Part shown: in pieces, positions 1 to 64,000 of the stretch | How positions within the stretch are numbered: position 1 is the first letter of the stretch | How the letters are laid out: every line of letters begins with the position of its first letter | NCBI GenBank assembly: GCA_002989075.1 | Contig: PSQN01000006.1 | Location: forward strand, 2,059,018 to 2,123,017 | DNA: 64,000 bases | Source: Arthonia radiata | Lineage: Eukaryota; Ascomycota; Arthoniomycetes; Arthoniales; Arthoniaceae | Reading direction: 5' to 3' | Notes under the pieces: model-generated | The model's database searches: none | The model's input: only the letters and a program-made list of their open reading frames with translations | What the model was told of the DNA's origin: nothing | Position numbers and translations under genes: made by a program

Positions 1-2493
1 AGCCACATAGTCTTCCACGGCCTGATTCCACACGTAGATGAACGCGTCAAAAAGGTTAAGCTGCTTGCACAGCGACGTGACTTGATCAATGTCTAGCGTG
101 GAGGTGTCGAGGGACACGAGCATCTCTTGCAAACGCTGAGCCATTCCAAGCGAGGCGTACCAGTTCATCATGTCTTTCAATGCTTCCGTTGGTACGCTTG
201 TGACTTGTTGCTGAACAACGCGAGGCTCAAGAGCGTGGAAGAACGAATCTTGACATGAAGCATCTGCATACCACTCATACACTTCATCAAAGAGATAGCC
301 AACCTCGTTCATCTCAATGCATGCCGTAAAGATGGGCTCGACAAGCTCTTGCAGAGCCGAACGGAGATCTTTTCCAAGCTCGTCAGATTCGTCCATCTTG
401 AACGTGTAGCGCAACGCTGCAGAAATCATCTGAAGGAGCCGCTCCTTCACCATCGGGTGGCGGGCTGAATCTTCCTCCGGCAAGCCAACCGTCACCTTGT
501 CAGCACTTCCATTGTAGTATATGGTAGCAAGCTCAATAGCATCAAGCAGCCGGCCTGCTTCCATCATAGCCACAAGACGGTCTGCCCAATTGGAAAGCGT
601 GCCCATAGACACGTCACTCGCGTCAAGTAGGAACATTCTGCTTTTGTATGCCTTGAAGCTCATGGTGTACGCGTCTGGCACCACGCCATGCATGGTCTTG
701 TCCTCTTGATCTGCCTTGCTCACAAGGGGCTCAAGCTGCCGCGAGAACAAGTCGCGATGATAGATATGTCTCGGATTCAGATCTGACGTGTCCGTTACAT
801 GCATTGTCTGATCCTCTAAAATCACGAGACGCTGTGTGATTGTAAGCAGCGCTATCACAGACCGGCTGATCCATTGGACAGCAACAATGGCTTCTTCGCT
901 CTTCCAATGCCTCCGGACGTGGAAATGCAATGGCGGTCGCTTCTCGTCGTCATCTTCGCTTAGCTCTTCGGGTTCTATCTCAAGGACTGAAAGGATATTG
1001 GACCAGCAGTACGCAAGCTTAGACCGTGCAACCTTGAGAGCAGACCCATCTTTTGAGGTCTTGAGCTTCACCGCGGGAAACCAGGCGAGGCAGCCAGTCA
1101 TCGCTCCATGCGCGGCAGCTACTTTCGTTCGAGCAGTCTTGAACTGCGTTTGAGCTACCGGAGTCGTCGAGACAATGACCAAGAGATATGGGGTCAGCAA
1201 GCCTGTGATGCCCATATCATCAGTCGCTTGTACAATGTTGCCCAGCGGGAGAGGCGCGAAAGCCAGAACGGTACTCGGTCTCAGAGTTGGTAGATTTGCT
1301 GAACTGGCCTGAGGATATCTGCCAAGCAGTCGCGTCGTCCTGACTGTACGTCCGACTGCTCCTAATCCTCTTGTTGCAAGATGTGAGAATGCCATGCCGC
1401 TATCATCAGCTGACACTAATGCAGTATGCCGCGTTCCTAAGAAGCCGACATGAAGCACTGCCTGATCTGATACGTGTCCATCCCCGGACCGTTCGGCTAA
1501 TCGCTTGCGAGAAAGTGGCGGTATAGTCAAGAAGGGGTTCGCGGAGCTGCCAAGGTCCCATGTAAAAATGAAACCGCTTATATGTCCCGCTGCGACGGTC
1601 GTGTGGTCAGCAGAAATTGCCAGCGCGGAGACTGCTCCGCATTCTGCTGCAGGCGTCCCTTGACCGATGATACTCTTCAAGTTTTGTTGGTAGTCGAAAA
1701 GCATGACCAAGCCTTTTGAGGTACCCACAACGATGGACACGCCAATCGCGAGGTATGTCGGCGCACCAAATGCGCGCCTCCCAGCCTCTGAGAAAAGCTT
1801 CGAGGAAACTTTGCGCAGTTTGGTCCACCGAATGACTTCCCATGGTTTCTGCTCCTCGTCGGTACCGTCCGCTGACGCCGATGCTGTGGTGATCTGGCTG
1901 GACGTAGATGACTGTCGCGAGTGCGCGGTCAGGAAAGCTGGTGAGGCGGCGCGAAGAGTCGCGAGGGACGAAATGGATGCGTTCCGGGCCTGTGCCCGCC
2001 GCTCAAAGGGCTGCACAGCACCTTGTCGTCGTCGGAGAGAAAGCCCAGAGGACGGGCGACTGCTTCCAGGCGTGGAGCTTTGCGGTGAGGACCCCTAGCA
2101 AAGGTTAGTTGGAGTTTGCATTGACGCGCTCGCATGTGTATCAACCTGAGGTGAGGGACCTTGGAAGAGAGATGAATCTGAGACATCTCGTGCTGCTTGG
2201 AGTTCTTCGTCCAGAGACGGCAGTGTGTCGTCTTCCGGGTTTTGCTCCAGTGAATCGTCTTCATTATACGCATCCTCATCATCGTCAAGGTCTCTACTTT
2301 CTTCGGGAGGGTCAGGCAGTTCATGCTCCTCTTCGCCTGCTATCTCTCGTGATTGGTCCACAGACTCATCATCCTCCGCGTCCTCGTGCCAGGCGTCGGG
2401 TGCTGTGGCAAAGCTCTCATCCGCCTCCGCATCGTAGCTCGTCTCGTTTGCGGACTCATATTTGGGTGTGTCGGCACCAGGGTTGGAGGTCAT
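1..2493 (-). CDS. VPS8: Vps8, CORVET endosomal tethering complex subunit (3' part outside window)
   Basis: CORVET subunit that binds Rab5/Vps21 on early endosomes and promotes vesicle fusion towards the vacuole. Exon 1 is 2493-2146 and exon 2 runs from 2094 off the left edge; the 51-nt intron ends in an ACTAAC branch site and TTGCTAG and keeps the frame (phase 0). About 814 residues are visible. Residues 1-190 are acidic and low complexity. From about 190 a beta-propeller follows, with the segments KGLVMLFDYQQ and AGHISGFIFTWDL typical of Vps8, then the start of the alpha-solenoid with LLDAIELATIYYNG. The C-terminal RING domain lies beyond the window. It is divergent from the GPALPP gene at 2904. 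Family assignment is from recognised conserved segments; no alignment was run. Confidence 0.9.
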
Positions 2494-2903
2494 GGAGCTT
2501 CGAGTGGATTACACATTGCTTCGCCCATGGATGAAGCTTTGTAAGCCACGGAATAGGATTACAGTTCTTCCAGCTCGCGTTTCCACATGAGGCTGGGGGT
2601 TGGAGTGGTTAGCAACGTTCAGAATAAAGCAGGAACAACGCGCGGGAGGAGTTGCAGTGATTGTGGTTGTCACTCGGGGAAGCCCCAAAGTTAACCCCGG
2701 ACTGGGCGGCGTAAGGGGGGTTTCTAAGCCCAAAAAAACTAGCGAAACTGGCGGTTGAACCCCTATGCAAAGCGTTTCAATGGGGCGAGCACGGCGGGGT
2801 AGCCTGCAATGTCTTCAATCAGGATTTCCTCCACGACTTGAAACGTTCTTCCGGACGCGCAAGAATACCTAGATAACACTGCTTGAAAACAACTTATCTC
2901 AAC
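2494..2903. promoter_or_regulatory. Divergent promoter region VPS8 / GPALPP-DUF3752 gene
   Basis: Short gene-free stretch between two divergently transcribed start codons, so it should hold both promoters. I see no clear TATA box or operator, and no supported ORF. Confidence 0.5.
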
Positions 2904-3980
2904 ATGCCTGCCATTGGGCCGCCATTGCCGCCACAGCTTCAAAGCCAACAACAGCAGGAGCTTGCATCGCCAGAAGAATACCGTGCGAGTGCAGGCTCTA
3001 CATTATCCGCCGGACCTCAATTATCACCACATCTACAGCAGCAACCCAAAGATCGTGAAACTATGGTTTCGCATGGCGAACATTCTTTGAGCGGCTCGCG
3101 GTTGCCATCAGACCTTCAGCATACAGTTTCACCCAGCGCGCAATCATCACCGGCAGCTGCTTCCAAGACGAGATCCATCGGCCCGGCGCTTCCACCGCAT
3201 CTAGCGAAACGCGATCGCGAGGAAGCGGAGGACGACATTGACGATCAGCCCTCGAGAACATCTCCAGAGCCACCGACTAAGAAGACGAGAACGGTAGGTC
3301 CAGCACCACCTCCTGCACCGCTGGACCAACGGCCAACCCAGCCAGCAACAGACGATCGTGGTGACGACGAAGATGACTATGGCCCTACTCTGCTCGGTCC
3401 TGGAATATCACACCACATGCAATCGAATTCAGACACGCCAGGCACAGGCAGTGGCCAGAAGTGGGACAAGAACCATCTCAACAAAAGCTCGTCTGATGCA
3501 TCCAAAAAGCGCGACGAATGGATGCTCATGCCGCCAGAGGCCGACGACCTGGCTGCAAAAATGGATCCAACGAAGATCCGCGCGCGAAAGTTCAATGCAG
3601 AACCGACAGGCACCAGCGGAGGCATGAGCAAGAGCTGGACTGAAACGCCAGAAGAGAAGCGCAAGAGGCTCGAGGATCAGGTGTTGGGGATCTCCAACGC
3701 AAGGCAAGATGATTACAAGTCAAGAGCTGGTCCAACACCGCCGCCGAAGAAAGCCGGAGATCAAGGGGAGAAGCGGAAGACTGGCCCAAGTCTATATGAC
3801 ATGCACAAGGGCGAAAGACAGCAGGGAAAAGGCGAAGAAGCGGATGATCCCACAAAACGTGCATTTGACTGGGAAAAGGATATGAAAGTCGGTGGCAATG
3901 TGTCGCACAAGCAGAAAAGAGAATTGTTGAACAACGCGAAGAATTTTGGTGGAAGATTTTCGAAAGGGTCGTCAGTGTAA
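2904..3980 (+). CDS. GPALPP-motif / DUF3752 protein (GPALPP1 homolog)
   Basis: Single exon, 358 aa. The start is the ATG in MPAIGPPLPPQL; a TTG seven codons upstream is in frame but unlikely to be used. GPALPP motifs recur: IGPPLPPQL at the N terminus, IGPALPPHL near residue 92, then VGPAPPPAPL and a YGPTLLGPG variant. The C-terminal third carries the charged DUF3752 segment with WTETPEEKRKR, SLYDMHKG, RAFDWEKDM and a lysine-rich end. The rest is low complexity and Pro/Ser/Gln rich. Members of this family are small nuclear proteins of poorly defined function, sometimes linked to RNA processing; nothing here adds to that. Confidence 0.85.
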   Translation: MPAIGPPLPPQLQSQQQQELASPEEYRASAGSTLSAGPQLSPHLQQQPKDRETMVSHGEHSLSGSRLPSDLQHTVSPSAQSSPAAASKTRSIGPALPPHLAKRDREEAEDDIDDQPSRTSPEPPTKKTRTVGPAPPPAPLDQRPTQPATDDRGDDEDDYGPTLLGPGISHHMQSNSDTPGTGSGQKWDKNHLNKSSSDASKKRDEWMLMPPEADDLAAKMDPTKIRARKFNAEPTGTSGGMSKSWTETPEEKRKRLEDQVLGISNARQDDYKSRAGPTPPPKKAGDQGEKRKTGPSLYDMHKGERQQGKGEEADDPTKRAFDWEKDMKVGGNVSHKQKRELLNNAKNFGGRFSKGSSV

Positions 3981-4218
3981 CGCGGAGCTTTGACGCGATA
4001 CACATCCCATGGACTCACGTCAACGCCCCAATATGTGACCAGTCGCGAGCTTTCGCATGCCATGAAGCCCTTCTCGACGCTTCATCCAAGGGTCGACATC
4101 GTCCCCTGTGTAACACTCTCTCCGATCAGCACGACCTTTGCACCATCCCGGCTGGGACAACAACAAGGCTCAGCCATATGACGAACCTTCATTGCCAGTC
4201 GAGCGGGAAACAATCCTT

Positions 4219-5412
4219 CTAAGACTCCCTCTTGGCCGTCGGCTTCACCGAGCCATCACTGTACATCACCTTGCCGCTGGTGGCCACGTACTGAGCGCAG
4301 AAACCGCACTGCTCGTGTCTGCATAACAAGCAACGGGGCTGAGTCTTCACCTTCAACGCATAGTCTTTGATATCAAAATGTCAGTATATTACCTTCTGAA
4401 CAACAAAGCGGCGCCAGAACAGGATGTGTGGAGAACAGGACTTACTGATCGGGTACAATGGGCCTTGCGGATACTTGAGTTGACATTCGCAGCACTCCCA
4501 ACAGGCTCCCCCGCCCACCACCCGGCTCTGGCACTCACGTTCGTCCCTTGATGTGAGAAGACCGTCACTCGAGCGGGGCACGTAAAAGTCGGTAATCGCT
4601 TCGTGAGCTGACTGAGACTCCCCAAGTGCCCACCACATGCCGCCGAAGCGAGCTCCTCGAGCGAGCAAGGGTTTGTAGGCTTCTGGAATGTTCGTTTGCG
4701 GTAATCGTGTGGGTCGCTGCTGCTGATGGTAAGGGTGTGGACGAACGCGAGGGACTTCTAGATGATGCTTGACCCGTACTGGACCTACATTTGTGGGATG
4801 TGTTTCTTGAGCTTGCTGCGCGGTAAGGTCGTGCTGTGATTTCATTGGAGGTTCGAGCTTTGAGAGACCACTAGCAGACGAGGCAGCTTGTTGAGTTTGC
4901 TCAAGCGGTGAGTTCTGCTGCTTTTGTTTGCCTTTATCTGAAGTGTGGGCGAGATGTTGGTATTCATTTGCCCTGAGATTGGCTATATTTGCAGCTGATG
5001 TGTCCGCCAACGGCAACCTGGAGCCACTTCCACCTCTGAAGAATGGCACATATGTTCTCTCGCCATTACTGCTCATTCGAGGGTGCTTGAGCCCACCTGA
5101 GCCCTGGGAACATCCACTAGGCTTTTCAAAGCCTTCCACCAGGATTCTAGGTACGGCTCCCGCGTCGTGATTTGCGCTCGAGGTCGTAGAACACCTGTCG
5201 TCGGCTTGATGCTCACCATTCCTACTGTTACTGGCTTCTGAAGTAGTCGACGAAGAAGCATCTCCAGTGATTACAGCAGCTTGGCTCGACTGCATTCGAC
5301 CCGTTTCATTTCCATTTGGCGTTGCTGGACCACGTAGAGGCTGGTTTTGTAGTGTCACAGACGACTGCCTGGCTGCGTTTAGCGGCACTGGGGGTGGGCG
5401 TTGCGTGTCCAT
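4219..5412 (-). CDS. Hypothetical fungal protein with cysteine-rich C terminus
   Basis: Two exons, 5412-4446 and 4364-4219, joined by an 81-nt GTAAGT...AAAG intron (phase 1), giving about 370 aa from the first in-frame ATG (MDTQRPPP). Most of the protein is disordered and rich in Ser, Gln and Pro. The C terminus is cysteine rich: CWECCECQ is followed across the intron by CLLCRHEQCGFCAQY, a spacing that suggests a zinc-binding module. I do not recognise a named family. The frame stays open upstream of this ATG to position 5514, where a TAG closes it. Beyond that stop an ATG at 5616 opens 33 coding-like codons in the same frame, so the true start is uncertain. Confidence 0.65.
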
Positions 5413-6496
5413 GTAATCGGTTTCGTCTGCGACCTGTTGCGACGTGGCAGTGATGTTTGGAGGATTTGGATGGACACCCTTTTTGAATATTGGCACAGCG
5501 CGGTGCTTCGATGCCTAATTGTGACCGGTGGAGAGATCTTGTATCAGCTCTGGAGTAGTCATGGTTCTCAAGTTTGCAGCTGGTGGATCATCACAGTGCT
5601 CTGACAGGTGGTGCATACTGATAGATGGGATGGATGCTAATCCGATAGGCTATAACCGGGCAGGTATACGCTATGATATTGATGCCTAAGAATGAATATG
5701 AACAATACGAATGAACAAGTGTGGACATCACACGAGACGATCACTGCATCAACGAGATGGGAACAATGCTATAAATCTGGTCACCGAGTATAGAAGGTGT
5801 TAACGTGCTTTCTAGATTGGAAAGCGCGCTAAAGCTGTCGACGTCCATGTTGTTAGTCGAAATATTGGATGATCCTCCATGGAATTAAGCAGGAAACAGA
5901 ATTTGTATATGCTACCATTATTGTTGCTAAACATCCTTCGTTATTGTGACCAAGTCCGCCAAAGTACTCCAAAGCTGATGCACGAACACGGACACTGGAG
6001 TGTCTCGACACCCGCTGTTTGTGACTTGTTCCTCTCGTTCTAAATTGTCAGCGAATAGGATGTGTAGGTTCAAGGCGACGGAAGGGAAGCTGACCCCGAA
6101 AATCGCTTTACGCTGTTCGTTCGACCTGAACGGCGATCAAGCCTCCTCTTACGTATTGCCAACTTTCCAAATTCTTACCAATACAACGAAAGACGCCAAA
6201 GCTATTATTTTCAGAGGCTGAGTATAAGTGAGCAGACGCATCTGTATCACTGCTGCTCATGTGCTCTTCCGTGCGATGCTTGGTAACAGTACCTGGCCAC
6301 CTGCTTCATCGTACAGGTAAAGTTGGATTACCTTGTGCTGCACGGAAATGCCGCTATGCGCTCTTGAGGTACAACAAGAGAAGCATACGAAGTGTATAAA
6401 TCTCTTCGTGCTCCAAGCCTACTTCTTCCTCCCTCGCTGTCGACAGAGCCTGTACTACATTTCGGTACACGGACTACTGCTTCCAGTCGGGCCACC
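5413..6496. other. Intergenic, no supported gene
   Basis: About 1.1 kb. The first 200 bases (to 5616) hold the possible 5' coding extension of the cysteine-rich gene. I see no supported gene in the remainder; the open frame at 6000-6221 has no recognisable content. Confidence 0.4.
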
Positions 6497-6856
6497 ATGG
6501 CCGCAAAGAAGAATTCAAGAACGAACGGCGCATTGTTGGAGATCTTGTTCGCGGCTCTCATCCTTGTCGTACTAATGCTGGCTCTGTCTAGCCTTTTACT
6601 TGCACTAATGTTTTCGAATCAGGTGCAGCGCACACCGTCCCTGTTCGACGGTCGTAATGACGCATCAGCAGACGTGGATCATGCCGCTTTTTATGTAGAC
6701 TACAGCGCAACACGCCTTATCACGGTAGCGTCATGGATAAGCACGGTGGTCCCGTTGCTTCCCAGCTTTGTCATGACTTTGCTCTCATATCTTATAGCGA
6801 AGCATAAGCATAGCTGGTATCATAGCGGCGTGTTCCGAGCCGGCGGAGAAATTTGA
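6497..6856 (+). CDS. Short N-terminal fragment of a multi-pass membrane protein
   Basis: 119 codons from an ATG in a strong context (GCCACCATGG). A long hydrophobic helix (ALLEILFAALILVVLMLALS and following) covers about residues 12-40. A soluble loop follows, then YSATRLITVASWISTVVPLL and a second hydrophobic stretch ending in SYLIAKH. This layout resembles the first part of large ascomycete-specific polytopic membrane proteins of about 600 aa (from memory of the family's look). Here the frame ends after two helices and I could not follow the rest downstream, so it may be a truncated copy. Function unknown. Confidence 0.45.
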   Translation: MAAKKNSRTNGALLEILFAALILVVLMLALSSLLLALMFSNQVQRTPSLFDGRNDASADVDHAAFYVDYSATRLITVASWISTVVPLLPSFVMTLLSYLIAKHKHSWYHSGVFRAGGEI

Positions 6857-8146
6857 AGCGGATGTAATGGGAGTCGAAGAAATATTTACAGAGAAGGTCG
6901 AGGGTAAAGGTGCCAGTAAAAGAGTGGGCCTGGAGCACTCGCAACCAGGACGATGGTGTTGTGTGTCGCTCTGAACACTGAGCAGTCCTGAAAGTGCTGC
7001 GAAGGTGGATGGCTGGCGGAATTAAACTTCGTTCGCAGTTTGAAGAGAGTGTTGCTGAAGGAAGTAAGGCCTGTTCCTCTTCCTCTTCTCCGCCATTCTC
7101 GTCAGCACCGATAGAGATGTGAAGACATTTCATAGACCTCGCAGTAGAGCACAAGCGCGCTAGCAGTATTGATAAACGTGAGACTTCAGGTTTTGTTGCG
7201 GCATACCGAGGGCGATGTCCGCTTTCGAAAGTCTCAGCTGGTTTGCTACTTGCCACTCTGCTGTTAGCTCAGCAAAACCTTCGATGTACGGAGACTGTAT
7301 CCTCCGTGGTACAGGCCTTGTGCTTGTGGTTGGTATGGCGATCTTGTCAATATCAATGTTGGCGTGACACGAATGTCGGGAGCTGTGACTCACTGGAGTC
7401 ATGCTACTGTCATCATACCTATTGCGCCATCTACGCAGCGTAAAGCCTAACGACAAACAGGCATGCGAACCCTAATTCTCCGATTTACATGATGACGAGC
7501 TGTCAACAGCCACTACGCCAGTAATCCAACTTCTAATTCTACCCGGGCAGATCTCGCAGCAGATCCCGGCGGCTAGCAGACTGACGAACACAGAGAAGTC
7601 GAATACAAGTTGACTGGCGTTGTCAAGATGGCTAGTGATGCCGATCTGCGTGGGGAAGCTGCGTGCTGTGGCTTCGTGATCGTCAATGTCAACGTGTGGT
7701 ATCCACCGTAGCATGCGTGCATGCCTGTAATTAAGCAGACAACCTCGGCACTTTGTGAGGTATACTGATGTCTCCTACTCTGGCTGTAGCTGTAGGCAAA
7801 TACTACAGGTGGCTCAATGATGGCAGACGGCATACAAGCCAAGTAAGACGCAATCATGTTCCTCTGTTGCTTTTATGCAAGATGTTCGAGGGGAGCAAAC
7901 CCTTGAGGGATGCCAAATAGGATTTAAGGTTGATCGCGGTATGTCCACTTTTGGCTGCGCTAGTGAGCTTGTCACCCATATTCGGAGACTTCTGAGCTTG
8001 GCGTACGCAACGAGTCAAAAACTGTTGATCTTCTTTCAACCATACCTGAGTCCAAATTTCGAGTTGTTGGGCTCAAAAGCAGCACATATGCCTCCGCTTC
8101 TGTAGAGACTCCGCCGTGCACGATTTGGTTCTGTACGCTCGCAAGT
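6857..8146. other. Gene-poor stretch, possible decayed sequence
   Basis: About 1.3 kb with no reading frame I can support. Short open frames occur on both strands, for instance 80 codons on the minus strand at 7714-7472, but none shows a recognisable motif or splice pattern. It could hold the decayed remainder of the membrane-protein gene just upstream; I could not demonstrate that. Confidence 0.4.
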
Positions 8147-9371
8147 ATGCTTTTCCCGTCTCTGCTTCTGCTCGCAGCAACGCTCTTGACCGGTAGTCCA
8201 AGCCCAGTCAAGCGGCAACAAGATGATTTCTTCTTTTACGACCTCGAAACGGCGCTGTCAGGTCCTTGTGATCTAGTAGAGGGCCCCGATGGCGCAGTGT
8301 GGGGCGAGGCGATCTTAGTCAACCACATTTTCAGGATAGACCCCATATCAGGAGACGTGGAGGAGTACCCTATCCCCTTCACAAACCCCATCACAGGCCA
8401 AAATACTACCTTGGACATTCGAAACGATCGGACGGAGTTCTCCTGCGCCATTCGAAATGGTGCTGATGGCAACCTGTATGCATCAAATGGTCTGCGAAAC
8501 CAGCTTGTCAAAATCAACCCACACACCAAAGATATTACTGTATTGACGCCGCCGCCATACAATCCGCTGGGCGACCTGCAGCCATTCAACGACTTGTATA
8601 CCGCATACGACGGTATCTACCTTACGCAAACGTCAGCAAACCTCATCACGTTCTTCAAATTCGAGGATCAAAGTTTCAAGAACATCCCGATCCCGACGCC
8701 AGCCAGCTTCCCTCTCGGCGTGTTTGTGGAGCGGACAGGCTTGGTCATTGTCTGCGAGTTAGTTGGCAACAAGATCATCGTTCTGGATCCCAAAACAGAA
8801 GATCTAAAGGAATACTCTTTGCCAGAGCCGCTGCAAAGTCCGGCGGTCGTACGTGCGCAGACAGACGATGGTAAGTCTCAGAGTATTCACACATGCCATA
8901 CTGCAGCCTTTTCTGGTTGTGTGAAAGGCCCTTTCGCCGGCGGTCTTACTTTCAGCTTCGTTTCTGAATCAAAATGCTGCTAGTGTGGCTGCTGTTCAGA
9001 AATTTTATACTAACATTTCGCTTGCAGGCCTTGTCTGGTACTCGCTCTTCACCGGAAATGGCGTCGGCAGTATCGATCTCACCACAGGGGAGACGAAGGT
9101 ATATCATACGGGGGCGCTAGGAGCACTAGGCGCGGAGGACACCATTGATGGGGATGGCAACATCTGGGAGTCGTTCTTCACTTTTAATGCGCTTGGAAAG
9201 TTCAATCCGGAGACGAAAACTTTCAGCTTCGTCAACTTTCCGGACTCACTGCTCAATCGTCCTATTGGCATTCCGCCATACATCGACGTGGCCTGCAACT
9301 ATGGGCCAGAGAACGCGATCTGGTTCACGGATGTGTCGCATAATCGGGTAGGGAAGTACGTGCTGCCATAG
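8147..9371 (+). CDS. Secreted virginiamycin B lyase-like (Vgb/SMP-30 type) beta-propeller protein
   Basis: Exons 8147-8870 and 9028-9371 around a 157-nt intron with GTAAGT donor and TACTAAC...TTGCAG acceptor (phase 1); 355 aa. Residues 1-18 form a signal peptide (MLFPSLLLLAATLLTGS), followed by a possible Kex2 KR site. The body repeats the streptogramin-lyase propeller pattern: GPCDLVEGPDGAVWGE, NGADGNLYASNG, GIYLTQTSANLITFF, DTIDGDGNIWESFF and ENAIWFTD. Bacterial Vgb linearises streptogramin B antibiotics, but fungal relatives are mostly uncharacterised secreted proteins, so substrate and activity remain open. Confidence 0.8.
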
Positions 9372-9762
9372 GTAGAGTAATGTCCATGCATGCCCCGAAG
9401 TCGAGCTATATTTTCCGAGTGTCCTCGTGCGCAACGATGTTGTTTGCTGTGCGGATATGCTCCAACCATGAAGATCGCTCGACGATAGAAAGAGGCTGAG
9501 ACAGACCGCGTGGCTTCTCGCTAGATGAACAGGATACCCGAATCGGGAGATTTTATGTAGGCTTGGCATCTCGGAGGTCGTCAACCTGACCCATGTCCCT
9601 TGCGACGAGCACTCCAGCCAGCATCTTATCTTTCAACCCTCGCTCAACTTGGTGGGCTGCTTAGTCCACCGGAACCACTGCAAACACTCGTCTTCGTTCT
9701 CTCAATTCTCGTCATATTCGCGCTCGACGTGACTGTCAGAAGTTGGAGCCCGCCCTTCGCGG
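9372..9762. other. Intergenic, no supported gene
   Basis: Lies between the Vgb-like gene and the RCR gene and should hold the RCR promoter. A 65-codon plus-strand frame at 9600-9797 overlaps the RCR start in another frame and looks incidental. Confidence 0.4.
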
Positions 9763-10551
9763 ATGGCAATGACCGTTCCCCTCAAGATGCTGCTTAGGCG
9801 GCAAGGCGATTGTCAAGGGGGAGACTGCTTCAGCCCAGGCTCTAGCACCACATCGTCTACACTTCCTACAAACTCCTCAAATCCCGACACCGACACTGAT
9901 GACGAATACTGGGGAAACACAGACGTAAGCTTAGCAACAACAACACCGCCGCGGACCACCAACTTACACACGGATTAGGCCGGCTATGTGCTCCGTTACG
10001 TGATCCTTGCAGCAATCATCCTCTTCGTCCTGCTCTGGGTCTTCATCGGCATATGGCACGCAAATAGGAGATTGAAACGAGGCCAGCAGCCGCTGTGGTA
10101 CCATCGAGTATGCCGTCATCGAATCGGCCAAACCGTCGTGCTTGACTAACACTTTGTGCAGTGGCTTGTTCCTCAACGACGCCGTTACGCAGCTGCACAT
10201 CAGCAAGAAGCATGGCCACAGAACGGCAATACCTACGGTAATCCTGCGGCCAACGCATACCCAATGCACACCTGGCAACAATCTGAACATGCACCACCTC
10301 CGCCAGGTACGCCGATAATCCTCAAAGGTCTTTTGAATTACGATTCTAACAGCCATGTAGTCTACACCAACGATATGCCACCCACATACGCCCCTCCACC
10401 GGGCCCACCTCCAGGTCGTGAACCCAAAGGCGCAGATGCCACGACCTCGCCTGTTTCGCCCCTCTCTCCGGTTGCAGCCGAGTCGATATCGCACGCCGCG
10501 TTCCCATCTCCACACCCTCCGCCTGCTGCTCGCAGTCCAGGACCAAACTGA
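9763..10551 (+). CDS. RCR-family membrane protein with PY motif (Congo red resistance type)
   Basis: Four exons: 9763-9924, 9979-10107, 10162-10306, 10361-10551; introns of 54 nt each keep the frame and the product is 208 aa. A short Ser/Thr-rich N-terminal region with CQGGDC is followed by one transmembrane helix (about residues 57-80, YVLRYVILAAIILFVLLWVF) and a basic stop-transfer segment. The cytosolic tail is Pro/Gln-rich with PPTY at 152-155, then APPPGPPPG. This matches the RCR family; yeast Rcr1/Rcr2 recruit the ubiquitin ligase Rsp5 through such PY motifs and affect cell-wall chitin and sorting of membrane proteins. ATGs at 9769 and 9787 are alternative starts. Confidence 0.8.
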
Positions 10552-10729
10552 TAGTGCCCAAAGCACCGTCTCAACCACCACATTTGCGTGGTCTAGATTG
10601 ACTGGCATAGTCTTCGCATAGGTCCGGAGTTTCGTCGAGCGTTCCAGCATCGAGCCATGAGGGATGGTGTGGCGTAGAACATACTACTAATACTTGAGTC
10701 TGAGCATGAATTCAACGATGAGCTTTCAG

Positions 10730-11143
10730 TTAGCCTATGTCCATCGCGTCTGGATTTTCTTCATATTGTGACTGTTGGCTATTGTCCCATGCTTGTGCTT
10801 GCGTGGACCCAGAACTGGCATCCGCGAGCGGTGCACCAGGTACCACATCTGGCTTCTGCTGTTCGTCCCTTGCTCGTGCTCTTGACTCCAAAATCATTTT
10901 CCTAACGCTGTCTTGCTCCGCTGGTACTGACAGCGACTGTGGGACGCTGTAGAGCACCACCTGCCGATCTGTCGGTGTTTGCGTCTTGTCCCCTGCCAAT
11001 ACTGCATGAGGTATCCCACCGAGGCTTCTTTCAATGTCCGGGATGAAGATGACACGCTCTCGGTCGTCAACCTCCGAATCGCTGGCGAGCTCTGCATCTA
11101 GGTCGTGAATATAGATGCGGTCTTTGGTGTCATCGACGTTCAT
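10730..11143 (-). CDS. Conserved fungal hypothetical protein, acidic, 137 aa
   Basis: Single exon. The N terminus, DRIYIHDLDAELASDSEVDD followed by RVIFIPDIERSLGGIP, resembles short uncharacterised proteins I have seen in ascomycete annotation, where an IYIHDLDAEI-like start and an IFLPDIE motif recur. The remainder is low complexity and Gln/Ser rich. No signal peptide or membrane segment. It is convergent with the RCR gene and divergent from alanyl-tRNA synthetase. Function unknown. Confidence 0.6.
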   Translation of the reverse strand: MNVDDTKDRIYIHDLDAELASDSEVDDRERVIFIPDIERSLGGIPHAVLAGDKTQTPTDRQVVLYSVPQSLSVPAEQDSVRKMILESRARARDEQQKPDVVPGAPLADASSGSTQAQAWDNSQQSQYEENPDAMDIG

Positions 11144-11599
11144 GAGATCTGAGTCACTTGATACAATATGCGTATGGTTGTGTCCCTGATAGTGGGGATG
11201 CGCGTGCGAGGGAGGTTGCGCCTGTGGTTGCGCCTGTGGTTGCGCCTGTGGTTGCGCCTGTGGTTGGATCCACAGCTTGCCATTCTGCTGATTGTCTGCT
11301 CACTCGATCAGTGTACGTTCTAGTGACCAGACGACGCAAGACATACCTAAGTTCAGCAAATGAAATCTTTTTGTCAAGCGTTGCGCATTGTCGGCTTCCT
11401 CGTCGTGCGGCCGCTTCACGCCATGCGGAGCGGCATGTGAAACTTCTCGCGTCTGGGTCGCCATTACTTCCTCTTCTCTCGTCGCGCAGATATGTTTTTA
11501 GAGAAAACGCCAATTGAACTTCTTCAGAAGAGATCACCTCGAAGAGGCGCCGGACGCGTTATCGCATAGTTGCGCAACGGGTGGAGAAGAATAAAGTGG
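11144..11599. promoter_or_regulatory. Divergent promoter region, small acidic protein / alanyl-tRNA synthetase
   Basis: About 450 bases between divergent genes. It contains a perfect 12-bp tandem repeat (separate entry). Open frames on both strands run through it (11154-11537 minus, 11158-11517 plus) but owe part of their length to that repeat and show no family motif. Confidence 0.45.
11215..11262. repeat. 12-bp tandem repeat, four copies
   Basis: Four perfect head-to-tail copies of GTTGCGCCTGTG, followed by a partial fifth (GTTG). A short minisatellite-like array in the divergent promoter region. Confidence 0.9.
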
Positions 11600-14500
11600 A
11601 TGCCCGTGGTTCTGGGGAAGCTTCGAGATGCCGTTTCCATCACCTCGTTGCGCTGCCCATTGACTCATGCGGCGTCAACAAAACAGCCATATGTACACAA
11701 CAATTACTCGCAGCAGCAATCGATACGTTGCATTCTCCGGCAATCTTCGGCAAGCCTACAGAGAGTTGGAGCGCACAAAAGATTCACACACAACATGAGC
11801 GGCCAGTCCCAATGGACTGCGCCCAAGGTGCGAGAAACCTTTCTGGATTTCTTCAAGGAGAGGGGACATACGTTTGGTAAGTAAGCATTTCAAGAGCCAC
11901 GCGAGCGCAACCATGAATGCCATCCTCCCACAGTGAAGCGCCTCCTGGTCGCGCATCAATGGCTGCGTCGGCACATGCTGGACCACGTGGAAACATGCTC
12001 GCTCCTCATGGACGCGCTCGAAGCAAGTACGATGGTGATCAACGATGACGAGAATGTGCTACGTACTATGCAAAGCTCCGAGTAGTACTCGACAAGAGCA
12101 CCGCCTTGTCTGTCACCAGGAATGTGGAGTCCAGGTGCTAATATCTGCACCAGCGAATGTCTGACTTGAGCATATAGTGCCCTCCTCGTCCGTCATTCCT
12201 CATGGAGACCCGACCATTCTCTTTGCCAATGCTGGCATGAATCAGTTCAAGCCTATCTTCCTGGGCACCGTCGATCCACAGTCAGACGCTTCGAAGTGGA
12301 AGCGGGCCGTCAACTCCCAGAAGGTAGGTCTTGCGTTCGGATCCGACTGAGCTGAGAATTGACAGTATGCAGTGCATTCGAGCTGGCGGAAAGCATAATG
12401 ATCTCGACGATGTCGGTAAGGACAGCTATCATCACGTAAGCTGGGCTCTTCATCAAGATAGATTCCCTCGCTTATTTATTCACAGACCTTTTTCGAAATG
12501 CTGGGTAACTGGTCGTTCGGCGACTACTTCAAAAAGGGCGCCATCGAGTATTCGTGGGAATTGTTGACTAAGGCGTATGGCCTTGATCCTGACAGGCTCT
12601 ACGTCACTTATTTTGAGGGCAACGCTGCTGTGGGCCTTGAGCCAGACAATGAGGCCCGAGATTATTGGCGATCCGTCGGCGTTGCCGACGACCACATACT
12701 CACCGGCGACATGAAGGACAACTTCTGGGAGATGGGCGATCAAGGACCTTGTGGTCCCTGCAGTGAAGTGCACTATGATCGAATAGGCGGAAGGAACGCT
12801 GCCTCACTCGTGAATCAAGACGACCCGAACGTGCTCGAGATTTGGAACAATGTGTTCATCCAGTACAATCGAGAAGCCGACAAGTCGCTCACGCCGTTGC
12901 CGAAGCAACACGTCGACACAGGTCTTGGCTACGAGCGACTGGTTTCGGTACTACAAGATGTTTACTCAAACTACGATACCGACGTCTTCTCGCCACTTTT
13001 TAAGCAAATAAGGGAATTGACTGGGGCTCGAGAATACAAGGGCGGCTTCGGCAAGGACGATCCCGACGGCGTTGATACAGCTTACCGGGTCATCGCAGAT
13101 CATGTACGTACACTCACCTTCGCTATCACAGACGGTGGCGTACCAGACAGCGTTGGCCAGGGCTATGTTATCCGTCGGATACTACGTCGAGGATCACGAT
13201 ATGCCCGCAAATACTTTAATGTCAAGATTGGCAACTTCTTCGGTCAGATAGTTCCCACCGTGGTAGCGCAGCTAAAGGGCATTTTCCCCGAGATCGAAAA
13301 GAAGCAGAAAGATGTTATTGAGATATTAGATGAGGAGGAAGTATCGTTTGCAAAGACGCTGGATCGCGGCGAAGCCATGTTCGAGAAGTACGCTCAACAG
13401 TGCGCGTCACGGGGCTCGAAGACATTGCCTGGGGACGACGTATGGCGTCTCTACGAGTCCTACGGTTTCCCGGTTGATTTGACTCAGATCATGGCTGAAG
13501 AGCGCGGGCTTGAGATCAATGAGGCAGATGTCAAGGCGGCGCAAGAGAAAGCTCTTGAGGCGTCGAAAGGAGAAAAGAAGGCTGCTGGTGACCTGCTCAA
13601 GCTTGAGGTCAACGATCTCGGAAGGCTGGAGGCGGGAGACACACCGGACAAGCAGAAGGTACCGAAGACAGACGACAGCGCCAAGTTCCAGCGAGACAAC
13701 ATCACAGCTACAGTAAAAGCCATTTTCCATGACAGAACATTTCACAAGGATACATCGAAGCTGTCGGAGGGAGATCAAATTGGTCTTATCCTCAACCGGA
13801 CAAATTTCTACGCGGAACAGGGAGGACAGGAGTTTGACCAGGGATCACTTCTTTCTACGCCAGATATTGAGGGCTCAGAAGCCCCGAAAGTATCCGATGA
13901 GGCGGATTTCGCCGTCCAGAACGTGCAAGTCTACTCAGGCTGGGTTATGCATACTGGCCATGTCCGAAGCGGTCAATTCACAGTCGGGTCCAAGGTCACA
14001 TGTGCATACGATGAGCTGAGACGGCATCCTATCCGCAATAACCACACGGCCACTCACATACTCAACTTCGGACTGAGAGAGGTTCTTGGCGATGACGTTA
14101 ACCAGAAAGGATCCCTTGTGGCCCCCGAAAAGCTGCGCTTCGACTTCAGTCACAAGGCCGCGGTGTCGAATCCCGAGCTGGAGCAGATCGAGAAGCTATG
14201 CACAAGCTACATCCGACAAAACTTGACTGTATATGCAAAAGACGTACCATTATCTGCTGCACGTGAGATCAATGGCGTTCGCGCCGTCTTTGGCGAGACA
14301 TACCCGGATCCGGTTCGAGTCGTCAGTGTCGGCGTGTCAGTCGAAGATCTCTTGGCGGACGTCAAGAAGTCCGACTGGCGCGGCGTCAGCGTCGAGTTCT
14401 GCGGTGGAACGCATGTGGATAGCACGGGTGAGATCAAGGAATTAGTCGTGCTGGAAGAGAGCGGCATTGCCAAGGGTATCCGACGAATGATTGCTGTGAC

Positions 14501-15122
14501 GGGCCAGGCTGCGTACGACGCACAACGAGTGGCTGACGATTTTGACGTTGAGCTCACGCAGCTTGAAGGCCTGAAGAATAGCTCGGAGCGCGAACAGCGA
14601 AACAAGGAGCTAAACGCCAAATACGCTGAGCTCCACGCGTCGGCTCTCCGGAAACTCTCCTTCAAAGATCGACTGGGCAAGGTCGGAAAAGACATCGTCG
14701 ACGCTCAGAAGGCAGCTCAAAAAGCAGAAAACAAGAAGGTGGTCGACATGGTGATGCAGCACTTCGAGCAGAACAAGGACAGCAAGTCATTCGTCGCCTC
14801 CGTCAACTTCGAGCTCGGGAGTGGTAGCAAAGCTGTGCCAGAGGCGATCAAGCATATCCAAAACAAGGCAAAGGATAAGACTGTCTTCCTGATCGGTGCC
14901 ATACCGAGCGATGGTAAGGTGATGCATGGATGCCATGTCGCTGACGGAGCGGGCATGTCGGGCGCCAACGCCAATGACTGGGCGAACGCTGTCGCTGGTG
15001 CCGTCGGAGGCAAAGCCGGTGGGAAGGGCCCGACAAGTGTGGGTAATGGGACGAACGTGAACAAGGTCGATGAGGGTGTGAAGCTTGCCACGGAGTATTT
15101 GGAGAAGCTAAACATACAGTGA
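11600..15122 (+). CDS. ALA1: Alanyl-tRNA synthetase (probable dual cytosolic/mitochondrial)
   Basis: Attaches alanine to tRNA-Ala. Cytosolic start ATG 11795 (A at -3). Exons 11795-11876, 12178-12323, 12373-12435, 12486-15122 give about 975 aa; introns are 301, 49 and 50 nt. The frame is open upstream to an ATG at 11600, adding 65 residues that are Arg/Lys rich with one acidic residue, like a mitochondrial presequence. Motifs: FKERGHTF and [16 protein letters not shown] in the catalytic core, [13 protein letters not shown], editing-site HTATH at about 617-621 and CGGTH at about 736-740, then the C-Ala domain with [18 protein letters not shown]. Yeast ALA1 likewise makes both isoforms from one gene by alternative initiation. 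Confidence 0.95.
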
Positions 15123-16156
15123 GAGCCTCCAGCGCGATCACAGGAAGCTTAAAGAAGCGTCTGATGAGATGTTTCATGCCGCATGAGCATCTGTGAAGAT
15201 ATCTTCGTCCTGACGTAGACGTCAAGTTTATAACACCCGCTACGACAGCTTCAGGACCTCCAGTCTTCACTCTTTTGCGGGCTTTTACTGGAACTCATGC
15301 AGTCGGATCCAAAGCCCCATCTCGATTTGATTTCGTCGTCAACCAGAAGAAGATCGCATTCATCAGCATGCACACTGACGCTTCGAAAACAATGATGGAG
15401 GTACGTGCGCGATAATATCGGTAGCAATCTCGCGTTCAGCGACCAAGCCACAGCGTTCGGGCCGAAGTCCGATAAAATCCTTCGTGGACTTCTCTTATGT
15501 CCCGTCTTTTCTATTCCTCCGACCTTGTGAGTGTATTGTTCTCATTTAGCATAATCATTCACTGTTCCCATCATCGCTTCAGCGGTCTGGTCTGCCGACT
15601 ATTCTGCGAAGCGACGAAAGACGCGTCGTGTGTCTGTTGGTGAGATGGTACGATGAGCTAGCCGCCCAACACGACCCACAAGGGCAAGGACCGCGGTGGC
15701 TTCACTAATCCACCCTCTCCTGTCGCCAACATCATCACATGCGAATGCGGCTAGCACTTGCGCGTACAATCTGAAACACTCAAGAAATTGCCTACAAACA
15801 CTGCTGACTTCCTCTACTGACCCTCACTTGCTTGAGCGCACCCTTGCACAATCCCTGTCATTCATTACTAGGTGGGAAGATAACAGCCTCTGCCAACCGC
15901 CACTTCCGGCTTCATCATCTGCTCCACGCTCCTTTCACTGCCACAACATAATGCATGCAGTTTTCTTCTTTTTCTCCAAGATTCATCGGCCCTCGCTTTT
16001 CCACATCTCATCAGCGTAGTGAGGTAATCCCGTCCACGCTCATCTTCAGTCGCTCATTTTCAGTCACTCATTTCTCGTGCGACGTTGCTATCCATTTGTA
16101 ATCGGCAACGCGCGCCAACTGCATAACGTACAATCCTTTGCCGACGGCGGTCAGTA
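15123..16156. other. Intergenic, no supported gene
   Basis: About 1 kb between alanyl-tRNA synthetase and the GH49 gene. The part nearest the GH49 start is pyrimidine rich on the plus strand, as often seen in fungal 5' leaders. I see no RNA gene or supported ORF. Confidence 0.45.
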
Positions 16157-18064
16157 ATGCCGTCCATCATCAAGATATTGTCTAACCCACTCTCGCTCCT
16201 CGCTACGCTTCCAGCTGCACTGGCTGAGAACACTACTGTCTCCAATTCACAACTCAACACCTGGTGGCACGACGAAGGCGTCGTCGACTTCAAGGGGCCA
16301 ATCTCTGACAACAGTGTACGCCAGTCGCATCTCTACTCTGTACAGGTCGCTCCTGCAAACGACACTAGCATATACTATGACTCCTTCGTCTACGAGTCCA
16401 TACCGCGCAATGGCAATGGCCCAATTATAGAGCCCAACGACCGCTCCACGATACAAGCTACCCCACAAGATGGCATCACCATCGAGCCTATTCTCAACAC
16501 CACGATGGCCTGGACGCAATTCCTGTACAGCGCAGATGTCTCGCTCAAGATTAGCAGGATCGATGATCATGTCGCCTCTGCTTCATCAACGGGTGTCACT
16601 ATCCGGCCGACGACTCTCAACTATACTATCACGAAAGACAACGACTCGGTCTACATCCACGTACCTTACGTCGACAGCGGTACCCGCTTCTCCATTGAGT
16701 TTGACGACGATCAACTTCCCTACCACACTATGACTTCGACTCAATGCGCCAATGAACTTGATTATGAAGGCGATTGCTCCTACGTACAAGGCCTCACCAA
16801 TAATGTCGGCAACTACTTCCCACAGCTCAACTCAAGCATGCCGCTTGTCGGCAGAGAGCCCCGCAGCGCCCTTCTCATCTTTGCTTCTCCATTTCCTGCG
16901 GACGACCATGTCGCCAGGCAAGACGACTCGCACACACTCATCGCAAAGCCCGGTCTCGTTACTGGTCTCGACAAGACCGACGCCTCTACCGTTTCGTTTC
17001 CGCCAGGCGTCTACTACTTCTCCTCCACTGCGCACGCCATCCTCGCCGAATCTGTCACATGGGTCTATCTCGCCCCTGGCGCTTACGTCAAAGGCGCTCT
17101 CGAGTTTACCGCTCCTAACGCGCCCACGATCACCGTCTCCGGCTTTGGAGTTTTATCTGGTGAGCAATACGTCTATCAAGCCAACCCATCCACGGGCTAC
17201 AGCTCCACCAAATCCGACACGTCCTCTCTCAAAATGTTCCGTGGCGTTTATCAAGGCTCGCAGCATCAGACATTCACTTTGACTGGCATCACCCTGGCGA
17301 ACCCGTGCTTCAACTCTATGGATTTCTACAATAACATCAATGCCATCTCTGTGCAGGCGTGGGATTACAAGCAAGTTGGTGCTTGGTTCGATCAGACAGA
17401 CGGCCTAGAGAACTACCCTGGCAGCTACGTGAGAGATGTGTTCTATCACTCTTCCGATGATACGCTTAAGTTATATCATCCGAATGTTACTATTGAAAAC
17501 GTGGTCGTATGGAAGAAGACGAACGGCGCGACTGTACAGCTCGGATGGATGCCCCGCAACGTGTCCGGCATCTCTGTATCGAACATCGACATTATTCATA
17601 GCCGCTATGCCAGCAACGATGTAGCGGGCACGACGGGAGACGCGTTGATCATGAGCACGGTCTTCCCCAACGAAGCCAAAGACATGAACACCGCGGACGT
17701 CAGTGCCTATCTCAGTAACGTCGCGATCAGCAATATCAGAGCTGAAGGCATCAATCCCGCGTTGCTACGACTCAGTCCGTTGATGAACTATGACGGCTTG
17801 ACGATTGAGGATGCATGGATCGAGGAGTTGAGCCCGACGAGTACAGGGCTGCAGATGAGTTGGGCGAGGAAGTGGACGGATGGGAGTCAGCATAACACGC
17901 CAGTGAGTTTCGGCTCCAAGTCGGAGGATGGCGTTGGCGTGAGGGTGAAGAACTTCATGGTTGGAGAGGAGAAGGTGAGCTTCACCGATGGTAATTGGGA
18001 TGCCACCAGTCTCGGAGCAATGAACTTCGATGACTCCTTCTGGGGCCATTGGAGCGTAGAGTGA
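16157..18064 (+). CDS. Secreted glycoside hydrolase family 49 (dextranase/isopullulanase type)
   Basis: Single exon, 635 aa. Residues 1-23 look like a signal peptide ending in AALA. The N-terminal beta-sandwich includes NTWWHDEG and SFVYESIPRNGNGP; the right-handed beta-helix includes WVYLAPGAYVKGALEF and GVLSGEQYVYQAN. The catalytic region has FDQTDGLENYPGSYV and FYHSSDDTLKLYH. Asp415, Asp434 and Asp435 keep the same spacing (19 and 20) as the three catalytic aspartates I recall for Penicillium dextranase (376, 395, 396). GH49 enzymes cut alpha-1,6 bonds in dextran or alpha-1,4 bonds in pullulan; the sequence looks closer to dextranase than isopullulanase. Several N-glycosylation sequons are present. 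Confidence 0.92.
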   Translation: MPSIIKILSNPLSLLATLPAALAENTTVSNSQLNTWWHDEGVVDFKGPISDNSVRQSHLYSVQVAPANDTSIYYDSFVYESIPRNGNGPIIEPNDRSTIQATPQDGITIEPILNTTMAWTQFLYSADVSLKISRIDDHVASASSTGVTIRPTTLNYTITKDNDSVYIHVPYVDSGTRFSIEFDDDQLPYHTMTSTQCANELDYEGDCSYVQGLTNNVGNYFPQLNSSMPLVGREPRSALLIFASPFPADDHVARQDDSHTLIAKPGLVTGLDKTDASTVSFPPGVYYFSSTAHAILAESVTWVYLAPGAYVKGALEFTAPNAPTITVSGFGVLSGEQYVYQANPSTGYSSTKSDTSSLKMFRGVYQGSQHQTFTLTGITLANPCFNSMDFYNNINAISVQAWDYKQVGAWFDQTDGLENYPGSYVRDVFYHSSDDTLKLYHPNVTIENVVVWKKTNGATVQLGWMPRNVSGISVSNIDIIHSRYASNDVAGTTGDALIMSTVFPNEAKDMNTADVSAYLSNVAISNIRAEGINPALLRLSPLMNYDGLTIEDAWIEELSPTSTGLQMSWARKWTDGSQHNTPVSFGSKSEDGVGVRVKNFMVGEEKVSFTDGNWDATSLGAMNFDDSFWGHWSVE

Positions 18065-19041
18065 TGGAAGGGTGAACAGCGAAGACGGCTCAGCTGGCGA
18101 CGTGCTTGCTTTTGCCAAAGTAATATACTACTATGCTCCAGCTATAGGATAAGCAAAACGTGGCTCTTGACAAAGCCTGAATATCCAGCGATGAATGCTA
18201 GCTCCTGATACTGTTTGCTCCAGGCCCGCGTGTTCCTCTAATTGACCAATCCTTACACAGCTGAAGAATAACGAAGAAAATGGCTCCTCCCGTTGCGCTG
18301 TTTTGGCTACCGTAATATGCTGCGCATCACGTCCGGAGTTGATCCGATATTGCATGGGTTCTGCTATCGAGCGGAGCCAGTGAGCTTCCTCTGCCTTCGA
18401 CCTTCATTGTGAGAAATCAATGCGCTGGCGCTGTCTCGAATAGCTAGCTCTGAAGGCGGAGGGTAGCCTGCGCATTTGCTGCTGGGGTGCGCTGCAGGAT
18501 GATGCCCTGAATTGCCTGACGGCTATGATTAGATAGGCTCTGGTAAGGAACCGACCATGAGAGTCGCGCATAACTTCTCCATCGCCGTGGGTGACCAAGG
18601 GCTTAAAGGACTCCGAAGGTGGGATGCATGCCTGTGCATAGCGGTATTGTTCGTTTGGTGCGTCGAAATCGAGCCACTACTAATCAACAATTCCAGTCAG
18701 GCACAAGCCTTCGAGGTAACAATACGCCTGCGCTTTCATCGAGGGCTTTTGTGAGAAGTCAGGGATAGCACATTGGTCGCTAGCAGGCGTGTGCAATGCT
18801 CGACCTATTGCCGCTTCGTCTCATTATTGTGTAAGGTTGGACTCATCTACCAAGGCAACCTTGGGCGTGTTGTACGAGTTTAGTGTAATTATGCAAAAGC
18901 CTATCTATCAAATTAGCCTGAACTGATACGGTAGACAAAGCTAGCACCGCTTTCTTTGTTCCACGCTAGCCCCCATGTCTGCACACATACCCCTTCCGAC
19001 CCTCTTGTGGTGCTTTGCAGCTCGCTCCATCGAACTCCAGG
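18065..19041. other. Intergenic with one copy of a diverged direct repeat
   Basis: About 1 kb without a supported gene. It contains a segment (about 18368-18487) that recurs in diverged form at about 19503-19620. A TTTGCAG at 19014-19020 looks like a splice acceptor just before the small coiled-coil frame, so an upstream non-coding exon is possible. Confidence 0.4.
18368..18487 (+). repeat. Diverged direct repeat, copy A
   Basis: Aligns by eye with about 19503-19620 in the same orientation: GGAGCCAG, TTCCTCTGC, then CTCGA.TAG with GCTCTG, GCGGAGGGT and TTGCTGC shared in order. Roughly two thirds of positions match. Nature unknown. Confidence 0.5.
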
Positions 19042-19275
19042 ATGACGGTGCTAGCAGGCGACCGGGATCAATTAAGCCTCGACATGATCTATGCAGAGCG
19101 GCGACGCCATCTGTGCCAAGAGAAGCTTATAGAGCTAGATCTGGAGCTCAAACTCTTGACCAACCGCCTGGCGTACCTCAAGGATCTGTTTGTTCAGACA
19201 GAAAGCAAGTTGGAAGAGCAAGAGTTGGAGATGGAGAGGATGCGGAGTGCGTATGCAAAGGCCATTGCAGTGTAA
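19042..19275 (+). CDS. Small coiled-coil protein, 77 aa, hypothetical
   Basis: The start is the ATG at 19042 (MTVLAGDRDQLSLDMIYAER). The frame is highly charged and predicted helical throughout: LIELDLELKLLTNRLAYLKD followed by a Glu-rich heptad-like stretch ending at AYAKAIAV. No membrane segment or signal. A competing plus-strand frame (18975-19310) has an improbable composition. It is flanked by the two copies of the 120-bp repeat. I do not recognise the family. Confidence 0.5.
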   Translation: MTVLAGDRDQLSLDMIYAERRRHLCQEKLIELDLELKLLTNRLAYLKDLFVQTESKLEEQELEMERMRSAYAKAIAV

Positions 19276-19763
19276 ATTTGCAGGTGATGTTTGGGCAGGG
19301 CAGCTATTGATGATGTTGGGCCCTCAGTATGGAATGAGCAGAAGGCGTCCACCTTTTCGGATCAGGTCGTAGCTTTCGAGGCTGGTCGAGCTTATTACAG
19401 GTGATGCCGACCCAAGCACGCTGAGGTGTCTTGCAACTAAGGCTTGGTACTACAATTGTCCGTAGGGAAACCGCTCCCAGCCTACTTCTGAGCGTGTCTT
19501 GGAGTGGAGCCAGCGGTTTTCCTCTGCTTTGGAATTACCCGCCGATGTTCACTGTGCCGGCGTGGCCTCGATAGGCTCGCTCTGGAGCGGAGGGTGAGTT
19601 CCGTGGTTGCTGCAAACTATGCACCTCCGTTTGTAATTGTAGGTCACACGCACTATGCTTGCTGTCTTGAAAACATGACTGCGAGATTATACTTCCTTGA
19701 GCTTACCGAGATGTCATATCATCGTGAATGATTGAGTGGTTTCTCATCCATTGCTCATAGCAT
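19276..19763. other. 3' intergenic, second copy of the diverged direct repeat
   Basis: Stretch between the small coiled-coil gene and the 3' end of FAN1. It holds repeat copy B at about 19503-19620. No supported gene. Confidence 0.4.
19503..19620 (+). repeat. Diverged direct repeat, copy B
   Basis: Second copy of the segment at about 18368-18487; see that entry. The two copies bracket the small coiled-coil gene. Confidence 0.5.
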
Positions 19764-22506
19764 TCATGAGTCTTTGACTCTTACCTCATCAGCGGTCGCA
19801 TGGCAAAGCTCCACTCTGATGCCTGCACCTGTCAAAACATCGATCCAAAGCCTTTGCGTATCGCTGAGGCGATCGTTCTCGCTTTTGACCTCAGCGAACA
19901 TGACCTCGCCCTTGCCGCCATTCTCATCCTCTGTCCTCCAAAGGAACAGATCTGGCACGCCACCACCTCGTTGCGCATACTCCTGACACATGACTCTCAT
20001 GACCACGCTGAGGCCGCCAGCGTCCCAACACTGACATACCTCGACGAGCTCTTCCAATGTAAACCGTTCCCAGCGTAATCCGACTACACACGTTTTCCTC
20101 GGCTCTTCGCGTTCCCATGTTTCCTTCACGATCTCCGCAGCGCGGCCGTTTCCGATCTCGGCTAGACGTGCGTTGATCTCAGACAGACGCGTCGGGTAGA
20201 ATGCATCCGTATGTAGGTCGAGTGGGCATGTCTGAAACGGTGTCTGAAAGACTGAAGGTACATATGCAAACAGCACGTCGTAGAAAATTAGAGCAAACAG
20301 CGTGCGGAGAATGCCACCTTCAGTGTGATGACCACGCCAACCTTGCTTTTTGTAATGCGCAAGACACATCTCCTCGACAGAGACTTCTGGCTCCTCGGCA
20401 CGAGTCTCTTCGTTTGGATTGATCCAGATCGTCTTCGTACCCCGGCGAGTAGGTATTGCATTTGATGTCTCCCGAATGAGACGGGGCATCCCAGCCGGCT
20501 TCGGTGGTAGATTAGACTTCACGATCTGAATACCGCCAAATGTCCGCTCTGCGGGCTTGGCCAAGCGAGCGTGACCGAACTCGTGTTGAGCACGCTTTGG
20601 CACTTTCAGCTGGCGCTCGAGCTTTGAGACGCGCTTTTGAAGATCGTGGTGGTGAATGAGATGGGTCAGGTTGTCTTGCAGACCCTGTTCGCAAGTCGCA
20701 AGAGCTATGCGCTTCCAGTGTCTTTTCTGCTCATCTTCTGTCCGATCTTCCATAGGCGTTAATACATGCATGTAGTGCTCCTCGAGAAGAGCCTTGCGTT
20801 GATACCATGCTCCTCGACGTGCGTGATGGAAGAGGCGCTGGCCAAGAAGCTCTTCCAGTGTTGCATGTTCTCGAGAGTGGTCTTTGAACTTGCCGAGACC
20901 GAGCACATAGGCGCCTTTGTGGACGATTCGTGTATACACCCAAGCGGGTGATAGTTTGCGAAGGTAAGCACCCTCGCCAGATGCATAGATGGAGTCCTCC
21001 TTCTGCTGCTCTTCGATCAGGAGATACCGCCATCGAGGCAGGACCTCTTCGAAGATATTGAGAATGCCCTGCAAGCCATCCTTGGTAGGTGTGCCGTTGA
21101 ACTCTAGCACAGAGTCGAGGTGGAATTGGACGCGGAGTGACGCCTCAAATTCAAGAAGCAAAGACCGCGAGTCAAAGATATTAGCTGAGCGAGATACGAC
21201 GTAGGGCGGGAAGTTTCGTCGCGCGATGCGTGCAAGAATGATGGTAGTCAGTGACTTCTCCGTCCATTCAGTGGAGCGATAGAAGACCAGGTGAACACGC
21301 TCAAACAGCTTGCAAGGAGCCAGTGACAGCCGTATGCAAGGTCCCGTAGAAGCAAGGATCTTCTGCGTGAAATGAGCATCTCGATTTGAGAGATCATTGG
21401 GGTCGTGCTTCGTAGGAGACTCGTCCCGTCCATCAGGCGTAGGCGAATGATTCGAGTCTTCAGTGTCCGCGCGCCTGAGGCCATTGTAACTAAGGGCTGT
21501 CTGCTTGCCACTCGCTCGCCGTAGGTTTCGCAAGAGCTCGTTCTTATTTTTGCCCTGGATTTTGGCGTCTTTTGCAAGAGCTTTCAGCTCATCCAACTTG
21601 AGCAGTGATGAAGCTTCGTCCAGTGACTCGATATGATCTTCGGAGCTCTCGGCAAATGTATACATTTTCCCGAGCGTGGTGCCTTCTGGTGCCTCGAGCT
21701 CTCCAGGACTGATCTGCTGCTCGTCCGTCGAAGTTGGCAAGTCGCGTTCTTGTAACAGTATCTGCACAGATTGATCCATGTCCGTGACGTCTTTGTAGTG
21801 CCCCAGGGAATTGATGCGAAACCAAGCGTGGTTCTTGCGGAGGAACAACCGAACATACCTGAGCTTGTCAGCGTACTATGATCCGCGACACTGACAGCGA
21901 TGGAGCGGCTAACAGATATTGGCGCTCATAATTCAGGCTCCTCCAATCTGCGAACAGACTCATCTCTGCAGTGTCGAAGAGATGACTCTCTTCCTCCAAC
22001 ACAGTATCCAGGGCGAGGTTGAAAGCATCAACATAGATCGATTTCTTACCCTTTACCCATTCGCCGTTGTCAAGCCGCTGCTCCCTTCCGGTTGCCTCTT
22101 CTCTTCGCTTTGATTCATACTCCTCGATAGCTTCTTTGTCGGTCTCAACAGGCGGAAGTGCCTGCTCGAGATCCGTCTGGTGTGTCCCAGTCTGTAGCTC
22201 TTCCACGTCCTCGCTATCATCTTCCGCATCCGAGTCAGGTATCGTCCGCCGCGGATGTCGTGGTGGCGAAGGAGCACAGGGCTCGCCAGCATTCCTATTG
22301 TGCTCGTTCTCATCCAATCGCTTGGGGTCTTCTCCTCTTGCGACTTCGTCCCCAGCTATCGGCGCTACTGGTGGCGATAATCTTCTGCGCTTAGCGACTG
22401 GTATACCAAAGGAGAGCGTCGTCTGTTTCGTCTGCTTCGGCGGCGGTTCCGCTTTGTGACCAAGCATGGCATTGAATGCAGACGACGAACGGCTCTCGAG
22501 GACCAT
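19764..22506 (-). CDS. FAN1: FAN1-type structure-specific nuclease (VRR-NUC)
   Basis: 5' flap endonuclease/exonuclease for interstrand crosslink repair. Exons 22506-21914 and 21858-19764, a 55-nt intron (phase 2) joining ...QYL and YVRLFLRK; 895 aa from the ATG in MVLESRSSS. Disordered N terminus with KQTKQTTLSFG, which loosely resembles a PCNA-interacting peptide. WRSLNYERQYLYVRLFLRK marks the FAN1 core, followed by a SAP-like helix pair (LKLDELKALAKDAKIQGKNK, about 284-316), a TPR-like helical region, and the C-terminal VRR-NUC domain with GGGVPDLFLW and EVKSENDRLSDTQ (about 828-860), where the Asp and Glu-x-Lys form the PD-(D/E)XK site. No UBZ finger is seen, as in fission yeast Fan1. Confidence 0.93.
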
Positions 22507-22816
22507 GTCATTGGGCACGGTGTCTTCGAGGCGAAGTTGTTGGCAAACGCTCGTCGGAACCAATCTTGGGACCGTCCAAGGTCGATGAGCGCGGGAAGAG
22601 TCACGATCGACGCGCGCCGTCACGTGCAAAAGCCATGCCAAGATTTCGTCTACCCCGTGTGTTTACTACCAAACAATATAGCTCATCAATCGAAACACTA
22701 TCCTTGATTTAAAGTATACAGCCAGCCTTCGAATTCGACCTTCATATCTGCTCGCTGTTCTGTGCTCGCCGATTCAAAGAATACGTCATACCGATTACCA
22801 GCGATTGACATCGACA
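22507..22816. promoter_or_regulatory. Divergent promoter region FAN1 / CDC26-like gene
   Basis: 310 bases between divergent starts. A CACGTG palindrome sits at 22621-22626, a bHLH-type consensus; whether it is used is unknown. Confidence 0.4.
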
Positions 22817-23482
22817 ATGCTTCGCCGACCACCTACAGCCCTCACCCTGACATCCGCCGACATCCACGCCTACTCCGCCCGCCGCGCCGCTCGCGCATCC
22901 TCAAAAGCCTCGCATTCCTCCCAATCCCACCTATCCACCAACAACCTCTCCGCTCACCAATCTCGGAACACTAAACCGACCCCCACGAGGACCCCCACGA
23001 GGACCCCCTTCAACTCCTTCGTCGCGCCTCAACCATCTACGCCCACCGAACCCGACACTTCTCTCCACGCAGACATGGACCGCAACCTCTCCGACGAAGA
23101 GGGCATTGAAGAGGCCAAGGAGAACGAGTCAGGCTCGCGGTCAAGCAGTCCGATTTCGTTTGATCCGAGCGAGGAAGAGGCTGACGAGGGGGCGGGTGAT
23201 GATGCGTTGGCGGGCGCTGAGGCGGATAGGAATGGAGGCGGTCGTGCAAATGAACTGAGAGAAGAAGACGAGAGTGAGGGTGACGACACGTTTCACGCGC
23301 AAACCCGGAATCGAGGCGGCGGTCGAGGAGGGGGTGGCGGTGGTGGGGAGGGAAGGGGGAGAGGTGGGAGGCAGAGAGATGAGGCGAGAAGGGAGAGAAT
23401 CATGGGAGCGGGAAGGGGACGAGGCATGAGGAATCCGAGCGCGGCCCTGCCAAGGGTGGAGAGAAGGGGTGTTGGACGGTGA
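22817..23482 (+). CDS. CDC26/Apc12-like anaphase-promoting complex subunit with RGG-rich tail
   Basis: Single exon, 222 aa. The N terminus MLRRPPTALTLTSADIHAYS lines up with the CDC26 signature (human [20 protein letters not shown]), the segment that enters the TPR groove of APC6/Cut9 and stabilises the complex. Fission yeast Hcn1 plays the same role. The rest is disordered: a Ser/Thr-rich part with TPTRTPTRTP, an acidic stretch, then an unusual Gly/Arg-rich tail (RNRGGGRGGGGG and RGRGGRQRDEARRERI). Known CDC26 proteins are usually about 70-110 aa, so this one is long. Identity rests on about 20 residues. Confidence 0.55.
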   Translation: MLRRPPTALTLTSADIHAYSARRAARASSKASHSSQSHLSTNNLSAHQSRNTKPTPTRTPTRTPFNSFVAPQPSTPTEPDTSLHADMDRNLSDEEGIEEAKENESGSRSSSPISFDPSEEEADEGAGDDALAGAEADRNGGGRANELREEDESEGDDTFHAQTRNRGGGRGGGGGGGEGRGRGGRQRDEARRERIMGAGRGRGMRNPSAALPRVERRGVGR

Positions 23483-24242
23483 TGCGCATTGCAGAGAGGG
23501 CACGACGGAAGTGCGACATTGAACGAAACGCCGATAAAATGATCATGATGAGATGGGTGATGATTTAGGAATGTTTCTGTACAGCACGACTGCAGCATTT
23601 CCAGAGCAAGACCGCACACCAACAATTCATGCCGGTAGCCATTTCACTCTGCGCAGCAGTGGGGAACAGGCCGGGTGGACCGCATATTGGATGCCCATAT
23701 GACATCAACTACCTTGGATCTGGTGTGAGCAGCGCATGCCTTCCAATGAGACCGAGAAGCCAAAGTTGCAAGGCTGTATACTGGACTGCAGGTAAGCCGA
23801 CGCATTCATGTCTTCATCTTCTTCCAGCAAGCAATCAAATTCCCAGCGTCGCCACGAACAAAACCTACAAGACCGAGAATGAGGACTACTTATCAAGAAG
23901 CCTCAATATGCAGCATGTGTTCATTCGCACACCTAGCATTCGTCTAGCGCCTATCTTACAGAAGCTTTTTCAAGTCGCTCAGCTCGCCGAACGAACCCCT
24001 GCTTCAATTCACCTCCACCCAATGCAAATGCTCAAATTCATGTCGGGTATCATCGTGACTAGCAATGTAAGCTTCAAAACCCCAACGCCTCGCTAATATC
24101 AGTCCCAATGCCAATTTCGAGGTCTCAGCATGCTCGAAATAGTGTCAAAGCAAACAAGGAAATCAGAAGTCAATAAGATCTGCAGCGACCTAGAGCGAGT
24201 CTTAGCTTCGCGTCAGCTGATCGCGCACTTGGGCGCAAAGCT
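23483..24242. other. Convergent 3' intergenic, no supported gene
   Basis: About 760 bases between the 3' ends of the CDC26-like gene and TAF2. A 155-codon plus-strand frame (23629-24096) exists but has no motif, unusual composition and no clear splice context; I do not call it. Confidence 0.4.
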
Positions 24243-27200
24243 CTACTTGTCGCCATTTGCGACATCAACAGACTCGACAGTGTTGTTGTTCGGACGATTG
24301 CGATGTGCCATGGGCAGATCATCGTCATCGTCGTCGCTGGGGTGAACGTCAACGCCATTGGGAACAGCCGAGAGGGGACTGTCCTCTGGCTGTAATTTGA
24401 GCCCTTCGCCAATGGCCCTCATCTCGACGCCGGACCCGCCAGCCCCATCAATGCCTACAGAGCGGGCGCCGTTCTCCGCCGGCCCGCATTGAGAAGGCGC
24501 GGCGCCAAAGGCATCAGGTAGGGACGAAGATGCCCCAACGCCGAGTGAATCGGCCTGTGAACGTGCGACAGTTGCGTCTTGTGAAACGAGGTTCGCCAGT
24601 CGAGCACTGGGCAACTTGAGCTTGATGACACGGCTCGAATGAGGTACTGGCGTCATAGACGATCTCGCCCGCTCAGGGCTGCGATCGAAGCCCACACCAC
24701 GAGGTTTCTCGCCGCTGTCCCAGGCCCCAAACTGTGCGCTTGGATCACCGTTCGACGGATCCATGGTAGGGGTATCCCACGCGCCAAATTGCTGCGATGT
24801 TGGCGTCGCTATCGGAGCGTATGATGCCGCGGGTGCAGGCGTCACACTCGAGGCTTTGCTGCTTCTACGACCACCGGACTTCTTCGGCTTCTTCGCTTGG
24901 GGCTCGCCAGCAAGTTGGCCGTTGGCGTCAGTGAAATAGTCGCCATGGCCATTAACGGGCGCAGGCGTCTCACGTTCGCTAGACTTGCGTTTTTGACCGC
25001 GCTTGCTCGAAGATGAGGATGCTGTCGACGGTCGACGCTGCTCAGATGGAGAACCACTCAACACGGGCTGCAAAGGTGGAGGCGAGCTGCTGAAAGGAGC
25101 GAAGAGCTGTGGGCTACTCGGCTCTTTCTTGACACCCCCACTCATGCTTAGCTTGATCTTCCTGGGTGCAGCTTCGCTGGGTGCAGAAGTCCGTGGTATC
25201 ATGTTGGCAAGCTGCGCCACGAATTCCGGATTCGTTAGCGAAGGTACGCGCAACTTGACCACTTTGCTCGGCTTGGGGAGCACCACGGACGGCTTGCGCT
25301 CTAGTTGCGGACTTGCCTCCTTCTTGACAGGAGGTCGCTCGGTGGCGGGCGTTGGTCGCTGAGCAGGCGGTGGCATATTGAGCTGCAAGGTTGGCGTGTG
25401 CCCAATCTTGGGGGTCACGGTTGTAAGTGCCCCTCCTGTCAGCGCACCTGAATCACTGGTAGAGCCAGATGGGCGCCCAAGGTGGATAGTCATGCTGGGC
25501 TTGCGCGAAGGTTGCGGTTTGCTCACTGGAGTATGGGCAAACGACCTGAGGGGCCTCGTGCGTACACGCGTTGGAATGAAAACGCACTTGCCCTCACCGT
25601 CATAGCGCAACCGCCAATAACGCGGGTACTTTAGCTTCACTACGAGGGTATCTTTGGTGTCGTAGAGTATTTCGGGTACGGTCAAGAGCTGACGAGTTTC
25701 GCGCAAAGTCAGCGTGGTCGATGTCACTGCAGTCCAAAGGCTATTTGCGAGCGTAGTATCGCTGCCAATCTCTGCTTTCAGCGCTTTGATTGCACCCTCG
25801 ATGGTTGTTTTCCGAGCTCTGTCCTGAGCTCGATCCTCTGTCGTGCCTTCTTCGATAATCAAGCCTTCAGATACGTTCTGTGCTGGTTTGGATGGCCTGT
25901 CCTCTCCGATTGCGACTATCCCTAAACCACGGTTGAAGATGCGGAAGATTTGATCTCGCATATAGGGTGATGGATCGTGGGCAATGCTGTGGAGGATATA
26001 CTTGACGATGGGCCCACTTCTCACCTGGCCAAGCTCAATCAGACAGCGAAAAGCTTGCAGACGCAGTTGATCCGCATTGCCCTTTTTAGCGTACTGCAGA
26101 AAGTCGGCAAGCTTAGGTTGCAGAACGTCGGATTTCGATAAACGCATAAGACAGTCGAGCGCGGTTCTTGAATAGACGTTCTGGAACGACGAGATCCACT
26201 CATCGATGCGTCGATAACGCTCAATCTCACCAATAGCATCTCTGCGGAATGCATCCTCCTCATCGCGCTCGTTGTATGGCAGTGCTGTTGGAGGATGATC
26301 AGGCGACTTGACGAGGATATCCGCGAGACATGACATCAACGTGGACACCCAGTGACAATCCGAAAATTCGTTCTGGGAATTGTCGTTGAACTTGATGCTG
26401 TCAACAAACAGGCGCTTGACACTCCTCGGAACATGCCCAGCATTATCTCGAACCCTTGCCAACGCTTTCGGCAATGCGCACTGCACCAGGTATAGAGCAC
26501 GGTCGGAAAAGTCGTTCGCACGAGCTTGAAAGGTGCCAGGGGTACAGCAGAGCTCGGAGAAGATCTTGCGTAGGTGGGTCAAGCCAATCCAGCCAACATG
26601 TTCTTTGGCAACTTTCGGGAGCAGAGATATCGCATGAGTTCGAACGCCATGGAAATATCTGCCGTCCATGATTGTGCGCGTCAAGAACGTAGAGATCAAC
26701 GGATGAGGATGCTGGCTCCCCTGAGCATCCATGTATTGGAGCGATTCGAATTGCGCAACAACGTCTCTATCTTGCTGCAATTGAGACACGAACATCCAGG
26801 GCTGTAAGTTGATCTCGACTTTGCAAATCCACTCAAAGTCGGCGTCCATCCTAATCCACTCGTAAGAGTCGTCGCTCATCTCCTTTTCTTGTTCGGGTGT
26901 CCACTCAGAAAGCTGCCAATCTTTGACGTCTTGCTCGGACTGTAGAACGTCCCCAAGGCAATACAACAATGATTCGTCCTGACCTTCCCCAGCACCCTCC
27001 TGAGATGCTGCGTTGCCACCTTTCGATGGATCTTTCTGGCCACGTCGATTGCGCTTGAGTCGTTTATACTTGGTGTTGTAGGGAATCTCGAGCTTCTGCG
27101 TCGTTTGAGCAGCGCTGATATCAATGATATGCTCGTATGGTGTGCCGTCCGCCTCGTGTATCCTGATCGTCATTGGCCCGGTGAAGCGCGCCATCTTATC

Positions 27201-29141
27201 AGCCCACACTTCAGTGAGCTCTTCATTGACATCTCGAGAGAAGAAGTCCGGGTTCAAATCCTGAGGTTGAGATGGAGCGCTGGAATCAACAGTAGCTTGC
27301 GTCTGCTCGATTGTCATTTCTACAACGAGTTTCTTCTTGTTGAAGCGCTGATTCACTTTGAAAGTTGGACAGCCAGCGTTAAACACCCACTGAAGAAAAA
27401 ATGTATCGAGCTTCGCATGACCAGTACGCTCGCACGTCTTTTGGAACTGCCCGGTGGTCAATAATGTCGCTTCGGCATCTCCACCTTTGGTGGCCGTCAT
27501 AGTTCTGTTGATTATCCGCGAGACGCCGGAAGATGTGCTTGACTTGGTCAAGCGTCGGTCCAGGATGGACAGCACAACTGCAGACTTCAGCGCCACAAAC
27601 TCGAGTTCGGATGGATCAAGTTGGAGCAGAGATCCTAGGCTATGCAATGAGGGCCGCGCACGGTCCAATTCAACAATTCGATCTACTGCGAGCTTTTGCT
27701 GGAATCGATGTTCGTTGTTGCCGCAGAGACTTTTCATAAACATATCGGCCATGAAGTAAGCCATACCAATGATGCACCAATTGTCGGCAGGCTCCCGTGC
27801 AGTGACACCAACACCCGCCCACTGCGTTGCGAGCGCATGCACGACCTTGCGTGTAGAATTAAATATGGGATCGATAATCTCTTGGGGGAAAAGTAGCCGT
27901 GTACTTAAGAATGAAAGACCAGCAGTCGTTACTGAGTCTTGAGGTAGATCGTCTAGAAAGCACATATGATAGGAAGAGTAGAAATATCTCGTGTACCGCT
28001 CAGTGAAGAAATCGACAGCTTTAGCCATGGGAAGCACCGTGTTTCTGACTTCCGCAGCTCTGCCAGGCAGGCAATATGCAATGACTTGCACAGCGTCTTC
28101 TGCGAGCTTGTCGTCTTCGTCCACTTCTCGTAGGTCTGAAAGGTCCACCTGCTCGAAAGGCGCTATTGCGAACCCGATTTGATTTGCAGAACAGTAGACA
28201 TCTCGCGTGCTGTACGTGACCATCTTGCGCGTTGGATCAGACGGATCGTCCGATTCATCTTCGAATTGGCCCGAACAGACCACAGACAGGTCCATGGCAC
28301 GCTCTTGCTCGCTGAATCCGCTATCATCCTGGGCGTCTGGTGAAGGCTCATCACCGGTCTCACCAACGATTGCGGGGTCCGCGTTACCTAGACCTAGTGC
28401 GTTGCCCACAGTCTTCGCGCAAGTAACGCTGATCTCCCACTCCAACCTCTCCGTAGGGTCATCCAGGCATGGAAAGAGACAGGATGCAGGTCCCGGAAAT
28501 GGACTGTTTCGAGTGTAGACTGTCGGGTATCGATTGTCGCCTGGAGATAAGCCAACGAAATGCAGGCCGTCTCTGATGTTCTTGAGTGCAAAGCTAATCT
28601 TGACCGACAGCGTCTGGTACACAGTCTGTAACTCGGCGCCGCCTGCTGCGGGCATGTCCGGAATGGCACTAGAGGTTGATGCGGTCGTCATAGTCATAGT
28701 CTGCCTGGAGCGATTTGAGCCAGCATCTTGAACACCGCCAGCGGCTGGAGCCGACTCTTTGACTATGACCCTTTTTGGCACTTCGATTGTTAACTCTTCG
28801 CGCGCATTCTCCCCAAGGAATGCATCAACTCGGTCCTTGAATTGATGGTGTTGTTTGATGCCCCAACCTGGGTGCGGCGATACCGATCTGTACGGGTCGA
28901 CATACTGCAGGCTTGCCGGTCTGTCCTCGACTGTAACGGAGAGTATGTCGCATTGCCGGCAATGGAGACGGATCTGTCGCAGATTGCTATTCTGTGGCGC
29001 TACTGTGATCTCGGTCTCGCCCTTGACCGTCTGGTGCAAAAGATCGACGTCAAAGTTGAGCTTCTGGCGCAACACACTGAACTCGCGGCTGTCGGGTCCG
29101 GGCGCCGTCGCGGTGGGAGCAGCGTCAAGTGCCGTGTTCAT
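24243..29141 (-). CDS. TAF2: TAF2, TFIID subunit (M1 aminopeptidase fold, inactive)
   Basis: TFIID subunit that contacts the initiator region of promoters. One uninterrupted exon of 1632 codons, starting at MNTALDAAPTATAPG. The N-terminal aminopeptidase-like fold includes VLRQKLNFDVDLLHQTVKGE, LHFVGLSPGDNRYPTVYT and WEISVTCAKTVGNALGLGN. Where active M1 enzymes have the zinc motif HExxHxW, this protein reads HALATQWAG, so the zinc site is lost, as in TAF2 generally. A HEAT-like helical region follows to about residue 1190. The last 400 residues are a long, low-complexity Pro/Ser/Lys-rich tail with basic patches and short IKLKLPSARL-type motifs. Downstream of SAS4 on the same strand. Confidence 0.93.
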   Translation of the reverse strand: MNTALDAAPTATAPGPDSREFSVLRQKLNFDVDLLHQTVKGETEITVAPQNSNLRQIRLHCRQCDILSVTVEDRPASLQYVDPYRSVSPHPGWGIKQHHQFKDRVDAFLGENAREELTIEVPKRVIVKESAPAAGGVQDAGSNRSRQTMTMTTASTSSAIPDMPAAGGAELQTVYQTLSVKISFALKNIRDGLHFVGLSPGDNRYPTVYTRNSPFPGPASCLFPCLDDPTERLEWEISVTCAKTVGNALGLGNADPAIVGETGDEPSPDAQDDSGFSEQERAMDLSVVCSGQFEDESDDPSDPTRKMVTYSTRDVYCSANQIGFAIAPFEQVDLSDLREVDEDDKLAEDAVQVIAYCLPGRAAEVRNTVLPMAKAVDFFTERYTRYFYSSYHMCFLDDLPQDSVTTAGLSFLSTRLLFPQEIIDPIFNSTRKVVHALATQWAGVGVTAREPADNWCIIGMAYFMADMFMKSLCGNNEHRFQQKLAVDRIVELDRARPSLHSLGSLLQLDPSELEFVALKSAVVLSILDRRLTKSSTSSGVSRIINRTMTATKGGDAEATLLTTGQFQKTCERTGHAKLDTFFLQWVFNAGCPTFKVNQRFNKKKLVVEMTIEQTQATVDSSAPSQPQDLNPDFFSRDVNEELTEVWADKMARFTGPMTIRIHEADGTPYEHIIDISAAQTTQKLEIPYNTKYKRLKRNRRGQKDPSKGGNAASQEGAGEGQDESLLYCLGDVLQSEQDVKDWQLSEWTPEQEKEMSDDSYEWIRMDADFEWICKVEINLQPWMFVSQLQQDRDVVAQFESLQYMDAQGSQHPHPLISTFLTRTIMDGRYFHGVRTHAISLLPKVAKEHVGWIGLTHLRKIFSELCCTPGTFQARANDFSDRALYLVQCALPKALARVRDNAGHVPRSVKRLFVDSIKFNDNSQNEFSDCHWVSTLMSCLADILVKSPDHPPTALPYNERDEEDAFRRDAIGEIERYRRIDEWISSFQNVYSRTALDCLMRLSKSDVLQPKLADFLQYAKKGNADQLRLQAFRCLIELGQVRSGPIVKYILHSIAHDPSPYMRDQIFRIFNRGLGIVAIGEDRPSKPAQNVSEGLIIEEGTTEDRAQDRARKTTIEGAIKALKAEIGSDTTLANSLWTAVTSTTLTLRETRQLLTVPEILYDTKDTLVVKLKYPRYWRLRYDGEGKCVFIPTRVRTRPLRSFAHTPVSKPQPSRKPSMTIHLGRPSGSTSDSGALTGGALTTVTPKIGHTPTLQLNMPPPAQRPTPATERPPVKKEASPQLERKPSVVLPKPSKVVKLRVPSLTNPEFVAQLANMIPRTSAPSEAAPRKIKLSMSGGVKKEPSSPQLFAPFSSSPPPLQPVLSGSPSEQRRPSTASSSSSKRGQKRKSSERETPAPVNGHGDYFTDANGQLAGEPQAKKPKKSGGRRSSKASSVTPAPAASYAPIATPTSQQFGAWDTPTMDPSNGDPSAQFGAWDSGEKPRGVGFDRSPERARSSMTPVPHSSRVIKLKLPSARLANLVSQDATVARSQADSLGVGASSSLPDAFGAAPSQCGPAENGARSVGIDGAGGSGVEMRAIGEGLKLQPEDSPLSAVPNGVDVHPSDDDDDDLPMAHRNRPNNNTVESVDVANGDK

Positions 29142-29639
29142 AATGGCGAAAGAGCAGGCAGGCTCGGCAAGATCTTCGGGTTGATTCGAATATCAGTGCC
29201 AAAGCCTGCCGCTTGGGAGATCGTCGAGGAGCTATGAGGCCCGCATTCGCAATAGCGTAGACACCCACTGCGCGCTCCAGTGTGTGTACTGCTCGAAGAG
29301 ACTGGAGCTAGAGCCGCAATGATTGACTGATCAGCTGAGCGCGTTGAATGGAGGTATGTAGTCGGGTGGTAAGAATTGCGTTGGCGCATCTAAGGTGTGA
29401 AAGAAGAAAGAAGCGGAGAAAGTTACAAGAAGGCTTGGCATTAGAGAGGGGCGGCATCTGCACCTACTCACACATAGGTGAATCTCTGGCAAAGATAAAC
29501 CTACCCAGACCTGGTGGTGATATGGGCGTGGAGAACAGCTCTGGAGAGCATGTTCCTGTATACCTATATACGAATACATAATATCTCATTGACCATTTCC
29601 GCCGCGACAGCCTTGATACTCAAGGGAAGAGTGAGCCTG
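29142..29639. promoter_or_regulatory. SAS4-TAF2 intergenic, TAF2 promoter
   Basis: About 500 bases between two co-oriented minus-strand genes. It should contain the TAF2 promoter and the SAS4 3' end. No supported ORF. Confidence 0.4.
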
Positions 29640-30981
29640 TCAATGAGTCGCTGAGATGCCCGCAGCATCAACGTCTGGAGGCAGTCGAAATTCCCTAGGT
29701 TCCATCTCGAAGACTGGTAAGCCAAACGCCAGGATATGCCTTCCTCGTCGATGACTCTTCATTGCCGCTTCACGCATGTGCGGCTTCTCGAAGAATGACT
29801 CGAATGCCTTCTTCTCCACAGCAGGTTGTAGCGATCTCTCGCGGTCGCGTGCTTTTGCGTTCCGACGGGTGGAGCTAGGTTTGCGTGGATGCGCACTTGA
29901 CGATCTTGACGAGCGCTCGCTTTGATCTTCTTCACTTGATGAGTCTTCTTCCTCAGCAAGCCGCTGTTCCCGCTCGAGCTTCAATTCTCTATCACGCTTG
30001 TTCCAAGCCTTATAACGCTCCAGCATTGACTGTGCCCTCGCGATGAAGATGTTCCGCTTGAATTTGAACCTCTTCACGTCAGTTTCCGATGCTCCAGCGA
30101 TCCCCATCAGCTTCAGCCACTCAGCCCCTTTGAGCTCTTTCAGCAGTCTCTCCAATTCGCCCTTTTCATACATCGCCCGCTCCTTGTCCCAGTTGCGGGA
30201 TTGTTTCTCCTTCCGCTCTCCTCGCTTGTGTGCTGCATCGTACAAGTCGTCTGACAAAGGATCGTGTTGCGTATGGCGGAAGTTCTTTCTTCTCGCAGGC
30301 AGTTTGATCTTTCGGAAGAGCGGCCCAGAGGGCTGCTTGACGGACTTGAGATTCCGCGCCTCGTGAGTCAACGCGTTATTTGCAAGAGGCTGTGGGCGTT
30401 GCAAAGGGGTCTGCTCTGGGCGGATGGCGGAAGAGGGCGTGGGTATGTCATCATCAAGCCTTTGCAAGATGGATGAGTGGGGTATCTTTGTGGTGATGAG
30501 GAGTTTCGTGTCAGGATGAAGATTGTCTACATTTGTCAGCTTTGGTGTCGAGTATTTGACGGTTCCACCTACCGTCCGGCCGGTCAGGGCCAAATACAAC
30601 AGTCTCAAAGTCCGCAAAGAAATTGACCAGCTCGCTCCGCCGACGGGTGACATCTTGCGAGCGAAGTGTGCGCTTATCGTCAGTCTTTGATGGTGTTATA
30701 TCGGCTCGTGGAGTTCGGTCGCGGGATGTGGCAGGTGTGGCGCGGCGGGCAGGCTGCGTGCGGTGAGGGAGAGATGTCGGAGGTGTGGGCTCGACATTAA
30801 TTGGAATAGGTTCTGAAGGCACGCTTGCAGCGTTCTGAGATGTTCCGTCATTGAGACGCCGCTTCTTGTTCGATGATGAATTATGATCCAGTCGCTCTTT
30901 GGGCTGTGCGGGGGCGCTGCTGGAGTTGTTTACTGCGTGGGATGTGAAGCGACCCCTGTTGCCCCGGCTTGTGTTGACCAT
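29640..30981 (-). CDS. SAS4-like chromatin protein (Something About Silencing 4 domain)
   Basis: Exons 30981-30573 and 30526-29640, a 46-nt intron (phase 1), 431 aa. The N terminus is basic and disordered. RTLRSQDVTRRRSELVNFFA opens the SAS4 domain, and YDAAHKRGERKEKQSRNWDK with ELERLLKELKGAEWLKLMGI closes it, matching the C-terminal part of the Pfam SAS4 family. In yeast Sas4 is part of the SAS-I histone H4 K16 acetyltransferase complex with Sas2 and Sas5. The tail has an acidic SSSEEDQSE patch and a basic region. The family call is firm; membership of a SAS-I-like complex is by analogy. Confidence 0.85.
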
Positions 30982-31491
30982 TTTGTCCTTGGTCAATAGT
31001 AGCAAGCATTGCGGAATGCTCAGCTGGAGCATCATCTTCGACGTCGTCGAAGTTGCTTCTACAAGCGTGCTTGGCGAGTGAATAACATGAATACAAGTGC
31101 TGGGATCGTGAAACGGCTTGAGAGTTGTGTTTTGACGATGATGCGGCTCAAAAAATGGACGTCACCACCTAGCCCCTTTTTGGCACACGTTCCAAGGGTC
31201 CACGACAAGCAACACGAAGCACTGCATAGCGGCGATCGCTTCATTTACCAGGAAATGGCGATCAAAGCACAAAAGCAGCAGCGGGTGAGAAATTCCGCAG
31301 ACTTTTTGTGCTGGTTGATTGGACCAGATTGCTCTTTCCATTATTAAGGCCTTCTGAGTATGTAGTAACCTATGTCTGTTTTTACATGGGGAACATAAGC
31401 CATCGGTATCAACAACGACTACCTACCAACCCCACGGGTCTGACATCAGCAGTTGATCGCGTATGCCTATACCAACCTTTACTGTAGTCGA
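30982..31491. promoter_or_regulatory. Intergenic, SAS4 promoter side
   Basis: About 510 bases between YPT35 (3' end) and SAS4 (5' end), both on the minus strand. No supported gene. Confidence 0.4.
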
Positions 31492-32377
31492 TTACGCGAA
31501 AATGAAAGCTTTGAGGACTGGCGAGCTCGCAAAATCCGGATGAAGTAGGACGCAACTGTAACTGACTCAGCGGACGAGCTCATTGCCAGTATCAATGGAG
31601 AATAGCCTCACGTCAGGAAGAATTGCAAGCCTTGTCGACGCTTCTCTAAGAACGAAGCTCGGAAGCGAGCTGTAGGAGGCATCAGTACGCGGATACGGAG
31701 GAGAGCTTCCCCAGGTAAGAACTTGAAGGAACCTACAGACGACGCTTTTGGGAGGCAGATCAGGTATGGCGGTCTCAGACTGCGGAAAGGTCTGGATCAG
31801 TCTCTGCCTCAAGAGATCGAACTCTGAGTATCGCTTCCTGATCGCGACCGTGCTACCCTGATTCACTGTCAGCTTTCCAAAAGTCTACAAATCAATCATA
31901 ATAAACAATCAGCGTGGGTAGACTCAGAAGATTCAGAGGGTTTCACAAATGGTAGCGTACCTCCAATGTCTCGACTTTGCAGTGCCAAACAACGTAGGAG
32001 CCTGCGATCACAGTTCCGCTCACTACGTGGTATTCATCAACCTCGACGCCTCTGGCCCATAACCCCTGACCGGATTCTGTGTGCTCCTCAGTGTGATCCT
32101 CGAGCACGATGGGAGGCCGCCTCGTGGCAGCGTCGACGGAGACGTAGCTGACATTGGACACTGTACGCTTGTGGCGATTCCAATATGGTGGAGTCTGTCC
32201 GAGCCTCGCCGACCTGGATGACTTGGTGGACCTGATCGAGCTCCTCGTGGACCCGACTGAAGAGCTCAGATCGGCGGCTCCTGCACCATTTCTGGAAGAG
32301 GTTCTTCGTGGGATAGGCTTTGGGTTAGCCGCGGTGGGGATGGAGTCGGATGTGGTGGCGGTGGTGAAGGTGGACAT
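31492..32377 (-). CDS. YPT35: PX-domain protein, YPT35-like endosomal protein
   Basis: Four exons: 32377-31961, 31884-31737, 31669-31612, 31555-31492; introns of 76, 67 and 56 nt; 228 aa. A Ser-rich N-terminal half contains RLGQTPPYWNRHKRTVSNVS, which may be the adaptor segment Ypt35 proteins use to recruit Vps13. The PX domain covers about residues 115-225: YHVVSGTVIAGSYVVWHCKV, then IRKRYSEFDLLRQRL with the Arg that binds PI3P, IPDLPPKSVVSRF, and LEKRRQGLQFFLTCVLLHP. The gene stops right after the PX fold, which fits the short Ypt35 family. Divergent from the DUF7707 gene. Confidence 0.85.
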
Positions 32378-33281
32378 GGCTTCACAATGGAGCCATGGTC
32401 GGCCTGCGACGGAGATGGTTGCCTTTCACGCCGTCATCGCACAGCGAACTGGACTCGCTGGACAAGTTACGCGCCTCCACGATTTGGAGTGAGGAGTCAG
32501 GTGACAAGGGATGAGAGCTGAGAGCTTTGACGGTGACGAGTCAGTAGCGCAAGCGAGTTGTGGAAGATCTGGCCGGCGCTTATGATTTATCGCGTCTACC
32601 ATCTGAACCGAGGCCTGTGCACAGGTGTCATCAAAAAGTTGTCCACGTTTGCAGAGTCGATGTTTGTTTCCAGCATTATTTCGACTCTGGCGCCGGTGCT
32701 GTTGGCTGAGGCAATGACCGAGTATACAATCAATCATCACGAGAGCTGTGGCGTCTACTCACGAGTCGTCCAAATGTCTCTTTGGGCTATGTTGAGGACC
32801 ACCCTTGAAACGCCAAACGCCCGCCGACCAGCCATTCCTCTCATCCCATCCCTCACTGCGGCATTTTGCCAAAAATACGCCGTCGCTCACCTCATCTCTT
32901 GCCTGTTCCTGAACCTCCTTCCCCACACAAGCTGGCCAGGATCGTACAGACCCAACGTTCGGGACGTGCAATAATCTCTCGGCCATCTGCGAATAACTCT
33001 CCACCGTGGCCAGTTCACTCATAACTCTTCGTCGTCCGCCTCTTCTTTTCGAACCACTCTTCCCGTTCGCCGTGCTGCTACTTGTCATCTACACCATCCG
33101 TGCTGACTGCTTGCCCTTGTTCGCTCCCTGCATAAAGGCTCAGACATTCGTTTGATCTGTGCCCCTCGCCTCCCTGGTTGCTACCCTCACCGTATCTCCA
33201 CTAATCCAGCAGCTCATCAACTCCCGAGCGTTCACGCTTTGCCAAAGATACTCCACCCTCGCGTCCGAGGCCAAAGTCAAG
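32378..33281. promoter_or_regulatory. Divergent promoter region YPT35 / DUF7707 gene
   Basis: About 900 bases between divergent starts. The last 200 bases are rich in C and T on the plus strand, like a fungal 5' leader. A minus-strand frame (33088-32759, 109 codons) starts with a basic Ser/Lys/Arg stretch but has no family match, so I leave it uncalled. Confidence 0.4.
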
Positions 33282-33952
33282 ATGCAGCTCTTCAACACTG
33301 TCGCCGCATCTTCCATCCTTCTCACCCTCACCGCCGCTCAGAACTCATCCTCTACCACAAGCGGCAGTACCACCACTGCCCAGAGCAACTACGGGCTTGT
33401 GCCCAGCACAGTCGATATTGGGCTTCGTCAATACTGGTGCAATCAGCAGACGGCGTCATGCCCGCTCATCTGCGGCGATATCAACAACGACGACGCTTCC
33501 ATCATCCAAAACTCATGCTACCCGGTAAGTCACGACTCGCATCCACGGTTCCTCTGCACAGTACATTCCCTGACGTATCTCAGGAATCTCTCACATATCA
33601 ATGCGTCTGCTCCAACGGGCAGTCTCCAAATGCCACACAATACACCCAGACGATCCCGTACTTCGAGTGCACGACCTCAGCCGACCAGTGCGTAGCGAAC
33701 TGCGGACCCAGCGATGCAGAGTGCCAAGGAGCATGCAGGACGAGCAGGAAGTGTGGCGCCACGGACATCAAGAAAGAGAACCGCACCACTCCAACGCCTT
33801 CCAGTCCAGCTGCCACGGCCAGCTCCACGGACGGCATGGACAGCAGCCTCATTAATGGGAGTGGCATGGGAGCCGCCACCACCTTTGGGCCGAGCTTGGG
33901 GTTTGTAGCCTTGGCTGGGCTCGTAACTATGGGTCTCGCTGTCGTCTTGTGA
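33282..33952 (+). CDS. Secreted GPI-anchored DUF7707-type protein
   Basis: Exons 33282-33524 and 33584-33952, a 59-nt intron (phase 0), 203 aa. Signal peptide about residues 1-19. The cysteine module begins WCNQQTASCPLICGDINNDD, then NSCYP, LTYQCVCSNGQSPNATQYTQ, IPYFECTTSADQCVANCG and CQGACRTSRKCG, the pattern of the fungal DUF7707 family. A Ser/Thr-rich linker leads to a C-terminal GPI signal (NGSGMGAA followed by a hydrophobic tail). Probably on the plasma membrane or cell wall; function unknown. Confidence 0.85.
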
Positions 33953-34282
33953 ACGTCGTTGGCTTTGCTTAAGAGCAGTCAAATAAGTTTACGTCGAAGA
34001 CATACGTGGAGCCTAGGAAGACTCATCCGAGAGCTGGCGGCAAACAAGAGAGAAGGACAACATTAAATAATGGCGAGCACGACATATACGATCGAATCAC
34101 AGTAAGGCGTTCGAGGTTTCCGGTAGCAACAAAAGTCGAAACAGCATAGCAGCGCGTCTGATGGCATCGAGCATACGAAGCATGAGCATAGCGTAGCATA
34201 GCATAGTATAGTCAAATAACATCATCATCATCGTAGTCTGACCTTCCTTTTCAAAGCTTCTGTCTGATGGTCAAGGTCTATA
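33953..34282. terminator. Convergent 3' region DUF7707 gene / CFT1
   Basis: 330 bases between convergent 3' ends, expected to hold both polyadenylation regions. A short AGCAT-type tandem (about 34186-34211) lies in it. No ORF. Confidence 0.4.
34186..34211. repeat. Short AGCAT/AGCGT-type tandem repeat
   Basis: Imperfect head-to-tail pentamers AGCAT, AGCGT, AGCAT, AGCAT, AGTAT in the 3' region of CFT1. Confidence 0.6.
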
Positions 34283-37200
34283 TTAAAGCAGGCCTTGGAA
34301 GAGACCACCTGAACATGCTTCCACTTCCTCCCTTCCAGCCTCGACCTCCTCCAAGCCACCTACCCGAGCCCACGCTTCTCTTCTTCCCCTGACTCCAAGC
34401 TCTCTCCACCGCTTGCAAACCTCAACATCCACCATCCCTCTCCCGCTGACATCTGTAGCACTGCCCCAGTACCCGTAGCTTTCCAGGTCAACATTCCTAT
34501 ACGCCCTAGCGTTGAATGCGCATGGTTGTGGCAATACTGACGCAAGGTGCGATTGTAGCGCCGAAAGTCGGCGGTAGCTGTCCTCGGCGAGCGGTGTCAC
34601 TTGGACGATGGACCCCGATATCGTCGGCATTAGAAGTACGTGTTGCGGCGTCTGAACATCGTCTACCTCCATGTCTCCATTTTGGGTTTGGTTGAATTGT
34701 TTGGATAGGTTCGCTGGACAAGGTAAGAGAACCGACGAAGTCGGAGTGTGAGCAGTATGCAATGCCCCTCTATGTATGAGCCTTTCCCCCTTGACGCTTT
34801 TCGGATTGTCTGGATTGAACTCTAACACATGTATATTGCTTTCTGCATCTGCGACCACAACAAACAACGACCTTTGGTGGGGTAGAAAGTCGCACGTCAA
34901 CACTTGCAGCTTCGTGCGCGAGCGTGATAATGAATTGAGGCGGTATGGCGTTGCCTGTTGTTCACGCAAAGATACGTCAGTCAAAGCTTAATCAGTTGAG
35001 ATATACATGAAGACTTACCTCGAAGCCGGCCAATTGAACGCCTTTCAAAGCATCGGCGATCAGTGAAAGACCGGTACCTCTGAGATTTTTGAGCGATGAG
35101 ACGTAACTTGCCACGTCCATGAACGCTACGGGTAGGAGTTGACCGGGGAGATCGTCGCGTAAGCCACGAACGAGAATCTTTTGACCTTGTGCTACCGTAA
35201 GCAGACCCTGGGCTCCGGCTTCTGCGATAGCAGTTACAGGCCCTCTAAACTCCTCGCGTGCGATGAGCTTTAGCTTTCGTGACGTGGTGTGCGGATGAGC
35301 GTGAGCTGGATTCGGCGCGACTTGCACCAAGTCGAAGATGTAGATGCCGCCAAGGCAAGGTAGATCCTCGCCTCGATCGATGGCAGTTCCGGTCACAATA
35401 AAGCTCCGATGATCTTTCGTCGCCTGGGATGTCTCAAGACTAATCGCTTTCAGAGCCGTAATATGTTCGCAGTCGTTAGGAAAGGAGTAGACGTCGCTTA
35501 TCTCCCACGTGTCTGGGTGCAGAAGGTTGAGCGTGCTTTGAAGGACTTGCGGTCGTAGACGTTGTTCTTTATCGTGTGGACGGTGATGGTAGAGCTCATC
35601 AGGCATTGGTATTGAAGACGTGACGCTGACTATGTAGAGAGAGGTCGGGTTGTGGTAAGCCACAGCGTCGATTTCAGCATCGAGTGGTACCCGACGTAAA
35701 GACCACCCGGTAGTACCATACGTCGTAGCGTGTGGAAGTTGAGCAGTATATGCAATGCCTGATCCGCTTGTTACAATCATACCGTGAGAGACACTCTGTG
35801 TATGGGACGGGCTGACATCCTTGATGTCGCTATCGGCAAGCGCAAGTGCTCTCAGTTCTGTTGCCGGCTCTTTCAATAGGATCGAAGGGCTTTCACCTGG
35901 CACGTGAACGGCCTTATATCCACTGACATCTTCCAAAGACCGCATGCTTGCAAGCTTTGAGCCCTCACGTGGCTCGTCGTTTTCTTCGAAGCCTGTACCT
36001 GATATCGCGCATGACTTTCTTAGCCAGCGCAAAGCTGCAGGATCAATGATTTTAACCTCGCTTCCGTCAGTATTGAAAGCCTCATATGTTTCACAGTCAC
36101 CGATTGTGTTGCGAATAACCATGTAAGGCCTGTTGTGCTGTACGGTGCCAATGCTGGTGACCAACATCTCCACTAAGCGCTCGGGTTTGGCTGCACGCCG
36201 AAATGTTGCCTCTTGAGTGAGAATTTGTGGGAGCTGACAAAGATCATCCGCCACGTAGATCGGCGTACTCAGTTTGGCGGTCTCAAAAATTCGCAAAGCG
36301 CCTTTATCGCTCAGCAAGAACAGCGACGCGTCTGAAAGCTCTGTAGCTAGTGCGTGCATGCTACCGCTGATCCATCTCTTCACTGCGAGTTCGTCTGTTT
36401 TTTCAAGATCTTCAAGCTCGCCATCGGCGTCTGCTTTGAACAAAGCTACACTCTGGTCGCTCAAGATAACCAGTAAGTAAGGATCTAAGAAGCTTGCATG
36501 TCGAACCTTGAGTTCCGTCTCAGTCTCTTCGTCTTCTAGAGGAAGAATCTGTGATAGCTTCATCTCAGCGTCGTAAGATCTGATCTCGGAACGCGTCAAC
36601 TGAATCACGCGCTTGCCGGCGGCCAGTGTGCCAGCGTAGAGGGTCTCGGATTCGGCCTCGAAATCAGAGCTCTCGATGGTTTCCAGACTCCCAGATGTAG
36701 TAATGCGGTGCACGCTCGAACGCAGCTGTTCTTCATCTGAAGTCGTGACAATTAGGATGTTGTCGAACATCTCTCCGGCAAGCTTCAGACTCCAGGTCGT
36801 GCGGACGCCAGCTATGTTTAGCTTTTCTTGCTTGTCCACTTCGACGTGCCCGTGGAGGAACGACAGGCCTCCAGATCGACCACAACCTGTGGGAATTGCG
36901 AGTTGCAGAGATTCAGCAGATGCTGCAGTGGAAGTTTCATCAGGCTGGAGTCTCCGGCGCTTGCGAGGCGTGAAAATTGGGTCTCCCAGAGACGTTAGGT
37001 TGACTAATCCATCCGCAACTCTGAAAGTGGTATCACTTGCGCCTTGCGTCATGGATCTTGAATTTGTCTTCTGCAATGGCGCGTCTTCACCATATAAATC
37101 ATCTTCGTCTTCAACGTTCTCATCGGAGTCCTCTTCAGCGTTCAAGTCTGCCATTTCCGCATGCGACCGCTTGCGTGATAATTGCGAGATGTTCGATTTG

Positions 37201-38504
37201 CAATACAGAAGAGCGGAATCTGCCGTTGAGCTTCCGAGGAAGAGCATGTTAGGAGTCGCACAGGCAGCACAAGATAATGCGGATCCGATGGATAAGCCAC
37301 CTTGCTCCCGGGACACGCGCTTGATGGTCGTCGAAGCAACAGATCTTCCATCCATGGTGAAGCCGAGAATTGCCAAATCACCGGTATCAAGCGCTAACAA
37401 GAGACAAGTTGGCTGAGTTGGCAAGGGATGCACAACAGCCCCTTCCAGCTTCATGCCAAGCTCGCTCTGATCGCTCATGGGCAACGATGACTGTTCCTTT
37501 GCAAAATTGTTGACCGCCACTGCGTATACCTTGCCTGACTGGTCAATGTGTATGACCTCGTTAGTACCGATCAGGAGCGATCCACCTATCGGCAACTCGA
37601 GCGGTAACAGCTTGAATAGATCTGACGGCAATCCGGCGATGGATTGCAGCGGAGTCCGCGCGCGTTGTGTAACGTCGAGGGTAAATGCCGCATAGACGAT
37701 GACATCTCTGCGCTCGGCCTCGATGGAGTTAGAAGGGGATTGGTTTGCATACAAGATCCCCAAAGTGGGCTCCCTGTATTCATGAAGAAATGCGAGGTCG
37801 ATTGGGTCGAGAATGGCGGGATCGAGTGCGGTGAGCTGCAGTACAAAAGACGCGCCATAGGGTGTTTCTTCCTTCGAGGACGCTCCCTGCGTGTTTTTTC
37901 GCGCATGATCCTCACGTGGGCCATCCAGTTGAGCATCATAATCTTCGAGGTCAAAATCGGACTCGTTCTGGAATGGCAAGATAGCCAAATGCCGTTGCCC
38001 AAACTTCAGAGCAGCACATCTATGGCTGGGATCGACAGTGAGATAACTGGCGAATTGGGACAATGCTGGTGTCCATGGGCTTCCCCGAAGGATTTCGTCC
38101 TCATAGTAGTGAATCGAAGTGGTAGTCAGGCCATGAGCTTCTGGATCCCATTCAACAAGAGAAAATTTAGCATCTCGAACTGCGACTAGAAGACCTTGTC
38201 CCCCGGACAATGAGCTTCGCAATTTCACTGCTGCCAGAGACGTTACTGATCCAGCAATGGGATACTCGCCGATAAGCACGAGCCTTTGATTGGAGTTTTC
38301 GTCGTTTCCATTGGCCAGCTCATTATTTGAGCCATCGGTGACGATTCCTAGCTCGTCGACCGCTGTTGTTAGAGATTGCACCTCAAATAGTTGTAGCAAG
38401 GAGGTCTTCGCGACGATGAGGTTATGAGACTGCGCATTCACGAATGGGAGGGCTACGGCGTGAGTGACGGCTGTCGGTGGTATCAGTTCCGCGCATGCTT
38501 GCAT
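34283..38504 (-). CDS. CFT1: CFT1 / CPSF160, cleavage and polyadenylation factor subunit
   Basis: Largest scaffold of the cleavage and polyadenylation factor, made of beta-propellers and needed for recognition and cutting of mRNA 3' ends. Exons 38504-35019 and 34954-34283, a 64-nt intron (phase 0, joining QLAGFE to ATPYRLNSL); 1385 aa, the usual size. Conserved segments include VTHAVALPFVNAQSHNLIVA at the N terminus, EEDSDENVEDEDDLYGEDAP, GRSGGLSFLHGHVEV, and near the C terminus FMDVASYVSSLKNLRGTGLS with LIADALKGVQLAGFE and ADAESNIHVLEFNPDNPKS. Start ATG 38504 lies only 166 bp from the transposon island, so its promoter has been shortened or altered. Confidence 0.95.
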
Positions 38505-38662
38505 GATCCCTTCAGTAATGTCGCTTTATGTTGTGTGAACGTTACCATCCTCGTTGTTGTCGAAAGGGGAAAGCTCGAGGTCGCGTCCGGCCTAGCAGAA
38601 AGAGTGGTTAGCGTGATACATCCGTATGGCTCAAAAAGGCAAGTGTGGCCTCATGTATGCTA

Positions 38663-38669
38663 GCGTGAC
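38663..38669. repeat. Target-site duplication, left copy (GCGTGAC)
   Basis: GCGTGAC directly abuts the left TIR and recurs at 49610-49616 directly after the right TIR. Confidence 0.8.
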
Positions 38670-38709
38670 ACGCGGTGGACAAAAATAGTGGCTCACCAAA
38701 AGCTTGGCA
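38670..38709 (+). repeat. Terminal inverted repeat, left
   Basis: Starts ACGCGGTGGACAAAAATAG and ends CACCAAAAGCTTGGCA; matches the reverse complement of 49570-49609 at 39 of 40 positions. Confidence 0.9.
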
Positions 38710-39439
38710 ACAATTTTGATAATGATATAACTTCAATTAGCAATATCACCCGCAAAACTAGGCCGATTTTAATAAAACTAAAAGTGTCAGACTTGCCGAA
38801 AGCAGCTCTTTCTATTGATACTAAGAATAGTATCAGAATCCTATAAATGCGCCCTCTCCCTCCTTTATCTGATACAACCTCTCCGGCATACTTAAGCACT
38901 ATTTATTAATTGTCAGCTGCTTTAATTTATTGTGCTACGAGCTATAGGTAATATCTTCTATCTCCTTTCTAGTCTAGTACAGTACGTGCTTTAGGGACTA
39001 CTTTAAAGGCTGCTAGGCGTTCTTAACTAGTACTAGGTTAGGCGACCCGCTACATTTAAAGTAGTATTAAAGGTTATTATCGCGTTTCTACTCTTATACT
39101 ATATCCTTTTTCCCTTTTAGAATACTATAGGATAAGTTATAATTCTCTTTAAGCACAAAGTTTACTTTAGAAAGCTATAGTTAATAACTTTGTCTAAAAT
39201 CTAGTTTTAATAGATAAGTATAGTTATCTTACTGTTCTTATTTAAGGGTATATTATAGAAATAGAGGCCCGATTAAAACTTATAGCTAATAGCGGTCTAA
39301 ATATATAGTTTATCTTTGTCTTTTAGCTACGGCTCTTATATATAGTAAATATAATTAGTGTTAGAAATTAACTAACTAGCTGGTTAGCTAGAATCCCTAG
39401 GGGCCTAGAGTATCGGACAGGTCCTACCAGCTGTCTCGG

Positions 39440-39911
39440 TGTAACGCCGGTCGCTGGGAGGACCGAACTAAGGCTTACTTGCCTTGTGTACTTGTCGACC
39501 TTGGTGGTGGGTGTCTCGTGTGCTAGAGACTAAAAGGCAGGAGAGGCGAGACAGATCACAGAGGGTGAGAGGGGCTTGACTAGAGTAGATAGAAGGTAAA
39601 GTACGTTACCTAAATATAGTTAAAGAACTCATATTTAGATGTTAAGTTAACAGACTAAAGTTTATCCTAAGGTCGGCCATCAGTCTAGCTATATAATCTA
39701 AGGTACATAGGGAAGTTTCTCTGTATCTATTAATTTTAATAATGCCTATATCGGGTTTATAGGGAACGTAGGCTCTTATAGCCGTCTTGTTCGATAATGC
39801 TTATAGCGGGTTTATAGGCTTAGTCGGGAATAATGCTAGTAGGGCTAAGATAACTGGCGGTAGTTAATACTTGAGTGCACGCTAGGCCGTCTGGGGCTGG
39901 TGCCCGTAACA
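39440..39911 (-). repeat. LTR (3' LTR of the Gypsy element), 472 bp
   Basis: Begins TGTAACGCCGG and ends CCCGTAACA on the plus strand (TG...CA). The same length as the LTR at 46313-46784, from which it differs only by transitions as far as I can count. Confidence 0.93.
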
Positions 39912-40098
39912 CAATCTCCCCTCTTCTAGTCAAATCGTCCTCGATTGACCCTCAGCCTTTTAAACACCTATAAGTTACGTTTCGTCTCTCCCTTTCGTAA
40001 CTAATCTGTAAGTCGCTATACTTCGCATAAAGTCCGTTGCTGTGGGTCCTAATAAAAAGTATAGCTAATACCTGTTAATTAAAGTCTACGGTATCGAA

Positions 40099-40690
40099 AT
40101 GCCTCCTTGTTCTAAATGTGTGTCGATTAAGGAAAGATGTGTGGTTTAGTTTGAGAAGGCGACGTGTTTAGTGTGTACTCGGGATAAGAAGAGTTATAAT
40201 TTACGGGTATTAATAGTAGATAGTATACCTTGTTAGTGTCCTTTTATAGTAACTAGAACTAACTTAATTGCAGCGCGTTCGGTTTATTTTTAATATTCCT
40301 CTTAGTCGGCTGCCCTTTAGCGTACAAAGAGCCAATTACGTGCGTTAAAGGCTTAAATAGCAGCGTTGGTTGCGGTTGTGCAGCGTAACCGATTTAAGGT
40401 CCGAAAGTTAAAAGAGGAGGTTAAGAAGACTTGTACGCGGGCAGCAGCGAAGTTAGCTTAGAATAAGTTGTTAGAGTAAGAGGAGTTTACTATGTCGATG
40501 GCTGGTAGTGATACGTTTAAATGTCCGAGCGAGTTATCTATTGACTTTTAGAGTAACTCCTATTTGATGTTAGGTAGTAGTCCTGTAACGTAGTAGGCTG
40601 GTTCGTTTAAGAGTAATCTAGGTACCAGCGAGGCACACTAGATAGTAGATTAGAGTGTTAGTGCTGCTACGACCGATTAATATTTTGGTC
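40099..40690 (+). pseudogene. Antisense ORF remnant inside the Gypsy element
   Basis: On the strand opposite to gag-pol, between the integrase region and the 3' LTR, a decayed reading frame opens with a cysteine-rich segment (MPPCSKCVSIKERC) and continues into a basic, Lys/Arg/Ala-rich, coiled-coil-like stretch. The paired cysteines suggest a zinc-binding head. It is broken by several RIP-type stops. Its place, downstream of pol and antisense, is not part of the minimal gag-pol plan of Ty3/Gypsy elements. Confidence 0.5.
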
Positions 40691-43600
40691 TTAATATCGT
40701 TAAATAGTGTCTTTATAGTTAGTTAAGTTTTATTTTAGTTTCCATTAATTTTTATATTTAGAATATCCTTTCTACTTTATAAGATACTGTTGTTTGCCTC
40801 GATGTTGTCTATAGGCTCGAATCGTTTTAACCTTATACTTGGGTTCTTGGTTGTTAGGAAGGATTTCTAGGTTGAGTCGTTCTACTTCTTAGGAGTAGGC
40901 TGGCTTCAACAGCGCTACGTAGAATACAGGATATATTCTTATTGTCCTCGGGAGTTTAAGTTTAAAGGTTACAGGTCTTAATTGCTGTAAGATTTTAAAC
41001 GGTTCTGTTTTAGTGTAGTTAAGTTTTTTACTTGGTCTGATAGTTTTTAAGTTTCTTATAAGTAAGTAAGCTCTTCCCCCTTCTTTTATGCTTGTATTCG
41101 GGGTCGCTCTTAATTTGTTATACTATTTTCTTGTTCGTTCGTTAATAAACTTGCTGTTAGCCTTTAACTGCTAGTGCAGGGTCTTTATATTCGTCGCTAT
41201 TCGTGTAGCAGTGTCGTTTTCTGCAGTGTTTTGCAGTTATCTACTCTAAAGAGGGTAATAGCCGTATAAGGCATAGAACGGTATCGTTTTGGTTGTGTCG
41301 TTTTTTGTATTGTTGTGCGCTGCTTACGCTACTGGTAGTAATTGTACCTAGTCGTTCTGCTGGTAGTTAATGTATGCTTAGAGATACTGTTTTAGTGTTT
41401 AATTTGTTTGTTCTATCTATCCGTCTGTTTGCGGGTAAAATAACGTTAATATCTTTTGCTTTGTCCCTAGCTATTGCATCAGGGATATTTAAAATTGTAA
41501 GACGAATTTCTGGTCTCTGTCTAAGACAATTCTTTGTGGTTAACTATAGTTTGCTAAGATAATTCGAAGGAAGGTATATACTAATTGTTCTAAGTTGCTA
41601 GCTTTCTTGTAAGGTACGAAGTACGCGTACTTTATTAGTTTGTTGTATATAACTAGGATAGCGTCGTAAGCTACTTCTGTAAGTAGATCCTTGGAGGTTA
41701 GTAACTTAGTAATAAAGTTTAGTAAGACTGTATACTATAGTCTTTCAGGTGTCTCTAGTGGTTGTAGTTCACCGTATAGTAAATGCCTCGGGTGCTTGGT
41801 TCTTGCGCATACGTCGCATTCTTAGATATAATTTTCGACGTAATGTTAAATTCTTGGGATATAGTAGGTTCGTGTAATCTTTTTAATAGTGTTGTCGATG
41901 CCCTTGTGTTTCTTCGTTGGGTTATTGTGAAAGTTACTAATAATGTGTCGGATTAGATTCCTCGGAACGTAGATCTTGCCTTAAAATTCGTAATAGCCCT
42001 TGCTGTTTTTTAGTTAGTCCTAGGTGTCGTTTCTCGTTTTCCTGGTAAGTTTTAGGATCGTTCAGGATGTCTAGGATTCGGCTATCCGGTTCGATAACAA
42101 ACTCTGTTGTTATAGCCAATTGATTGTATCTAATCTCGTTATTGTGTTCTCGGAATATTGTATGCTTAACGTGTTCCTTGTTATTAAGATAATCGGGTCG
42201 TCGGCTTAGAGCGTTAGCTCTATCGTTCTTAGAACCCTTCTTGTAGATAATAATAAAGTCGTACGGAGCTATAGTTTCTAACTATCTAACTTGTCTGCAG
42301 TTGAGTTTCTTTGTTGTTGTAAAATAAGTTAGGTTCTTATAGTCTATATATACTATAATTGTATAGTTAGCTCCTTCTAGGTAAGCTCGCTATATTTTAA
42401 ATGCTGCTATAATAGCTAAAAGCTCTTTATCGTAAATGTTATAGTTCTGTTCTGTAAGTAACATTTTTCTTGAGTAGAAAGCTACTAGTCTAAGCTTTCC
42501 TTCCTTGTTATTTTAACTTATACATGCTCCAATTATATAGTCTAATGCATCTATTTCTATAATAATCGGTAGGTTGGGGTCGAATATTGCTAGTACGGGC
42601 TCGATTTTAAAAGCTTCCTTAAGCTCTTTAAATGCTGATTGTTCTTTTTGCGTCTAAGAAAATTCTGTCGATTATTTTGTCTGTTGAGACAGCGGTGCTG
42701 TAATTCGGCTAAAGTTGGATATCTATCGCCTATAGTAATTAACAAAACTAAGAAACTGTTGTAACTGTTTTACATTCTTTAGTATAAGCTAGGTTAGAAC
42801 AGATTAGATCTTTGAATCTTCTATTTAGAGACCGTGCTCGGTAATTATAAATCTAAAAAATTCAACGGATTGTTGATAAAACTGGGTTTTCTCGATATCG
42901 ATTTGTAAATCGGTACGCGCTAATCTCTCTAATACCTTCTTAATATGTTCTTTATGTTCTTTTAGTATACGGCTGTATACTAGGATATCGTCTAGATAAG
43001 TAGTTATAAATATATCTAGGTAATCGCTGAGTGTGTTGTTAATTAGCTTCTAAAATAATACTAGTGCGTTTATTAGTTCAAAGGGTATAACGCAATACTC
43101 AAAAAGTCTGTATCTAGTACAGAAGGCTGTTTTTTATTCTTTATCTTCTTTTATATAAATTAAGTTGTAGGCTCCTTGTAGATTAAACTTAGTAAACTAT
43201 TGCGCGTTATACAATCGGTCTGTTATTTCGTTAATGCGTAGTAAAGAGTATTAATTTTTAATAGTTACCTTGTTTAGCTGTCTATAATTTACGTAGAGTC
43301 GTAGTTTGCTATTCTTCTTTAGTACGAAGAGTATCAGGTATCCGACTAGTAATATTAATTTCCGGATAAATCCTTTCTTAAGATTCTTATTAAGATAGTC
43401 GCGGAGCGCTTAATTTTCTGCTTCTAATAGAGAGTATATTGGACTAAATATTGGCGTCTTACCTTCTTGTAAAGGTATTATATAATCTTACGGTTTGTGT
43501 TCTAGGAGAGCTAAGTCTAGCTTAGCTTCTTTAAACAGATATCGAAATTGATTGTATTCCTCTAGTACTTTAGTAATTAACTGAGTACTTGTTGTCGTGT

Positions 43601-46312
43601 AGAATCGTTGGCGTGCAGTCGTCTCTTGTTTATACTTGCGTGTAGTTAGCTATAGACAAGATACTGTGTTAAACTCCTCTCATAGGATGTCTGAATGTCG
43701 GAGTGTAGTGGTGCTAACCCGCGTAAGTTCTTTATTGCGCTCCTTATTCTTACTACTAAAATTAGCTTGTAGGGTATCTGTTCCGTAGAACGACTCTTAT
43801 TTAGAGTGCTTATACTTAGTAAAGAGGAGTTTCTTAATTCTCTAATTTACCTTTAGGTTATATTGTTGTAACTAAGGTATACCTAACACAGTATGATGCT
43901 GATTAATATTTACGATATTATAAGTAATTTCTTCTTAATAGTCCTTAATTATTATACCTATTGGTAAAGTCTTATAGTCGACTCTTTCCTCTGCCCCTTA
44001 AAATCTGAACAGTACGTAGGGTAATTTCTTTTTTTGTATTTATATTTAGTACTCCTTAACGTAGCGTATTAAGATAAAGTTGCCTGTTGCGTCTAAATCG
44101 ATTATAATTTTAATATTTCTATAGTTTATTGTTGCCCAAGTGTGCAGGTATATTCTATAAGCAGCTAAGCTTATGTAGAGCTAGACTCCTAGAGAGTCTA
44201 ACCGTTAGATAAGTCGGTACTGCTGCCCTTAAAGCAGTCGGCCTAGTCTTTTCTCTGTTAATTGTATACGTTCTAGAGTATTTTGGGTACTGGAACCTAT
44301 TGTCGGTTGATTTGCTATAAGAATTCCTGTGTAAGGTGTTCTAGTACTACTTTTATTATAACGTCTGGTTTGTTGTTTACGATCCCTGCTTTAATTATAC
44401 AACTATCGCTAGTTAAAATTTGTTGTATCTATAGGTTATACATTGTTAGTCGAAGATATTAATACTAACTACGTAATTCTAGACCCCTAATAAGGTGGTC
44501 TACTAGTCGTCGTAAGTGTAAGTAAATGTATCCCGGAATGTTGTTAATGTCTCTATCAGCGCTTAACTTTCTATTATAGAAGACTAGCTAACAAAGTCTC
44601 TATATTATTCCTTTCCAACGGATTAGGGTTTGCTGTTCCTAGTTAATGTCGTTCTTGAGCAAGGATCCTGTATCATTAGAATCTATATTTTTATCTTTAA
44701 GTCGTTATCTTGTCTATAACGTATCGTAGCTGCTATCTTGCTTAGCTTCTACAATCTATTCTTCCTTAGATTCCCCTTAGGTTTCTAGATAAGGTGACCT
44801 AGGTCGTTCTCGAGCGAGGCCTAGTTCTTGTGTCGAACCTTGTTTCGGAGATGTCGGTTTCTTTGGTTACTATCTTGATCCCAATTTGTTAGATTCGTGG
44901 GTCGTGTAATTATTATCGTAGCACGCAGTCTAGGATAGTGTTTTGTGTAGTGTAGCGGTATCTCGTACCTACTGTCTCGGAATAGTGCGGTTAATGTTAT
45001 TTTAGTTCTATAGGTTTCGTTGTTCCTGTTTTATTTGTCGTTCTTTTGTTTCTTCCTATAACTTAATGTCTGTATCTCAGTTTTTGTGTAAATTAAACAA
45101 ATTCTACTCGTAGCGCTTCTCGTTGAACGAAGCCTGGTGAGTGTTTCCCTGGTTATAGAAGGTATTCTAGTAGATGTTCTTCTGCTCCTTAGTTAGTTTA
45201 GTAACGTACTTATACTAGTTCTAGATAGTCTTCTGTAGAAGACCCAATTCTTGCAGGAGACAGCCCTCGGTCGGGTCCTTCTGCCAGCGGTCGGAGAAGG
45301 CTGCTAGTAGTTTTATTGCCTTATTACGACCGTTGTCCTCTTTTGTCTAAGTAGTTATATTAAACTGTTGTTGTAGGAAACAGAGTTTCTAAGATCGATT
45401 GTTGTGCCCGTTTCTGTCGGTACTATTGAACTATTGTTTCTTAGAACGGTATTCTTTAACTTAATGCCCTAGTTTTCCGTAATATAAGCATAGCTTATTC
45501 TTTATTCTGTGTTCTCGTTCCTGGTTGTTTAGTTTCCCTCAAGGCTTAATAAAATCTAACTCTATTGGATCGCCTTAGTCTTGTCGTAAGTTCGCTCGAT
45601 TTTTTGTTTTATAGAATCTATTAGTAGGGTTACCCTTCTTTTCTATTTATCTTTTAAAGTTACTGTCGTTAATCTCTTTTACTCGTTGTATAAAGTTATT
45701 GAGATTATTAAACTTCTCTTTACAAATATAGATTATTTCCTTAATATAATCCTTAAGTCTTTCGTAAAAGGTCTCGATAAGAGGTTTCTCGTTCTATCCT
45801 ATTTAATTAGCATACTGTATAAATTCGGCGGCGTATCTGCTTGCTGGTCCTATTTGTTTAAGGTTTCTAAGCTTCCTAGTAGCGACGCGTCTAGCGTCGG
45901 TCTGTCTAAAGATTTTGCGAAGCTTCCTCTAAAAGAAGATAAAGCTAGCGAAGAACTTGTCGGTGTCCTTGCGCCTACTCTTTATCGGAGTAAATAAGAA
46001 ATCGTCGAGGTAGTACTCGACCTACTTGTAAGTATCTCTGTCTATATAAGAGGTAGCGAATAGAACTATAGTAGTATCGTTCAGAAACTAATCTTTGTAA
46101 GTTTTAAAGTACACGGCTAGGCGTATTAAGAATAAAGTAACTTTAGAACGTTTATCTAAGAAGCTTTTTCTTATCTTAGTGTTAACGTCCGATATCTTAC
46201 TCGTGCTAGCTATTCTGTTGGCCAACCTATCCGCAGCGTCGCGGCTGTTAAGTGCTGAAGTAGTAGACATAATTAATCTGCTTTCTCTGCTTTTATAGCG
46301 AGTCTATTAAAG

Positions 46313-46784
46313 TGTAACGCCGGTCGCTGGAAGGACCGAACTAAGGCTTACTTACTTTGTGTACTTATCGACCTTAGTGGTAGGTGTCTTGTGTGCTAGA
46401 GACTGAAAGGCAGGAGAGGCGAGACAGATTATAGAGGGTGAGAGGGGCTTAATTAAAGTAGACAGAAGGTAAAGCACGTTACCTGAATATAGTTAAGAAA
46501 CTTATATTTAGATGTTAAGTTAATAAACTAAAGTCTATCCTAAGGTTAGCTATTAGTTTAGCTATATAATCTAAGGTACATAGAGAAGTTTCTCTATGTC
46601 TGTTAATCTCGATAATACTTATATCGGGTTTATAAGGAATGTAGGCTCTTATAGCCGTCTTGTTCGATAATGCCTACGGCGGGTTTATAGGCTTAGTCGG
46701 GAATAATACTGGTAGGGCTGAGATAACTGGCGGTGGTTGATGCTTGGGTGCACGCTAGGCCGTTTAGGGCTAGTGCCCGTAACA
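46313..46784 (-). repeat. LTR (5' LTR of the Gypsy element), 472 bp
   Basis: Begins TGTAACGCCGG and ends CCCGTAACA on the plus strand. It is flanked outside by CTTAA, the partner of CTCGG before the other LTR; the two differ only by C-to-T and G-to-A steps, so they fit one 5-bp target duplication altered by RIP. Confidence 0.93.
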
Positions 46785-46789
46785 CTTAA

Positions 46790-49569
46790 GTATAGTTTAG
46801 AACATAAAATTAATATAGTATTAAACTTTAAGACTATTTATATATAATTATAAAGCTTAAGCTATAAGAAAGCTAAAATAAGACTTATATAGAGAGAAAA
46901 TATAGAATTATTCTAATAGACTAAGAAAAACTACTTATATAGACTAAAACTTTAGCTGAATAAAAGACAGAAAACTATAAGAAGACTACTTAAACTAACG
47001 CCGAAGTTAGTATAGATCGGCGGTATAATACTACTTAACCTAGCCGCAACTACTATCGACACGGTTCTAAATCTAATTAATTAGACTTACTAAAGCTAGC
47101 TTATAAGAGGCCTTATTTATAAGCGGCTAAGGGCTATATAATTCTATATTAGAATCGAAGCTCTAACGTAGCGTCTTAATATACTTAAAATTGTTAGTAT
47201 TGACCTACTCGATCGACTTAGTATCTAGACCGCGCTGCCAGACCTATAGCTAAACGTAAAAGGTGTGAAGTAGAGTAAGATAGTCGTTACAGAAAGACTC
47301 TTTATTATCTTAGACGTCCTTGCTAAAGGTTAAGAAGAAGTTAGTACGTACGAGAAGGTTGTAGGTACGTCTCTACCGAGTAGAAACCTAGTATACGTTA
47401 ATACAGGGTTAATTAGTATCTAAGATAGAGAAGTATTAGACTTACTATCTTATACTTGTCTTCTAACCTTTTAATACTAGTACAGCGAGTATACTTAACG
47501 TACTATCTTTTAGGCTACTTACAGATCTAGTTCTCGTAATACTTAAAATTAGAGTTTGTAGAAGGACTACTACGTACAGCTATATTGCTAAACAAGGTCT
47601 TTATATAACAGTAGCATACTAAGACGTAAGCCTCTAGCTAAGACTAAATTAACGTAGATACGGCGCAAAAAGTAGAATTTAAGAAGGTAGACCGGCAAAA
47701 CTTTATAGGCGACTCGGACTTATAAGCAGTACCACGGTAATAGAGAGAACGAACGATCTTATTATCGTTAAAGTCGTCTTTACGGACGTAACGCTTTTAA
47801 TAAGCTAAAATACTAACATTTAGACTAAAATAAAGTAATAAGAGATAGTAGACTTATAAGAAGTTATAAGAGTTAGAGATACGCTATCTAGTTTAAGAGA
47901 GCGTAGACTAAGAAAAGCTGTAAATAATTTAAAAATTAGTAAAGTAATCTTAAAAGCTTTCTTCTTGCAAGCGTTATAAAGAAGAGCTTTAAGATTAACA
48001 GCAGCTTTAAAGTCCTTAATGCTGTAAGTTAAGCGGCAAGTTGGCGCTTTAAAAGAGCTCGCTCTAGTAGCGGGTTTGTTGATAGAATTAAAATTCGATA
48101 TAGTAAAGATTGTAAAGGCGAATTAAAGGCAATTTAACACTAAATTAGCTATAAACTTATTATCTAAGAAGAGAAGTAAAGGTCTATTAGAGAAAAAAAG
48201 CTTATAAGCTAAGTAGAAGAGTATAATAATATTAAAGAAAAAAAGAGAAAGTTTAAAAAAGCAAGAGCCTTATTTTATATCTATTGTTAGATACCGATAA
48301 CAAAGCTTCCGCCTATAGGTACTAATATAGGAGTAAAGAAGCCTATTTATATAAATTACTACTACCTATAGGGGCAATTAATTAGTAAAAGCGTGCATAA
48401 GAGTATATAAAAGAACGTAAAATTAGGTAAAAATAATATACAACCTTACTACCGAGCTTATAACTTAGGCTCGAAAGCTTTAAATTAAAAGTAAAGCTCA
48501 GCACTATAACTCGGTACTACAGAAAACTAGCACTAAACGACGCGTAGAATAACAGTAAGCAATATTACTCTTTTTCCGACTAAACGTAGATATAAGCTAG
48601 CGAATTTTTAACGAGGTTGTTACTCTACGTAAGACGATAAATAAAAGGTACGATAGAGATAGCGGATTGCATTTAAATTGAGGGCGATTCTCTTTAAGGG
48701 AGAAGGTAGTTATAATACATAAACGTCCCGATAGCAAATTAAGACAGAATGTTGTCTATTTGGGAAGGCTACGATCCTAAAAGAATATCTTTTCTCTAGT
48801 AAACGCATCTCTTTCTAGTCTTCTTAATAATTAGCTTAAACACCAGTAGAGCCTATTTAGACCCTTTTTGCCACCTAACTGCTCCCTGTCTTACACCTAG
48901 ATTACACTTTTACCTAGTTTCTATAGGATATACTGGCGCCTCTATAGTTTAAAGCTAAAGTATACTTCGTTGCTAAAGTAAATAGACTTCTAGTCTTATT
49001 TATAGAGATATTAGTTAAGTATAAAGATAGCAAAGTCCTTTCTCTTTTGTCTTAGTATAGAAGCTATCTACGCCTTTCGATAGGCAATATAGCGGCTCTA
49101 GTCTTTTTAGCCTATCGTACAATAAAGCGTATAACTAGAGACATTAAGATTAGCTTTAAAAGTAAGCTAATTCTATATTAAAGAGCGACCTTAGAAGCTA
49201 TAAGAGGAGACAATCTATTTACACTCTTAAAGCTTTTTTAACGGTACCGATAACAGCCTTCTATACGTTTCTTTATAGTTCTTTTAATTGTGCGCTATTC
49301 TATCGGCCTTACTATCTACTATCCTTATGGTGGATCGCTATAGTACGCCTAATCAATTATAAAGATCTTATTTACAACGCGTCGCAGATATAGGTCTGTT
49401 ATACTTAAATTTATAGACTACTTAGCAGATTTTTAACTTTTGCGGCGTATTATAGTTCTTACTAGATACGCGAGAGGCTCTTTTATCTAGTTTGTTAGCT
49501 TTTAAGCGCGTTACCGATATAGTTATTAGATGATTAAATTAGAAAGTTAGGATTGTAGGATAATTAGCA
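46790..49569. other. Right arm of the DNA transposon, degraded coding remains
   Basis: AT-rich sequence without any usable reading frame. Short plus-strand stretches near 47280-47420 keep a protein-like composition between stops, which hints that a transposase gene lay here on the plus strand. I could not assign a family. Confidence 0.4.
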
Positions 49570-49609
49570 TGCCAAGCTTTTGGTGAGCCGCTATTTTTGT
49601 CCACCGCGT
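49570..49609 (-). repeat. Terminal inverted repeat, right
   Basis: Ends GGTGAGCCGCTATTTTTG then TCCACCGCGT; the inverted partner of 38670-38709. Confidence 0.9.
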
Positions 49610-49616
49610 GCGTGAC
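49610..49616. repeat. Target-site duplication, right copy (GCGTGAC)
   Basis: Identical to 38663-38669 and directly adjacent to the right TIR. Confidence 0.8.
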
Positions 49617-49754
49617 TCGCCTCGAAGCCAACTAATAGGGTTGGCCGCCTTCACCTCCTCCAACTCTACTTGACACGTATCCTGCACTTGACCTCGACAT
49701 CGAGCGTAATCATTGCGAGAGGCATATCTTCGCATTCAACACCGAAGCGTCGTG

Positions 49755-51600
49755 ATGGCGCTCATCCAGACAAGTCTCATATGGGTCACCTACGCCGTCG
49801 CCATCGCCCTGCTCCTCGCAATAGCCAGCATCTTTGTCTACATATATCAAAAACCACGCGAGCGAGCTTTCTCAGTCACAACAGTCTGTATATTTACTGT
49901 CTCGGCCTTGCTCGCTACTGTTCTGTTACTCCCAGTAGACGTTGCATTGGTTTCCTCCACGGTCTCTTCCAAAACTGGCACTAGGAAGGATTGGGCAACG
50001 CAAGACAGAGTGGACAACATTGTCTATGTTCTCAAGATCGTTTACTATGCACTCTATTCGCTGGACGCGGTTCTATGCCTGCTCGTCGTACCCTTCACGT
50101 ATTTCCTTTACGAAGAGTACGACGAGGTCGAAGCTTCAGAAGGCCGCCAGTCATTTTCAAGCCGATTTGTCGGCGCTTGCAAATACACCCTCGCGTTTCT
50201 AGTACTCTGCGTAGTGCTGTTCCTTGTTGGCTTCTTCATTCCGGCCGCGACATACGAGAAGCAGAAAGGACGTCACCTGGACTACTTCAAGGACCTGTTG
50301 ACGGAGAATCGTAGGTGCCTCGATCGGACCGCGAGTATAACCTGCTGATTCTCTACCAGGAGGGGAGAGAGCCCTTACATTCGGTTTGGGTCTGTTGATG
50401 ACCCTTGGCACCCTTGTCTACGTTCTGTATACTGGTAGTGGGCTTGCACTACTTCCCGTGACTCTGATCAAGTCAACACCTTCTATATCGGCGCCCACCT
50501 TGGCCGCTACCACCCACTCCGAGCTTGAACAGAACCGCGAACGCCAGCGCCAGCTAGAGGCTCGCAACGAGGGGCGACCAGATGGACCAGGTAATGGGTC
50601 ATGAGCCGGTACACATGTACTTATTGCTAATGCTGCTTCAGACGCCCGTGACAACCGCGAACTAGAAGCCCTGGTCCGAGATGAGCAGACTCTCGTTCGC
50701 CGCGAGCGCCTTGCAGCCGAGACAAGCGGCGAAGGTCACATCTTGGTCAAAGCATGGACGAAGACTGAAGCATTTTTCAGACCTATTAAACTATTGGGCG
50801 GACTCTTCCTCTTGTTCGTTGCGATCGTTATCTGGGTAAGCATGCTCATTACGGCCATCGACAAAGTCAAGAACTCCGTCTGCAAACAGCATTGTGGGTA
50901 TCTGCTCGCAAACGTCAACGTCTTCCAGCCAATCAACTTCATCTTCGTTCTGTCCGCGAAGGTCTTTCCGATCGACTACGTTCTGTTCCTACTTCTGGTG
51001 CTCTTCCTCTATTCGGCCTCTGTCATCGGAATCGCGACAGTTGGGATCCGCTTCTTGTGGGTCATTCTCTTCAAAATCCGCAAAGGGAAGACCTCGCCGC
51101 AGGCCATGCTTATGGCGACCGTCTTGCTGGCTCTAATGGTCCTCGCCATCAATTACGCCATTGCCATGATCATCGCGCCACAGTACACCACGTATGGCCC
51201 GCAGACCTTTTGCGACCGCCGTGATCTTGATTGCTCGAACGACAAGCAATCGATCAAATCCTGCTCTGAGCTCAGCCGAAGTACCAAAGCGAGCTCTGTC
51301 TGTACACCAAGCATGGTCAGCGTGTTCATCAATAGTATTACGGTCAACTTTCCCGTCTTTGGCGCCATCTGCTTCTGGGCGCAGTTTGCTTTCTTGGGTG
51401 TCTACATGATCACAGCCTTGACGACCCTCTTCCGTGCTCCGAGACTGGACACCGATGAGTTAGATGAAGATCTTGAGGATGAGGAGGAAGAGGGCTTGCT
51501 GAGTACTACTGGTCGAAGATTCAACGCCGCTTGGCAGGATGTGACGGGCCGTGCTCGAAGAAACAACCCTGGACCGGGTGGTTATGGTACCACTGGCTGA
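49755..51600 (+). CDS. LMBD1/LMBR1-type membrane protein, probable lysosomal cobalamin transporter
   Basis: Three exons: 49755-50310, 50360-50590, 50642-51600; introns of 49 and 51 nt, both phase 1; 581 aa. About nine transmembrane helices, starting with [24 protein letters not shown]1 hallmarks are [10 protein letters not shown] after helix 2, YFLYEEYDE after helix 4, [20 protein letters not shown] and the cytosolic loop with [15 protein letters not shown]. The tail is acidic ([16 protein letters not shown]). Animal LMBRD1 works with ABCD4 in vacuolar/lysosomal cobalamin export; fungal homologs carry the same label, but most fungi do not use cobalamin, so the real cargo is uncertain. The ATG lies 146 bp from the transposon edge. 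Confidence 0.88.
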
Positions 51601-51751
51601 AGATCTCAGTGCGAGCCTGGACTCAATTTTGTACAGCCGATGTTACGTTGTTCCATAGCTCATATTGCTACTGGTATGAGACATAAGCCGCGGGATTTCA
51701 ATGGTATATCTTAATAGCTATGCGTTAGGTAAATTTTTCCACCACTGTAGC

Positions 51752-53129
51752 TTATCCGGCGCCAACTCTAACCTTTTTCTTGCGCTCTCTTGCTTTCTGT
51801 TCACGTCGCCGCTTCTTTTTCGGGCTCTCATACAGCATAGCTTTGTGACGACGCTCTTCCGGACCCGCACTCTCGCCCTTATGGCCTTCATCCCAACATC
51901 GATCACAATACAGCTCGCCATCACAATCAATGCACTGTAATGTCGCTTCATCGAGACAGATGTCACACCAAGTCTCCACATCCTCATCTGATGGTACAGA
52001 AGGGTCTGACTGTGGCTTTGAAGTGGGTTGAAACGTAGGCGCTGCGGGCAGTGCGAAGGAAGCTTGCTCTTCTTGACTAGAGCGCTACGTGTCAGCACAA
52101 CGCGTTCTTCGAGAGCGCATACACGAGTTTGTTTTGCTATCATAACGAGCTTGTTCGGACAGCGCCTCCATCCGAACGACTAAAAGCCCCTCAGAAAACA
52201 GCAGAAGAACCGGCGTAAGGGCTGTACACTTGCCTAGAGCGATACGTGTTAGCACAATGCATTTGCGATAGCACACACGTAAAAGTTTTTAGCTTCTAGA
52301 ATGGGCGTATTCGGACAGCGCCTCCAAGTCAATGACTGAAAGCCCCTGAAGGAACAATAGAAGAAACAGTGTGGAGGCTGTAGACTTACCTTTGATCGGG
52401 TAGCTTTGGGAGCTCAGTAGGTGCAGCTGGAAGAACTAGATCATGTAACTTTCCGTTCTCTTCGCCATCAGCCATGCCATTTGATTGCCTTTGAGACTTA
52501 TCAAGTGCATCGTCGTCACCGTCTTGTACGCCGAGGGTAACCTCTTCCAATGCTTTTCGAACGAAATCGTCAGCTTCGCTGTCCTCATTAGTCCCTTCTC
52601 CGTTCGCGGCTTGAACGACATCTTCGACAACTTTCGCGTCTTCATCAAAATCTTTAGCGTTCTTATCGTATGATTGAAGGTTCCCATAGTTCGAAGCCTC
52701 AGTATCCTCTGACTCGGAACGCTTTAGCGCTTCCTTGGCTTCCTTCATCACACCACGCGCATGCCCGGCTTCGACCCTTTCTCTTCTCCAATCTTGAACA
52801 CCTACAGCACTTTTCACATCACCCAATTGAAGGTCAGCTAACACGTCTTCTAAGGAAGCACCAGTCTCATCGAACGTATCGAGGTCGTCGAATTCGGCGT
52901 CTAAAGCCTCCGAATGTGCTACCGCTCCTACTGCGGCTGGGTCATTGCATGTATGCCCGCCGCTCAAAGCAGCAAAGCGAGTCGAGAGATCAGACGCTGC
53001 GTCTCTTGATTGCGATTGGGACCCTTTGTGCAGGTGGAGTAGAGGATTAGTGGGGCGTGCACTGAGCGAAGAAGGCTTCAAAGCGTTGAGCCTCTTCAAA
53101 AGGGAATTGATGTCGCTGTCTTCCCCCAT
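51752..53129 (-). CDS. ZFYVE19/ANCHR-like zinc-finger protein
   Basis: Exons 53129-52390 and 52076-51752 (phase 2), 354 aa. The start chosen is the ATG of MGEDSDINSLLKRLNALKPS; a non-ATG upstream extension is open but unlikely. The N terminus resembles the MIM-like start of abscission/NoCut regulators. The acidic middle contains an EFDDLDTFDE-type patch. The C-terminal B-box-like finger reads CDICLDEATLQCIDCDGELY then CDRCWDEGH, followed by a Lys/Arg-rich tail. Animal ANCHR delays abscission through ESCRT-III and VPS4; the fungal role is not established. Its only intron (313 nt) is two tandem copies of one intron unit (separate entry). Divergent from UBA3. Confidence 0.75.
52077..52389 (-). 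other. Tandemly duplicated intron (two units of about 157 nt)
   Basis: Unit A (52389-52234, 156 nt) begins GTAAGT and ends CGCTCTAG. Unit B (52233-52077, 157 nt) begins GCAAGT and ends CGCTCTAG. They align over their whole length at roughly 70% identity with a perfect shared core GGAGGCGCTGTCCGAA, and meet with no base between them. Removing both restores the frame. Confidence 0.8.
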
Positions 53130-53459
53130 CCCAACAGTAACAACACTGTAATTATCTACTAGGCCAGCAACCTTGATATATTTCGCAGCTACACTACTCG
53201 TCGTTTCCCCAGATCTTGGCACCTTGGCAGACACATAAGGCTCAGACAGGGGCGGAAACGGCTGACTAAGGTGGATCGACGTCAATTAGGTGAACAGCTT
53301 GCTTGAGAAAAGACTGTCCTGTGATTTCCTTCGTTGCCACTTAGCACTTATTGGGTATCCCGGTACTTCCAGCCCTAGAGAGTCATTTTGATGCTGGATG
53401 TTTGCAAGTAGTTCACTCGCATATCCCTCAGGGCAGCTGCAGCGGATATGAACGGCAGC
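53130..53459. promoter_or_regulatory. Divergent promoter region ANCHR-like gene / UBA3
   Basis: 330 bases between divergent start codons. An open but non-ATG extension of the ANCHR-like frame runs to 53285. No other feature seen. Confidence 0.4.
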
Positions 53460-54998
53460 ATGGAGCCAGACAATCCGTTCGAAAGTCCTAAGTGGTACAC
53501 ACCATCTGCCTCATGAGAAACGCGGCTACTCGACAGTGCTGATACACCATCAGGAAACATCTCAACAACGTGCTTGCTCGCCCAGGTCCATTCACAGATC
53601 CCGACTGGTCGCCGTATCAGATCATACAGGTCGCCAAAATCTTGTGAGCAAGAGTGGAACCTGCTCACAGAAGAGACGGACAGCTGACACAAGCGACTAG
53701 GGTGATGTATGGTCGACCTTTCCTCATAACTCTATGGAGACTGACAAGCATCAGCGGCGCTGGCGGCCTAGGATGCGAGATCCTCAAGAACCTCGCATTG
53801 TCGGGCTTCAAGGACATCCATGTAATCGACATGGGTATGTCGCGCATTCCTTCACAAGCTTCTCACAGAGCTAAAACAAGTCGCAGATACCATCGATGTC
53901 TCCAACCTTAATCGTCAATTCCTCTTCCGCCAGACAGATATTGGGCAGCCCAAAGCTTCGACTGCGGCAGCTTTCGTGCAGCGAAGATGCCCCGGGGTCA
54001 ACATCGTTCCGCATGTGGGCAAGATTCAGGACTTTGATGACGACTTTTATGCTCAGTTCACGTTGGTGATCTGTGGCCTCGACAGTATAGAGGCGCGTCG
54101 ATGGATCAACGCGAAGCTAGTTGAGCTTACTAACGATAACCCAACCGACCCATCCATGATAAAGCCCCTCGTTGATGGAGGTACAGAGGGTTTCAAGGGG
54201 CAGGCTCGTGTCGTCTACCCCGGCATGACGTCCTGCATCGAATGCCAGCTGGACATGCACGCACCGCGTCAGCAAGTACCCCTCTGCACCATCGCGACCA
54301 TCCCGAGACAGCCACAGCACTGCATTGAGTGGGCACATCAGATCGGCTGGCCACAAGAGCGCAAAGAAGAGACGTTGGATACTGACAACCCAGATCACGT
54401 CTCGTGGCTGTTCGACAAAGCAGCAAATCGCGCGAAAGAGTTCGAAATCACAGGTGTGACATACCAGATGACACAAGGCGTCGTGAAGAACATCATCCCA
54501 GCAATAGCATCCACGAATGCCATTATTGCCGCGTCATGCTGCAACGAAGCCTTCAAGATTATCACTGGCGCTGCACCAGCATTGGGCATGCCTGGCACCC
54601 CCAATTACTCCATGTACACAGGCGACGAAGGCGTCTACACGTACACCTTCGAGCACCAGCGCAAGCCTGAGTGCCCAGTCTGCGCTCCTCCCTCAGATCT
54701 GCCAGTTGACTCAACATGGACATTACAGCAGCTACTAGACCACCTCAGCACTATTGGCGCCGGTGAAGGTGAGACAGGCCAGCGTTTCCAGAACCCCAGC
54801 TTGACCAGTGGCGACCACCAGCTGTTCATGCCGAACCCTCCACAACTCTATGAGATCACGCGGCCGAATCTGAAACGGAAGTTGACGGAGCTTGTGAGCG
54901 ATGGGCAAGAGCTGGCCGTGTCAGATCCAGCGTATCAGAATCAATTCCGATTCCGGTTGACATATCGAGCTAAACGAGCCAAAAGCGATGAAGATTGA
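53460..54998 (+). CDS. UBA3: UBA3, catalytic subunit of the NEDD8-activating enzyme
   Basis: Adenylates NEDD8/Rub1 with its partner Ula1/APPBP1 and passes it to Ubc12 for cullin modification. Four exons: 53460-53494, 53554-53643, 53749-53834, 53887-54998; introns of 59, 105 and 52 nt; 440 aa. The protein starts [20 protein letters not shown]. The ATP-binding [18 protein letters not shown] is at 45-62, [16 protein letters not shown] follows, then the catalytic cysteine in [19 protein letters not shown] (about Cys204). [20 protein letters not shown] and [15 protein letters not shown] close the adenylation fold, and a C-terminal ubiquitin-fold domain ends the chain. The short first exons were placed by splice sites and frame. 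Confidence 0.93.
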
Positions 54999-55328
54999 GA
55001 TTGCCACGCCCGCGGATGAAACGTTCCCTCGACAATCGACCATCAGAGGTATGTCACGTGAGGGTTCGTATTGGGAGAGAGTCAGGCGAAGCACAACAGC
55101 TCTTCTTGAAGATTATGATATCGTCATGAATATAGACAAATGAGCAACAGCATGCCATAATGGCAATCATGCCTCGTGCTTCCTCACCGACCGTGATAGA
55201 GCCAATGCCCTATCCACATTCATTTACGAGTATCCTGCTCACAGCATGATCAATCACTCCCTCTGACACTATGTTAGCATTGCGGCATTCTATCTAAACG
55301 GCCATGCATCAGGCTCTGCTACCAGTCT
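54999..55328. terminator. Convergent 3' region UBA3 / coiled-coil gene
   Basis: 330 bases between convergent 3' ends. No ORF or RNA gene seen. Confidence 0.4.
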
Positions 55329-57059
55329 TCAAGCATTCTCGCCCTTCTTGGCCTCAGGCTTACCCTCAGCCTTGGTCCGCGTAGGCAAGTCACTCCACTG
55401 GATGTGCCATCCTCTCGCTTGCTCCACGTTTCCACTGATATCGATCATCAAGCCCTCCTTCTGCTCTACCTCATCATCTTCCATCTCTTCATCTCCGCCA
55501 TTTTCGTCTTCAGAGTCCTGACACACCTCGCAATCACATTCCTCTTCATTGTCTTCCATCGCGTCCACCTCTTCCACTTCCACACTATCCTCTGCAGCCT
55601 CGGCTTCACCCTCCAGATCATCACACACCTCCCACATACCTGTCTCTTCCATCCGCTTCTTATGGTCTTCGAGCTGCGTCCGTACTTCTCGTGCCTCTTC
55701 GCGAGCTCTCTGGTAGTCGATCTGCGCCGCGTCACGCTGTGACCGCATGTCGCCCCACTGCCACTCGCGGTGTACGAGCATTGTGCGAGTGCTGGCTAGA
55801 TCCTGCTTCAATCCCGATATCGTGTTCTCTAATACAGTGACTTTGACGGGATACTCCTCCAGCTTCATGGCACGCCAGTGGCCAGCTTCCTCGCGGAGTT
55901 TGAGGAGAAGGTTGGCCTATATGGTCGATGTCAGTTCATGTGACGATCTTGTAGTGATCTCCAGGATATTCATGGGACACGCACCTCGTCCAACTCCGCT
56001 AGTCGATCCTCGGACTCGTAGTTCGCATCAATGTATTTCTGTGTCATTACTGCAATCTCATCCTCGAGCTTCGAAACGAGGATTTGGTATGCTTCACGAT
56101 CCTTCTCGAGATTGGTGGCATCACGCTCAAGCGACTCCCCCCTGGCTTTCTCGTTGGCGTGAAGATTCAAGTTCTAGAAGCGCAAGTTAGTGGACCAACA
56201 CCAAGCATCAGAGTAGAGGAGTAAGCTTGGACACACATCGTCTAATTCCATCAAGCGGTTCTCAGCTTCGTAATTGGCATCGATATATTGCTTTGTCATG
56301 ACCACGAGCTCGTCTTCGACTTTAGTGAGCTGAATATCGTAGGTTTCGCATCGCTTCTGAAGTGTGAGTGCGGCGTGCTCGAACGACTATTCGTTCAGTC
56401 AGCACTGCTCAAGATGCGAGACCGTTAATCAACACGCGAGTGTCTCCCTGAGATTAGGCACACACGCTACTTCTAGAGCCAAAGACACTTTCAGCCGACG
56501 GGAGCCAGTCAAGCGCTGGCTGCTGCAACGCTCTGGACGCGCGCAGTGGATGGAGAAATCAGGTCTGCACGCATAGTGTATGAAACCCTGCAGCAAGCAC
56601 TCCGCCATCCACATCGGCGACTTGGCGCACCTCCGCATGGAGGATGAGATTAATCAAGCGCGATTCAATGTCGACTCACCTTGTTCCCCTCCTTAAGTTT
56701 TGCTTGCTCCTCCAGTAGCTTGATGTTCTCCCTCAAGATTCTAAGGTTGTCTTTTCTCTCGTCGCGCAACGAAACACGCAGGCGCTGCGCCTGGGTCTCT
56801 TTGCCCTCCGAACTGGCCTTCAGAATTCCGTTCTCGGCTTGCAGTGTCGCGATGCGCTCGTTAGCTAATTGAAGTCTGACGCGTGCGTCTGACCTATGTG
56901 TTTCTTTTAGCGAGCGTTTGGAACCCCTCTCGCTGTTACAGATCCTTACTCAGGGCTGCACTTCCGGCACTGGCAGTCAGGACTGTGCGGTGGATTATCG
57001 AGGATGCTCGAAAAAGCGACGTTGCCGACACTCGTAGGGTCGCGTCTGATTGAGAACAT
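55329..57059 (-). CDS. Coiled-coil protein with duplicated exon module, hypothetical
   Basis: Five exons: 57059-56950, 56893-56680, 56386-56237, 56173-55985, 55916-55329; introns of 56, 293, 63 and 68 nt; 416 aa. The N terminus MFSIRRDPTSVGNVAFSSIL leads to a cysteine cluster (CQCRKC), then a long coiled coil. Exons 3 and 4 encode homologous segments: KVEDELVVMTKQYIDANYEA and KLEDEIAVMTQKYIDANYES, each followed by a LMELDD/LAELDE end. The C-terminal part has a second coiled coil and a strongly acidic region with CDCEVCQDSEDE. I do not recognise a named family. Every join keeps the frame (phases 2, 0, 0, 0). Confidence 0.7.
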
Positions 57060-57860
57060 TGTGAATAAGACGCGAGTATATTTGCGATAACCTTGGTGCC
57101 TGCAATACTACGTTTCGCAATGATAAACGAAGTGCAATTGACAAAGGGAAGTCGACAGGTACAGGTATTCGAACGTCTCCCAGTTGTGCGCTCTGTCATG
57201 CGTTTTGTTGGGAACTGTCATGTTCTCACGCTCACGTCATATTACGCGTGATACGCCAGTGTGATTTGGCAACCTATTCTCATCTCAAAGTGGCTCCAAG
57301 GCCGCGTCCTAAAGGCGTAGGGGCTTCGAAAGCGGCGCTCGCCTTACAAGACCCTAATCTTGAGCGAGGAATATCGTCTACTGGACCATGGTCGTTCCCA
57401 TACAGAGACGAATGCACTTTTATATTCTTGAGCATGGTCGTTCTGAGGGGTGTCAATTACAACGGACCGAGACCTCATAGTAATTTTGCTGTATTATGTA
57501 ATTTGGGTTACGCAGTAATGGGGGGATATATTCCATGGTACCGAAGCGCGAGTCAGGCACGGCGAGGAACATGTCAATGATGAGTGCAGCACTACCGAAT
57601 GTTGTGGCAGAAATCATAGTTTGCGATATTCGTATGGGAGTAGAAGAAGAGAGGAATGAAGTTTGAGCTTGTTGGAGGAGGTCAGTGCCAAGACCAATTT
57701 CAGCCCCATCATCAGCCCTACAGATCTCTATTCCATCATTGACTACGATGACATTTGCCATCTCCTTCACACACACACTCAACTTTCCAGTCTCTCTTCT
57801 TTATAACTTCCTCTTTGCCAATTTGGTGCTTTTGAGGCTCCGTGAGCTCTTCACACCACA
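57060..57860. promoter_or_regulatory. Divergent promoter region coiled-coil gene / complex I 49-kDa gene
   Basis: About 800 bases between divergent starts. The last 100 bases before 57861 are pyrimidine rich on the plus strand. Open frames here are short and without motifs. Confidence 0.4.
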
Positions 57861-59288
57861 ATGGCATCCACATTTGCTCGCCTCGCCACCCGGCAAGCCC
57901 GCCGTCTTCCTCTCCGACCATCTCCAAACGCCAAACCTACTATATTCGCCCGCGCCCTCTCCACGCACCCGCGACACTTCGCCGAGCCAACACAAGAACA
58001 AGATCCGTTCGTCACGCGCCTCGTTCCTACCGACTCCAAGTTCGGCGGTGTACCCAATCCCGACCAGTCCTCGCAGAATGTCAACTACGCTCCAGAGGAC
58101 TGGGCAGAGTCCAATCGTCGCAAGATCCGGCACTATACCGTCAATTTCGGGCCGCAGCATCCGGCCGCACACGGTGTGTTGCGACTGATTCTGGAATTAA
58201 ACGGCGAGGAGATCATTCGCGCCGACCCGCACGTCGGTCTCCTACACAGAGGCACAGAGAAGCTGATCGAGTACAAGACGTACCTACAAGCGCTGCCATA
58301 TTTCGACCGCTTGGATTACGTCAGCATGATGACCAATGAACAGTGCTTCTCCTTGGCGGTGGAGAAGCTGTTGAACATCGAGGTACCCGAGCGCGCAAAG
58401 TGGATACGGACGCTATTCGGTGAGATCACGAGGGTTTTGAACCATCTAATGTCCGTGCTTTCCCACGCTATGGACGTGGGTGCTCTTACGCCGTTCTTGT
58501 GGGGATTTGAGGAACGAGAGAAGCTCATGGAATTCTATGAGCGAGTTTCAGGTGCGAGATTGCACGCGGCATATGTGCGGCCGGGTGGTGTGGCTCAAGA
58601 TATGCCGTTGGGTTTGATGGACGACATCTATCAATGGGCGACGCAGTTTGGCGACCGTATCGATGAGACTGAAGAGCTGCTCACAGACAACCGTATCTGG
58701 AAAGGCCGGACTGAAGGTATTGGTCAGGTCTCAGCAGCGGAAGCGCTCAACCTCTCTTTCTCTGGCGTGATGCTGAGAGGTAGTGGTGTGCCGTGGGACG
58801 TACGGAAGTCCCAGCCCTATGATGCATACGACCAAGTCGAATTTGATGTACCCGTCGGCGTCAATGGCGATTGCTATGACCGGTACCTGTGCCGGATGGA
58901 AGAGTTCAGACAGAGTCTGCGCATCATTCACCAGTGTCTAAATAAGATGCTTCCCGGTCCCATCAAGGTCGAAGACTACAAGATCGCCCCACCACCACGG
59001 GCGGCCATGAAGGAGAACATGGAAGCGCTCATTCACCACTTTTTGCTGTTCACGAAGGGCTACACGGTACCGCCTGGTGAGACTTACAGCGCCATTGAGG
59101 CGCCAAAGGGCGAGATGGGTGTCTTTGTAGTAAGCGATGGCAGTGAACGGCCATACCGGTGCAAGATCCGAGCACCTGGTTTCGCCCATCTAGGGGGTTT
59201 CGACCAGGTGGCGAGAGGCCATCTGCTGGCAGACGCGGTCGCGATTATTGGGACGATGGACCTGGTGTTCGGTGAGGTCGACAGATAG
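57861..59288 (+). CDS. Mitochondrial complex I 49-kDa subunit (NDUFS2)
   Basis: Core subunit of NADH:ubiquinone oxidoreductase at the quinone-binding site, in the peripheral arm in the matrix. Single exon, 475 aa. An N-terminal presequence of about 40 residues ([20 protein letters not shown] onwards) is rich in Arg and lacks acidic residues. Core motifs: [19 protein letters not shown] with the quinone-site His, [39 protein letters not shown] and, at the C terminus, [20 protein letters not shown] with the usual Asp-Arg end. Named nuo-49 in Neurospora. Convergent with RSC4. Confidence 0.97.
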
Positions 59289-59997
59289 GTCCTGATTCGT
59301 CGAACTGTGATGAGCGTGTCATAGCCGGCAAGATAGATGCATAGAGAGATGGGTAGCCATGGAAAGGCAGCAATGAAAGCCCCTGAACAGGAGGTGTTCA
59401 ATCAGCGGCATGTGATCTAGATGAATGAGCAATCAGGCACTTCGGGTTCCTTTTGTTGAGCTGTACACACGGCGATGGTCTACGAGACAGTGGACAAGGC
59501 TACGGGAACAACGTCAGTACAAATGTTCCTGTACAGTGTCCATACCAGTTACAACAGCATCATAACGGATTGTTCTGGAGCAGTGCCGCCAGACGGGCCG
59601 CTAAGAGGATCGCAAAGACGCACAGATTCAAAGGCGTGGATGCTCTGAGACTTACCGTGCTCAGAGCAGTGTCAGTGACGGTCATCGCGAAGAATACAGT
59701 CAGGCCTGCACTAGCCCTACATGCCCTCGCATAGGCCTCTGAGCCTTAACTCATGATGTTATTATGGGTGCCTTCGGCATGATATAGCACTTTGGACTTG
59801 TTCATGCCATTTGGTTCATTGCTCAGTGCTCTATGATGCCTTCGAGATCATACAATCCAAATGCTGTTCGATCCAGTTCCTGCGTAGTAATGTTCGTAAT
59901 ATCCCAGCGCCTTGCTAATGCCACAATCGTTGATACTTCTTCCGCCGCCATCGCTACAGCCTATCTCTTTCCTCGAGGATGACTTTTGCTGAACGGC
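59289..59997. other. Convergent 3' intergenic, no supported gene
   Basis: About 700 bases between the 3' ends of the complex I gene and RSC4. The frame at 59453-59734 has no motif. Nothing else seen. Confidence 0.4.
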
Positions 59998-62386
59998 TCA
60001 AGCCTTCAGCTGAAACACAAACAGACTAGTCTTCTCCATAACCAAGTCATTGTTCGCCGCTCCGGCCTTCGCCGCGGCCACACACTCAACCTCAATTCTA
60101 TTCGTGCCACTCATCAATCGCACGTCCCAGCTAGGCGCCTTGTCTTTCTCCTTCTGCACGGCATTCCCATAGTTGCCATTCACCATTCCATTCTGCAGAT
60201 AGTTGTAGTCCTGGACGACTCGCTGGCTCTGCCTGATGCCGTTGTTACTGACAAAGAGCCTGTATGGTCGTGGATTCGGGCCTTTGAGCTGTTCTGCAAG
60301 CTCGGCGGTGAGACGGATGACGGCGTGTTGAGAATTCAACGTTGCGGTAACAGATTGCTGAGACATGACTTTGCTGGCGGGAACGGCGATCCTGAAGGGC
60401 ATAGCGACGGGAAGGTCAGGGTGTGTCGCAACGTGGAGCTTAGACATAAGGATGTCCGGGTCGCCGGGTGTCCCATCGGGTTTGGTTGGCACCTTCGCGC
60501 GCCATTTCGAATCGAAGCTGTTGGCAGGCTGATGGTATACTGGAGGGTTGTAGTGGGTTTGCTGTGGGAAGGTCTGAGGAGGTGCCATGGTATGGCTGCT
60601 GCTGCTGGGTCTGGCGGTAGCTGCTGGCGGTAGCATCGCACCGTTAATTTGTGGTGCAGGTGCTGGAATGCCATTCGGCGCTTTGGCGGACAGGGCAGGT
60701 GAGGCCGTGCTTCGTGCTTGGTTAGCTGGGTTGCGGGCTAACTGCGCTGCACTTGTCGTCCCATTCATGGCTGGTTTCGTGTTCGTGGGGGATCCTGACC
60801 AGGGTTGGGCAGCACTCCCTGAACCTGGTGCCGGACTCGGCTTCTGGCTGCCTAGATTTAGCTTCAGGCCTGACTTAGCCGCCGCCTTCGTTTCACTCAT
60901 GTTCAACTTCAGCTTCGTTTGCGCGGGCTCTTCGACGACTTTTCTCGCGACTGCTAATCGTTGCTTGAAATCCTTCTCGAAGGCGCCAGCAAGGAGGTGT
61001 ATCTCCGAGCCATCCTCGTTGTACTCTCTCGCATTTTGCCATATTCGTGCAACCTCACCCTCAAACGCGTCCCATGACTTGAAGTCAGTCGCACCCGTCT
61101 GTTCTTCGCGTGAACGCCATCCTTGTATCCTCTTTTGGATCCCTTTCAATGACGTGGGATGCTTGATTATTGCATAGTAATCCTTCAGCACACGTTTTGG
61201 TAGGGTAACGAACGCCCCGTATGCCAGTTCCTCAGACTGCGGGTCAATGTAGTTGATTAAATCGTCGATGATTTTGTCCTGAGCATCTTGGAAGCTCAAG
61301 CCTTGGTAGATGTCCTGGCGAGAAGCGTCCTCCGATGGTACGGGCTCATCATTCGGCTTCGCGGATTCTGAACGCTTCTGCTGAGCGGCCGGCGTAGACG
61401 CGTTGCGTGAAGGCCGCTCCGTCTCGGGTGCAGGCGTCTTCTTAGTGGGCGCGGTGAGACGCAGCTTCGTGGTCTTTTCCGAAGGCATCTCGTCCGGGAT
61501 TGGAGTAGCCACAGCAGTGTAATCGCGTATCTTTTTGTAAGCGGGGTTGTGCATTTTCATGTAATTGAAAGCCATCTTGCGAACGCGTTCAGCGTCATTG
61601 TAAACCTCCGACTTGGGTTCGTTGTATTGCTTAGCGTTCACCACCATCCGCTTGATGTCTCCCTCCACTTCCGCAAGGGTGTTGTACTGGCGGTTTTCAA
61701 GCTTGTTTTCGATGGTGTCGACGGCAATTGGAAGCTTGATTTGGTCGTAGTAATCCGGATATTGTTTCTACAGAGCGCATCAGCAGACGAACGAAGTGTG
61801 CGAGGTTTTATGGGTGCGCACCTTGCCTGGCAAGTGGAGGAATGCATCTGCAATGAGCCGTCCACTTGCGTTCCGTCAGTACTAGACCACTTGATTCTCA
61901 CGTTGCCATGCAGCTTTTGTGAGGGATATTGTGAGCACTCACGTCTTGTCTGCTGCTGTCCTGAGCTGCTCGACGAAGTAAAGGCCGGTTCGAGTGACAG
62001 TTTCGGGCATCTCTCCAGTGGAAGAGTCCTATTGTCAATCATTTTGTCAGACTCGTGAGCAGGCCAGTAGTGAGGGATCGCTTTTGCAAAGAGTTGCGTA
62101 AATAGAGGTGTTGCGCAAGGTAGAAGGTATTGCGAAAGAATGTAGGTGCAGCGAGAGAGGAGTTTGATGGGGTGAGCAAAGGTGTGCAGGTCTTGTCAGT
62201 CGATCAAGCTAGTCCCTCTTTCTACGCCGCGTCTCTGGTCGCGTCTCGCACACGTTCATTCTCTTTCATTCACGCGCATTCACTGCAACTTGCACTCACC
62301 GGCGTCTTCTGACGTTTTGAAGGTCGTGCATCAGCCGCTGGTGGTGCGCTGAGTGCTGCGGCTTTGCGCTTGGAGCCACGTTCCAT
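59998..62386 (-). CDS. RSC4: RSC4-like double-bromodomain subunit of the RSC chromatin remodeller
   Basis: Four exons: 62386-62300, 62028-61943, 61864-61822, 61767-59998; introns of 271, 78 and 53 nt; 661 aa. The N terminus is basic (MERGSKRKAAALSAPP). Bromodomain 1 spans exons 2-4: GLYFVEQLRTAADKT, RLIADAFLHLPGK, KQYPDYYDQIKLPIAVDTIE and the acetyl-lysine Asn in NAKQYNEPKSEVY. Bromodomain 2 covers about residues 235-345: LAYGAFVTLPKRVLKDYYAI and NAREYNEDGSEIHLLA. A Pro/Ser-rich linker follows, then a conserved C-terminal beta-rich region with FDSKWRAKV and WDVRLMSGTNRIEVECVAAA. In yeast, Rsc4 reads H3K14ac through its tandem bromodomains. Divergent from SSB. Confidence 0.9.
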
Positions 62387-62676
62387 GTTGATGGCTATTT
62401 GCGAATGTGTGTGGACGGTCGCGAGGAGCTCGGATTGCTTCCGTCGAGAAGTGCTGGTATTCGATATGCAGACCTGTTGCAACGAGCGCGTTCACCCACA
62501 AAGTGTCACTCTGGAGAGTCGCGCGGAGCAGGACATGCCAAGATCGGAGATAGCTTAAAGCCGCCTTTCACCAGCATTTGGGATTTTTATGCCAAAATTT
62601 CTGGCCTATTGCTCGTCCACGCTGTGCACGCCCACACGACTCCAATCCTCCAATTATCCCAGTACCATCCGCAATA

Positions 62677-64000
<1,324 letters not shown>

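What the first reader, a model, noticed from the sequence alone, without database searches (positions are those of the whole stretch)
52077..52389. Intron made of two head-to-tail copies of itself, with a GC donor in the inner copy
The ANCHR-like gene has one 313-nt intron built of two units of 156 and 157 nt that align end to end at roughly 70% identity. The outer unit starts GTAAGT; the inner one starts GCAAGT; both end CGCTCTAG, and nothing separates them. If unit A is removed alone, its exon is followed directly by a GC-AG intron, so removal may be single or in two steps with a zero-length exon. This resembles intron tandem duplication, fungal spliceosomal twin introns, or introner-like elements known from dothideomycetes. 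Core shared: GGAGGCGCTGTCCGAA.
Basis: partly seen in the sequence, partly recalled or inferred. Interest (0 to 1): 0.72.

Follow-up and report, generated by a model that had tools for sequence, protein, structure and literature searches.

The report
Mobile introns joined end to end
A fungal gene carries an intron made of two members of a mobile intron family joined without a gap, and the same genome holds many such chains, which suggests that these introns tend to land exactly on the edges of introns already present.

Summary
In detail: 52077-52389 (minus strand) is 156 + 157 nt, 72% alike, flush, GTAAGT then GCAAGT, both ending CGCTCTAG. It is not a copy of itself in tandem. Both halves belong to an introner-like family (72 profile matches in fetched loci), and the two are not closest relatives. 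Two related types, beta and gamma, turned up. Flush or near-flush head-to-tail chains stand at 29 loci outside one long array, in many orders: alpha-alpha, alpha-beta, gamma-alpha, gamma-beta, beta-gamma, threes. The window's dimer has two sister dimers in unrelated genes, so dimers are copied whole; a fused beta-gamma dimer recurs at four sites. Whole-chain removal restores a Pfam domain across the join in four genes: ATG22, ABC_ATPase, MFS_1, Ank_2. For several other chains coding context was not shown. Best reading: introners that insert precisely at existing splice junctions, so introns grow by accretion. The chemistry (reverse splicing) is inferred; no RNA or related genome was available. 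Searches of open-licence papers gave no report of flush introner chains.

The parts
52077..52389 (-). composite intron, 313 nt, two flush introner units (dimer D1)
   Evidence: read directly; frame of 354 aa after removal
52234..52389 (-). unit A, 5' unit, alpha type, 156 nt, donor GTAAGT, acceptor TAG
   Evidence: 148 bits to the alpha profile
52077..52233 (-). unit B, 3' unit, alpha type, 157 nt, donor GCAAGT, acceptor TAG
   Evidence: 139 bits to the alpha profile; clade with D2B and D3B, support 99/98.7
52228..52236 (-). inner junction TAG|GCAAGT: acceptor of A joined to donor of B
   Evidence: read directly
52248..52252 (-). likely branch point of A, CTAAC
   Evidence: in the most conserved block of the family; role inferred
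52091..52095 (-). likely branch point of B, CTGAC
   Evidence: in the most conserved block of the family; role inferred
52310..52325 (-). shared core GGAGGCGCTGTCCGAA in A
   Evidence: read directly
52154..52169 (-). shared core GGAGGCGCTGTCCGAA in B
   Evidence: read directly
52390..53129 (-). predicted exon 1 of the ANCHR-like gene
   Evidence: open frame from ATG
51752..52076 (-). predicted exon 2 with the B-box
   Evidence: PF22586 E 1.4e-11; frame
8871..9027 (+). single beta-type unit, probable intron
   Evidence: 64 bits; joined flanks open 301/113 codons
59500..59655 (-). single beta-type unit, probable intron
   Evidence: 110 bits; joined flanks open 30/33 codons

Best explanation
The 313-nt intron is a two-unit introner: two members of one mobile intron family standing flush at one exon position and removed together from the ANCHR-like transcript. 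Shown by sequence: the units belong to a dispersed intron family; the two units come from different sub-lineages; this dimer has two sister dimers in unrelated genes, so it was copied whole; flush same-strand chains of two or three units are common in this genome. Inferred: chains arise because a new copy inserts exactly at the 5' or 3' edge of an intron already present, most simply by reverse splicing of an excised unit into a transcript at a splice junction and return to DNA. Inferred: removal runs from the outermost donor to the outermost acceptor or unit by unit; neither order is forced, since the zero-length exon leaves each unit its own sites. I hold the identity (introner dimer, one of many chains) at about 0.9 and insertion at splice junctions at about 0.5.
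For: Family. Copied whole: D1B/D2B/D3B clade 99/98.7 and D1A/D2A/D3A clade 88/86 (the latter moderate); flanks of D1-D7 show no similarity. Not siblings. Flush: of 23 joins in 20 chains outside the array, 19 at gap 0, one +1, one -2, two fused at -25. Genome-wide junction pattern: 14 hits, reversed control 0; 6 known chains, the other 8 fetched and all 8 are flush chains. No nested unit among 128 and one opposite-strand neighbour, in the array. Domain restored across the join: ATG22 and ABC_ATPase, MFS_1, Ank_2.
Against: No RNA data. No Pfam match crosses the D1 join. Of the chains, D3, D8, D9, C9, L092, L094, L100, L101 and L102 have short or no open frame across the join, in part because little flank was fetched. 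In L112 removing only the beta unit gives a longer frame (50/80) than removing the chain (37/80), and L114 keeps 37/51 or 59/42 codons with one unit retained. Separate origin of D4 and D5 rests on identity (A 93.6%, B 71.2%); a common D4B/D5B clade is not rejected (p 0.118). D5A/D5B and D6A/D6B as sisters are not rejected (0.22, 0.43). The stable fold ascribed to fungal introner-like elements is absent.
Confidence: 0.7

Rival explanations
1. Local tandem duplication: one resident intron was duplicated in place by slippage or unequal exchange between AG|G repeats at its ends.
For: Flush head-to-tail layout. In the C10 array two alpha neighbours rank each other first and two beta neighbours likewise, so it does happen there.
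Against: D1 and D4 mates as sisters rejected (p 0.0019, 0.014). In 12 of 12 tests on D1-D6 the mate is not the best match (rank 3 to 60 of 64). Mixed chains of different types cannot arise so. D5 and D6 are not rejected.
Confidence: 0.08
2. DNA-level insertion with a preference for AG|G targets, so that intron edges are hit because of their sequence and not because they are splice junctions.
For: Exons before 40 single units end in G in 35 and in AG in 24; AG|G in 13. A 2-nt AG duplication cannot be told from the unit's own AG end.
Against: Only 3 of 40 single sites read AG|GT. No terminal inverted repeat or longer duplication was apparent in the flanks read (read by eye, no test run). A rough estimate with 64-fold site restriction gives about 2 flush pairs in a genome of 1,500 units, against 29 chain loci.
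Confidence: 0.25
3. A transcribed tandem array (such as C10:1219250-1223405) is the source; its units and multi-unit stretches are spliced out and inserted, so chains are pieces of arrays.
For: The array holds alpha, beta and gamma units in series, with alpha-beta and beta-gamma joins. Dimers are copied whole at D1-D3 and at the fused beta-gamma sites, one of them in the array. L116 unit 2 is 85% like an array unit.
Against: Array units are mostly decayed; gamma-alpha and gamma-beta orders were not seen in it. D4A and D5A group with dispersed single units, not with array units.
Confidence: 0.15
4. A spliceosomal twin intron of [D1,2] type: an internal intron splits the donor of an external one.
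For: Two introns in one intervening sequence; one-step removal of both is known for stwintrons (PMC12403724, passages).
Against: After the acceptor of A the sequence is GCAAGT, a whole donor; [D1,2] needs the donor minus its first G there. Units are side by side, not nested (definition from passages).
Confidence: 0.02

Closest known systems
Introner-like elements of Dothideomycetes (PMC4457414: abstract, passages, section 9 part 1 of 2 read)
   Same: Many similar spliceosomal introns in unrelated genes; several per gene; parallel gain near existing intron positions.
   Different: There the paired elements lie 145-626 bp apart; here they are flush. Copies here are older (mostly 70-80% alike) and show no stable fold.
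Introners in the broad sense, ascomycete families (PMC9860276: passages read)
   Same: Family of sequence-similar introns; no TIR or TSD reported for ascomycetes.
   Different: The words tandem, head-to-tail and dimer do not occur in that main text.
Repeated [D1,2] stwintrons of Hypoxylaceae (PMC8469720, PMC9024468, PMC12403724: passages read)
   Same: Complex introns of two units, multiplied across genes, inserted seamlessly; one-step removal of both is reported.
   Different: Nested, with a split donor and terminal inverted repeats. Here each unit has whole splice sites and chains mix types.
Recursive splicing at zero-length exons (ratchet points) in Drosophila (PMC8605326: listing only)
   Same: Juxtaposed acceptor and donor.
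   Different: Those lie within long introns; here the junction joins two complete introner units.

Membership tests
introner, broad sense (sequence-similar introns in unrelated genes) | at least five similar copies in different genes | tested here: met
   72 alpha profile matches in fetched loci; flanks of D1-D7 unrelated
introner, broad sense (sequence-similar introns in unrelated genes) | copies are spliceosomal introns | tested here: inconclusive
   donor, branch-point block and acceptor conserved; 34 of 51 frames open for 30+ codons each side in sense against 20 antisense; Pfam across the join in four genes; no RNA
Dothideomycete introner-like element | stable predicted secondary structure | tested here: not met
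   consensus energy -0.22 kcal/mol over 33 units; mean z -0.47, 6 of 53 below -2; D1 z -1.24
Dothideomycete introner-like element | seamless insertion without target-site duplication | tested here: inconclusive
   no long duplication seen by eye; a 2-nt AG duplication cannot be excluded, 24 of 40 sites end AG
Dothideomycete introner-like element | near-identical copies | tested here: not met
   single-single mean 72.7%, maximum 94.9%
[D1,2] stwintron | internal intron splits the external donor after its first nucleotide | tested here: not met
   inner junction TAG|GCAAGT, whole donor
intron tandem duplication | the two copies are each other's closest relatives | tested here: not met
   D1 p 0.0019; mate ranks 41 and 13 of 64
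recursive splice site with zero-length exon | stepwise use of the inner junction in RNA | not testable with these tools
   needs RNA reads

The most novel reading that the evidence does not exclude
In this fungus excised introners are inserted by the splicing machinery itself, at splice junctions of transcripts that still hold an intron. Introns therefore grow by accretion, one whole unit at a time on either side, and finished multimers can themselves move. Many longer introns would then be stacks of former introners.
Probability: 0.4. Interest if true: 0.9.

Novelty: new variant of a known kind. Interest (0 to 1): 0.75.

Why it matters
How fungal introners move, through RNA or through DNA, is open. 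Chains that are flush to the base, all in the same sense outside the array, made of different sub-lineages and not nested are a footprint of where insertion happens. They point to splice junctions as targets, which can be tested by presence or absence in strains and by lariat sequencing. They also offer natural tests of zero-length exons and of one-step against stepwise splicing, and a route by which long introns could form from short ones.

Tried and rejected
Local duplication, stwintron and chance were tested and set aside (see rivals). A conserved RNA fold was sought and not found. Joins of single units to other introns were sought with a splice-site grammar: it reported nothing upstream and one downstream proposal (C9:2191861), which I dropped by eye; the same row's flank, read by eye, led to the C9 gamma-alpha pair. 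Six paper searches listed no report that I recognised as flush introner chains; they cover open-licence papers, list at most 20 titles each, and one search was swamped by unrelated hits. Collemare 2013 is not held; van der Burgt 2012 and Torriani 2011 were not looked up, and what I say of them comes through citing papers or recall. The organism was not identified; it is a fungus by its genes, and its class is not established here.

Limits of the counts: the genome search scores only the best candidates, so unit numbers are lower bounds. Loci were gathered by similarity to alpha, beta and gamma seeds, and 13 loci came from junction patterns (4, 1, 8), so chain frequency is biased upwards. In one search, 19 of 32 same-strand gaps under 400 nt are exactly 0; without the three pairs found by junction pattern it is 16 of 29. 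The fused-junction pattern was written from three known sites, so only the fourth is a new find. Rows dropped: units without a recognised donor or acceptor before (51 introns tested; D10 and the first array unit counted there as single); L115 before (end uncertain); two weak window hits of 10.0 and 11.7 bits, about the level of one hit in the reversed control. Three hits of 18 to 20 bits became beta or gamma. The 1,500 units assumed are a rough extrapolation from four units in this 64-kb window.

Full report
Observation. The intron at 52077-52389, minus strand, is as described: 156 + 157 nt, no spacer, 72.3% identity, donors GTAAGT and GCAAGT, both units ending CGCTCTAG. Joining the exons gives a 354-aa protein, 53129 to 51752, with an ANCHR-like B-box downstream of the join. 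Keeping either unit introduces stops. Splicing of the window copy is inferred from the frame, not from RNA.

It is a family. A search of the window's own genome with the 313 nt returned 40 matches, five of them across the whole query and the rest mostly over one unit. Searches with each unit and with two other members added more. A profile from 33 aligned units found 72 units in the loci then fetched. The consensus begins GTAAGTCTACAGCCTCCACAC, has an internal box GGAGGCGCTGTC, a branch-point-like block TGTGCTGACAC and ends GCGCTCTAG. Of 51 introns with usable ends, 34 have joined flanks open for 30 or more codons on each side in sense, against 20 antisense; sense is longer in 36 and antisense in 14. 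So not every copy is shown to be a coding intron.

Dimers are copied whole. D1 (the window), D2 (C14:915642) and D3 (C6:472043) hold the same two sub-types in the same order. Their B units form a clade with support 99/98.7 and their A units one with 88/86, the latter moderate. With D1B as query the two sister B units match at 88% and 85%; the next near-full-length match is 76% (D4A, itself in a dimer) and one 93-nt partial match reaches 80%. The flanks of D1-D7 show no similarity to each other, so these are not gene duplicates. D2 lies in an ATG22 gene: removing its 312 nt gives PF11700 over residues 11-370 with the join after residue 70, E 4.1e-104.

Chain-mates are mostly not siblings. Making D1A and D1B a clade is rejected (AU p 0.0019), likewise D4 (0.014); D5 (0.22) and D6 (0.43) are not rejected. 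Ranked by identity, the mate is not first in 12 of 12 tests on D1-D6 (rank 3 to 60 of 64), while two neighbours in the C10 array rank each other first. Among ten gamma-gamma chains, no unit has its chain-mate as best match, though the mate is third or fourth for L116 and third for one unit of L094. D4A and D5A are 93.6% alike but their B units only 71.2%, which suggests that a young sub-family landed 5' of two different older units; a D4B/D5B clade is not formally rejected (p 0.118).

The phenomenon is wider than this family. The flank of C9:2191861 showed a flush upstream unit of another type. Searches with it and with a unit of the C10 array gave dispersed relatives. Three types are now defined, alpha (156 nt), beta (about 152-158) and gamma (about 142), with a similar start and end. 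Over the loci fetched up, three profiles find 128 units: 66 alone and 25 chains, five of them pieces of the C10 array. Of 23 joins in the 20 chains outside the array, 19 are at gap 0, one at +1, one at -2, and two are fused at -25. A pattern of branch point, acceptor and donor in series gives 14 exact hits in the genome and none for the reversed control. Six were known chains; the other eight were fetched and all eight are flush chains. With a fused pair in L108 the total is 29 loci: alpha-alpha 7, alpha-beta 1, alpha-alpha-beta 1, gamma-alpha 3, gamma-gamma 7, three gamma 2, beta-gamma-gamma 1, beta-gamma 1, fused beta-gamma 3, gamma-beta 3.

The fused beta-gamma form lacks the end of beta, with its branch point and acceptor, and the GT of the gamma donor. 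It stands at four sites with one junction, one of them in the array. It can only be removed in one step and is best explained as copied as a dimer. In L032 its 266 nt sit in a frame open for 165/94 codons, without a Pfam match.

Whole chains can behave as one intervening sequence. In an MFS gene a 595-nt intron holds two well-preserved gamma units (127 and 132 bits), a weak third (21 bits) and a possible fourth (16 bits, E 0.12). Removing all 595 nt gives a 341-aa frame with MFS_1 over residues 4-323, join after residue 264, E 9.5e-26. Removing a gamma-beta pair in L111 gives Ank_2 over 65-154, join after 88. D5 gives ABC_ATPase over 5-83, join after 68. Of seven new chains tested (of eight; L115 left out), five leave 46 or more open codons on both sides after whole-chain removal: L111, L113, L114, L116, L117. 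In L118 and L112 the left side is 37, and in L112 removing beta alone gives more (50/80). Results that do not help: D4, D6, D7, L032, L113, L114, L116 and L118 gave no Pfam match; in D1 and L117 the match lies downstream of the join; D3 (10/11), D8 (28/30), D9 (20/27), C9 (24/19), L092 (29/19), L094 (3/63), L100 (8/37), L101 (11/57) and L102 (20/20) have weak frames, some with very short fetched flanks.

Splicing mode. Inner sites are intact in D4, D6, D7 and, by selection, in the 14 pattern hits; weak in D2 (GTCAGT) and D5 (GTAGGT); a GC donor in D1; dead in D3 (TAA) and D8 (GTCTAC), two loci whose frames are not shown, and at the fused joins. So an intact inner junction is not needed in L032, and the third join of the MFS intron has lost its donor. 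Where the junction is intact, either order of removal is possible. A GC donor is also the donor of the unit at C2:2361983, whose joined flanks are open 54/106 codons.

Mechanism. Random insertion would offer about 75 positions inside a unit for each edge. No nested unit was seen among 128 and the only opposite-strand neighbour within 400 nt lies in the array. The less diverged unit is 5' in D4 and D5 (end branches 0.013 against 0.11, 0.042 against 0.16) and probably in D7; in the gamma-alpha pairs it is probably the 3' alpha unit, judged by the best matches. So both edges seem to be targets. Single insertions follow AG in 24 of 40 and G in 35 of 40, a weak preference that splice-site need could explain. 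Reverse splicing at a splice junction would give same-sense, flush joins on both sides; this chemistry is inference from general knowledge of splicing, not shown. A site-preferring DNA mechanism remains possible.

Comparison. Fungal introner-like elements are the nearest kin; paired elements reported there are 145-626 bp apart (PMC4457414, section 9 part 1). Ascomycete introners are reported without TIR or TSD (PMC9860276, passages). Stwintrons are nested and split a donor (passages), which these chains do not. The stable fold ascribed to fungal introner-like elements was tested and not met. I therefore call these introners in the broad sense that work like those elements, and do not file them with the Dothideomycete families. 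The searches named in Tried and rejected gave no report of flush introner chains.

Noticed in passing
G000 C10:1219250-1223405 (L069, L073, L074): Long series of decaying introner units: four alpha, then beta and gamma, flush or nearly so, beside a stretch of 14-35% GC; one unit is inverted.
   Followed up: partly
L073 about 527-703 (C10:1220376-1220552): A coding-like piece inside the array; its translation looks to me like aldo/keto reductase (by eye, not tested).
   Followed up: no
window 8871-9027 (+) and 59500-59655 (-): Two single beta-type units, probable introns, in the same 64-kb window.
   Followed up: partly
L024 (C2:1481480) and L034 (C9:2239317): Well-preserved alpha units whose donor is lost (in L034 the acceptor too); they may be relics or use shifted sites.
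   Followed up: no
L021, just after C12:577266 (3' side of the unit): The exon side begins GCGAAGTCTACAGG, like the start of a second unit; a deleted partner or chance.
   Followed up: no
L109 (C1:2356080-2356879), 3' part of the MFS gene: The next predicted intron seems by eye to hold further gamma- or beta-like stretches; not scored as units.
   Followed up: no
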